From Magnetococcales bacterium DCbin4 (lineage in GTDB: Bacteria > Pseudomonadota > Magnetococcia > Magnetococcales > UBA8363), in assembly GCA_002753735.1 (NCBI GenBank), contig PEAN01000032.1:1-42950 (forward strand): a stretch of DNA of 42,950 nt. The letters are read 5' to 3'. The notes beneath the pieces were generated by a model. It was not told where the DNA came from. It did not search any database and saw only the letters and a list, made by a program, of their open reading frames with translations. Both the position numbers and the translations under genes were made by a program. Below, in pieces: positions 1 to 42,950 of the stretch. Position 1 is the stretch's first letter; each line of letters begins with the position of its first letter.

Positions 1-87
1 GGCGGAAACTTCACACTGCCGAATGTGCCTGATCCAAAAACTTTGCAGGGAGGTCAATCCTTCCCCATCCATTGCTTTCGTATCCAT
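1..87 (-). CDS. IS66-type accessory protein start (partial, runs off left edge)
   Basis: A reading frame on the minus strand starts with ATG at 87-85 and stays open for all 29 codons to the window edge. A strong ribosome site (AAGGAG on the minus strand, 99-94) sits six bases before the ATG. The visible peptide contains SFWIRHIRQCEVSA. This resembles the N-terminus of the small IS66-family accessory protein TnpA, whose members open with a W-x-x-H-x-x-x-C pattern. The IS66 assignment rests only on that short pattern from memory. The translation signal is clear. If correct, another insertion sequence lies just left of the window, next to the DUF3494 genes. Confidence 0.45.
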   Translation of the reverse strand, partial: MDTKAMDGEGLTSLQSFWIRHIRQCEVSA

Positions 88-168
88 ATCCTGCTCCTTG
101 ATGTTGGAAATCTTGGATCAGGATCGCAGATAGAAAAAACGATGGGAACCCTGGGGTTCGTTCGGCGC

Positions 169-966
169 TTACTTCTTATTCGTCTCAGGTTTGGCATTCG
201 TAGTCACCTCAGGCTTGGGAGTCGCACCCATCCCAGGCCTGGTCACCGTACTCATATCAAGAGTGACCGCAGTCTGCGCCAGCAGTGCGCCGTTGACCGT
301 TGCTCCAGAGTTCACAGCAATCATGGTTTGCGCAAGTATGTTGCCTTCAAAGTGCGAATGGGCTCCAAGAGACACCGCGCCGGCGACCGCCCAGAAGATA
401 TTTTTGGCTGAGGCGCCACCGACCAGTTTGACTTGCTTAGAGTTGGCCAGATCCAAGGTTTGCGCCACCTGGAAGATCCAGACATCGTCCGGGCCACCTG
501 AAAGCGTGACATCGGTGCTAATCAAAAGTCCCGAACTCCATTTGTAGATGCCTGGAGTGATGGTTCGACCGCCAATCTCTCCGCCACCCAGTTCAGTGGC
601 ATTGGGGGCGGGTCGTCCCGAAGCTTCCGTGTAGGCCCGTTCCATATCGAGTACAGCCGTGGTCAAAAAGCTGGGGTTATTATTCCTACAGGGTAGAGGC
701 CCAGCCTCAGTGACGGTGTAGACCTTCCCCACCACTTCAGCGCAGCTGAGAAGGAGAGCTGCACCAGTAATGGGGCTTGTGCCAACATCGCCAACAACAG
801 AGGATCGATAAACATTGGTGATTCCAGCTTTGCTCAAGATCGCAAAATTTCCAGCAGTGCCCAGATTGACTGGATTCGGACTATTGCCAGCGATGGCGTT
901 GGTACTCACAATCATAAAACCACCAAACATTGCCGCAAGTATTAACATCTTTGAATGCTTATTCAT
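169..966 (-). CDS. DUF3494 (ice-binding-like) secreted protein, copy 1
   Basis: A 265-residue protein with an N-terminal signal peptide (basic MNKHSK, hydrophobic stretch to about residue 26, cleavage near AIAG). The mature part follows the DUF3494 pattern: VNLGTAGNFAILSKAGITN, then VVGDVGTSPITG, then PGIYKWSSGLLIS, then DVWIFQVA, ending in a repetitive hydrophobic stretch (AVNSGATVNGALLAQTAVTL). This family forms a right-handed beta-solenoid; some members bind ice, others are surface or adhesion proteins of unknown role. The C-terminal tail is rich in Pro, Thr, Lys and Asn. It is a close paralogue of the gene at 1173-2009 in the same orientation, so the pair is a tandem duplication. No good ribosome site is visible before the ATG. 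Ice binding itself cannot be claimed from sequence alone. Confidence 0.85.
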   Translation of the reverse strand: MNKHSKMLILAAMFGGFMIVSTNAIAGNSPNPVNLGTAGNFAILSKAGITNVYRSSVVGDVGTSPITGAALLLSCAEVVGKVYTVTEAGPLPCRNNNPSFLTTAVLDMERAYTEASGRPAPNATELGGGEIGGRTITPGIYKWSSGLLISTDVTLSGGPDDVWIFQVAQTLDLANSKQVKLVGGASAKNIFWAVAGAVSLGAHSHFEGNILAQTMIAVNSGATVNGALLAQTAVTLDMSTVTRPGMGATPKPEVTTNAKPETNKK

Positions 967-1140
967 AACTTAAGTTCATTATATCGAATGCGCTTGATAA
1001 TGGCCCGGTTGACGGTCGGGTGATTTACCACGACGGCCATGGACAGTAATTTGGCTGGAGAGTAGGGCTTTAGTCGCGATGTGCTACAATTGTGACCTTG
1101 GCCCTAAACTTCAGAGGATTATTTTTTGCTAGTTGTCAGT

Positions 1141-1176
1141 GTGGGTGAAGCCCACGTGAGAAGAATGCTTCTTCAC
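1141..1176. other. Two adjacent hairpins at the 3' end of DUF3494 copy 2
   Basis: GTGGG-TGAAG-CCCAC (1141-1155) is followed directly by a second stem, GTGAGAAG pairing with CTTCTTCAC with one bulge (1156-1176). The second stem overlaps the stop codon of the gene ending at 1173. There is no clean T-run on either side, so this may be an mRNA 3'-end structure rather than a classical terminator. Confidence 0.35.
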
Positions 1177-2009
1177 TCAGAAGACCGGGTATTCTTATTC
1201 GTCTCAGGCTCGGCATTCGTATTCGCCTCAGGCTTGGCATTCGTCTTCATCTCAGACTTAGAATTCGAACCCATCTCAGGCTTGGTCACCGTAGCCATCT
1301 GAAGAGTGACCGCAGTTTGCGCAAACAGTGAGCCGTTGACCGTTGCGCCAGTGTTCACGGCGATCAGGGTTTGCGCGAGGATATTGCCTTCAAAGTGCGA
1401 ATGGGTTCCAAGAGTCGCCGTGCCAGCGACCGCCCAGAAGACGTTTTTGGCCAAGGCTCCGCCGACCAGATTTACTTGTGTAGAATTGGCCTGAAAAAAG
1501 GTTCCAGCCACCTGAAAGATCCAGACATCGTCCGGTCCGCCAGAGAGCGTGACATCTTTGCTAATCAAAAGTCCCGAAGTCCATTTGTAGACGCCTGGAG
1601 CGAGGGTATGACCACCAATTTCTCCGTCACCATATTCACTGAAATTTGGTGCGGGACGTCCCGAAGCGTCCGAGTAGGCCCGTTCCATGTCGCTTACAGC
1701 CGAAACGAGAAAATTGGAGTCACTAATCCTACAGGGTAGCGGACCAGCATTATCAGCGGTGTATACCTTCCCCTTCACTTCATCGCAGGTGAGAAGGATG
1801 GCTGCACCGGTGATGGGACTCGTTCCAACATCGCCAACAACATTGGAACGAAAAACATCGGTGATCCCAGATTTGCTCAAAATCGCAAAATTTCCAGCCT
1901 TGCCCAGGTTGACTGGATTCGTATTTTCGCCGGCGACGGCATGGGTACTTGCGACCATGAAACTACCAAACATTGCCGCCAATACTAACATCTTTGAGTT
2001 TTTTTTCAT
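1173..2009 (-). CDS. DUF3494 (ice-binding-like) secreted protein, copy 2
   Basis: A 278-residue paralogue of the downstream gene at 169-966, with the same signal peptide, the same VVGDVGTSPITGAA block and the same solenoid end (AVNTGATVNGSLFAQTAVTL). The two differ most at the C-terminus: this copy has a longer tail with about four degenerate KPE/SE-x-x-TNA-type units (SEMKTNAKPEANTNAEPETNKN). The tail looks like a flexible linker or wall-spanning segment grown by short repeats. On the minus strand a GGAG lies about ten bases before the ATG. A hairpin overlaps the stop codon (1156-1176). Function is inferred from family only: a secreted beta-solenoid, possibly ice-binding or adhesive. Confidence 0.85.
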   Translation of the reverse strand: MKKNSKMLVLAAMFGSFMVASTHAVAGENTNPVNLGKAGNFAILSKSGITDVFRSNVVGDVGTSPITGAAILLTCDEVKGKVYTADNAGPLPCRISDSNFLVSAVSDMERAYSDASGRPAPNFSEYGDGEIGGHTLAPGVYKWTSGLLISKDVTLSGGPDDVWIFQVAGTFFQANSTQVNLVGGALAKNVFWAVAGTATLGTHSHFEGNILAQTLIAVNTGATVNGSLFAQTAVTLQMATVTKPEMGSNSKSEMKTNAKPEANTNAEPETNKNTRSSE

Positions 2010-2433
2010 AACATATCCACTCCATGAGGACGAGTTTCTCTGCCAAAGGCGGAGATTTACAGGCTTTTATTAGCATAAACCCAAAATGATTTACACTTTC
2101 ACAAGTTAAAATAACGCAACTATTAAGCCAGATGAAAAATTGTAAACACTGAAAGAGTAAAACCTTGATTACACTGGATAAAAATTAAGAATCGGGATTT
2201 TGGTCAACTGAATCACATGCAATCAAAATATATTTATTATAAGGTTGTACGGATTGTTTGGCTGAAATATTCTATTTAAATAATTGGTTACACCACTATT
2301 TGCTTCTAATCCAGAATAGATTTTTGTCACACCTCTATCTCTTTTTCTGAAGTTCCCCCGGTCATCTTCCAATAAGTACTTATTTTTAAGTTACTTGGAA
2401 AAATATCCACTGAATAATGTAGTCATGTAAATA
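2010..2433. other. AT-rich intergenic region upstream of the DUF3494 pair
   Basis: About 420 bases without a credible gene, clearly richer in A+T than the surroundings. It must hold the promoter of the minus-strand DUF3494 pair and ends at the left inverted repeat of the IS1-like element. No riboswitch or RNA gene was recognised. Confidence 0.4.
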
Positions 2434-3696
2434 TATGGTGGACCCCAAGAATGGGCACTGGGCTCCGACTGTTCTGATTGCCCTTGACCGATGTTAGCTG
2501 AGGCTGTAAATCAGCCTGATGAATATTAATGAAACCATCATTTGTCCGTCGTGCCGGCTTGTTGGTGCTGTTATCGACAAGCGGTACGCCACCGTGCATA
2601 ACGGGAATCGTTTATTGCTGCGCTGCCAAGCCTGCGGCGTCCGATTCTCCGAGACCCATGGGACGCCCATGGAGGATCTGAAATCACCGATCAGTAAGGT
2701 GTCGTTGGCCATCAGAATGCGCGACGAAGGTATGGGGTTGAGGGAAACGGGACGTGTCGTTGGTGCGCACAAGAATACGATCGCCGAGTGGGAGGAACGC
2801 TTTGCCGGTCAGAAAGAGACCCTGATGCTGTACGGTCTGTGCCATGAGTTTCTGCGTCTTTCCTTTGAAGGGGATGAACTGTACACGATCGTTGGCAAGC
2901 GCACGGATCCCAGCCAATCATCGGGTTGGACGTTCAATCATCATGGAGCGCGGCAGTCGATTTCTGGTGGATCAGCGTTGCGGCAAGAAAGACGGCAAAC
3001 TGTTCAAAGAAGTCATGAGGGGTGTGTGCCGGTTTGTCCGACAGACGGATGATTTTTCTTTCTTTTCAGACGGAGAACGTCGGTACGGACAGACCTTATT
3101 TGAACTGTGCTCGGAAGTTTTGAGAACCGGACAGAGAGGACGCCCTCGGCATGTACTGCCCAAAGGGGTCAAGATCAGAATCAAGAACAAAGGCAGCCAG
3201 AAGCACAAACGGGGACCGAAACGGCCCATGTACCAAGCCCCGCAACCCGAACATCCAGAAACCATGCAAGACATCCGTGATCAGGATCTCCATGCCAATC
3301 ATCTGGAGGGACAGAATGCCGCCACCCGTCGTCGCAGCAGTGCCTTTCGACGACGGACGAACACATACTCCAAGACGACGGAGGGATTGCAACGGACGTT
3401 GGATGTTCATTTGATCAACCACAACTTTGTTCGTCGTCATTGGACGACGGGCGAGGTGCCGGCTGTCAAATCGGGGCTTCAGAAGGCACCACTCACGGTG
3501 GAAGCGATCTTGCGGATGAGGAAAGCAGCTTGATCATGGAGGGAACCGGTGGAGGTGCCGGTCAGACCCACACCAAGTTGGTATCAGCGAACAATTGAAG
3601 CCCAGTGCCCAAGGTTTGTAAAACAGAAGACGGAATTGAGAGGAAAGTGTCGCTTAATTCTTCCGAAAAATTGTCCTTGCAGTGGGGTCCACCATA
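2434..3696 (+). mobile_element. IS1-like insertion sequence, complete ends
   Basis: The ends are a perfect 13-bp inverted repeat: TATGGTGGACCCC at 2434-2446 and GGGGTCCACCATA at 3684-3696. Between them is one transposase gene on the plus strand in two overlapping frames. The length is about 1.26 kb. No target-site duplication is visible next to the repeats: the left flank ends in GTAAATA and the right flank starts GTTTTGG. The right end abuts a truncated copy of an intergenic repeat whose other half is not found on the left side. That suggests an adjacent deletion or rearrangement after insertion. Confidence 0.7.
2519..3533 (+). pseudogene. IS1-family-like transposase, split by a +1 frame change
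   Basis: Two overlapping frames together make one transposase. Frame 1 (2519-3052) carries an N-terminal Cys-pair zinc finger (CPSCR near the start, CQACG later), a helix-turn-helix (LRETGRVVGAHKNTIAEW) and the first catalytic acidic residue in GDELYTIVGKR. Frame 2 (ending 3533) resumes with MERGSRFLVDQRCGKKDGK, contains SDGERRYGQ (second acidic residue) and ends with the IS1-type block NHLEGQNAATRRRSSAFRR followed by TNTYSKT. The switch falls near 2933-2945, between SGWTFN and IMERGSRF, and needs one base to be skipped. Classic IS1 uses a -1 shift on an A-rich slippery site; nothing like that is seen here, so a disabling one-base indel is more likely than programmed frameshifting. The rest of the gene looks undamaged. 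Confidence 0.7.
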
Positions 3697-3858
3697 GTTT
3701 TGGATTTCCCGTGCCCGAAGGGCATCATGTTGCCTTGAGGAATAGATTGCCGTTCGGACTCCAAATTTTTCGAAGAGCAAAAAGCATCATTCCATGACCG
3801 CACGTAGAATCAAAACCGTGGGAGCGATCTCGCAAGACCCCTTTTTTCCCTGGATCAT
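3697..3858. repeat. MITE-like intergenic element, copy A (left-truncated)
   Basis: The right end (about 3817-3858) is the reverse complement, with few changes, of the left end of the element at 6697-6883: ATGATC, an A-rich stretch, GGGGTCT, then GGTTTTGATT. The part next to the IS (3698-3732) contains CCCGAAGGGCATCATGTTG, shared exactly with the copy at 20873-20953. The left terminal repeat is missing and is replaced by the IS1-like right end. Confidence 0.55.
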
Positions 3859-3941
3859 CTTCTTGGTGGAAAAACGGGTTGGAGAATGATAATAAAGGAA
3901 GTCGGGAAATTGGCCATCACTTCGTTGGCGAGGGAGGATTC

Positions 3942-4784
3942 ATGGGCAACACGGACAAAACGGCAGCCGCTTCAAAAGATTCCTACAATGCCACCGTCAT
4001 CCAAAGAGTCAACATCACCCCGCGACTTTCCATTTTCCGGATACGTCCCGATGAAGACTTCAAATTTTCCGCTGGACAATTCACCGTCCTGGGCCTCACC
4101 CATGCCGCCCCGCGTCTTCCCGATGCCGATGCCGAAGAACCCGATCCCACCCGGCAGGCACGTCTGATCCGACGTGCCTATTCCATCAGCTCTGGCAGTC
4201 AGGAACAGGAATTCGTTGAATTTTTCATCTCCCTGATCGGGAGTGGTCAGTTGACACCGCGCCTTTTCTGTCTCAAGGTTGGCGACCGGCTCTTCATGGG
4301 AACCAAGGCAACCGGGGTGTTTACCCTGGATCGGGTTGCCAGCGACAAACAGCTTCTCCTCATCGGTACCGGTACCGGACTGGCTCCCTACATGAGCATG
4401 GTCCGAACCCTGGCGCTGGGTGAGGGCTGCCCCGTCCGTCCAATGGTGGTACTGCATGGAGCGCGCTATTCCTGGGATCTGGGTTATCGGGCTGAACTGG
4501 AATCCCTGGGACGCGCCTGCGGTGGATTTCGTTATCTTCCGGTCATCACCCGTCCGCAGGACGATCCTTCATGGAATGGATTGACCGGACGTCTGGACCG
4601 GATTCTGGACCTGCCTGAATTGTCCAAACAGATTGGTTTTTCCTTGAACCCCCAGTCCTGTCATGTCTTCCTCTGTGGCAATCCCGAAATGGTGGAGGGC
4701 GTGGCCACCCTCCTTCAGGGACGGGGATTCGATCCGGGTTCGCGCAAGGAACCCGGAAATCTGCATATGGAAAAATATTGGTGA
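3942..4784 (+). CDS. fpr: Ferredoxin--NADP reductase
   Basis: Flavoprotein that moves electrons between NADPH and ferredoxin or flavodoxin in the cytoplasm. I chose the ATG at 3942 because AGGGAGG lies at 3931-3937; an upstream in-frame ATG at 3879 lacks a ribosome site. The product is 280 residues, the usual bacterial Fpr size. The FAD-binding signature RAYSISS is at about residues 78-84, the NADP-binding GTGTGLAP at about 142-149, and LCGNPEMV marks the second nucleotide-binding loop. It ends in an aromatic residue (EKYW), as expected for a FAD-stacking C-terminus. There is a proline/acid-rich insertion (DADAEEPDP) before the FAD motif. It is followed at 59 bases by a ferritin-like protein and then a peroxiredoxin, so a redox or oxidative-stress role is likely. 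Confidence 0.85.
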   Translation: MGNTDKTAAASKDSYNATVIQRVNITPRLSIFRIRPDEDFKFSAGQFTVLGLTHAAPRLPDADAEEPDPTRQARLIRRAYSISSGSQEQEFVEFFISLIGSGQLTPRLFCLKVGDRLFMGTKATGVFTLDRVASDKQLLLIGTGTGLAPYMSMVRTLALGEGCPVRPMVVLHGARYSWDLGYRAELESLGRACGGFRYLPVITRPQDDPSWNGLTGRLDRILDLPELSKQIGFSLNPQSCHVFLCGNPEMVEGVATLLQGRGFDPGSRKEPGNLHMEKYW

Positions 4785-4843
4785 TCCTCATGACCCCCTA
4801 AGCGATTCAGGGGTCATCAAACCCATCATTTCAAGGAGAGAAC

Positions 4844-5302
4844 ATGTCGGAAGTCAAAACCTTTGAAGATGCCATCCGCTTCGCCATCAGACACGAAGAG
4901 GAAGAGGCCAGGTTCTATGAAGGGATGGCGGGACGTTCCCGTAGCGAGGATCAAAAACAAGCCATGCTCGCCCATGCCGCCGAGGAATATGATCATAAAC
5001 GGCGCCTGGAATCGATCCTTGCCAATGGCCGTCTGCCCGTTTCCACCCGCATCGTCGCCGATGCCGACATGAAAATCGCAGAAATGCTGACCGTCGAAGA
5101 TCGCGGCGGTCATATCGGATATGAGGATGCCCTGATCCTGGCTGCCAAACGGGAAAAACAAGCCTCCCGGTTCTATCGCCTCCTGGCCGATACCACCTCG
5201 GCTCCGGAACTGGCCGAAATTTTTTCCTTCCTGGCGGAACAAGAAGCCAAACATGGCAAACAGATCGAGCAAAAATATGACGATGCCCAACGCGAAGGAT
5301 GA
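4844..5302 (+). CDS. Ferritin-like diiron protein (rubrerythrin-type, no rubredoxin domain)
   Basis: A 152-residue all-helical protein with the four-helix ferritin-like metal pattern. It has EEEEARFYEGMA (about residues 17-28), EEYDHKRRLE (about 45-54), KREKQASRFYRLL (about 103-115) and AEQEAKHGKQIE (about 130-141), which supply the Glu and ExxH ligands of a diiron site. The C-terminal rubredoxin domain of classical rubrerythrin is absent. Family members reduce peroxide or bind iron. A good ribosome site (AAGGAGAG) sits just before the ATG. It lies between fpr and a peroxiredoxin gene. The likely role is peroxide detoxification with electrons from the neighbouring reductase; that partnership is inference. 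Confidence 0.8.
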   Translation: MSEVKTFEDAIRFAIRHEEEEARFYEGMAGRSRSEDQKQAMLAHAAEEYDHKRRLESILANGRLPVSTRIVADADMKIAEMLTVEDRGGHIGYEDALILAAKREKQASRFYRLLADTTSAPELAEIFSFLAEQEAKHGKQIEQKYDDAQREG

Positions 5303-5360
5303 TCTTCGTCAAATGCGCTCGATGGTCTTGACCAGATTGCCTTGAATCGGAGGGGGTGCC

Positions 5361-5837
5361 ATGAGGCTGAAGGTGGGTGATGCCATTACCGATATGATCC
5401 TTCCCGACCAGGACGGCCAAGGGGTGGCATTGTCGTCCTTGCCGGGACCCAATGGCGCGGTGATCTATTTCTACCCCAGGGACAGCACCCCGGGTTGCAC
5501 CCAGGAGGCGAAAGATTTTCAATGCCTGGCCGCCGAGTTTGCCGGTTTGGGGATCAATATCGTGGGGGTTTCCAAGGATGGCCCCGCCTCGCACGTCAAG
5601 TTCCGCACCAATCAAGGGCTGGAATTCACCCTGTTGAGTGATCGGGAAGGATTGATGTGTGAACAGTTCGGGGTATGGCGCGAGAAAAAAAGTTTCGGCA
5701 AGACCAGCATGGGCGTGGTCCGCTCCACGTTCATCGTCGATACGGGAGGGGTCATCCGCAAAATTTATGACAACGTCAAGGTCAAGGGGCATGCTGCGGC
5801 GGTCCTGGCCGATTGCCGTACCCTTTTTGGTGAATGA
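5361..5837 (+). CDS. bcp: Thiol peroxidase, Bcp/PrxQ-type peroxiredoxin
   Basis: A 158-residue thioredoxin-fold peroxidase that reduces hydrogen and organic peroxides in the cytoplasm. The peroxidatic cysteine is C46 in the family motif YPRDSTPGCTQEA. In typical two-cysteine Bcp proteins a resolving cysteine follows five residues later; here that position is K51, and the nearest other cysteine is C55. The enzyme may therefore work as a one-cysteine type or use C55. A GGAGG ribosome site precedes the ATG. The stop overlaps the first possible start of the next gene, although that gene more likely begins at 5882. Confidence 0.9.
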   Translation: MRLKVGDAITDMILPDQDGQGVALSSLPGPNGAVIYFYPRDSTPGCTQEAKDFQCLAAEFAGLGINIVGVSKDGPASHVKFRTNQGLEFTLLSDREGLMCEQFGVWREKKSFGKTSMGVVRSTFIVDTGGVIRKIYDNVKVKGHAAAVLADCRTLFGE

Positions 5838-5881
5838 CCGATCCAGTACCGGTGTCCCGGGGCTGTGTCTGGAGGCTCGTC

Positions 5882-6670
5882 ATGAAATTCAAGGGCCATT
5901 ACGATCTCATGGGGGTGGGAGAACCTGTTCTGTGTCTGTCTGGTTTCGCCAGCGGCAATTGGATATTCTCCCGCCTCATTGAACCGATGTCTGACCGGTT
6001 TCAGTTCATCCTGCCGGACAATCGCGGCATGGGCCGTTCCCCCAAGGTGGATCAGGGGTATACGTTGGATGACCTGGCCGATGATGCGTTGGCTCTGATG
6101 GATGACCTGAAGATTGAACGGTTTGCAGTCATCGGATTGAGCATGGGAGGGTTTATCGCCCAGTTGTTGGCACTCAAGGCGCCAGAACGGGTACGGGCGA
6201 TGGTGTTGATGTGTACCACCTCGGGAGGGCCGGTCTATCGTCAAACCTTTCCATCACTGACGGAACAACAGGTACGGGCGATCTATGCCCTGGAACCTTT
6301 GGCCAGGGTGACGGCAGCCTTGTCTGAAACATTGTGTCCCTTGCTCAAGACCCGGTATCCTGAAGTGTATCAGGAGGTCGTTGATCAACGGGTTGCGGAT
6401 CCGACCGATCCGGAGCAGGTGATGCATCAGTTCTTTGCGGTGGAAGCCTTCATGAAGGATCCCCTGCCATTGGATCGAATCGTCTGCCCGGTATTGATCC
6501 TGACGGCGGACCAGGATCGATTGGTTCCATTGGCCAATGCCCTGCGCCTGGCTCAGGATCTTCCGCATGCCAGGGTGGTCACCGTCACTGAAGCAGATCA
6601 TCTGTTCTTCCTGGAGAAAATTCCTGAAACCAGTGCGACAATCACACATTTTCTCAACAACACCGATTGA
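5882..6670 (+). CDS. Alpha/beta hydrolase
   Basis: Alpha/beta-hydrolase fold enzyme of unknown substrate. I prefer the ATG at 5882 (262 residues) because GGAGG lies at 5871-5875. The in-frame ATG at 5834, overlapping the bcp stop, would add 16 residues with no conserved character. The catalytic triad is visible: nucleophile Ser in GLSMGG, Asp in TADQDRLVP and His in TEADHLFF, all in the expected order. The oxyanion-hole loop is LSGFASGNW and the RG in DNRGMGRSP is typical of the family. It probably lies in one transcript with bcp. Esterases, peroxidases without cofactor and C-C hydrolases share this pattern, so no substrate is assigned. Confidence 0.8.
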   Translation: MKFKGHYDLMGVGEPVLCLSGFASGNWIFSRLIEPMSDRFQFILPDNRGMGRSPKVDQGYTLDDLADDALALMDDLKIERFAVIGLSMGGFIAQLLALKAPERVRAMVLMCTTSGGPVYRQTFPSLTEQQVRAIYALEPLARVTAALSETLCPLLKTRYPEVYQEVVDQRVADPTDPEQVMHQFFAVEAFMKDPLPLDRIVCPVLILTADQDRLVPLANALRLAQDLPHARVVTVTEADHLFFLEKIPETSATITHFLNNTD

Positions 6671-6696
6671 GTCTGGAGAACGGTTCGGAAGAAACC

Positions 6697-6883
6697 ATGA
6701 TCAAGAAAAACAAGGGGTCTGGGGGATTGCCCCCAGGGTTTTGATTTTGGTTTCACATCCCTCACAGAGGGCGGGGGGCAAAGCACCCGGGCTTAACTTA
6801 AGCGTCTTTCACCCCCCCCCGTAGCGCAATCAACACCAAAATCCCGGGGGAAATCCCTCAGACCCTTTTTTTTTCTTGATCAT
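6697..6883. repeat. MITE-like intergenic element, copy B (both ends present)
   Basis: Both ends are long, imperfect inverted repeats of about 50 bp. The left end (6697-6750) reads ATGATCAAGAAAAAC, then AAGGGGTCTGGGGGATT, then GCCCCCAGGGTTTTGATTTT. The right end (6832-6883) is its near reverse complement, ending TTTTCTTGATCAT. The left arm also folds on itself (CTGGGGG-ATTG-CCCCCAG). The middle holds a C9 run (6812-6820). It has no coding capacity and could form one long hairpin in RNA. It fills the gap between the hydrolase and the acyl-CoA ligase. Confidence 0.65.
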
Positions 6884-6908
6884 CATTTCTTTTGACCTGG
6901 GATGCTCC

Positions 6909-8381
6909 ATGTGGCGTGATTTCATCAAGGAAAAGGCGGAATCCATTCCGGATCATGCCGCCATCATCGACCGCATCCATCACCGGAGCTGGTCCTACGC
7001 TGCACTGGAACGGGAAATCGAGGCATGGACCTGTTGGTTGTACCGCCAAGGTGTCATCAAGGGTGACCGGGTCGCCTACCTTGCCCCCAACCGTTTGGAA
7101 CACCTGACCCTGTTTTTCGCCTGTGCCAAACTGGGCGCCATTCTGGTGTCGCTCAATCATCGCCTCTCCCCCAGAGAGCTGGCCGCCATCATCTCCCATG
7201 TGGAACCCAGAGTCTTGTTGGGGGAAGGACCGCCGACCTTTGACAGTTCGTTCACCTGGCATGACGTCCTGACCCTGACCCGCGACAACCATGATTTTGC
7301 CACCATTCCCCGGTACGAAGCCGCCGACGAAGATCCTTTATTGATGCTCTACACCTCGGGATCCACCGGCGATCCGAAGGGCGTTTTGTTCCACGCCCGC
7401 ATGCTCATGGCCAACATGGAACACACCATCGGCACCGGAGTCCTGGAACCCCGGGATATTTCCATCATCAACACCCCTTTTTTCCATACCGGGGCCTACA
7501 ACGTGTTCACCCTGCCGTTGCTTTCCATTGGCGGCACCATGATTCTCTTCGAACGGTTTGACCCTGCCGGAGTACTGGATGCCATCCGCGATGATGGCGT
7601 CAACGTGTTCTGGGCGGTCCCCACCATGTTCCAGGCGATTCACGACCATCCCCGCTTCGCCGAAACCGACTTTAGCCGAATTCGGGTTCTGCTTTCGGGG
7701 GGTGCCCCTTTGAATCTTCCCCTGATCAGGGCCTATCACGAAAAGGGGGTTCCATTCAAACAAGGATTCGGCCTGACCGAGGTGGGTCCCAACTGTTTTT
7801 TGCACCAGACCGAAGATTCGTGGGAACGACCTGATTCGATTGGCAAACCCATGCCCCACTCCCAAACACGGATCGTGAACGACCAGGGAAAGGAAGTCGG
7901 TATCAATGAGGTGGGTGAATTGTTGCTGGGTGGGCCTCATGTGTGCAAAGGTTATTGGCGCGATGAGAAACGTTTCCGGGAATCGTTGCGCGATGGTTTT
8001 TTTGCCACTGGCGACCTGGTACGTCGGGACACGGAGGGTTTTTTCTACGTCGTGGGACGTAAAAAGGAGATGTATATCTCCGGCGGTGAAAATGTCTTTC
8101 CGGGAGAGGTGGAAAAGCAGTTGGTCGCCCATCCCGATATTCGACAGGCAGTGGTCGTCTCGGTTCCCGACGACAAGTGGACCGAGGTTGGCTTTGCCTG
8201 GATCGTCGCCGACAGGGAGGTCGATCTGGAATCCCTCCGCACCTGGTTGAACCCCCGTCTGGGACGCTACAAACATCCGCAGCATCTCGAACGGATCCCC
8301 GAATTGCCCCTGTTGGCCAATGGCAAGATCGACCGGCTGGCATTGGCGGACCGGGCCAGGGAAAAGGTGGGTAAAGGATGA
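6909..8381 (+). CDS. Acyl-CoA synthetase (AMP-binding ligase)
   Basis: ATP-dependent ligase that activates a carboxylic acid as acyl-AMP and transfers it to CoA. I prefer the ATG at 6909 (490 residues): the earlier in-frame start at 6876 falls inside the intergenic repeat. The phosphate-binding loop YTSGSTGDPKG is at about residues 148-158, GLTEVGP supplies the adenine-pocket motif, ATGDLVRRD carries the ribose-binding Asp, GRKKEMYISGGENVFPGEVE is the hinge region, and the catalytic Lys lies in NGKIDR at about 473. The length and the motif GENVFPGEVE fit FadD-like medium- or long-chain and related ligases; the substrate cannot be told. It stands alone between an intergenic repeat and bamD. 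Confidence 0.85.
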   Translation: MWRDFIKEKAESIPDHAAIIDRIHHRSWSYAALEREIEAWTCWLYRQGVIKGDRVAYLAPNRLEHLTLFFACAKLGAILVSLNHRLSPRELAAIISHVEPRVLLGEGPPTFDSSFTWHDVLTLTRDNHDFATIPRYEAADEDPLLMLYTSGSTGDPKGVLFHARMLMANMEHTIGTGVLEPRDISIINTPFFHTGAYNVFTLPLLSIGGTMILFERFDPAGVLDAIRDDGVNVFWAVPTMFQAIHDHPRFAETDFSRIRVLLSGGAPLNLPLIRAYHEKGVPFKQGFGLTEVGPNCFLHQTEDSWERPDSIGKPMPHSQTRIVNDQGKEVGINEVGELLLGGPHVCKGYWRDEKRFRESLRDGFFATGDLVRRDTEGFFYVVGRKKEMYISGGENVFPGEVEKQLVAHPDIRQAVVVSVPDDKWTEVGFAWIVADREVDLESLRTWLNPRLGRYKHPQHLERIPELPLLANGKIDRLALADRAREKVGKG

Positions 8382-8438
8382 TCTTGAGGGTACATCCCGA
8401 TCAGGGTGGTACCGTCACAGCAATAATGACAACAAGGA

Positions 8439-9326
8439 ATGGCGGTGGCAGACATGATGATGCGCTGGCGTTGGTTGGCATGGGGATTATGGGTTGTGGT
8501 GTTGCTTTCGGGATGTTCATCCACCCAGGATGAGGTCAAGGAAAAGTTTTCCGCCGAACAGTTGTATCGTGAAGGGGTCAAGGCGGTCAAAGCGGGCAGT
8601 TTCAGCCTTGCCATCGAAAAATTCCAGGATGTGGATCGTCAGCATCCGTTTTCTCCCCTGGCCACCCCTTCCCAGCTCAATCTCATCTACGCCCATTACC
8701 GCAAGGAAAATTATGAAGAGTCGGTCTCTGCGGCGGAACGGTTCATCCGCCTCCACCCCCGCCACAAAAACGTCCCCTACGCCTATTACATGCGTGGCCT
8801 GAGTTTCTATCAACGTATTTCCGACGCCTATCGTGATCAGCAACGTTCGCGGGATGCCCTGGTTGCCTTTCGCGAGGTGGTATCGCGTTTCCCCGACAGC
8901 GACTATGCCTGGGAAGCCAAGCGGATGATCAATGTGTGCAAGGATCGGATGGCGGAACAGGAAATGGTCATCGCCCGCTATTATCTGGATCTGGAACAAT
9001 ACATCGCTGCCAACAATCGGTTTCAGCGGGTCTTGCAGGATGCCGATCTCAATACGACGGTCTATGTCGAAGAGGCGTTGTTCAGCCTGGTATTGACCTC
9101 TCTGCGTCTGGGATTGCGTGAAGAGGCGCGCAATCATTCGGCAGTATTGGGACACAACTTCCCTGAAGGGGCGTTCTACAAAAAAGCAATCGCCATGGTG
9201 GAAAAAGGAGAGGACATCAGCCGTTGGGAACTGGCCAGCCTGCGCCAAGGGGTCAAGGAAGGCTCCTTCCTGTCACGTTTCGTCAAGGGCCTTGCACCCG
9301 CCATGCTGCCAGGTGGCGACATGTAG
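8439..9326 (+). CDS. bamD: Outer membrane assembly lipoprotein BamD
   Basis: Essential lipoprotein of the BAM complex, which folds beta-barrel proteins into the outer membrane; it sits on the periplasmic face of the outer membrane. A signal peptide ends in the lipobox LLSGC (lipidated Cys at residue 26). The rest is helical with TPR-like repeats: YREGVKAVKAGSFSLAIEKF, then YRKENYEESVSAAERFIRLH, then ARYYLDLEQYIAANNRFQRV. It also carries the family signature MRGLSFYQRI. The size (295 residues) is slightly above the usual 240-280. The start is uncertain: AAGGA touches the first ATG at 8439, so translation may begin at one of the ATGs at 8454-8462. The signal peptide is intact either way. Confidence 0.88.
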   Translation: MAVADMMMRWRWLAWGLWVVVLLSGCSSTQDEVKEKFSAEQLYREGVKAVKAGSFSLAIEKFQDVDRQHPFSPLATPSQLNLIYAHYRKENYEESVSAAERFIRLHPRHKNVPYAYYMRGLSFYQRISDAYRDQQRSRDALVAFREVVSRFPDSDYAWEAKRMINVCKDRMAEQEMVIARYYLDLEQYIAANNRFQRVLQDADLNTTVYVEEALFSLVLTSLRLGLREEARNHSAVLGHNFPEGAFYKKAIAMVEKGEDISRWELASLRQGVKEGSFLSRFVKGLAPAMLPGGDM

Positions 9327-9656
9327 TTCCAATTTTCCATACAAGCCTTCTTTTAATTTGTCACATGCATCACGGGCTACGGAACGAAATATTCATCCCT
9401 TTTCAGGTTGAGGGACAGAGTTGAAAAACCTATTCCCCCTCAAAACCCCATCCGGCCAGACATTGGACGCAATGGGAGCCAAACTTGACAAATTCCAGTG
9501 GACTGGAAGGGTGGAATCCTGGACACTTTAGACTGTGGAAGAATTGTTTCACCATGGCCCAACATATCCTGGCACCAAGTTTCGAACATCGTGTATCAGG
9601 GTGGTCTGGTGACGTGGGAACTGGGTGCCAGTGGTGACTTGAGGCCAACAGAGATC

Positions 9657-10526
9657 ATGGAAGATCAGAAAGAAAAGAACCGGTCCCAGTACGATACCAC
9701 CCTGAAGGATTTGTTTGAGAAGCCGCCGCAACGATTGTTGCAGATTCTGGTCGGACGGGAAGCGGTAGAACTGTTGCCAGTGGAATTCGCGTCCACCCAA
9801 AAGCGTCTTCCTGATTTATTGTTCTTGCTGAAGGATGATTCGATCTTTCATCTGGAGTTACAAGGCAGCTCCGAGGGCATGGGCTGGCGCATGCTGATGT
9901 ATTACTCGTTAATCCGTCAGCGTTATCCGAACAGAATCCTGGTTCAGAAGGTGCTGTACGTCGGGTTTAAGGAGTGGCAGCCCGGATCGGTCATTGAAGA
10001 GCAGAATTTATCCTTCCGTTACGAGGTGGTTGACATCCGCAGTATCGACTGTCGGGAGCTGTTGGAGAGCCCGTCTTTGGAGGAAAACATCCTGGCCATC
10101 CTTTGTCGGATTGACAACCAGAAAGAGGTGATCCAGGAAATCTTGTACCGAATCAGTGAACTGCCGATCAAAGCCAGGGCGGATGCCCTGACAAGGTTGG
10201 TCATCTTATCCAGGTTGCGCAGACTGGAAACGGTTGTCAAAGCGGAGGCTGAGGAAATGTCACTGACCTTCAACGTCATGGAAAACGATGTGCTGCGGCC
10301 TTTGTTCATGAAGGCACAGATGGATAGTGAGCAGAAAGGCGAGCAGCGAGGCGAACAGAAAGGCGAGGCTAAAATTTTAACTCGCCAACTGCAACGCCGC
10401 TTTGGCAGCGTACCCGATTGGGCCAGCGAGAAGATTGCCAAGGCAGATCTCTCCTCTTTGGAGGAATGGAGCCTTCGCATCTTCGATGCCCAGTCCCTGG
10501 ATGAAGTTTTCTCGGATAAGGTGTGA
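9657..10526 (+). CDS. Rpn-family nuclease/putative transposase with DUF4351 C-terminus (copy A)
   Basis: A 289-residue protein of the Rpn family, PD-(D/E)XK nucleases linked to recombination. The N-terminus QYDTTLKDLFEKPPQRLLQI and the core KRLPDLLFLLKDD...FHLELQ provide the expected Asp and the ExQ variant of the nuclease site. A Glu/Gly/Lys-rich linker (EQKGEQRGEQKGE) precedes a C-terminal DUF4351 segment (LTRQLQRRFGSVPDW to SLRIFDAQSLDEVF). I start it at 9657 because family members begin near the QYDTTLK motif; an in-frame ATG at 9498 would add 53 residues that look random. The last 29 codons and the 3' flank are repeated at 13543-14242, and the same C-terminus occurs in the genes at 41368 and 42655. 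Confidence 0.78.
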   Translation: MEDQKEKNRSQYDTTLKDLFEKPPQRLLQILVGREAVELLPVEFASTQKRLPDLLFLLKDDSIFHLELQGSSEGMGWRMLMYYSLIRQRYPNRILVQKVLYVGFKEWQPGSVIEEQNLSFRYEVVDIRSIDCRELLESPSLEENILAILCRIDNQKEVIQEILYRISELPIKARADALTRLVILSRLRRLETVVKAEAEEMSLTFNVMENDVLRPLFMKAQMDSEQKGEQRGEQKGEAKILTRQLQRRFGSVPDWASEKIAKADLSSLEEWSLRIFDAQSLDEVFSDKV

Positions 10527-10536
10527 TGTGACCAAG

Positions 10537-10584
10537 AAAATTTTCGGCGAATTCTTCCGGTAACCGGTCGATACCCAATGCGAG
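10537..10584 (+). repeat. Conserved 3' flank of rpn genes, copy A
   Basis: Directly after the rpn stop lies a block resembling TTTTCGGCGAATTCTTCCGG followed by TAACCGGTCGATACCCAATG. The same block, with a few changes, follows the rpn fragment at 13637-13684 and the minus-strand rpn genes at 41309-41358 and 42595-42644. Its core includes the palindrome ACCGGT inside GGTAACCGGTCGATACC. Confidence 0.7.
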
Positions 10585-10778
10585 CTTTTTCTTTCCGTGA
10601 ATATGAGTGCATACGAAAGTTAATTTTCACAACCATATAGCAACCTTTTCGACTCCAATTCGCCTACCGAGGCGGATTCGGAATTTCTCCCTGCTACGTC
10701 GCAACCAAAACGGGGAATCATTTGAAACAAGGTACACTCGGTCCACCATTTTGAATGTGAAGGTTTTCTTCGTCTGCC

Positions 10779-10803
10779 GCCGCCCTTCGGGGCGGCTTTT
10801 TTT
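10779..10803 (+). terminator. Rho-independent terminator in direct repeat copy 1
   Basis: A perfect 7-bp stem with a stable TTCG loop (GCCGCCC-TTCG-GGGCGGC) is followed by seven T residues. It ends whatever is transcribed from the rpn gene or from a start inside the non-coding module. Confidence 0.85.
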
Positions 10804-11182
10804 GTACTACAAATATCACAAATATTTTCAATTGTTACGCGTAATGGTTAGAAAATGCATTTGGTTAAATTTTGGACTTGCATGAGTCGAAATGGGCGGA
10901 TATTATTCTCTCCACGGCGCAATTCTCCAAAACCCGTGGACCGGCCCCATGTGCGTCCGGAAATCCCGGACCCACTTAACGGTATGATGTTTTTAGAATA
11001 TCATTGATTCCTGATGCTGGACTGGTTCGAAGTGGAACTCGGTTGGTGAGAATGGAGGGAGTATTCGAACTTAGGTCCGGGTAGTTCTATGGCGCCTTTG
11101 ATTGTTGGGTTAATGGATATACTTTCCCCATATTTTCCGTGAAACGTCAGAATAATAACATCTTGAAACGGTTGGATATGCC

Positions 11183-12136
11183 ATGCTCCCAATACCATCA
11201 GCCATCGGTGCCGCAAAAAAAGTTATCGAGATTGGTCTGCCCGTCGTTAAAGGAGCGGCTAGAATTGGCTTCAGGTTTCTCCAAGGTGGTGTTCATGCTG
11301 TTGTAAATGATGGAGAACCAACGGAGTCTTCTCCGGATGCAAAAAGAGAACAAGCACTGATGTCCCTCAAAATCTCACAGCGACTTGAAGCCATTGAAAA
11401 TGGGCTGAGTGTTCAAGCCTGCTTCAGCAAAAACCAGTTTTGGGCTCTCAGGGAGGAGATCAAGGAACAATTGAATGTTCTCAAAGGGCAAAATGAAGTT
11501 AATTTCCTTTCCCAATCCATCCAATATTTCATCAATAGTCATCAGGGACGGGCAGGAGTGGACCGTTCCGTCTCCTATGCCCTTCAATACGACATTAACA
11601 GTGTGATTGATCATATAAAACGAGAGAGTGATGTCAGACTTCCTGGCTACTTGATCCACCAATGCGCCAGTTTGGCTGCAACCGTGAAGGATATGAACAT
11701 CTTTTATAGTACGGTCTTGCGAAATGGCAGAGTAAAGTTTGTTGACTATTCCGATGTAAAGGGTGAGTTGGACCAATGCGTTGGCACGGATGGCCGCCGG
11801 AAGAAGTTCAGTGGATACATCCCTTTTGAACACAAACTTCGGTATGTCAGGGAGAAAGAGGATTCGGTTGAAGCTCGAAGTTCGAGTTCTTTCCCCCTGA
11901 CGACCATCAGTGACAGGATGAATGCTTTCTGGAAGGGTAATAGCTCTAAAGAGTCTGAGCGAAAGAATGACTCCTGGGAGTTTGTGGCCGAACTGGCAAA
12001 ATCGAGCAATCCCAACAACGAGGTGCTGTACATACTTCGTGAGGAGCTCATGGACAACGAGGAGTTGGAAATGGAGATCGCTGGGATGATCGAAACCATG
12101 CCGGAGAGGAGAATTCTGATTGAAAGTGATGCCTGA
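11183..12136 (+). CDS. Uncharacterised 317-residue cargo protein
   Basis: I do not recognise this protein. The N-terminus (residues 1-40) is amphipathic with glycine and alanine, including AAKKVIEIGLPVVKGAARIG, which could be a membrane-active or buried helical segment but is not a signal peptide. The middle is mixed helical (about residues 60-180) with conserved-looking aromatic positions. The C-terminus is acidic (ELMDNEELEMEIAGMIE). There is no recognisable catalytic motif, Walker motif, zinc site or clear transmembrane helix. It begins about 40 bases after direct repeat copy 1, exactly as the unrelated DUF1643 gene does after copy 2. Its base composition is more AT-rich than the core genes. 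It is plausibly a mobile accessory or defence gene, but only context suggests this. Confidence 0.6.
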   Translation: MLPIPSAIGAAKKVIEIGLPVVKGAARIGFRFLQGGVHAVVNDGEPTESSPDAKREQALMSLKISQRLEAIENGLSVQACFSKNQFWALREEIKEQLNVLKGQNEVNFLSQSIQYFINSHQGRAGVDRSVSYALQYDINSVIDHIKRESDVRLPGYLIHQCASLAATVKDMNIFYSTVLRNGRVKFVDYSDVKGELDQCVGTDGRRKKFSGYIPFEHKLRYVREKEDSVEARSSSSFPLTTISDRMNAFWKGNSSKESERKNDSWEFVAELAKSSNPNNEVLYILREELMDNEELEMEIAGMIETMPERRILIESDA

Positions 12137-12212
12137 TCATTCCCTCTCTCAGAGGCAAACCCTGGATAAATTCATGCCACTTGCATAAAATCCGAAAAAA
12201 TTACGAAAATAC

Positions 12213-12268
12213 GTGGACACCATACCAATTAAATTTATCTCCATAAGTGAAATAGGTAAGGTGTCCCC
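12213..12268. repeat. REP-like palindromic element
   Basis: An inverted pair, GTGGACACCATACC at 12213-12226 and GGTAAGGTGTCCCC at 12255-12268, encloses a short AT-rich loop (AATTAAATTTATCTCCATAAG...). The same arms recur at 13408-13531 and in the array at 14871-15142. Similar sequences are, from memory, widespread REP-type elements associated with REP-associated tyrosine transposases; no such transposase is in this window. Confidence 0.65.
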
Positions 12269-12461
12269 AGATTTCCCAGGGCTATTGACAAAGCTACATT
12301 TTTAGAATACGGTCTTGCCTGGGTTACCCGCCCATGCCGTCCACCCTGGCGAAGCCTTCGGGGCAGGGGTTCTCTCCTCAAATCTATTCCTGGCACTTTC
12401 TTTTTACGGCGCACAGGACCCAGTGGACACGTCTCCGCATGCGCCAAAAAGGAGAATCGCC

Positions 12462-13427
12462 ATGCGTCTTTTTTTCCCCAACCAGACACGCCCGAAGAAA
12501 GCTGCCAGACAACTTTCTTTACACTTCAACGAACAACTCTCCACTTGCCAAAAGGCGGTAGCGCAAGCCTGCGGTTACAGGGATTGGCATGAGATGGAGC
12601 GTAGCCATTCGGCTGAAGCGCCATCCCCTCTTGACCAGGCTTTGAGTGTCGTGGGCTTCCGGTCCCGAACAGCCGATATCTGCAAAACGCTCTCGACAGT
12701 TCTGGGTGTTGCGGATGGGGACATTCAAGCCGCCCTCCCCACGGTCCGACTCACAGGAGACAGGCCCTACACCTTGGAAGATCATCACGCAATTCGAATT
12801 CTCTGCTGGCGAAGCGGCCCTATGCCTTGGCTTGGGAAAGGCAAGCCCGGGGAGGTCTTTCTCATCGATGATAAGGCAAGTTCATTGATGGAAAGGGGAG
12901 ATCCTCCTTCCCGAGCCTTTAGGAAACAGTCCAATGGAAGTGGTGTCTTTTTCTGCTCGGATACGACAACGGGAGGCATCTGTGCGACCGATGAAACCGC
13001 TTCCCCCATTATCCGCCTGGACGACTTCATCCCGCTTAGGCTGTGGCTGCCTTATGGATGGTGGACATTGATGGATGGCAGTGAAGTCCTGTTTTCTCGG
13101 GACTACAAACCTCTCTGGAAATTTGATCCCAATGGTGGCGTTGAAAGGATAAACCCTTCAACTTGGATCACAGAGATCGCGAATCAACATTATTATCAGG
13201 AAGAAAAGGGTGGCGGGTGGTACACCGAATTGGCATCTCAAGCCGCCAAGGAACGATTGCGCAGACATAAAATCTCTGCATTGCCTCGACTTGTAGACGC
13301 ACTCCCGTTGCTTGTTGCCAATGGCAAGTTAGAGGTAGGGGATGCGGCTCAAATCCTTGATGGGAATAACCCGCGAAATCCGGGGAAATCCGGAAACCCG
13401 GAAATCCGGGGACACCATACCAATTAA
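12462..13427 (+). CDS. Uncharacterised accessory protein with 'GYRDWHE' N-terminus
   Basis: A 321-residue protein if it starts at 12462, where AAGGAG precedes the ATG at suitable spacing; the 49 extra upstream codons from 12315 are not credible. The N-terminus has a short helical module (KKAARQLSLHFNEQLSTCQKA, then CGYRDWHEME at about residues 37-46) of a type I associate with plasmid and genomic-island hypothetical proteins. The middle is rich in Trp, Gly and Asp without a known motif. The last ~20 residues (NPRNPGKSGNPEIRGHHTN) are encoded by the REP-like repeats at the 3' end, and the stop codon itself lies in the repeat. The native C-terminus has therefore probably been replaced. The gene is bracketed by REP-like elements on both sides. 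Confidence 0.55.
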   Translation: MRLFFPNQTRPKKAARQLSLHFNEQLSTCQKAVAQACGYRDWHEMERSHSAEAPSPLDQALSVVGFRSRTADICKTLSTVLGVADGDIQAALPTVRLTGDRPYTLEDHHAIRILCWRSGPMPWLGKGKPGEVFLIDDKASSLMERGDPPSRAFRKQSNGSGVFFCSDTTTGGICATDETASPIIRLDDFIPLRLWLPYGWWTLMDGSEVLFSRDYKPLWKFDPNGGVERINPSTWITEIANQHYYQEEKGGGWYTELASQAAKERLRRHKISALPRLVDALPLLVANGKLEVGDAAQILDGNNPRNPGKSGNPEIRGHHTN

Positions 13428-13531
13428 ACCCGGAAATCCGGGGACACCATACCAATTAAATTTATCGCCATAAGTGAAATAGGTAAGGTGTCCCCAGATT
13501 TCCCCATAAGTGAAATAGGTAAGGTGTCCCC
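13408..13531. repeat. REP-like cluster: two forward and two inverted arms
   Basis: GGGGACACCATACC occurs at 13408-13421 and 13440-13453, and the inverted arm GGTAAGGTGTCCCC at 13482-13495 and 13518-13531, each pair with its AAATCCGGGG or CCCCAGATTTCCC flank. The cluster supplies the stop codon of the gene ending at 13427. It runs directly into the rpn fragment that begins direct repeat copy 2. Confidence 0.75.
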
Positions 13532-13545
13532 AGATTTCCCAAGCA

Positions 13546-13626
13546 GATCTGTCCTCTTTGGAGGAGTGGAGTCTCCGCATCTTCGATGCCCAGTCCCTGG
13601 ATGAAGTTTTCTCGGATAAAGTCTGA
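13546..13626 (+). pseudogene. rpn/DUF4351 C-terminal remnant
   Basis: The reading frame ADLSSLEEWSLRIFDAQSL followed by DEVFSDKV and a stop is identical in protein sequence to the end of the gene at 9657-10526, with several synonymous base changes (for example GAATGGAGCCTT versus GAGTGGAGTCTC). It has no start or nuclease domain. The silent differences show either that selection acted after duplication or that this end came from a different intact copy. Confidence 0.8.
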
Positions 13627-13636
13627 TGTGACCAAG

Positions 13637-13684
13637 AAAATTTTCGGAAAGTTCTTCCGGTAACCGGTCGATACCCAATGCGAG
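13637..13684 (+). repeat. Conserved 3' flank of rpn genes, copy B
   Basis: Same block as at 10537-10584, with GGAAAGTTC in place of GGCGAATTC; the core CCGGTAACCGGTCGATACCC is unchanged. Confidence 0.7.
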
Positions 13685-13878
13685 CTTTTTCTTTCCGTGA
13701 ATATGAGTGCATACGAAAGGTAATTTTACAACCATATAGCAACCTTTTCGACTCCAATTCGCCTACCGAGGCGGATTCGGAATTTCTCCCTGCTACGTCG
13801 CAACCAAAACGGGGAATCATTTGAAACAAGGTACACTCGGTCCACCATTTTGAATGTGAAGGTTTTCTTCGTCTGCCG

Positions 13879-13901
13879 CCGCCCTTCGGGGCGGTTTTCT
13901 T
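13879..13901 (+). terminator. Rho-independent terminator in direct repeat copy 2
   Basis: CCGCCC-TTCG-GGGCGG is followed by TTTTCTTT. The outermost G-C pair of copy 1 is lost, but the six-base stem and the T-rich tail are kept. Confidence 0.75.
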
Positions 13902-14265
13902 TGCGCTACAAATATTATCATTATCTTCAATGGTTACGCTTAATGGTTAGAAAATGCATTTGGTTAAATATTGGACTTGCAGGAGTCGAAATGGGCGGAT
14001 ATTATTCTCTCCACGGCGCAATTCTCCAAAACCCGTGGACCAGCCCCATGCGTGTCCGGAAATCTCGGACCCACTAAACGGTATGATGTTTTGAGAATAT
14101 CATTAATTCCTGATGCTGGACTGATTCGATGTGGAACTCGGTTGGTGAGAATGGAGGGAGGATTCGAACTTGGGTCCGGGTAGTTCTATGGCACCTTTGA
14201 TTGTTGGATTAATGGATATACTGTCCCCATATTTTCACTGAACTTAATGATTTTGGATACATTGT

Positions 14266-14790
14266 ATGGTCTATAAATATAAACACCGTCCAAATTTATC
14301 TGTGAAAGCAGATTTTTCTCCTGAAGGCGTTCCTGTTTTCCGTTACCGACTTGAAATAACAAAAAAAAATAATGCAAATAAATCCTCAAAAACTGTTTGC
14401 GCAATCATGCAAAATCCCAGTTACGCTAGAGAAGAATATGCAGATAGATCTGTTCAGGTATTAGAAAGAGTCGTTTTTGAACATGGATTGAAAGAATTTG
14501 AGGGTGCTGTGCGTTTGATCGTTGTTAATCTATTTGCTTATATCAAAACCAATAATTTTGTTGGAACAGATGCGGAAATCGGTAGTAAGAATAATGATGT
14601 AATATCAAAAGCATTTAAGGAATCAAATATTATCCTTATTGCCTGGGGAAAATCTAATCATTTTACTAAAAGAAAAGATTACGTTACTAGCCTTATTAAA
14701 AATATGGAGGATAAAACAATACTGGAAACTAGCTGTCATCCATCAAGAGTGAAGTATGATGATTTTATTCAACCGTTCAAATTTCAATGA
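14266..14790 (+). CDS. DUF1643 family protein
   Basis: A 174-residue protein matching DUF1643: RYRLEITKKN, then CAIMQNPSYA, then DRSVQVLERVVFEHGL, then VVNLFAYIKT, and near the end CHPSRVKY. The family's biochemical role is not known; members are often carried on mobile elements. It is strikingly AT-rich compared with the core genes, with many AAT, AAA and ATA codons, a clear sign of recent transfer. It starts about 24 bases after direct repeat copy 2, whose leader it probably uses. No ribosome site is obvious. A T9-G11 homopolymer junction follows the stop. Confidence 0.8.
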   Translation: MVYKYKHRPNLSVKADFSPEGVPVFRYRLEITKKNNANKSSKTVCAIMQNPSYAREEYADRSVQVLERVVFEHGLKEFEGAVRLIVVNLFAYIKTNNFVGTDAEIGSKNNDVISKAFKESNIILIAWGKSNHFTKRKDYVTSLIKNMEDKTILETSCHPSRVKYDDFIQPFKFQ

Positions 14791-14796
14791 AAGTTA

Positions 14797-14816
14797 TTTT
14801 TTTTTGGGGGGGGGGG
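14797..14816. repeat. T9-G11 homopolymer junction
   Basis: Nine T residues are followed directly by eleven G residues, just after the DUF1643 stop. It is prone to slippage in the cell and to miscounting by sequencers; no coding frame crosses it. Confidence 0.8.
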
Positions 14817-14870
14817 AATTCCTGGAATTCCGGTAGAGTAGAGAACTGGCGTGCCAACTGTATGGGGGCG

Positions 14871-15147
14871 TGAATCTGGGAATCTGGGGGGAATCTGGGG
14901 ACACCATACCTATTCTGGGGAATCTGGGGACACCATACCTATTTCCTTTATTGGGAATCTGGGGAATCTGGGGAATCTGGGAATCTGGGGACACCATACC
15001 TATTTCCTTTATGAATCTGGGAATCTGGGGACACCATACCAATCTGAATCTGGGAATCTGGGGACACCATACCAATCTGGGAATCTGGGGACACCATACC
15101 TATTTCCTTTATGGCTGTAAAATTAATCGGTATGGTGTCCCCAGATT
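14871..15147. repeat. REP-like array with GAATCTGGG satellite
   Basis: Six forward copies of GGGGACACCATACC lie at 14897-14910, 14926-14939, 14987-15000, 15027-15040, 15060-15073 and 15087-15100, and one inverted copy GGTATGGTGTCCCC at 15129-15142. Between them, tandem GAATCTGGG units (up to four in a row near 14953-14990) and TATTTCCTTTAT spacers recur. Distances between copies are irregular (27-61 bases) and the intervening sequence is itself repetitive. Confidence 0.85.
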
Positions 15148-15216
15148 TATAGATTGCGATAACCTTCCAAGTCGTGATAATAAAATTGTGCTGTGTCACC
15201 TAATTTTGGATTTTAA

Positions 15217-15648
15217 ATGAAACAATTACGAATAACGTTTTGCGCTATTGCGTGCTTCGCCTGGAGTGGTCATGTGCAAGCCAATGACTTTCCTTCTTCA
15301 TCACACCAATTTACGTCACCACCGCTGGAGGCGCGTTTTGAAATCTTACAGTCCCAGCTGGCTGCAAGGTGGACATTCCGTCTTGACAGATATTCGGGGC
15401 GTATTTGGCAATTGGTAATAACGAGCGACGGCGACAGCACATGGGAAGAAATGCCAGTGATGGGCTTGCCAAAGGGGCAAGCTACTGCTCTTCCCCATTT
15501 CCAGATATTTACATCAGGTCTTGCCGCTCGCCACACATTCCTGATCGACAACGATACCGGAAAGACATGGGTTTTGATTTCAAGAAAACTGAACAATAAA
15601 GACGGAACCGTACATGAAACAAATAGCTGGGAGCTTTTTGCTGACTAG
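15217..15648 (+). CDS. Small secreted protein with two internal repeats
   Basis: A 143-residue protein with a signal peptide (MKQLRITFCAIACFAW, cleavage near VQA-ND). The mature part holds two similar blocks. The first is ARFEILQSQLAARWTFRLD followed by RYSGRIWQLV (about residues 39-67). The second is PHFQIFTSGLAARHTFLID followed by NDTGKTWVLI (about 93-121). Each looks like a beta-hairpin unit ending in a D-x-x-[ST]G-[KR]-x-W-x-L/V turn, common in small secreted proteins of unknown function. It stands alone downstream of the REP-like array. No function is proposed. Confidence 0.65.
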   Translation: MKQLRITFCAIACFAWSGHVQANDFPSSSHQFTSPPLEARFEILQSQLAARWTFRLDRYSGRIWQLVITSDGDSTWEEMPVMGLPKGQATALPHFQIFTSGLAARHTFLIDNDTGKTWVLISRKLNNKDGTVHETNSWELFAD

Positions 15649-15924
15649 CAGCCTGTCGGATTTGGTATATTTACCTATAAATATAAAGTTATTAATTTAT
15701 TAACAAAAGAATAATTCTGGTCGGCGACAATCGGGAATACGGGAAAAAGGGCGAATCTACCCTCTATTACCCATCATCTATCTGTTTATTCAGCCATGGC
15801 AACCTTCAGAACCGCCATTCGGCGTATATTCCAGGCAAGACTTACCCATTGCCATTCGCCCAGCACCTTGTCCAACCCTCGACGCATGGAAATCTGGGGA
15901 CAGTATCTCCATTTCCAAAAATCA
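15649..15924. other. Intergenic region, no gene seen
   Basis: It lies between two convergent genes. A degenerate relative of the REP-like arm (AATCTGGGGACAGTATCTCC) is at about 15890-15909. No terminator of standard form was found. Confidence 0.4.
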
Positions 15925-16461
15925 TCATACTCCGGTCGCAAATTGGACATGCATCGGATCAGGAGTGTGGAATTTACGTCCATTATGCCAACCGTGTTCC
16001 TTCCAAATGTCAAACCACCACTGCGGTAACGTGCATGTCAACGGATTCTTCCTGGGATTATGGATGGGATCCCAATCGATTGCGATACCAAAAGAGTGCA
16101 AGGAAGGTTCTACGCCACCCCGCTTGGGACGAAAATTGTAACCGCCCCCGTGAATATCCAACCGACGTTCGTGCAACCAGGCTCGCACAGTCTCATCATT
16201 AGACTGCCTTCCAACCTCATTGAGCGCGTGTTGCCAAACATCCCTCAAAACACTCTGAAAACTTCCCTCCAGAAATCGATGCATGCGAATCCCTGAAACC
16301 TTAACTAATGCATCATCCATTTGATAATAAAGTTGCCACCCTGCTGGAGGGGTGATTTTTTTGATGTGTTCCTTCTCCCAAATAGCATTCACCGTCCCGT
16401 CCCTCAAACCCGGATTCCCAAACATTCGTTTTATTTCATCATATCCATTCGGCGTTTTCAT
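15925..16461 (-). CDS. M15-type peptidase, phage-endolysin-like (VanY/L-Ala-D-Glu peptidase group)
   Basis: A 178-residue zinc peptidase that would cut peptide cross-bridges of peptidoglycan. The M15 ligand pattern is complete: H122 and D129 in SLHSFGIAIDWDP, and H171 in DPMHVQFATG. The extra Trp-rich segment (TLPQWWFDIWKEHGWHNGRK) fits the phage endolysin-like subgroup. There is no signal peptide, as is usual for phage lysins that need a holin. No phage gene lies nearby, so it may be a relic or a domesticated enzyme. AGGGA precedes the ATG on the minus strand. It is transcribed away from metX, sharing the 340-base region between them. Confidence 0.75.
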   Translation of the reverse strand: MKTPNGYDEIKRMFGNPGLRDGTVNAIWEKEHIKKITPPAGWQLYYQMDDALVKVSGIRMHRFLEGSFQSVLRDVWQHALNEVGRQSNDETVRAWLHERRLDIHGGGYNFRPKRGGVEPSLHSFGIAIDWDPIHNPRKNPLTCTLPQWWFDIWKEHGWHNGRKFHTPDPMHVQFATGV

Positions 16462-16799
16462 CGTATTTTCCCTGTAGATGGCAATATATATGATCCCCCT
16501 TCGGGGCGATTCAACAGCAATACAGCTCTACATGTTCACTTCGCACTCCAATTGGGAACATGACAGGCTCAAAACCCTGCGATTCGGAAGGGCCACAATC
16601 ACCAAACCCTGTGGAACATGGCATACGATCAAATATAACATTGAAATAGTAATATCTTACACACATCATTTAAATGATTTTGATTATGACATTGCCCCCA
16701 TCAAAATTCACCATTCGAGACGTTTCGTCAATGAATTTCATCTTCAAATGAACAGAACGCACCGGGATTGGACAACCCCTTGACTCCAGGGAAAAATGG
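16462..16799. other. Divergent promoter region between the M15 peptidase and metX
   Basis: It contains a short CCCCTTCGGGG hairpin (about 16496-16506) and AT-rich stretches. I looked for SAM or SAH riboswitch features ahead of metX and could not support one. Confidence 0.4.
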
Positions 16800-18041
16800 A
16801 TGGAAAATCCGTTTCCAAATCTTGGTCCGGGTTATCAAGGCGTTGAATGTCCGTATGTCATGAATTCCATTTCCATGAATGATTCCTCCTCCGTCGGACT
16901 GGTTGCGACGCAAACAGTCACCCTGTTCGATCAGGGGGAGCCGTTGCGGCTTGACAGCGGTGCTACCCTGCAACCCATTCAAGTCGCTTTTGAAACCTAC
17001 GGTCAACGCTCCAGCAATTCCGATAATGTCATTCTGATCTGCCATGCCCTCTCCGGTAACGCCCATGCCGCCGGTCGCCACCATGCGGACAATCCCAAGA
17101 CGGGTTGGTGGGATGGTTTCATCGGTCCTGGCAAACCCTTCGATACGGATCGATTCTTCATCATCTGCGCCAACAATCTCGGCGGCTGCGACGGCACTTC
17201 CGGACCTTCAAGCATCGACCCGAATACCGGTAAACCCTACGCCCTGGACTTTCCCCTGATCACCATCGGCGACATCGCTCGCCTGCAAAAAGCATTGCTC
17301 AACCACCTGGGAATCAATCAGGTCCTGGCTGTGGCCGGGGGTTCCATGGGGGGGATGATCGCCCTGCAATGGGCGTTGGACTATCCCGACAGCGTCGCCG
17401 GTGCCCTCATCATCGCTTCCACCCCGCGCTTGTCGGCCCAAAACATCGCCTTCAACGCCGTCGCCCGCCAGGCCATCACCCAGGATCCCGATTTCAACCA
17501 GGGTGATTATTACCAAGGCTCCAAACCGGAACGGGGATTGTCCGTGGCTCGCATGATGGCCCACATCACCTATCTGTCCGAAAAAGGATTGCATGAAAAA
17601 TTTGGTCGCCGCCTCCAAAACCGGGAATCCTTCTCCTTCGCCCTGGAAACCGATTTCGCCGTCGAATCCTACCTGAAACACCAGGGATCCACCTTCGGCA
17701 AAAAATTTGATGCCAATACCTACCTCTACATCACCAAGGCCATGGACTATTTCGACCCGTTTCCCGACCCGGAAACGACCGCCCGCCGCCTGAAAAAAGT
17801 CCATTCCCGCCTGTTCGTCATGAGCTTTGATACCGACTGGCGCTTCGACAGTTCCCGTTCCAAGGAATTGGTACGTATCCTCAACCTGCATCAGAAAAAT
17901 GTTTCCTACCAGGAATTTCATTCACCCCACGGTCATGATTCCTTTCTGTTGCACGACCATGAATACAAACTGTCACTCAGCGCCTTCATCAACCGGCTGT
18001 ACAATGAACAGTTGCACCGTCGAACCCAAGGAAATTCATGA
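16800..18041 (+). CDS. metX: Homoserine O-acyltransferase MetX
   Basis: First committed step of methionine synthesis: acylation of homoserine (acetyl or succinyl donor; the sequence does not tell me which). It is an alpha/beta-hydrolase-fold enzyme of 413 residues if it starts at 16800, where an AGG lies eight bases upstream. Starts at 16860 or 16875 would trim the non-conserved N-terminus. The catalytic Ser is S182 in GGSMGGMIALQ, the acid is D346 in FDTDWRFDSS, and the base is H379 in HGHDSFL. The conserved CHALSGNAHAAG and NNLGGCDGTSGP blocks are present. Its stop overlaps the start of metW by four bases, a classic metXW arrangement implying translational coupling. Confidence 0.93.
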   Translation: MENPFPNLGPGYQGVECPYVMNSISMNDSSSVGLVATQTVTLFDQGEPLRLDSGATLQPIQVAFETYGQRSSNSDNVILICHALSGNAHAAGRHHADNPKTGWWDGFIGPGKPFDTDRFFIICANNLGGCDGTSGPSSIDPNTGKPYALDFPLITIGDIARLQKALLNHLGINQVLAVAGGSMGGMIALQWALDYPDSVAGALIIASTPRLSAQNIAFNAVARQAITQDPDFNQGDYYQGSKPERGLSVARMMAHITYLSEKGLHEKFGRRLQNRESFSFALETDFAVESYLKHQGSTFGKKFDANTYLYITKAMDYFDPFPDPETTARRLKKVHSRLFVMSFDTDWRFDSSRSKELVRILNLHQKNVSYQEFHSPHGHDSFLLHDHEYKLSLSAFINRLYNEQLHRRTQGNS

Positions 18042-18724
18042 GCATGACCCATCGCCATGAACCTCCCCACCCGGCACCGGACCATACCTCCGAACTGCGC
18101 ATCGACCAGGAGATCATCGCCTCGTTGGTCCAGGATGGGGCACGAATCCTCGATCTGGGCTGTGGCGATGGCAGGCTTCTGGACTATTTGATCAAAAATA
18201 AAAACGCACGCGGTTTCGGCGTCGAAATTTCCACCCAGGGGATGCATGCCTGCATCGCGCGTGGACTTCCCGTCTACCATGGCGACATCGACCAGGGTTT
18301 GTCCGACCACACGGATGGGGCCTTTGATTACGTCATTCTGTCGCAGACCCTTCAGGCGGTCCGTCGGCCACGGTTCGTCATCCGCGAAATGTTGCGCGTG
18401 GGCAAAAAAATCATCGTCTCCTTTCCCAATTTCGGCCATTGGAACATTCGGTTGAAACTGCTGGTCTCCGGACGCATGCCCAAAACCCCCATGCTCCCCC
18501 ATGAATGGTTCGATACGCCCAACATTCGCATGTGTACCGTCCTGGATTTCCAGGACTTGTGCCGGCAAATGGGAATCAATATCATCGAACAGATCCCTCT
18601 CGCCGCCTGGGGAGGCCCCCCCCGAAGCCCCCTGAAAAGGCATCTGGTCAAAATGCTCCCCCGGACCGTCGCCAATCTGTTGGCCCCGGTCGCGGTGTTC
18701 CTGCTGGAAAAGGGAAAAGGATGA
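18038..18724 (+). CDS. metW: Methionine biosynthesis protein MetW
   Basis: A 228-residue methyltransferase-fold protein that pairs with MetX in many proteobacteria and supports its activity. The SAM-binding glycine-rich motif ILDLGCGDGRLLDY is at residues 37-50, followed by the family pattern FDYVILSQTLQAVRRP and SFPNFGHW. It overlaps metX by four bases (ATGA) and its stop overlaps the ATG of the next gene, so the cluster is probably one transcript. The role in catalysis is not settled for the family; no methyl acceptor is proposed here. Confidence 0.92.
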   Translation: MSMTHRHEPPHPAPDHTSELRIDQEIIASLVQDGARILDLGCGDGRLLDYLIKNKNARGFGVEISTQGMHACIARGLPVYHGDIDQGLSDHTDGAFDYVILSQTLQAVRRPRFVIREMLRVGKKIIVSFPNFGHWNIRLKLLVSGRMPKTPMLPHEWFDTPNIRMCTVLDFQDLCRQMGINIIEQIPLAAWGGPPRSPLKRHLVKMLPRTVANLLAPVAVFLLEKGKG

Positions 18725-19251
18725 CCCGTTGCCCGCTGTCAACCTTTCTGGATGAAGGGCGTATTACCCAACGTATCGCTCAATTGGCTGACGAACTTCT
18801 GCCCCGGCTCCGCTCCGATCCCATCGTCATCGGCGTGATGAAGGGGGGATTCATGTTCACCGCCGATCTCGTTCGGGCATTGAGCCGCCTGGGTGTCGCT
18901 CCCCGTATCGACTTCATGACCGTTGCATCCTATGGTTCGGCAACAGCCAGCTCCGGATCCGTCAAGATTCTCCTCGACCACGACGTGGACCTTCACGATC
19001 AACAGGTGTTGCTGGTCGATGATATCATCGACTCAGGACATACTTTTCATGCCCTGCAACGGCATTTGATCAATAAAGGGGTAGCAGAATTGATCAGTAT
19101 CGTGCTATTGGACAAACCTTCGCGGCGACAGGTGCCGGTTACCCTCGACGCCGTTGGCTTCGAAGTTCCTGACCTTTTCTTCGTGGGGTATGGGATGGAT
19201 CATGCCGGCAACCATCGTGAACTCCCCTGCATCGCATGGATTCCATCATGA
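18721..19251 (+). CDS. hpt: Hypoxanthine phosphoribosyltransferase
   Basis: A 176-residue purine-salvage enzyme that joins hypoxanthine or guanine to PRPP. The PRPP loop VLLVDDIIDSGHTF (about residues 96-109) has the two adjacent acidic residues expected. IVIGVMKGGFMFTADL near the N-terminus is the pyrophosphate loop, and FFVGYGMDHAGNHREL is the typical C-terminal base-binding block. I start it at 18721, the ATG overlapping the metW stop; the frame is open further upstream inside metW, but that is not coding. It is the third gene of a tightly packed cluster and overlaps the start of gph. Confidence 0.9.
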   Translation: MTRCPLSTFLDEGRITQRIAQLADELLPRLRSDPIVIGVMKGGFMFTADLVRALSRLGVAPRIDFMTVASYGSATASSGSVKILLDHDVDLHDQQVLLVDDIIDSGHTFHALQRHLINKGVAELISIVLLDKPSRRQVPVTLDAVGFEVPDLFFVGYGMDHAGNHRELPCIAWIPS

Positions 19252-19937
19252 CGATCTCCTTGGCCAACCAAGCCATTTTGTTTGATCTGGACGGTACCCT
19301 GGTCGATTCGGCCCCCGATCTGTGGCGTGCCACCAATCATGTTCTGACCCTTCGCGGACATGCGGCCCTCCCTCTGGAACTGGTCCGCGATTATGTCGGC
19401 AATGGTGCCCGTTTCCTGCTGGCGCGCGGGTTTTGGGGACTGGATGCCACTCCGCCGGTGGATGATCCCGACTTTGAATCGGCGGTTCAGGAATTTTTGG
19501 CATACTATCGCCTGCACATCACCGATCATTCCCATCCCTACCCGGGGGTGATGGAGGCGCTTGAACTCTTGAAACAACGAGATGTTCCGCTGGGAATCGT
19601 TACCAACAAGCCCGAATCCCTGACCCATTTGATGCTGGATCAACTGGAACTGACCCCCTATTTCAGGGTGGTGGTGGGCGGAGATACCCTGCCGGAACGC
19701 AAACCCCATCCCCTGCCCATGCAACATGCCATGCGGTTGTTGGAAACCTCGGAACAACAAACCGTCATGATCGGGGATTCGGAAACCGACAGCATGGCGG
19801 CCCGCAACGCGGGTTGCCGTATCATCCTGGTGAGCCATGGCTATAATCGGGGCCTGCCGCTGGAAAATCTGCAACCCGATGGCATCATTCACCATTTCAA
19901 TCAACTCATTGATCTCCTGGGCCAACCCCCGGGTTGA
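19236..19937 (+). CDS. gph: Phosphoglycolate phosphatase-type HAD hydrolase
   Basis: A 233-residue HAD-superfamily phosphatase. Motif I is FDLDGTLVDSAPDLW with nucleophile D17 and acid D19; motif II is the Thr in GIVTNKPES; motif III Lys lies in PERKPHPLP; motif IV is GDSETDSMAARNAG. The helical cap between motifs I and II and the SAPDLW sequence match Gph, which removes 2-phosphoglycolate. Start choice is between 19236 (overlapping hpt by 16 bases) and the ATG at 19248. Related HAD enzymes with other sugar phosphates cannot be excluded. Confidence 0.85.
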   Translation: MDSIMTISLANQAILFDLDGTLVDSAPDLWRATNHVLTLRGHAALPLELVRDYVGNGARFLLARGFWGLDATPPVDDPDFESAVQEFLAYYRLHITDHSHPYPGVMEALELLKQRDVPLGIVTNKPESLTHLMLDQLELTPYFRVVVGGDTLPERKPHPLPMQHAMRLLETSEQQTVMIGDSETDSMAARNAGCRIILVSHGYNRGLPLENLQPDGIIHHFNQLIDLLGQPPG

Positions 19938-19953
19938 AGAATGGCAACGACTC

Positions 19954-20841
19954 ATGAATGCAATCCCGCAACTGAAACTCGGCATTCCCAAAGGCAGCCT
20001 GGAAAAAGCAACGGTCGAACTGTTCGCCCAGGCGGGCTGGACCATCAGCATCAACTCACGCAATTATTTTCCCGCAATCGATGACCCCACCCTGATCTGC
20101 AAACTCATGCGCCCCCAGGAAATGGCGATGTATGTCGCCGATGGTACTCTGGATGTGGCGTTGACCGGTTGGGATTGGATCATCGAGCGTGACTGCCAGG
20201 ACAAGGTCACGGACGTTGCGACTTTGGAATATTCCAAAAGCTCCAACAAACCATGCCGCTGGGTTCTGGTGGCCCCGGAAAATTCTCCCATCCAGGGGGT
20301 CCAGGATCTTCAGGGCAAGCGTATCGCCACGGAATTGCAAAGTTTCACCCGGCGCTATCTTGAGGAACGCGGCGTCCAGGCAGAAGTGATCTTTTCCTGG
20401 GGGGCCACCGAAGCCAAGGTCGTGGAGGGATTGGTGGATGCCGTGGTGGAAATCACCGAAACCGGTTCCACCCTGCGGGCACACCGCCTGCGGATCGTCG
20501 AAGAGTTGCTGGAAACCCGTACCAAGCTGATCGCCAATCCAAAGGCCATGGAAGATCCCTGGAAACGCAACAAGGTCGATCAAATCGCCTTGTTGCTGAA
20601 AGCAGCACTCGACGCCCGGCACAAGGTCATGCTGAAAATGAATGTCCCGGCAAGTCGCCTCGACACCCTCATGGCCATTCTCCCCAGTCTGACCTCCCCC
20701 ACGGTCAATCCCCTGCTCGACCATGAATGGCGTGCGGTTGAAACGGTCGTAGATCGAAACCTGGTCCGGGATCTCCTTCCCCGGTTAAAAGAAGCGGGTG
20801 CCATTGGCATCCTGGAATTCGATTTGAAAAAGGTGGTATGA
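19954..20841 (+). CDS. hisG: ATP phosphoribosyltransferase, long form
   Basis: First enzyme of histidine synthesis, joining ATP and PRPP. Starting at 19954 it is 295 residues, the size of the long HisG with its own C-terminal regulatory (PII-like) domain, so HisZ is not needed. Visible motifs are LGIPKGSLEKATVELF at the N-terminus, DVALTGWDWI, and the PRPP site VDAVVEITETGSTLRAH. The C-terminal domain runs from about residue 225 (MLKMNVPASRLDTLMAILPS). It is 16 bases downstream of gph, an unusual place for hisG, which normally leads or joins a his operon. The frame upstream of 19954 is inside gph and is not coding. Confidence 0.93.
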   Translation: MNAIPQLKLGIPKGSLEKATVELFAQAGWTISINSRNYFPAIDDPTLICKLMRPQEMAMYVADGTLDVALTGWDWIIERDCQDKVTDVATLEYSKSSNKPCRWVLVAPENSPIQGVQDLQGKRIATELQSFTRRYLEERGVQAEVIFSWGATEAKVVEGLVDAVVEITETGSTLRAHRLRIVEELLETRTKLIANPKAMEDPWKRNKVDQIALLLKAALDARHKVMLKMNVPASRLDTLMAILPSLTSPTVNPLLDHEWRAVETVVDRNLVRDLLPRLKEAGAIGILEFDLKKVV

Positions 20842-20872
20842 TTCCGGATATTGCATACGAATGTCCAGGTAG

Positions 20873-20953
20873 ATGATCAAAAGAAAAAATGGGGCTGGGG
20901 GATTGCCCCCAGGGTTTGGATTTTGATCCTCTTCCCGAAGGGCATCATGTTGT
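20873..20953. repeat. MITE-like intergenic element, copy C (left half)
   Basis: It starts with the terminal sequence ATGATCAAAAGAAAAAATGG, the internal hairpin CTGGGGG-ATTG-CCCCCAG (20895-20912), then GGGTTTGGATTTTGAT, and CCCGAAGGGCATCATGTTG shared with copy A. The right terminal repeat is not found before oadA. The hairpin may also help end the metX-hisG transcript. Confidence 0.6.
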
Positions 20954-21054
20954 CGGGAATCGAAGTCGCAGGCTTGAACCCTCCGCTTCATTTTCTTTCC
21001 CGTTAACCGATTTGGTCCTTAATCAACAGATTGCTTAGGAAATATGGAAAAGCC

Positions 21055-22902
21055 ATGAAGAAAAAGCCCCTTGGAATTACCGAGGTCGTTCTGCGGGACG
21101 CCCATCAATCCCTGCTCGCCACGCGCATGCGTATCGACGACATGCTTCCCATCGCCGCCAAGCTTGATCAAGTCGGATACTGGTCTTTGGAGACCTGGGG
21201 TGGTGCCACCTTTGATTCCTGCATCCGTTTTCTGGGTGAAGACCCCTGGGAAAGACTTCGGCGCTTGAAAGCGGCCATGCCCAAAACCCCGATGCAAATG
21301 TTGTTCCGGGGACAAAACATTCTGGGCTATCGCCACTATGCCGATGACGTCGTGGAAAAATTCGTTGAACGGTGTGCCGTCAACGGGATGGACGTTTTCC
21401 GCATCTTCGACGCCATGAACGATGTGCGCAACCTGGAAACGGCCATTCGTGCCGTCGTCAAGGTGGGCAAACATGCTCAGGGTACCCTGTCCTACACCAT
21501 CAGCCCGGTGCATAAAACCCAGTTCTGGCTGGATATGGCCAAAAAGATGGAAGACATGGGGACGCATTCGATCTGCATCAAGGACATGTCGGGATTGATC
21601 AACCCCTACACCGCCGAGGAACTGGTCAGCAAGCTCAAGGAAACGGTGAAACTTCCGATTGCCATGCATTGTCACGCCACCACCGGGATGTCGACCGCCG
21701 CCATCGTCAAAGCTGCCGAAGCGGGGGTGGACATGGTGGATACGTCGATCTCCTCCATGTGCATGACCTATGGCCATTCCGCTACGGAATCGGTGGTCTC
21801 CATTTTCGACGGAACGCCGCGCAACACCGGTCTGGACATCAAGCTGTTGGAAGAAATCGCCACCTATTTCCGTGATGTTCGCAAGAAATACGCTAAATTC
21901 GAAGGAAGTCTCAAGGGGGTCGATTCACGCATTCTCGTGGCCCAGGTTCCGGGTGGCATGTTGACCAACATGGAAAGCCAACTCAAGGAACAGGGTGCCA
22001 TCGACAAATTTGACGCCGTGCTTGAAGAAATTCCCCGGGTGCGCAAGGATCTGGGCTATATCCCCCTGGTGACGCCCACGTCCCAGATCGTCGGCAGCCA
22101 GGCGGTGTTCAATGTGCTCAGCGGCGAGCGCTACAAGTCGATTGCCAAGGAGACCCGGGGTATTCTCCGTGGCGAATACGGTGCCACCCCTGCGCCGGTG
22201 AACAAGGAGCTTCAGGCCCGGGTTTTGGAAAAGGGAGAAAAGCCGATCACCTGCCGTCCCGCCGATCTTCTGGAACCGGAAGTGGACAAGTTGACCACGG
22301 AATTGAAAAAGATTGCAGAAGAAAAAGGGATCAAGTTGGCCAAGGATGTCATCGATGATGTGATGATCTATGCCTTGTTCACCCAGGTTGGTTTGAAATT
22401 TTTGGAAAATCGCGGCAATCCGAGTGCTTTTGAACCAGCCCCCGGCACCGAAGCGGCCAAACCCAAGGCGGAAGCAGCGCCTGCGGCAGCCGCGGCAGCC
22501 CCCGCCGCCTCCGGGGATGCATCGGATGGCAAGCGGATGGTGTATATTGGCGACGTGTTCGCTTACATGTACGCACATATGGGCGGCGGTAATTTTGTTC
22601 TGCCCCCCGCTGGACAACAAAAAAGCTCCAAGGCCAAACGGTCAGCCGCGCCCAAGGCGAGTGCTGCTCCCGTGCCTGCCGATGGCAAAAGCATGGTGGT
22701 TCCCTCCAACCTGTCGGGAACGATCAACAAGGTCGTGGCCGAGGTTGGCAAACCGGTGAAGACCGGTGATGTCATCATCATCATCGAAGCCATGAAGATG
22801 GAAGCGGAAATTCATGCGCCCAAGGATGGCACGGTGACCGCGATCAATGTCAAGAAGGGGGATCTGGTGAATGTGGGCGCACCGCTCTTGACGATTGCCT
22901 GA
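21055..22902 (+). CDS. oadA: Biotin-dependent carboxyltransferase (oxaloacetate decarboxylase alpha / pyruvate carboxylase subunit B)
   Basis: A 615-residue enzyme moving a carboxyl group between oxaloacetate/pyruvate and biotin. The carboxyltransferase domain starts with [27 protein letters not shown] carries the metal-binding His pair, and CIKDMSG the conserved Lys. A second domain (about 300-460) is followed by an Ala/Pro-rich linker. An unusual 40-residue block, including [20 protein letters not shown], precedes the biotinyl domain. The biotinylation site is K581 in EAMKMEAE, 34 residues from the end, as usual. I start at 21055 ([11 protein letters not shown]). No oadB/oadG or biotin carboxylase gene is adjacent, so membrane decarboxylase and two-subunit pyruvate carboxylase roles cannot be separated. 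birA, which attaches the biotin, is at 27.3-28.3 kb. Confidence 0.88.
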
Positions 22903-23135
22903 GTCTGTCTCAAATGCCGGTCGGGGGGCGGGAGGACAACCACCCCTGGCCGGTTGTTAATTGTGGCCACGAACCTTGCGCTGGAATGGCGGACAGGAAA
23001 AGTGGCTTTGCTTTATCCCTACAGAAGAATTGAATGGTCCACACCCACTTTATCAGGTATCCTTAAAGATGGTGCCGGGGGGATACCAAGGGAAATGGGT
23101 ATGGGTCTTTTTTGGACAAAAGGATAGAAAACCCA

Positions 23136-23447
23136 ATGGAAATCAAATTGGAAGGCCGCCAACTGGACATCGGCGATGAGTTGAGGGATCGGATCACCAA
23201 TCGGTTGGAAAATCTGGACCACCGTTTCGGTCCCATCACCAGTGCCAGGTTCACAATCGAAAGGCATGCGCACAAGAATGAACAAAGGGCCGAGGCCAAG
23301 GCGGTGATTAACGTTCCCGGCAGTACCATTACCGCTACCAAGGAATCGGCTACGGTTGTTGCAGCAGTCAACGAAACCATCGATACTTTGACTGAAGAAC
23401 TCAAAGCACACGCTGAACGCAAGAAAAAGAAAGCGGCGCACCACTGA
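23136..23447 (+). CDS. hpf: Ribosome hibernation promoting factor (short HPF)
   Basis: A 103-residue member of the HPF/RaiA family, which binds the 30S decoding region in stationary phase. It starts MEIKLEGRQLDIGDELRDRI and keeps the RLENLDHRFGPI and FTIERHAHKNEQRAEAKAVI pattern, ending in a basic tail (RKKKKAAHH). The length fits the short form that lacks the dimerisation domain. I start at 23136, with AAGGATAG upstream; an earlier in-frame ATG at 23112 adds eight non-conserved residues. A strong hairpin lies directly downstream (23459-23482). Confidence 0.88.
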   Translation: MEIKLEGRQLDIGDELRDRITNRLENLDHRFGPITSARFTIERHAHKNEQRAEAKAVINVPGSTITATKESATVVAAVNETIDTLTEELKAHAERKKKKAAHH

Positions 23448-23458
23448 ACGATGTGAAT

Positions 23459-23482
23459 GTCGGGGGGAACTTTCCCCCCGAC
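23459..23482 (+). terminator. Strong hairpin after hpf
   Basis: GTCGGGGGG-AACTTT-CCCCCCGAC is a perfect 9-bp stem with a six-base loop, 11 bases past the hpf stop. No T-run follows, so it may stabilise or attenuate rather than terminate by the standard mechanism. Confidence 0.6.
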
Positions 23483-24165
23483 AAATCCCATGTTGCGCGA
23501 GTGGGTTTGTTCTTCCTCCCTGACGTCAGCACTCCCCCCTACCCCACCCTCCGTTTAGAACCGTGCTTGCCCATTGTCAGTTCTTCTTTGTCACTTTCAT
23601 CAACGGGAAAGGACGGCTTACCGTTCAGTCATCCGAATAAATATCGAGAGAACAAAGGGATCTTTGGGATTACTCCTTCTTCTTCCAATTCTCCAGAATC
23701 GAGAATGCCTCTGTGACGTCGGACATTTCATGTTGGAGGAATGGATTTTCGTAAACCATCTCTGAAAGATCTGAAACTTGGAGATTCATTTCTTTCCACA
23801 TTCATTTCTGGAGCAATCTTTGCCGCCCATTTCCTTTTTAATTGGCTCTTCTAGCCCACATTTAACGCTGGAAGAGCCAAAAAAGTTTCCATGCTGAAGC
23901 TTTTGACTTTGTTTACATCGTCAAGGTCAAAATCAAAAGTTTGACCTTTTGATTTTGAAATGGAATGACGACAATGACCATGAAATCAGAAGTTCCATAA
24001 TCCCTGTTCAGGCAGACAGACCACGCGCTTTCATGGATCACGCACCAAACATGGCGCGAAACCACCCCCTGGCGCATCCAGGGGGTGGATATCCATGCAG
24101 GGGGGTTGTTCAAGCGTACACATTGGCAACCATGCAGCCAAAAGCGCCAATGGCCCATACGTTCG
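23483..24165. other. Long intergenic region between hpf and the DUF4189 gene
   Basis: About 680 bases without a credible gene, more AT-rich than its surroundings. The only clear structure is the 13-bp perfect inverted repeat at 23927-23958. The region is convergent (hpf from the left, DUF4189 gene from the right), so it needs no promoter for either. It is therefore long for its position. Confidence 0.4.
23927..23958. repeat. Perfect 13-bp inverted repeat
   Basis: TCAAAATCAAAAG at 23927-23939 pairs with CTTTTGATTTTGA at 23946-23958 across a six-base loop (TTTGAC). The stem is AT-rich. It could be a bidirectional transcription end, an operator for a dimeric regulator, or the end of a small RNA. 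Confidence 0.65.
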
Positions 24166-24519
24166 TTATTCGCATTCCGCGGTCACGAGCCGGCAATGCC
24201 GACTGCCGCACATTTCCATCGCATCCGCGATGGCCCTGCGTTTGCTGCTGCCATAACCATAACCGTAATATTTTCTTGAGACCGCCACCGCGCCACACGT
24301 CTCAAACCAGACGACGACTCTGCAATTCTCGCCCCCATATTCCTCACAATATTCCATGGCAGTGCGCTTGGCCTCCCTTTTGGTATCGGCTCCAATGGAA
24401 AATCCATACGCAGGGTCGGAATCGGTCGTATTGTCGTCGATGGCAATTGCACCAAAGGCGAAAAGATCAACCGGAATGAACAGACTCCAGAACAACATCA
24501 TGATGATTATTTTTTTCAC
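24166..24519 (-). CDS. DUF4189 secreted protein
   Basis: A 117-residue protein starting at a GTG (24519) with GGAGG 6-13 bases upstream on the minus strand. The frame is open far upstream (to 24966), but that part overlaps the DUF3050 gene out of frame and is not coding. A signal peptide (VKKIIIMMLFWSLF...DLFA) is followed by the DUF4189 pattern: FGAIAIDD, then AYGFSIGADTKREAKRTAMEYC, then CRVVVWFETCGAVAVS, then a second Ala/Cys helix (AIADAMEMC). Six cysteines in the mature part suggest three disulfides. Family members are small periplasmic or extracellular proteins of unknown role. It follows the DUF3050 gene by 67 bases. Confidence 0.75.
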   Translation of the reverse strand: MKKIIIMMLFWSLFIPVDLFAFGAIAIDDNTTDSDPAYGFSIGADTKREAKRTAMEYCEEYGGENCRVVVWFETCGAVAVSRKYYGYGYGSSKRRAIADAMEMCGSRHCRLVTAECE

Positions 24520-24586
24520 GACCCCATCTCCTCCCAAGATAAAGATCCTTTCCACCTCAAATCCCGGCCGGGCGGCCTCACGGACA

Positions 24587-25378
24587 TCAAACCCCTCGCC
24601 CCGAATGCAGCGCAGCCAACACACCATCCCAAAACTGGAGACGACTGCTGATCGCCAAACGGGCAGCCTCTTGTGCCTCATCAATTTTGTCAGGGTCACC
24701 CTCACACAAGGTCTCCAGCAACCGCAGCGACAACGGGCCATGATGATCTTCATCCAGATGGATATGTCGCTCCAGGTAGTAATGAAAGACGGGCGCCTGT
24801 CCGGGCTCGATTTGACTGTTTGCCAGAAAAGCACGGAACATTGATGGAATGATATGCTCCCGCCCCAAGGCAAAGGCGGCGGCAACGACGTGCGGTTTCC
24901 CGGTGGCGATGAAGGCGAAGGTTTGATCCATGAACATACGGGCCGCTCGGGGAATTTGGGCTTCAAGCCCCTGCCGTCCCTTCACGTAACCCCAACGTGC
25001 CGCGGCGGCAGCCAATTCCCGGGCCACACGGCTGTCAGCACCCACCTCATCCATCGCCAGTGCATACAGTTCAAAATGGCTGGCATAGGTCGGATTGCCA
25101 TCATGATCCGGCAGCCCCAGATCCGATTCCTCTTCCAAGACAATGTTGTTGACGAAACGGCGAAGGGTCGGGTCACCCCTCGGAGTCCAGGGATGATGGC
25201 TCGGGGCAATCACTTCCTGCAACATTTTGAGCAGCGACATGAAGTCCCATACCCCGAAAATATGGTGCTCCATGAACAACCGCAAATCCTCCACCCGGGA
25301 CACGGCTGCATAGACCGGATGATGGTTGAGTTGTTCTCTCAGAGGCAGAATCGGCTCAAAAAAAAGATGACCAGGCAT
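24587..25378 (-). CDS. DUF3050 protein, heme-oxygenase-like diiron fold
   Basis: A 263-residue protein matching DUF3050: RLFMEHHIFGVWDFMSLLK (about residues 33-51), then FVNNIVLEEESD, then HFELYALAMDEVGA, and near the C-terminus YYLERHIHLDEDHHGPLSL. The Glu/His residues in these blocks (E37, H38, E82-E84, H101, E174-H175, H205, E210, H213) are placed as in heme-oxygenase-like diiron oxygenases; which ones bind metal is inference. Related enzymes oxidise fatty-acid or amino-acid substrates. It lies between tRNA-Met and the DUF4189 gene, so no pathway is suggested by context. Confidence 0.8.
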   Translation of the reverse strand: MPGHLFFEPILPLREQLNHHPVYAAVSRVEDLRLFMEHHIFGVWDFMSLLKMLQEVIAPSHHPWTPRGDPTLRRFVNNIVLEEESDLGLPDHDGNPTYASHFELYALAMDEVGADSRVARELAAAAARWGYVKGRQGLEAQIPRAARMFMDQTFAFIATGKPHVVAAAFALGREHIIPSMFRAFLANSQIEPGQAPVFHYYLERHIHLDEDHHGPLSLRLLETLCEGDPDKIDEAQEAARLAISSRLQFWDGVLAALHSGRGV

Positions 25379-25506
25379 GGACTCACCATGAGATCGCTGA
25401 AATAAAGGTAGGGACCGCAGGGGTGCGTGGGTACATCATCCCTGCGAAGATGGAAATCCTGAGGGAATGTCAGGGAGGTGATCCCAGAAAGACGACAAAA
25501 CGTATT

Positions 25507-25583
25507 TGGTAGCGAGGGGGGGACTTGAACCCCCGGCACACGGATTATGAATCCGTTGCTCTAACCAACTGAGCTACCCCGCC
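25507..25583 (-). tRNA. tRNA-Met (anticodon CAU)
   Basis: On the minus strand, 77 bases start GGCGGGGTAGCTCAG and end with an encoded CCA. The D-arm (AGCTCAGTTGGTTAGAGC), the anticodon loop TTCATAA with stem GGA/TCC, and the T-loop GGGGGTTCAAGTCCCCC are all intact. The acceptor stem pairs fully, with two G-U pairs (positions 1 and 5). The body resembles alphaproteobacterial elongator tRNA-Met; a lysidine-modified tRNA-Ile2 shares the CAU anticodon and cannot be strictly excluded. Confidence 0.92.
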
Positions 25584-25642
25584 ACATGCGCAGATACTCG
25601 TGGGAAATGGCTTCGTTGTCAACCCTGTGCGTGTCATTGCCA

Positions 25643-26485
25643 TCAATTTTCCATCTGGCCCATCGCATCGGGATCCCAGGTTTTGATCACCGGAACCGCA
25701 AGTCCGAGCTTGGCCACCCGCTCACTCATGCGCCGTGCTTCATCCTTGGACACGAACGGACCGAAAAATACCTTCTTCACCGGCATATCCGCCTCGATCT
25801 TGACCATACGCAACGGTTTGATCCCCAACGATTGCGCCTTTTCCATGTCATGTACCGCAAAGCCCAGCAACAAAGACCGGCTCAAGGAGATGACAAACCC
25901 TTCCCAGGTTTCATCCACCTCGACATCATATCCATTGCTCTTGAGGACCGTCTCCATGATCTTGGCGTCTTCCAAACGGCTGAAAGGACCCGCCTGAACA
26001 TTGTTCAGTCGGACACTCTCCTCCTTGGTCCCCACCCTTGGCTCAAGACCATTCTCGCGCATCCGCGCAAGCAGGCTCTCCATCCCCATCTCAAGCACAA
26101 AATTGCCAACCAGCACGACAAACCGCCCATGTTGCTCATCCACCTTGACATCAGGTTTGACCACAGGTGGCGGCTTTTTCTCTTCCTTCTTCTCTTCCTT
26201 TGGCGGGGCCACCGGTTCCAATGCCTTCACGGGTGCCGATGCCTTCACGGGTGCCGATGCCTGGGGTGCGCTCGTCTCCTTCTTGACCGGAGCCTTCACC
26301 ATCCGCGCTTCACTCATGTCGGGCAGTGGATATCGTTTCCCTGGCATCAAGGGACCCGTCCAAACATCCGATTCCTGCTTTTCGGTCAAAATCAACTTAC
26401 TGTAATAGCCAAGATTTCCCATCAGGAGCAACAGGGCCATCATCCAGGCAAACAGTCCCATGATTCCGGAAACGCGAGAAGGCAC
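25643..26485 (-). CDS. Membrane-anchored SPOR-domain protein
   Basis: A 280-residue protein with one N-terminal transmembrane helix (GIMGLFAWMMALLLLMGNLG), a Pro/Lys/Ala/Glu-rich periplasmic linker (about residues 62-112) and a C-terminal region with two SPOR-like modules. Module one runs from GRFVVLVGNFV to VQAGPFSRLEDAKIMETVL; module two ends KVFFGPFVSKDEARRMSERV. SPOR domains bind glycan strands stripped of stem peptides at division sites, so a division or cell-wall role is likely. It begins 11 bases after coaX and is the last gene of the nadC-birA-coaX run, just before tRNA-Met. Confidence 0.75.
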   Translation of the reverse strand: MPSRVSGIMGLFAWMMALLLLMGNLGYYSKLILTEKQESDVWTGPLMPGKRYPLPDMSEARMVKAPVKKETSAPQASAPVKASAPVKALEPVAPPKEEKKEEKKPPPVVKPDVKVDEQHGRFVVLVGNFVLEMGMESLLARMRENGLEPRVGTKEESVRLNNVQAGPFSRLEDAKIMETVLKSNGYDVEVDETWEGFVISLSRSLLLGFAVHDMEKAQSLGIKPLRMVKIEADMPVKKVFFGPFVSKDEARRMSERVAKLGLAVPVIKTWDPDAMGQMEN

Positions 26486-26496
26486 TTTTACTTCCT

Positions 26497-27264
26497 TTAA
26501 CAGTTCCGCTCATACAGCAGCCGGAGACCGTTCAACGTCAAAAATTCATCCACCGTTTCCACCCGCTTGCTCTCCGTCGCAATCAACCGCGCCAACCCTC
26601 CCGTGGCAATCACCCTGACTTGGGAAAAACCCGATTCCTCGATCATCCGGTCAATCAATCCATCCACCAGACTGACATAGCCCCAAAACAATCCCGATTG
26701 CATCGATCCGACCGTATCCCGGCCAATGACCACCTTGGGCTTGGCCAGTTCGATCCGCGGCAGCTTGGCCGTTTTTTCCGACAAGGCGGACATCGACAAC
26801 CCCAAACCCGGGGCAATCGCTCCCCCCATGTAATCCCCCGTGGGACCCACCAGATCAAAGGTCGTTGCCGTCCCGAAATCAACCACGATGGCGGCACACT
26901 TCAACGAATGATAGGCCGCAACCGCATTGACGATGCGATCCGCCCCGACTTCCCGTGGATTGTTATAACGAATCGTGATTCCAGTCTTGATGCCAGGACC
27001 GACGATCATCGGTTGCAGGTTCAAATATCGTTTGAGCGCCCGCACCAACGCTGATTGAATGGGGGGAACGACACTCGCCAGGATCACCGCCTTGACATCC
27101 TTGGCCTGGAGATCGGTTAAATGAAACAAATTCACGATCAGAATGCCGTATTCATCCCCGGTCTGCGCCACCTGCGTCGCCAGACGCCAGTGACGGATCA
27201 AGGTTTCCCCTTCATAGACACCAAGAACCACATTGGTGTTGCCAACATCAATGACCAAAAGCAT
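26497..27264 (-). CDS. coaX: Type III pantothenate kinase
   Basis: First step of CoA synthesis: phosphorylation of pantothenate. The 255-residue product has the ASKHA-fold markers: [14 protein letters not shown] at the N-terminus (phosphate loop), [13 protein letters not shown] near 107-119, DFGTATTFD near 130 (second phosphate motif) and GGAIAPGL. The adenosine region ATGGLARLI is near the C-terminus. It lies 19 bases downstream of birA, an arrangement common in alphaproteobacteria. Confidence 0.92.
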
Positions 27265-27283
27265 GGCATACCACTAGATTGGT

Positions 27284-28279
27284 TTAAAGTGGAGTTACAT
27301 CACCCGCAATCACCCGCACAAGGTTTTGATCATCCTGACGCCGGACAATCAAAAAACCCTCATGATCCATATCCACCGCTTCGCCTGAAAAACGCTCTTT
27401 CATCAGGTTGACCCGAACCTGCTTGCCCCGAATCCCTGAATTTTCAATCCAGGCATCCCGGATTGCGGCAAAACCATGGGTCAAATAACGTCTGTACCAT
27501 TCTTCAAACCTGAAAAGAAAATCGGCCAACAATGGGGCACGCTTGATCGTTTTTTGCGTCTGGTCGTGCAATGATCGGGCGATCTGTTGAATTTCAGGTG
27601 AATATGCAAGCATCTGACCGTTGACATTCAACCCGACCCCGACCACGACGTAATGGACCCGATCCTCTTCCGCCGCCATTTCCGTCAATATGCCCGCCAA
27701 TTTTCCGCCATTCAGCAACAAATCGTTTGGCCACTTGATTTCCACCCCTTGCACCCCCAGCCCGGCCACGGTTTCTGCCAGGGCCAACCCGGAAATCAAC
27801 GTCATCTGGGCGGTATGCCGGGGTTCAACCGGGGGACGCAGGATCATCGAAAAATAAAGATTCACACCCGAAGGGGATTCCCAAACCCGTCCCAGGCGAC
27901 CCCGTCCCCGGGTTTGACTGTCGGCCACCACCACGGTCCCTTCCTCCGCCCCTTCCACGGCGAGCCGAGCCGCATGCGCGTTGGTGGAGTCGATTTCGGA
28001 AAAATAATGGTACCGCCCCGGCAGAAATATCGCACCACGCAGCCATCCCCCAACGACCTCACGGGTCAGGAGATCAGGAATTTCATCCAACACATATCCT
28101 TGCCCTGCCATGGATTGAACCTTGTATCCCGCCAAACGTAATCCTTGAATCCGTTTCCAGACCGCCGCCCGGGAAATGCCCAGGCATCGACCGATCTCGA
28201 CTCCAGATACCGGTTGCCCTTCGCGCCGTTGCAACAATGACAACAGTTCATCGTTACATGGTGACGAGAAGAGAGACAT
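27284..28279 (-). CDS. birA: Biotin--protein ligase with N-terminal HTH (BirA)
   Basis: Attaches biotin to carboxylase biotinyl domains (here probably OadA/PycB and acetyl-CoA carboxylase). The 331-residue protein has an N-terminal winged-helix domain (VSGVEIGRCLGISRAAVWKR, about residues 24-43), so it may also repress biotin genes. The ligase core has the biotinyl-AMP loop RGRGRLGRVW (124-133) and KWPNDLLLNGGKLAGIL (182-198). The C-terminal SH3-like domain is present (GEAVDMDHEGFLIV). Its start overlaps nadC by 26 bases and coaX follows closely, implying one transcript. Confidence 0.92.
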   Translation of the reverse strand: MSLFSSPCNDELLSLLQRREGQPVSGVEIGRCLGISRAAVWKRIQGLRLAGYKVQSMAGQGYVLDEIPDLLTREVVGGWLRGAIFLPGRYHYFSEIDSTNAHAARLAVEGAEEGTVVVADSQTRGRGRLGRVWESPSGVNLYFSMILRPPVEPRHTAQMTLISGLALAETVAGLGVQGVEIKWPNDLLLNGGKLAGILTEMAAEEDRVHYVVVGVGLNVNGQMLAYSPEIQQIARSLHDQTQKTIKRAPLLADFLFRFEEWYRRYLTHGFAAIRDAWIENSGIRGKQVRVNLMKERFSGEAVDMDHEGFLIVRRQDDQNLVRVIAGDVTPL

Positions 28280-29087
28280 CCTTGCTTCCCGCGCTATGGG
28301 TAATGGCCCCCACCGAAATCAGATCGACCCCGGTTTCCGCAACCGCACGCACATTGGACAAGGTGACATTGCCACTCGCCTCAAGCAACGCCTTGCCCCC
28401 CGCAATGGCAACCGCTTTCTCAAGATTTTCCAGGCTCATGTTGTCAAGCAGGATGATGCGTGCCCCCGCATCCAGCGCCTCGCGTAACTGGTCCAGGGTT
28501 TCAACTTCGATCTCCACCCCATGCAGATGGCTGACCGCACCGTATGCCTTCTTGAGCGCCAAGGCGATCCCCCCCGCCAGGGCGATATGGTTTTCCTTGA
28601 TCAAGACCCCATCATCCAGGCCAAACCGATGATTGTATCCGCCACCGATGCGCACGGCATATTTTTGTAGAAGACGCAATCCCGGCGTCGTCTTGCGGGT
28701 ATCACAGATTCGTGCCCGCGTCCCTTCGACCTGTTCCACATATTGGCGCGTCAATGTCGCAACCGCCGACAGATTCTGGAAAAAGTTCAGAGCAACCCGT
28801 TCTCCCGCCAGAATGCCCCGTGCGGGACCATGAATGGTACAAATGCGGTTGCCCGCAAGCACTCCTTCGCCATCGGGCCGTTCCGGCAACATCCGGATTC
28901 GGGAATCCACCGCGCGAAAGACTTCCGCAACCACCGGCAATCCACACACCACCATATCTTCCTTGGCCACCAGTTCCGCTTCCGCCTTCTGCCCCGGCGA
29001 TACCAGTGCGTTCGTCGTAATATCGCCCCGCCCCAAATCCTGATTCAAAGCAATGGTGACGATATCCAACCAGGGAGGATTCATCAT
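28254..29087 (-). CDS. nadC: Nicotinate-nucleotide pyrophosphorylase (quinolinate phosphoribosyltransferase)
   Basis: Converts quinolinate and PRPP to nicotinate mononucleotide in de novo NAD synthesis. The 277-residue protein carries [12 protein letters not shown] near the N-terminus, [17 protein letters not shown], the active-site block [11 protein letters not shown], the basic [16 protein letters not shown], and [14 protein letters not shown] with the following EASGNVTL at the PRPP site. The start overlaps the valS stop by four bases and its end overlaps birA by 26. nadA and nadB are not in the window. Confidence 0.93.
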
Positions 29088-31888
29088 GTCGGTCTCCTCA
29101 TGTGTTCCAGGCGTCGCAACGCCTCCTTCAATCCATGAATTTTTTCCTTGTATTCCCCCTCTTTGGCCCGTTCTTTCCCCACCACTTCAGGCTTGGCGCG
29201 TGACAGAAACGATGGATTGGCCAATTTCTTCTCGACAGTTTCCAATTCCCGTGCCAATTTTTCCAACCCCTTCGTCAAACGCAAGGCTTCCGCCGCCATA
29301 TCCATCAATCCCGCCAACGGGATATGGATCCGCAAGTCTTCCAGGACCCCCGTTGCACACTCCTCGCCAGGGGCTTCCCCGACCCGGGACCACCCCTCGA
29401 GACGGGCCAGAACCGAAATGATCCGCTCATGCCGCTGCAACCGTTCGATGCTTTGGTCACTCCCCATCACCACCATGTGCAACCCTTTCCCGGGCGGCAA
29501 ATCCAATTCGGCACGCAACGTCCGGACCACCGTCACCAACGCAATCACCCAATCCATCTCTTGCAGGACCGCCTCTTCCGCCGCATCCAATCCCGCTTCC
29601 GCCCCCGGCCACGGCGCCAACATGATGGAGTCCCCCGAACGCCCTGCCCGTGGCGCAACCCGCAACCACAACTCTTCGGTAATGAATGGCATCAAGGGAT
29701 GCAACAAACGCAACGCCTGTTCCAACACATCCAACATGGTCGTACGCGTCGCTTCCTTCCGTCCCTCCTCCACATTGTCGCCATAAAGGACCGGTTTGAC
29801 CATCTCCAGATACCAGTCACAGAAAACACCCCACAAAAATTGATAAATATGGTGGGCATAATCGTTGAACCGGTATTCTTCCAGGGCACGGGTGACCTCG
29901 CCACCGACACGCCGGAGTCTGGCACGGATCCAACGGTCTGGAATCGACTCCTTGGAGGGGTCATGAGGCCCACCCCCCGCATGATCCCGGGTGTTCATCA
30001 AGACAAAACGGCTGGCATTCCATAATTTATTGCAAAAATTGCGATACCCCTCGATCCGCCCCAGATCGAACTTGATATCGCGTCCCTGGGTCGCCAGACT
30101 GGCCATGGTAAACCGCAGGGCATCGGCGCCAAACGCCGGAATCCCCTGCGGAAATTCCTTGCGGGTCGCCTTTTCGATCCGCTGCGCCAGATGCGGTTGC
30201 ATCATGTCCCGGGTCCGTTTGGCCACCAACGATTCCAGATCAATACCATCAATCAAGTCCAAAGGATCCAGAATGTTGCCCTTGGACTTGCTCATCTTGT
30301 TGCCCTCGGCGTCACGAATCAAACCGGTGATGTAGACATCACGGAACGGGACCTCGCCGGTAAACTCAAGACCCATCATGATCATCCGGGCAACCCAGAA
30401 AAAAATGATGTCAAATCCGGTCACCAAACATTGGGTCGGATAAAATGCCTTGAGTTCCGGGGTCTCTTCCGGCCATCCCAGGGTCGAAAACGGCCAGAGC
30501 GCCGATGAAAACCAGGTATCCAAAACATCGGGATCCCGTTCCAGGTGAACCGGGGATCCATAATGTTCCGCCGCCAGTTCATAGACGGTTTCCTCACAAT
30601 TACACACAAAAACCTGACCGTCGGGACCATACCAGGCGGGAATCCGGTGCCCCCACCAGATCTGCCGGGAAATACACCAATCCTGAATGTTGCGCATCCA
30701 TTCAAAATAAGTTTTTTCCCAGTGGGCGGGAACCAGGCGGATCCGCCCATCTTCCACCGCCGCCATCGCTTTTTGTGCCAGCGGACCCGCCTTGACAAAC
30801 CATTGATCGGTCAACAAGGGTTCGATCACCGCCCGCGACCGGTCTCCCCGGGGGACCATCAATTCATGAGGTTCCACCTTGGCCAACAATCCCAACGCCT
30901 CAAGATCCTCAACCACGCGCCGACGCGCTTCATAACGGTCCAATCCCCGATAGACCTCGGGGACATTCGCGTTCATGGCAGCGTCAGGGGTCAGCACATT
31001 GATCACCGGCAGATGATGGCGTTCACCAATGGCATAATCGTTAAAATCATGTGCCGGAGTGATCTTGACACAACCGGAACCAAATTCCGGATCCACATGG
31101 GTGTCGGCAATGATGGGAATCGGGCGATTGGCCAATGGCAGAATCACCTTGCTGCCCACCAACGCCGCATAACGTGTATCCTCGGGATGGACCGCAACCG
31201 CCGTATCGCCCAGCATCGTCTCCGGCCGCGTGGTCGCCACCACCAGATGACCCGATCCGTCCGCCAGAGGATAGCGCAAATGCCACAGGTGCCCCGCTTC
31301 CTTCTCCGACAACACCTCCAAATCCGATACCGCGGTACGCAACACCGGATCCCAGTTGACCAACCGTTTCCCCCGGTAAATCAACCCATCATCATAAAGA
31401 CGGACAAATACCTCGGTCACCGCATGCGACAATTCCCGATCCATGGTGAACCGTTCACGGCTCCAGTCACACGATGCCCCCATGCGCCGCAACTGTTGGA
31501 CAATCGTCCCACCCGAACTTTCCTTCCACTGCCACACCCGGCGCTCAAACGCCTCCCGGCCCAGATCATGCCGGCTTTTCCCTTCCGCCTCCAATTGCCG
31601 TTCCACCACCATCTGCGTGGCAATCCCCGCATGATCGGTGCCGGTCTGCCACAGCGTCCGGTCTCCCTTCATCCGATGGTAACGGATCAGGGCATCCATG
31701 ATGGTGTCCTGAAATGCATGCCCCATGTGCAGGCTCCCCGTCACGTTCGGGGGCGGAATCATGATGCAATAGGGGACACCTCCCTGTTCCATGTTCGGGG
31801 AGAAAAAACCTCGCTCTTCCCAAAATTGATACAAACGTCGTTCCACTCCCGAAGGAAGATAGGTCTTGGGCAATTCCGATTCTGACAT
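29084..31888 (-). CDS. valS: Valine--tRNA ligase
   Basis: Class I aminoacyl-tRNA synthetase charging tRNA-Val. I prefer the ATG at 31888 (934 residues, [14 protein letters not shown]) over the one at 31912, which adds eight unconserved residues. The HIGH motif appears as HMGH in [15 protein letters not shown] (about residues 46-60) and KMSKS in [10 protein letters not shown] (about 532). The editing domain includes [19 protein letters not shown]. The C-terminal coiled-coil arm ([17 protein letters not shown]...) is intact. It sits 70 bases downstream of the PopZ-like gene, the arrangement I recall from alphaproteobacteria, and overlaps nadC by four bases. Confidence 0.95.
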
Positions 31889-31958
31889 CGTGTTTGATCC
31901 GGTTGGATGCAATTTAATTTTAACGCCATGGCATGGTTAACAATCACCTCATGCCGGG

Positions 31959-34856
31959 TCAATCCAGGTTACGAATACGCTCAATCTCTTCGCGGACGAT
32001 CTCCTCCACCAGATCGGGCAACAGCCGCTGCAACATGGAGGCAACCATTTCCCGAACCATTTCCTCCACACGACCGCCATATGATTCCTCCAACGATCCG
32101 GAAGACAGCGGCTGGCCTCCACCCTCCTCCTCTTCGGCCAATCGAGACGCGGGCTCATTCGCCAACCCCACCAGGGATGCCAACCCGGAAACCTCCTGAA
32201 GCCGTGCCTCCCGTGGATCTCCCTTCTCCTCCGGAGCCGCTTCAATCAAAGTGCCACCACCTTCTTCCCCTTCCGCCTCCCCCTGCAACCGATCCGGTGC
32301 CCCCCCGGCATCTTCCAACCCCGATCCTTCTCCAGTTCCAACGACGGAAAGCGACGGCTGTGCCCCCGTAGTCGCCTCCAGGGAAACCTCCTCCTCAAGG
32401 AGACCCGGTTCTTCCCCTTCCTCCAAACCTTCCTCTTCTTCGACCACCTCTTCTTCCAAACCTGCCGCTTCTCCGACCGATTCTTCCTCCTCGGAGTCTT
32501 CCTCTTCCCCGACCGCCTCTTCTCCCTCCAAATCTTCCTCTTCTCCGACCGGTTCTTCCTCCTCGGAGTCTTCCACTTCCCCGGCCACTTCTCCCTCCTC
32601 CAAATCTTCCTCTTCTTCGACCGCCTCTTCTGCCTCCAAACCTTCCTCTTCCCCAGCCACTTCTTCTTCCTCGGAGTCTTCCCCTTCACCAACCGTCACT
32701 TCTTCCTCAGGGTCTTCCCCTTCCCCAACCGCCTCTTCTTCCTCGGTATCTTCCTCTTCCCCGATGGCCTCTTCTTTCACCAAACCTTGCTCTTCTCCGA
32801 TGGCCTCTTCTTCCTCGGAGTCTTCCCCTTCACCAACCGTCACTTCTTCCTCGGTATCTTCCTCTTCCCCGATGGCCTCTTCTTTCACCAAACCTTGCTC
32901 TTCTCCGATGGCCTTTTCTTCCTCGGAGTCTTCCCCTTCCCCGACCGCCTCTTCTTCCTCGGTATCTTCCTCTTCCCCGATGGCCTCTTCTTCCTCGGAA
33001 TCTTCCTCTTCCCCGACCGCCTCTTCTTCCTCGGTATCTTCCTCTTCCCCGATGGCCTCTTCTTCCTCGGTGTCTTCCTCTTCTCCGATGGCCTCTTCTT
33101 CCTCGGAATCTTCCTCTTCCCCGACGGCATCTTCCTCCTCGGAATCTTCCTCTTCCCCGATGGCCTCTTCTTCCTCGGTGTCTTCCTCTTCCCCGATGGC
33201 CTCTTCTTCCTCGGTGTCTTCCTCTTCCCCGATGGCCTCTTCTTCCTCGGCGTCTTCCTCTTCCCCGATGGCCTCTTCTTCCTCGGAATCTTCCTCTTCC
33301 CCGATGGCCTCTTCTTCCTCGGCGTCTTCCTCTTCTCCAATGGCCTCTTCTTCCTCGGAATCTTCCTCTTCCCCGATGGCCTCTTCTTTCACCAAACCTT
33401 GCTCTTCCCCGATGGCCTCTTCTTCCTCGGAATCTTCCTCTTCCCCGACCGCCTCTTCTTCCTCGGAATCTTCCCCTTCCCCGACCGCCTCTTCTTCCTC
33501 GGTGTCTTCCTCTTCCCCGATGGCCTCTTCTTCCTCGGAATCTTCCTCTTCCCCGACCGCCTCTTCTTCCTCGGTGTCTTCCTCTTCCCCAACCGCCTTT
33601 TCTTCCTCGGAGTCTTCCTCTTCTCCGATGGCCTCTTCTTCCTCGGAGTCCTCCCCTTCCCCAACCGCCTCTTCTTCCTCCAAATCTTCCCCTTCCCCAA
33701 CCGCCTCTTCTTCCTCCAGATCTTCCTCTTCTCCGATGGCCTCTTCTTCCTCGGAAATGACCTCTTCCCCGACAAGATCCGATTTCTCAGCCCGTTCTTG
33801 AGCCAAAAGAGACCCACCACCTTCCAATGATTCACTTGCTTCATCCAGGAAAGCAGCATCCTCCTCACTGGCTTCTTCAAGAGAAACAACCTGGTCCATG
33901 ACTTCGTCGAGGAGTCCCTCTTCTTCACCCTCCGCCAATTCTGAAACCAGATCCCCTTCCAGGTCGGAATCCAGATCTTGACTCAATGGGGTATCATTTT
34001 CGTCCTCGGTCAATTCAGGGAGAACCTCTTGCATTCCCTCTTCAGATTCTTCCAGAAGCTGGGTACGTACTTCCTCAGCAGGCTCAGGAATGAAGGTCGC
34101 TCCGTTCTCGACGGAACCCTTCTGGACCGAAGCCGGTCGTCCCGTAACCTCCGCAATATGTTCAAGCGGCAGGGGTAATTCTTCATCCTCAAGCAGATCA
34201 AGGTCTTCTTCTCCATCTGCATCGAGCAACGACGGCACGTCTTCTTCATCATCCAGCAGCGCTAATTCCTCATCCTCCAAAGTACCATCGAGCAACAATG
34301 ATTCTTCATGAGTTGCATCAGGCGACACAGACGCCTCTTCGTCCGGTCCCCCTTCGGACGCCTCCAGCGAAACCGCATCCCCCTCATCTTCCAGGAGATG
34401 CGCTTGCTCTTCATCCCGTGAGGAATTCAGCACGGCAGCGATATTCACCGGCGTCGGGAAATCGATTTCCATACCCGTCAGATCGAGGACATCCTCCTCT
34501 TCCTCGACCACCGCTGGTGGCGCACCTGCGCCGGACGCATCCACGGAAGGGGGAACCACCGCTTCCGGGATGACCGTTTCCGACTTCAAATTTTGAGGGA
34601 GGAACTCCGAGGTGTTCTCTTCGATACCTTCCCCGTCAAGCATGCTTTCCAGGGAATTCAAAACTTCTTCCATGGAGGGTACCGCAGCACCATCGACCGG
34701 AAGCGCCCCGGGGATCAGATCCATTGATTCCGAGGACTTCGGTGTGAGGCTGTCCGCCAGATTCACCTTTTTCAATGAAGTTTTTTTTTGTGAAGGGGCT
34801 TCTGTTTTATTGGCGGCTTTGACCGCTTTGGGTTTTTTGTCCTTGGTACTGGCCAT
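31959..34856 (-). CDS. popZ: PopZ-like pole-organizing protein with giant acidic repeat linker (DUF2497)
   Basis: A 965-residue, extremely acidic protein. Near the N-terminus it has PSMEEVLNSLESMLDGEG (residues 60-77), matching the PopZ/DUF2497 helix EPSMEEILASIRxII. The last 40 residues (926-965) contain RVEEMVREMVASMLQRLLP and DLVEEIVREEIERIRNLD, matching the C-terminal oligomerisation helices. PopZ forms condensates at the cell pole and anchors chromosome-segregation proteins. In Caulobacter PopZ has 177 residues with an acidic, proline-rich linker of under 100. Here the linker is about 850 residues, with about 36 tandem 12-residue units of the type SEEEEAIGEEED (about residues 365-797). 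A basic N-terminal tail (residues 1-35) precedes the first helix. The neighbour is valS, as in other alphaproteobacteria. An acidic repeat protein of another kind, such as a MamJ-like scaffold, is the alternative, but the two end motifs favour PopZ. Confidence 0.75.
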   Translation of the reverse strand: MASTKDKKPKAVKAANKTEAPSQKKTSLKKVNLADSLTPKSSESMDLIPGALPVDGAAVPSMEEVLNSLESMLDGEGIEENTSEFLPQNLKSETVIPEAVVPPSVDASGAGAPPAVVEEEEDVLDLTGMEIDFPTPVNIAAVLNSSRDEEQAHLLEDEGDAVSLEASEGGPDEEASVSPDATHEESLLLDGTLEDEELALLDDEEDVPSLLDADGEEDLDLLEDEELPLPLEHIAEVTGRPASVQKGSVENGATFIPEPAEEVRTQLLEESEEGMQEVLPELTEDENDTPLSQDLDSDLEGDLVSELAEGEEEGLLDEVMDQVVSLEEASEEDAAFLDEASESLEGGGSLLAQERAEKSDLVGEEVISEEEEAIGEEEDLEEEEAVGEGEDLEEEEAVGEGEDSEEEEAIGEEEDSEEEKAVGEEEDTEEEEAVGEEEDSEEEEAIGEEEDTEEEEAVGEGEDSEEEEAVGEEEDSEEEEAIGEEQGLVKEEAIGEEEDSEEEEAIGEEEDAEEEEAIGEEEDSEEEEAIGEEEDAEEEEAIGEEEDTEEEEAIGEEEDTEEEEAIGEEEDSEEEDAVGEEEDSEEEEAIGEEEDTEEEEAIGEEEDTEEEEAVGEEEDSEEEEAIGEEEDTEEEEAVGEGEDSEEEKAIGEEQGLVKEEAIGEEEDTEEEVTVGEGEDSEEEEAIGEEQGLVKEEAIGEEEDTEEEEAVGEGEDPEEEVTVGEGEDSEEEEVAGEEEGLEAEEAVEEEEDLEEGEVAGEVEDSEEEEPVGEEEDLEGEEAVGEEEDSEEEESVGEAAGLEEEVVEEEEGLEEGEEPGLLEEEVSLEATTGAQPSLSVVGTGEGSGLEDAGGAPDRLQGEAEGEEGGGTLIEAAPEEKGDPREARLQEVSGLASLVGLANEPASRLAEEEEGGGQPLSSGSLEESYGGRVEEMVREMVASMLQRLLPDLVEEIVREEIERIRNLD
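32470..33765 (-). repeat. 36-bp tandem repeat array inside the PopZ-like gene
   Basis: About 36 units of 36 bp, each coding 12 residues ([SLTA]EEEEA[IV]GE[EG]ED), run head to tail. The plus strand is almost entirely pyrimidine (CTCTTCTTCCTCGGAATCTT...), so the coding strand is a purine-rich tract over a kilobase long. A rarer variant unit pair (EEQG-LVKEEAIG) occurs three times with the same neighbours, pointing to duplication of multi-unit blocks. Units near both ends are more divergent than those in the middle. Confidence 0.9.
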
Positions 34857-34982
34857 GGTTCCTCTTTTATCCCCCCGTGGGATGATCTCGAATACCCCCC
34901 CTTCAATGGCGCGATCGATGCTTAAGGAAAGGCCAACGAAGGTTTATAATGGTTCCAAGCAGACAATCTGCAACCAAATCGA
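34857..34982. promoter_or_regulatory. Gap between dacA and the PopZ-like gene
   Basis: 126 bases that must carry the start of the PopZ-like transcript on the minus strand, unless it is read through from dacA. A ribosome site AAAGAGGA (34859-34866 as TCCTCTTT on the plus strand) precedes the ATG. No clear terminator for dacA was found. Confidence 0.4.
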
Positions 34983-36125
34983 TTACCAACCAAAATAAAG
35001 CCGAACCGAATCCATCAGGCGACCCACGATCCCCCCGGAGGGAAGTTCCTTGGCGGCGACGACCGGACGGTTCAAAATTTCCTGGCCTTTGAACTTGACG
35101 ATGACCGCACCGATCTTCTGGCCCTTTTCCAGGGGGGCGTACATCGGTTCCTCATACACCATTCCAACTTCCAGGCTGCTTCTTTCCTTTCTGGGAATGG
35201 TCACGACGACCGGGGTTTCCACCGTGGCGTCGATGAAATCCTCCTGCCCCTTCCAAATTCTGAGGCTGCGAATCAACGCCCCGGGTTCATAGATGCGAAC
35301 CGTTTCATACATGCGGTTGCCAAAACGCAAAAGGCGCAGGGCATCCTCTTCACGCACCTTGCTGCCCGTGGAACCGAGGATGACGGCGGACAAACGCTGT
35401 CCTTCCTTTTCGCTGGTGGCAACCAGACAATAACCCGCCTCCCGCGTATGCCCCGTTTTCAACCCGGTGATGGAAGGGTCACGCCAGAGCAGACGGTTAC
35501 GGTTGTATTGTTGGATGCCGCTGAAGGTATACTGTTTTTCCCGGACGAAGTAACTGTACTCCGGAAAACGGTTCATGATGGCACTGGCCAGTTTGAACAG
35601 ATCGCGCGCACTGGTATAATGTTGGGGATCGGGTAGGCCGGTGGGATTGATGAAATGGGAGTTGGACAATCCCAACTCGCGTGCCCTGGCATTCATGAGG
35701 TCGGCGAAACCCGCCTCCGACCCCGCCAGATGTTCCGCCACCACGACACAGGCATCATTTCCGCTTTGTACCGCGATCCCCCGGATCAGGTCATCCACTT
35801 TGATCTCATCGCCGACCTTGACAAAGGTTTTCGAACCCGCCGTACGCCAAGCCCTTTCGCTGACGGGAAGTTTTTGTTCCAGATTCAGATCGCCACGCGC
35901 CAAGGCTTCGTAGATCAGATACAGGGTCATGATTTTGGTCAAGGATGCGGGCGGAACCACCTTGTCCGCATCTTTTTCAAACATGATCACCCCGGTATCC
36001 AGATCGCCGAGGATGGCGGAAGTGGCCCGGATATCAATGGCCGATTTATCGGGATCGACCGCGAAGGCGGTTGAGGAAAGAAAAAAGAACGTCAATAAGA
36101 ACACGAATGATTTCATGATTGGCAC
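34983..36125 (-). CDS. dacA: D-alanyl-D-alanine carboxypeptidase (PBP5/6 type)
   Basis: Periplasmic, membrane-tethered enzyme that removes the terminal D-Ala from peptidoglycan stem peptides. It has a signal peptide (MKSFVFLLTFFFLSSTAFA). The penicillin-binding motifs are all present: SLTK (S61, K64), SGN (121-123) and KTG (223-225). A C-terminal beta domain follows and ends in an amphipathic anchor (GGIVGRLMDSVRLYFGW). The listed start is a GTG at 36125 with GGGGG nine bases upstream; an ATG three codons later (36116) would give the same signal peptide. It lies 149 bases downstream of rlpA, a common alphaproteobacterial pairing. Confidence 0.92.
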   Translation of the reverse strand: MPIMKSFVFLLTFFFLSSTAFAVDPDKSAIDIRATSAILGDLDTGVIMFEKDADKVVPPASLTKIMTLYLIYEALARGDLNLEQKLPVSERAWRTAGSKTFVKVGDEIKVDDLIRGIAVQSGNDACVVVAEHLAGSEAGFADLMNARARELGLSNSHFINPTGLPDPQHYTSARDLFKLASAIMNRFPEYSYFVREKQYTFSGIQQYNRNRLLWRDPSITGLKTGHTREAGYCLVATSEKEGQRLSAVILGSTGSKVREEDALRLLRFGNRMYETVRIYEPGALIRSLRIWKGQEDFIDATVETPVVVTIPRKERSSLEVGMVYEEPMYAPLEKGQKIGAVIVKFKGQEILNRPVVAAKELPSGGIVGRLMDSVRLYFGW

Positions 36126-36274
36126 GACGAAAAACCCCCGGACTCAAGGGTCCCTGTTGATCAAGGTTTTTTCCCTGACCAGACCATTCAGGTCTGATCC
36201 CAAACCAGACAATTTTCGGCGCGTAGACTTCTCACCGGTGATTGAACCGGTGCTGCAAAGGGTCGCGAAACCCA

Positions 36275-37153
36275 TTATTCCGAAACGATCCGGGATTGTT
36301 TCAAACCAAGGTTTGACAGACGGGCCAGCATGACATCGGCACCAAGCGGAGAGGGAAACGGACCCACCAAAACCCTGAAATAACCATCGCCATTTTTGGA
36401 ACCTGTTCGAACATGAGCTTTCCCGGCCGATTGAATCCGGTTCGCAAGACTTGCCGCATTCACGCGCGAACGAAACGCCCCAACCTGAACAAAGAAGGCA
36501 TGCTCTGAATCTCGGCCTTTATTCTGGACCTTTTTGCTTTCGTTATGCAAGTCCTGTTGGCTCTTTTGTTCTGTTTTTAACTGGTTGGCAAGAACGCGCC
36601 GTCTGTTTTGATGATAAGGATGGTCTTCCGGCAGGGGATCGGCGATGCCCAGGGCTTCGATCCGAACCTTGGCGGTACCCTTTTCAAGAAACTGTAATTC
36701 CCGTGCGGCCGATTTGGACAGATCGATGATCCGGTCACCGATGAACGGTCCCCGATCATTGACCCGAATGGTGGTCGAGCGCCCGTTATCAAGGTTGGTG
36801 ACCCGAACCATCATCGGCAGTGGGAGGGTTTTGTGGGCGCCGGTCATGCCATACATGTCGAAGAATTCACCGTTGGCGGTATCTTCGCCATGGAAATTGG
36901 GGCCATACCACGAGGCGATCCCTTCGGCGACAAAGTTTGCCGCATCGTCATTGGACATGGGAAAGTAGGTTCTGCCATTGATGGTATAGGGTTGACCGTT
37001 TTTGACATGGCTGTAAGATTTGGGTTTCTCCGGTGACGGCGGCTTCAATTCCGAAACCTCCTCTCGTGGCAAGCTTTGACACCCCGCAATGGCAACGCAG
37101 AACAAAATCACAATGGACCGGGTCCAACCAAAGGAACATAATTTTTTCATCAC
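36275..37153 (-). CDS. rlpA: Septal ring lytic transglycosylase-type lipoprotein RlpA
   Basis: A 292-residue outer membrane lipoprotein with lipobox VAIAGC (Cys25). The double-psi beta-barrel catalytic domain is clear: GIASWYGPNFHGEDTANGE with the acidic residue, then the DMYGMTGAHKTLPLP block, and TTIRVNDRGPFIGDRIIDLS. A charged linker leads to a C-terminal SPOR domain (AFFVQVGAFRSRVNAASLAN to RVLVGPFPSPLGA), which targets denuded glycan at the septum. RlpA cleaves such glycan in Pseudomonas. It is the first gene of the rlpA-dacA pair. Confidence 0.92.
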   Translation of the reverse strand: MMKKLCSFGWTRSIVILFCVAIAGCQSLPREEVSELKPPSPEKPKSYSHVKNGQPYTINGRTYFPMSNDDAANFVAEGIASWYGPNFHGEDTANGEFFDMYGMTGAHKTLPLPMMVRVTNLDNGRSTTIRVNDRGPFIGDRIIDLSKSAARELQFLEKGTAKVRIEALGIADPLPEDHPYHQNRRRVLANQLKTEQKSQQDLHNESKKVQNKGRDSEHAFFVQVGAFRSRVNAASLANRIQSAGKAHVRTGSKNGDGYFRVLVGPFPSPLGADVMLARLSNLGLKQSRIVSE

Positions 37154-37526
37154 GCAACTCTCTCAAGCATCCGTGCCATGGCAAGAGGCACCATGGCAAA
37201 TCATTGACGCCCGACCCACCGAACACGCCGGACTGATCAGGATTGAGGTGCCGGGGCAGAGGGTTCCCGACAGACATTGGATCTTCCCGCCAAAATTAAA
37301 GCACCTTTGAAAATTATGGCAACCTAATGCAAGATTGAATCCAATTTGTATCGCCTCATCAATTCAACCGGGAATTCTTCTCCCGTGGCAACCCTTGCCA
37401 GCGGCGTGGATCACGTTCATGCTACAGGTGTCTCATGACCTCGAGCATGGCCGTAAGCGTCAATTATTTAACACAGAATCACATTTATTGAAACCATTTT
37501 CCAAAAGATGTTTGGACAAAGCGTGA
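37154..37526. promoter_or_regulatory. Divergent promoter region between rlpA and the ABC exporter
   Basis: About 370 bases between divergent genes. I see no RNA gene and no clear repeat except a short CGGGAATTCTTCTCCCG hairpin near 37369-37385. There is no good ribosome site before the ABC gene at 37527. Confidence 0.4.
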
Positions 37527-39341
37527 ATGTTCCGGGATAACAAAGTTCAGGAATGGCGTCATCGCCTGCGCCATGTGCTGCCGCACATTGGCAATCATGT
37601 CAAAGCCTTTGCCGTTGGCTTCGTGCTGTTGGCGCTGACCAATGCCAGTGCCGCCACCATACCCTATCTGCTCAAGTTGACGACGGAATCGCTCACCACC
37701 CCAACCCGAGGTCCGCACGCCATCGCCCACCTGGTATTGGGACTCATCCTGCTGGCCGTGGTCAACGCCACCGTCCGTGTCCGGGCGCGGACCCATATAT
37801 TCGGGATCGGGCGCACGGTGGAATTTGAAATGCGTCAACGATACCACGCCCACCTGCTGGAACTGGATGCCCCCTTTTTCGACGGTGAAAAAACCGGGGA
37901 TCTGGTCGCCCGGGGCAACAATGACATCACCTCGATCCGCATGTTCATCGGGCCCGGATTCCTTCAGGTTTCCAACACCCTCATGGTTTACGCCATCACC
38001 CTGCCCGTCATGATCGGCCTCGACGCCGCGTTGACGCTGTTGGTTCTCGCCCCCTTTCCGGTGGTATTGGGGGGTGCAAGGGTATTGACGCGCCGCCTGT
38101 ATCGCCTGAGCCGCAGGGTGGCGGATCGTTTTGGTCAATTATCTGGATTCGTTCAGGAATCAATCACCGGATTGAGCGTGATCCGCAATCATGCCCGCGA
38201 CGGGGATTGGTGTCGACGTTTTGCCACCGAGGCGCATCACCTGTACGAGGCCAATGTCGATCATACCCGCCTGCAAAGCCTGTTCGCCCCCTTGACCATG
38301 CTCAGTGGCGGGATCGGAGCGATCCTGCTGTTGACGTTCGGTGGCAGCGAAGTGGCAGCGGGACGTTTGACGATCGGTGATTTCGTAGCCTTTTCGGGAT
38401 ACCTGGCCATCCTCATCTGGCCAACGGTCGGGCTGGGCTGGATCCTCACCGTCATGCAACGGGGATTGGCTTCGCTGGAACGGGTCGGACGGATTCTCGA
38501 CACCCAACCCTTCGTGGCATCGCCTGAGCATTCATCGGCCAACCGGCCCCCCACCCCCCGCTGGCAGGGAGGGATCACGATCAACCATCTGAACTTTTCC
38601 TTCGCCAATGGTCCCAAGGTGCTTGACGATCTGAGCCTGGTCATTCCGCCGGGAGGGTTCATCGGACTCGTTGGACGGGTGGGTTCCGGGAAAAGCGCCC
38701 TGTTGAACACGCTGGCCCGGCTCTATCCGATTCCCGAAGGATGCATCTGGATCGATGGGATGGACCTGGCGACCATGGACGAAACCCTGTTGCGCACCCA
38801 CCTGGCCATGGCGCCCCAGGAAAGTTTTCTGTTCGCCACCACGTTGAGGGAAAACCTGAATCCCGGCAACCGTCAAATTGCCGACGAAGCCCTGTGGGCC
38901 ACCTTGCAGACCGTCGCCATGGAACGCGAAGTTGCGGAATTTCCCCTGGGACTCGACAGTGTGCTCGGAGAACGGGGCATCACCCTGTCGGGAGGCCAGC
39001 GTCAACGGGTAGCGCTGGCCCGGTCCCTGCTGGCCGACCCTGTCATCCTCCTGTTGGACGATGTATTTTCCAGTGTCGATGCCCACACCGAAGAGCAAAT
39101 TCTGAACAACCTCAAGACCATGACCCCAACCCGTACCATCCTCATGGTCTGCCATCGGGTGGCGGCCCTGCATCATGCCGACTGCATCCATCTCATGGAG
39201 GGGGGACGCATCGTGGATTCGGGCAACCATGCCGAACTGATGGCATCGAGTACGCGATATCAAACCTTGCATCAGAGGATGGCACGCAAGGAAGCCCTGC
39301 AATCGATGGCGACCCCCGCCCTGGTGGAGGTCATGCCATGA
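37527..39341 (+). CDS. ABC exporter half-transporter with degenerate ATP site (MdlA/YheI-like)
   Basis: A 604-residue fusion of a six-helix exporter domain (about residues 10-310) and an ATPase. Walker A GRVGSGKSAL is near residue 383, the Q-loop MAPQESFLFA follows, the signature LSGGQRQRVALARS is near 487, and the Walker B end is LLLDD near 512. The usual catalytic Glu after Walker B is Asp, as in the degenerate site of heterodimeric exporters such as TM287/288. This subunit should therefore pair with the next gene, which it overlaps by four bases. The substrate is unknown; related pairs move drugs, lipids or peptides. Confidence 0.85.
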   Translation: MFRDNKVQEWRHRLRHVLPHIGNHVKAFAVGFVLLALTNASAATIPYLLKLTTESLTTPTRGPHAIAHLVLGLILLAVVNATVRVRARTHIFGIGRTVEFEMRQRYHAHLLELDAPFFDGEKTGDLVARGNNDITSIRMFIGPGFLQVSNTLMVYAITLPVMIGLDAALTLLVLAPFPVVLGGARVLTRRLYRLSRRVADRFGQLSGFVQESITGLSVIRNHARDGDWCRRFATEAHHLYEANVDHTRLQSLFAPLTMLSGGIGAILLLTFGGSEVAAGRLTIGDFVAFSGYLAILIWPTVGLGWILTVMQRGLASLERVGRILDTQPFVASPEHSSANRPPTPRWQGGITINHLNFSFANGPKVLDDLSLVIPPGGFIGLVGRVGSGKSALLNTLARLYPIPEGCIWIDGMDLATMDETLLRTHLAMAPQESFLFATTLRENLNPGNRQIADEALWATLQTVAMEREVAEFPLGLDSVLGERGITLSGGQRQRVALARSLLADPVILLLDDVFSSVDAHTEEQILNNLKTMTPTRTILMVCHRVAALHHADCIHLMEGGRIVDSGNHAELMASSTRYQTLHQRMARKEALQSMATPALVEVMP

Positions 39342-41134
39342 CCCCTGCGGTCCACGCCGATACCGAAGAGACCCGTTTTGGCCGGTTTATGGATTGGCGC
39401 CTGTTTGCCCGTTTTTTATCGTATGCCGCCCCCTATCGCCGCTTGATCGTCGCGGCGCTGGCGTTGCTCCCCTTGAGCGCCCTGGTCCAGATGACACAAC
39501 CGTTCCTGATCAAACAGGCGGTCGATCAGCACCTGACCACAGGGGTCATGGAGGGTTTTCCCCTGTTGCTCACCCTGTTCTCCCTGCTGGTCGGGCTGCA
39601 ATTCGTCATCGGCTATATTCAATCCTTCACCAATACCCTTCTTGGACAAAGGGTGGTCCGGGACATCCGCAACCATTTATTTTCGCACCTTGTCGCCATG
39701 GATGCCGGATATTTCAACCGTCAAGCCAGTGGCCGCCTGACCAACCGCGTGGTCAACGACACCGAGGCGGTCAGTCAGATGGTCAGCTCCGGCCTGGTCA
39801 ATCTGGTCAGCGATTTTCTGCTTTTGGTGGGAATCGGCGTTTCCATGACCCTGCTTTCCCCAAGCCTCTCCATGGTCACGTTGCTCGCCATGCCGGTCCT
39901 CATCATCGGTACGGTCCTCATCACCCGCAGGATGCGTCTGATTCAACGCCAGGGGCGGATCCTGCAGGGGCGCATGGCGGGACAGATGACCGAAGAGGTG
40001 GAAGGGGCCGAAGTGTTGCGCCTGTTTCGTTGTCAGCAACATCGCCGACACCTGTTCGAAACGATCAACCGGGAACATTTCAGGACGGTACTCGACAGCA
40101 ATTTCCTGGAGGCGTTCCAGTTCAGTTTCATCGAAGCCGCCTCGACCATCACCATCGCCCTGCTGTTCTGGTACGGAGCGGGGATGGTGGACCAGGGCGA
40201 GACGACCATCGGGACCATTATCGCCTTCATCGACTATATCCGCCGCATCTTTTTCCCGATCCGCGACCTGTCGGGCAAATTCACCACCATGCAGGCGGCG
40301 ATGACCGCCCTGGAACGTATTTTCAACCTGCTGGACACCCAACCCGCCATCCGTGATCAGTCGGTCACCGCACCATTGCCCGTATTCCGCGGGGAGATCC
40401 GGTTTGAAGACTGCGACTTCGGTTATGGTGACGCCCTGGTGTTACAACACATCAATGCCACCATCACCCCGGGTGAGAAAGTGGCCATTGTCGGCCCCAC
40501 GGGGGCGGGGAAGACCAGTCTGGTCAAACTGATCAACCGCATCCACGAACCGACCCGGGGCGAGGTCTTCATCGACGGCCTGCCGGTACGGCAGTATCCT
40601 TTGCGCACGTTGCGGCGGATGGTGGGGATGGTGCAGCAGGAGACCTTTATCTTTTCCGGAACCATTGCCCAGAACATCCATCTCGACGACCCCGCCATCG
40701 GTCCCCGGGAACTCCATGACGCCGCCGTGCAATCGGGGGCCATTACCTTCATCGAACGCCTTCCCATGGGAATGGAAACGGTCTTATCGGAACGGGGTGG
40801 CAATCTTTCCGCAGGTGAACGGCAATTGCTGGGCATCACCCGCATGTTCGCCTTCAACCCCGCCATTCTGGTCATGGACGAAGCGACCAGTTCGGTCGAT
40901 ACCTTGAGCGAACAGATCATTCAAACCGCCCTGAAACGATTGTTGCAACACCGGACCGCCCTGATCATCGCCCACCGGCTCCCGGACATCCGGCATGTGG
41001 ACCGGATCCTGGTCCTGGTCCGGGGGCGGATCGTCGAATCGGGGACCCACGAGACATTGATCGAAAAAAAGGGTGTATATTCCCGGTTATATGCATTGCA
41101 ATTCCGGGAAGAAACCGCCAGCATGATGGACTGA
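39338..41134 (+). CDS. ABC exporter half-transporter with canonical ATP site (MdlB/YheH-like)
   Basis: A 598-residue partner of the gene before it, starting at the ATG overlapping that gene's stop. The frame is open upstream from 38741, but that stretch lies inside the first ABC gene and is not coding. It has six transmembrane helices (about residues 28-320). Walker A is GPTGAGKTSL near 386, Q-loop MVQQETFIFSG, signature LSAGERQLLGITR near 490 (variant of LSGGQ), and Walker B ILVMDE with the catalytic Glu at about 515. The pair therefore forms a heterodimer with one fully active composite site. Confidence 0.87.
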   Translation: MTPAVHADTEETRFGRFMDWRLFARFLSYAAPYRRLIVAALALLPLSALVQMTQPFLIKQAVDQHLTTGVMEGFPLLLTLFSLLVGLQFVIGYIQSFTNTLLGQRVVRDIRNHLFSHLVAMDAGYFNRQASGRLTNRVVNDTEAVSQMVSSGLVNLVSDFLLLVGIGVSMTLLSPSLSMVTLLAMPVLIIGTVLITRRMRLIQRQGRILQGRMAGQMTEEVEGAEVLRLFRCQQHRRHLFETINREHFRTVLDSNFLEAFQFSFIEAASTITIALLFWYGAGMVDQGETTIGTIIAFIDYIRRIFFPIRDLSGKFTTMQAAMTALERIFNLLDTQPAIRDQSVTAPLPVFRGEIRFEDCDFGYGDALVLQHINATITPGEKVAIVGPTGAGKTSLVKLINRIHEPTRGEVFIDGLPVRQYPLRTLRRMVGMVQQETFIFSGTIAQNIHLDDPAIGPRELHDAAVQSGAITFIERLPMGMETVLSERGGNLSAGERQLLGITRMFAFNPAILVMDEATSSVDTLSEQIIQTALKRLLQHRTALIIAHRLPDIRHVDRILVLVRGRIVESGTHETLIEKKGVYSRLYALQFREETASMMD

Positions 41135-41308
41135 AAGATGTTCCCGTGTCCGGATACGATCATGATTCATCGGATGCCCAACGGTACATGTGATGAATAT
41201 GACGCATCTTGAAGGGTCGCCTCCTGATCTCAAGCGTTCAAAAAAGGATGGTGATCCCTGCAAAAAAAGGCGTTAATCCAGGATCACCCAATTCACCCCA
41301 TGAGCCGG

Positions 41309-41358
41309 GTTCGCTTCGGGTATCGACTGGTTACCGGAAAAACTTGCAGAAAAATCTC
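41309..41358 (-). repeat. Conserved 3' flank of rpn genes, copy C
   Basis: Reading on the minus strand after the rpn stop at 41368: GAGATTTTTCTGCAAGTTTT, then TCCGGTAACCAGTCGATACC, then CGAAGCGAAC. This is the same block that follows the rpn genes at 10526 and 42655, with about a dozen changes. Confidence 0.65.
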
Positions 41359-41367
41359 CACAGTCCA

Positions 41368-42420
41368 TCACGCATTGTCCAAGAAAACGTCGTCCAGAGA
41401 CTGGGCATCGAAGATGCGAAGACTCCATTCCTCCAAGGATTGAAGATCGGCCTTGGAAATTTTTTCGTTTGCCCAATCGGATACGGTGCCGAAGCGGCGT
41501 TGCAATTGGCGCATCAACATTGATGCAGCTTCTTTCTGTCGTCCTTCCTGCAGACCTTCCTGTCGTCCTTCCTGCAGACCTTCCTGTCGTCCTTCCCATT
41601 TACCAGCACCATAGGTCGAGAGTACAAAACTTGCCTGGTCATGAAGTTCTTCCTGATAGCGTTCGTAGGCCCTGCGCTCTGGCTCTGGCAATTGCAGGAC
41701 ATCAAGCTTTTCTTTGGCCTCTTTCAGGCCACGGGCCGTAAAATCATCACGAATATCAGAGTTTTTCAAGAAATAGACCCACTCGTCCAGGGTATCTCGG
41801 GCGACATCATCGAAATTTCTTACTTTGATCAAGTAATGCTCTGGAAAAATAGCGGCTACCGAAGGTCGTTGAAACAAAGCCTTTTGCCCCTCGTCCAAGG
41901 CCAGTTCTTCATGGGTGTGCAACCCCCTGAAAGAGGTATTGCCCACATAGACATAATCGCTGCCACGCCCCAGATCAAAATAGAGAATGCTGATGGTGAC
42001 GACCTTGATCACACTGGCGTAAGGCTTGCCTTCCGTCATGTGTTCGGTGATGGCCTTGGCGGTACTGAAGAGTAACCTCTGTAGATAATCCCACTCTCGT
42101 TCGTATTGCAACTCAACGATGATGATTTCATCCCGGGTGTTTTTGATCTTGAGATCGACACGGTTGAATTTATCGTTACGGGCTTCCTGATTACTTTCGC
42201 TCTCCAGGATTTCAACGATGCGCACATCCTCGCGAAGAAGTTCGGTGAGGAACCCTTCCAGGATTTCAAAATTGGCCTTGCTGCGCAGCAGGCGTTTCAA
42301 GGCCCAGTCGAAGCTGACCAACTGCCGTTGTTTCACCTTTTTGGCCCTCCGCAAAAACTGATCAACCTTCAACTTCAACATCGAGCATTCATCAAGGATC
42401 CATGATCGCCTTTTTGCCAT
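41368..42420 (-). CDS. PD-(D/E)XK nuclease-family transposase-like protein with DUF4351-type C-terminus (copy C)
   Basis: About 350 residues. The head differs from that of the 9657 gene: it has SFDWALKRLLRSKANFEILE, then LLREDVRIVEILESESNQE, with the nuclease site in RVDLKIKNTRDEIIIVELQY (Asp, then Glu-x-Gln). This matches the PDDEXK_2 (TIGR01784-like) group. After an Arg/Gln/Glu/Gly repeat (EGRQEGLQEGRQEGLQEGRQ, coded by 30-bp DNA repeats near 41535-41600) it ends with LMRQLQRRFGTVSDWANEKI, then SLRIFDAQSLDDVF, nearly identical to the C-terminus of the other copies. The start is uncertain: 42450, 42420 or 42381; none has a good ribosome site, and 42420 is listed. Confidence 0.75.
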   Translation of the reverse strand: MAKRRSWILDECSMLKLKVDQFLRRAKKVKQRQLVSFDWALKRLLRSKANFEILEGFLTELLREDVRIVEILESESNQEARNDKFNRVDLKIKNTRDEIIIVELQYEREWDYLQRLLFSTAKAITEHMTEGKPYASVIKVVTISILYFDLGRGSDYVYVGNTSFRGLHTHEELALDEGQKALFQRPSVAAIFPEHYLIKVRNFDDVARDTLDEWVYFLKNSDIRDDFTARGLKEAKEKLDVLQLPEPERRAYERYQEELHDQASFVLSTYGAGKWEGRQEGLQEGRQEGLQEGRQKEAASMLMRQLQRRFGTVSDWANEKISKADLQSLEEWSLRIFDAQSLDDVFLDNA

Positions 42421-42594
42421 GATAAATAAATCAAAATCCTGGCCGCACACCTTCCAAACGGCATGCCGAACCCGTTTTGACCTTCAAATGGAGGTCATCG
42501 CCTTGTGCCATCGACGCCTCCCACGTACTCGGCACAACATCCAGTTTTGCCCTTTTCATGGCCAGATGGATCAGAAGGGACGCGGAGAGATGAA
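42421..42594. other. Gap between the two right-hand rpn-type genes
   Basis: Short intergenic region with no gene; the conserved rpn 3' flank (copy D) begins at its right end. Confidence 0.4.
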
Positions 42595-42644
42595 GTTCGC
42601 TTTGGGTATCGGTCGGTTACCGAAAGAATTCGCCGAAAAATCTC
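42595..42644 (-). repeat. Conserved 3' flank of rpn genes, copy D
   Basis: On the minus strand after the stop at 42655: GGAGATTTTTCGGCGAATTC, then TTTCGGTAACCGACCGATAC, then CCAAAGCGAAC. It is closest to copy A, keeping CGGCGAATTCTT. Confidence 0.65.
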
Positions 42645-42654
42645 CTTGGTCGTA

Positions 42655-42950
42655 TCATTGCTCATCCGCGAAGATATCGTCCAAAGACTGGGCATCGAAG
42701 ATGCGGAGGCTCCACTCCTCCAAGGATGACAGGTCCGCTTTGGCAATCTTCTCGTTTGCCCAGTCGGGTACGGTACCGAAGCGGCGTTGCAATAGGCGCG
42801 TCAGCATTGATGCGCCTTCTTCCTGGCGGCCTTCACGCTTCCATTCTTTCGTCCATTCGCCAACAGTCTCGGCCAGCATGGCATCTACCTCCTGCAAATC
42901 ATTCAACTCCGGGATTGCCTGCCCAGGAACCCGCCTGGGCAACAACACGC
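42655..42950 (-). CDS. Rpn-family protein, C-terminal part (partial, runs off right edge)
   Basis: The frame is open to the window edge, so the nuclease head lies outside. The visible part has a family-typical segment (PELNDLQEVDAMLAETVGEW followed by TKEWKREGRQEEG) and then the shared C-terminus LTRLLQRRFGTVPDWANEKI and SLRIFDAQSLDDIF. The segment before the linker differs from both other genes, so this is a third type of head joined to the same tail. The ATG near 42948 is unlikely to be the true start. Confidence 0.7.
   Translation of the reverse strand, partial: VLLPRRVPGQAIPELNDLQEVDAMLAETVGEWTKEWKREGRQEEGASMLTRLLQRRFGTVPDWANEKIAKADLSSLEEWSLRIFDAQSLDDIFADEQ

What the first reader, a model, noticed from the sequence alone, without database searches (positions are those of the whole stretch)
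10440..14242. Duplicated ~700-bp leader module, each copy feeding a different cargo gene
Copies at 10440-11143 and 13543-14242 keep the rpn 3' end and about 600 non-coding bases. Each ends 24-40 bases before the start codon of an unrelated accessory gene (317-aa unknown; DUF1643). That looks like a modular expression or insertion platform: constant leader, variable cargo, with an rpn tail at its upstream border. Duplication by REP-mediated recombination is the simpler explanation for two copies, but not for the two different cargos at the same boundary.
Basis: partly seen in the sequence, partly recalled or inferred. Interest (0 to 1): 0.7.

Follow-up and report, generated by a model that had tools for sequence, protein, structure and literature searches.

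The report
Tandem tRNA-site cassettes carrying defence genes
The repeated 700-base stretch is the seam between neighbouring mobile DNA cassettes: an order-wide, prophage-associated family that inserts at the ends of tRNA and tmRNA genes in Magnetococcales bacteria and carries a different accessory gene, often of antiphage-defence type, in each copy.

Summary
The duplication is real: 10432-11143 and 13532-14242 are 94% identical over 712 bp. It is not a local oddity. The conserved core (10740-11081, about 343 bp) occurs in 36 of 48 Magnetococcales genomes, 1-9 copies each. Of 85 catalogued copies, 38 begin exactly at the encoded CCACCA end of a tRNA or tmRNA gene. A further 23, including both window copies, begin at a conserved 65-nt half-site that also ends in CCACCA. 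Where a serine-recombinase operon lies within 15 kb downstream, it always faces the core (27 of 27). In the tested members this operon heads a tailed prophage. Cargo, largely of conflict or defence type, sits between core and operon. An rpn tail lies 89-428 nt before 23 of 29 half-sites, so rpn is the usual right-end gene. The window holds a tandem array: [..rpn-half-site] | [core-317 aa gene-..-rpn tail-half-site] | [core-DUF1643..]. One 2.65-kb cassette is caught between tRNA-Ile and tRNA-Ala, uninterrupted in other genomes. Integration by the recombinase is inferred, not shown.

The parts
9498..10526 (+). rpn-family gene (DUF4351 C-terminal domain); right-end gene of the upstream cassette (cassette 0). 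A likely true start is the ATG at 9654.
   Evidence: PF14261 E=6.5e-9. An rpn/DUF4351 tail lies 89-428 nt before 23 of 29 half-sites order-wide.
10680..10748 (+). Right-end half-site ('P-half') of cassette 0, ending in CCACCA (10743-10748).
   Evidence: Aligned with 33 other upstream sequences and recovered by profile.
10740..11081 (+). Left-end core (about 343 bp) of cassette 1.
   Evidence: Profile hit E=2e-100; alignment A1; begins at tRNA/tmRNA CCACCA in 38 of 85 copies.
10779..10796 (+). Terminator-like hairpin at the start of the core; would end transcription of an upstream tRNA or tmRNA gene.
   Evidence: Stem columns 42-60 of A1 carry both-side changes that keep pairing.
11082..11143 (+). 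Extra sequence shared only by the two window copies, up to the cargo junction.
11183..12136 (+). Cargo gene of cassette 1, 317 aa, no family match.
12204..12277 (.). REP-like inverted-repeat element inside cassette 1.
   Evidence: family D4.
12471..13427 (+). Second ORF of cassette 1, 318 aa, no family match.
13431..13540 (.). REP-like repeats abutting and replacing the 5' part of the second rpn copy.
13532..13626 (+). Truncated rpn tail, right end of cassette 1.
   Evidence: 94% identical to 10432-10526.
13779..13847 (+). Right-end half-site of cassette 1, CCACCA at 13842-13847. The CCACCA-to-CCACCA unit is 3,099 bp.
13839..14180 (+). Left-end core of cassette 2.
   Evidence: Profile hit E=3e-100.
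14181..14242 (+). Second copy of the 62-bp extension to the cargo junction.
14266..14790 (+). Cargo gene of cassette 2, DUF1643, 174 aa.
   Evidence: PF07799 E=1.1e-18.
14870..15151 (.). REP-like array after cargo 2. No right-end half-site was found downstream in the window.

Best explanation
The module is the seam between two tandem integrated cassettes. A cassette reads: CCACCA | 343-bp left end | cargo gene(s) | usually an rpn gene | 65-nt right half-site | CCACCA. Autonomous relatives carry a DUF2924/large-serine-recombinase/P133 operon that faces the left end and heads a tailed prophage, with the cargo in the slot between left end and operon. Site-specific recombination at the CCACCA that ends tRNA and tmRNA genes places an element right after the tRNA. 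A later element can use the CCACCA at an existing cassette end, giving tandem arrays. Short cassettes without a recombinase, as in this window, are most likely deletion derivatives or satellites that keep both ends. They would be mobilised by a relative's recombinase or be frozen in place, comparable to cis-mobilisable elements. Shown: repeat anatomy, exact tRNA/tmRNA register, half-sites, recombinase orientation, cargo diversity, one occupied locus against uninterrupted loci elsewhere. Inferred: that this recombinase performs the reaction, that CCACCA is the crossover core, that cassettes still move.
For: Core begins in register with the CCACCA of tRNA (25: Met, Ala, Lys, Ile, Val) or tmRNA (13) among 85 copies; 23 more begin at the half-site. 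The recombinase within 15 kb is convergent in 27 of 27. Members with no cargo have about 28-60 bp between the core and P133 (L223, L226, L229, L234). The recombinase matches phage integrase phrog_95 (E=1e-113) and its neighbours are terminase, portal and tape measure. Cargo differs at nearly every locus. rpn precedes 23 of 29 half-sites. L156: tRNA-Ile CCACCA | 2.65-kb cassette | CCACCA spacer tRNA-Ala; the pair is uninterrupted in about 22 genomes. In the window's own genome, tmRNA (C99) and tRNA-Ala (C109) each carry a core followed by rpn, and C109 continues into a second core.
Against: No recombinase of this family was found in the window's genome, so current mobility is doubtful. No right-end half-site was found for the tRNA-anchored prophages in stretches of 17-79 kb, so their right ends are unmapped. 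The window array does not abut a tRNA; it lies between bamD and metX, which are not linked in relatives, so no clean empty site could be shown there. About 23 of 85 copies have an unclassified upstream, some of them cut or degenerate. Most sequences are fragmented MAGs.
Confidence: 0.8

Rival explanations
1. A conserved regulatory leader or non-coding RNA downstream of tRNA/tmRNA genes that drives expression of whatever follows; the cargo turnover is a by-product.
For: In 31 of 52 full-length copies with enough downstream sequence, a sense ORF of 80 aa or more starts within 150 nt of the core end. Strong primary conservation across the order, and a terminator hairpin with compensatory changes.
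Against: Consensus fold weak (-17.5 kcal/mol, covariation -1.3) and window RNA z=-1.4. Promoter scan 7 versus 4.2+/-1.7 in shuffles. Some cores have no cargo but run straight into the antisense P133/recombinase operon. The same short half-site precedes the seam copies.
Confidence: 0.1
2. A simple local duplication by REP/RAYT or homologous recombination, with cargo swapped by gene conversion; no site-specific system.
For: REP-like repeats flank the second copy and truncate its rpn. RAYT-like ORFs follow cargo in several relatives.
Against: The same core sits at tRNA/tmRNA ends in dozens of copies without REP at that border. The left boundary is CCACCA, not a REP. It can still explain the 94% identity of the two window copies.
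Confidence: 0.07
3. Rpn is the mobilising nuclease of the recombinase-less cassettes, not just a right-end passenger.
For: Rpn tail next to 23 of 29 right half-sites; Rpn proteins are DNA endonucleases reported to contribute to RecA-independent transfer (PMC5350276, title and abstract).
Against: Rpn act as antiphage toxin-antitoxin genes and are described as not conventional transposases (PMC10327210). Six half-sites lack a detected rpn (one had too little upstream sequence to test), and the window's second rpn is truncated. rpn tails are abundant elsewhere in the genome without the module.
Confidence: 0.07

Closest known systems
ssrA genomic islands of Dehalococcoides (DsiB serine recombinase), PMC3146451
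   Same: Tandem islands at tmRNA, CcrB-like serine recombinase on the reverse strand near the left end, variable cargo, many modules without the recombinase proposed as cis-mobilisable elements.
   Different: Those insert in the T-loop with a 20-bp ssrA repeat and only at ssrA. Here the border is the terminal CCACCA of several tRNAs and tmRNA, the constant left end is about 343 bp, the operon is DUF2924-REC-P133 of a tailed prophage, and rpn marks the right end.
CIME / tandem accretion of ICEs and IMEs (reviewed in PMC5704250)
   Same: Elements that lost integration genes but keep both attachment sites and lie in tandem with related elements.
   Different: Helper here is a prophage-type serine recombinase; excision or transfer has not been observed.
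SCC/SCCmec cassettes (CcrA/B/C)
   Same: Serine-recombinase cassettes with variable cargo at a fixed gene end; CcrB is the best NCBIfam match of the recombinase (169 bits against a cutoff of 900).
   Different: Different target, different gene set, well below the membership cutoff.
WO-type prophages of Wolbachia (large serine recombinase with DUF2924; PMC11376236)
   Same: Large serine recombinase next to a DUF2924 gene at the edge of the prophage core, accessory modules alongside.
   Different: The passages read there describe no tRNA CCACCA-bounded 343-bp left end or rpn right end.

Membership tests
tRNA/tmRNA-targeted integrative element (genomic island) | One end abuts the 3' end of a tRNA/tmRNA gene in exact register | tested here: met
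   38 of 85 copies.
tRNA/tmRNA-targeted integrative element (genomic island) | Far end marked by a repeat of the target end | tested here: inconclusive
   Met for the L156 cassette (CCACCA at both ends) and for the window unit; not found for tRNA-anchored prophages in stretches up to 79 kb.
tRNA/tmRNA-targeted integrative element (genomic island) | Cognate integrase present in at least some members | tested here: met
   Convergent serine recombinase in 27 copies; none in the window's genome.
Cis-mobilisable element (CIME) | Keeps both attachment ends but lacks integration genes | tested here: met
   Window unit 10743-13847 and L156 have both ends and no recombinase; that the ends still work as attachment sites is not tested.
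Cis-mobilisable element (CIME) | Mobilised together with, or by, a related element | not testable with these tools
   Needs excision or transfer assays.
SCC cassette | ccr recombinase above the curated cutoff and insertion at rlmH | tested here: not met
   169 bits versus cutoff 900; targets are tRNA/tmRNA.
Integron gene cassette | attC recombination site and tyrosine integrase IntI | not tested
   No dedicated attC or IntI search was run. The associated recombinase has serine-resolvase domains and the conserved border is CCACCA.
Tailed prophage (autonomous relatives) | Terminase, portal and tape measure downstream of the recombinase | tested here: met
   G018 (three loci), G006, G020 and G025; terminase only in G033, where the stretch ends.

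The most novel reading that the evidence does not exclude
An active, order-wide cassette system: prophage serine recombinases load a constant-ended defence-gene slot, and recombinase-less rpn-tailed cassettes are picked up, chained and exchanged at CCACCA seams across many different tRNA genes, working as an integron-like store of defence genes, with Rpn taking part in mobilisation or maintenance.
Probability: 0.2. Interest if true: 0.8.

Novelty: new variant of a known kind. Interest (0 to 1): 0.55.

Why it matters
It turns an unexplained repeat into a marker for a mobile-element family across a whole order. The core and half-site profiles locate accessory genes that are likely defence systems, including uncharacterised ones such as the 317-aa gene. 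It also ties rpn genes, whose spread is poorly understood, to a definite position in a mobile element, and offers a serine recombinase family that seems to accept many tRNA ends, which would be testable and possibly useful as a tool.

Tried and rejected
Rfam scan of 9000-16500: only sub-threshold hits, microRNA-type on the REP palindromes and sRNA-type on the terminator hairpin. Search for long direct repeats of the tRNA 3' end downstream: nothing convincing in the 8-20 kb and 17-79 kb stretches. Conserved RNA structure as the main explanation: rejected on a weak consensus fold. The constant 2.3-kb block after the cargo first looked like a right boundary but proved to be the recombinase gene block only. 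Viral contig scans with core and half-site patterns: no hits. Empty site for the window itself: bamD and metX lie on separate contigs in relatives. G022 versus G031 at rpoD-tRNA-Met looked like an empty/occupied pair, but the shared gene also follows a core elsewhere (L170), so it may be cargo. One region request and one PHROG call failed on wrong coordinates and were repeated correctly.

Full report
1. Observation. The two copies are real and strongly alike: 10432-11143 and 13532-14242, 94% identity over 712 bp. The similarity starts inside the 3' end of rpn and ends 40 and 24 nt before two unrelated ORFs, a 317-aa protein without family match and a DUF1643 protein. In the same genome a third near-full copy (C30, 80%) precedes a third unrelated gene, and partial copies lie on C92, C99 and C109.

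2. Distribution. With the non-coding part as query, 30 of 61 relatives match. With a consensus of the core, 36 of 48 genomes of the order match, 1-9 copies each. A degenerate pattern from the core scanned against about 85,000 species genomes hit 29 contigs, all Magnetococcales. IMG/VR has none.

3. Left border. Alignment of copies showed that the conserved core starts at CCACCA. ARAGORN placed complete tRNA-Met genes, other tRNAs and tmRNA with that CCACCA as their 3' end. A census of 85 copies gives 25 at tRNA ends (Met, Ala, Lys, Ile, Val), 13 at tmRNA ends, 23 at the half-site described next, 23 unclassified and 1 at a contig edge. The unclassified set includes some cut or degenerate tmRNA ends. 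The core opens with a terminator-like hairpin whose stem keeps pairing through changes on both sides, sensible for an element that displaces a tRNA gene's own terminator (inference).

4. Right border and the seam. The sequence before the core in the non-tRNA copies is itself conserved, about 65 nt ending in CCACCA. The same half-site also occurs without a core after it, at L158 and L156. In L156 a 2.65-kb cassette lies between tRNA-Ile and tRNA-Ala, with CCACCA at both ends; in about 22 other genomes the two tRNAs are uninterrupted. So half-site plus core is read as the seam of two tandem units. In the window the unit runs from the CCACCA at 10743 to that at 13842, 3,099 bp. An rpn/DUF4351 tail ends 89-428 nt upstream of 23 of 29 distinct half-sites, which explains why the repeated module carries an rpn tail. 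The family members are related, so the 23 are not independent.

5. The recombinase. After the cargo, several loci share a convergent gene block: a serine recombinase (Resolvase, Recombinase and zinc-ribbon domains), a DUF2924 protein and a 133-aa protein here called P133. Searched across the order and mapped against cores, the recombinase within 15 kb downstream is convergent in 27 of 27 cases. In four loci there is no cargo, only about 28-60 bp between the core and P133. Behind the operon lie terminase, portal and tape-measure genes in G018 (three loci), G006, G020 and G025, and a terminase in G033: these are tailed prophages. The window's own genome has no such recombinase at the threshold used.

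6. Cargo. Slot genes include DUF1643, CyanoTRADDas_TM, protein kinase, EAL, HEPN/Toprim, DuOB with DUF488 and mSLOG, FRG, caspase and DUF2441; the genes before seams include DSR2-type SIR2 (PADLOC E=8e-185), nSTAND3 and rpn. Most of these are known from conflict or defence systems (established knowledge). Function was not tested.

7. Mechanism, with status of each step. Shown: constant ends, register with tRNA/tmRNA CCACCA, tandem seams, convergent phage-type recombinase, cargo slot, one occupied locus against uninterrupted loci. Inferred: the recombinase joins half-site plus core to the tRNA end; tandem arrays arise when an incoming element uses the end of a resident one; recombinase-less units are deletion derivatives or satellites. 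Not shown: present activity, the exact crossover, the right ends of the prophages, and any regulatory role of the core.

8. Known relatives. The ssrA islands of Dehalococcoides (PMC3146451) are closest in behaviour: tandem, serine recombinase near the left end, variable cargo, modules lacking the recombinase proposed as cis-mobilisable. CIME accretion is reviewed in PMC5704250. WO prophages carry a large serine recombinase and DUF2924 (PMC11376236). Rpn proteins are toxin-antitoxin antiphage proteins (PMC10327210). Literature searches found no description of this family, but the library is partial.

9. Verdict. A new variant of a known kind: tandem tRNA/tmRNA-end cassettes of prophage origin or association, with a distinctive constant left end and rpn right end, restricted in the data seen to Magnetococcales.

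Noticed in passing
window 12204-12277, 13431-13540, 14870-15151: REP-like palindromic repeats (GGGGACACCATACC and complement) in arrays; RAYT-like ORFs follow cargo in several relatives (L066, L067, L071).
   Followed up: partly
window 32405-33773: Long internal tandem-repeat region with copies about 77-86% alike.
   Followed up: no
window 173-972 and 1216-2015: An 800-bp direct duplication, 82% identical.
   Followed up: no
window 41309-41562 and 42583-42834: Two more rpn tails on the minus strand without the non-coding module; about 20 rpn tails are scattered over the genome.
   Followed up: partly
window 6689-6891: A 200-bp self-complementary stretch, 70%; part of it recurs at 20873-20925.
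   Followed up: no
L067 (G027:C2:1-13000): Two rpoD-tRNA-Met-core units 6.7 kb apart with different cargo in one contig.
   Followed up: partly
L139 (G023:C89:48500-55500): An inverted pair of 260-bp cores about 3 kb apart.
   Followed up: no
window 14805-14816: Long poly-G run just after the DUF1643 gene; possible assembly weak point.
   Followed up: no
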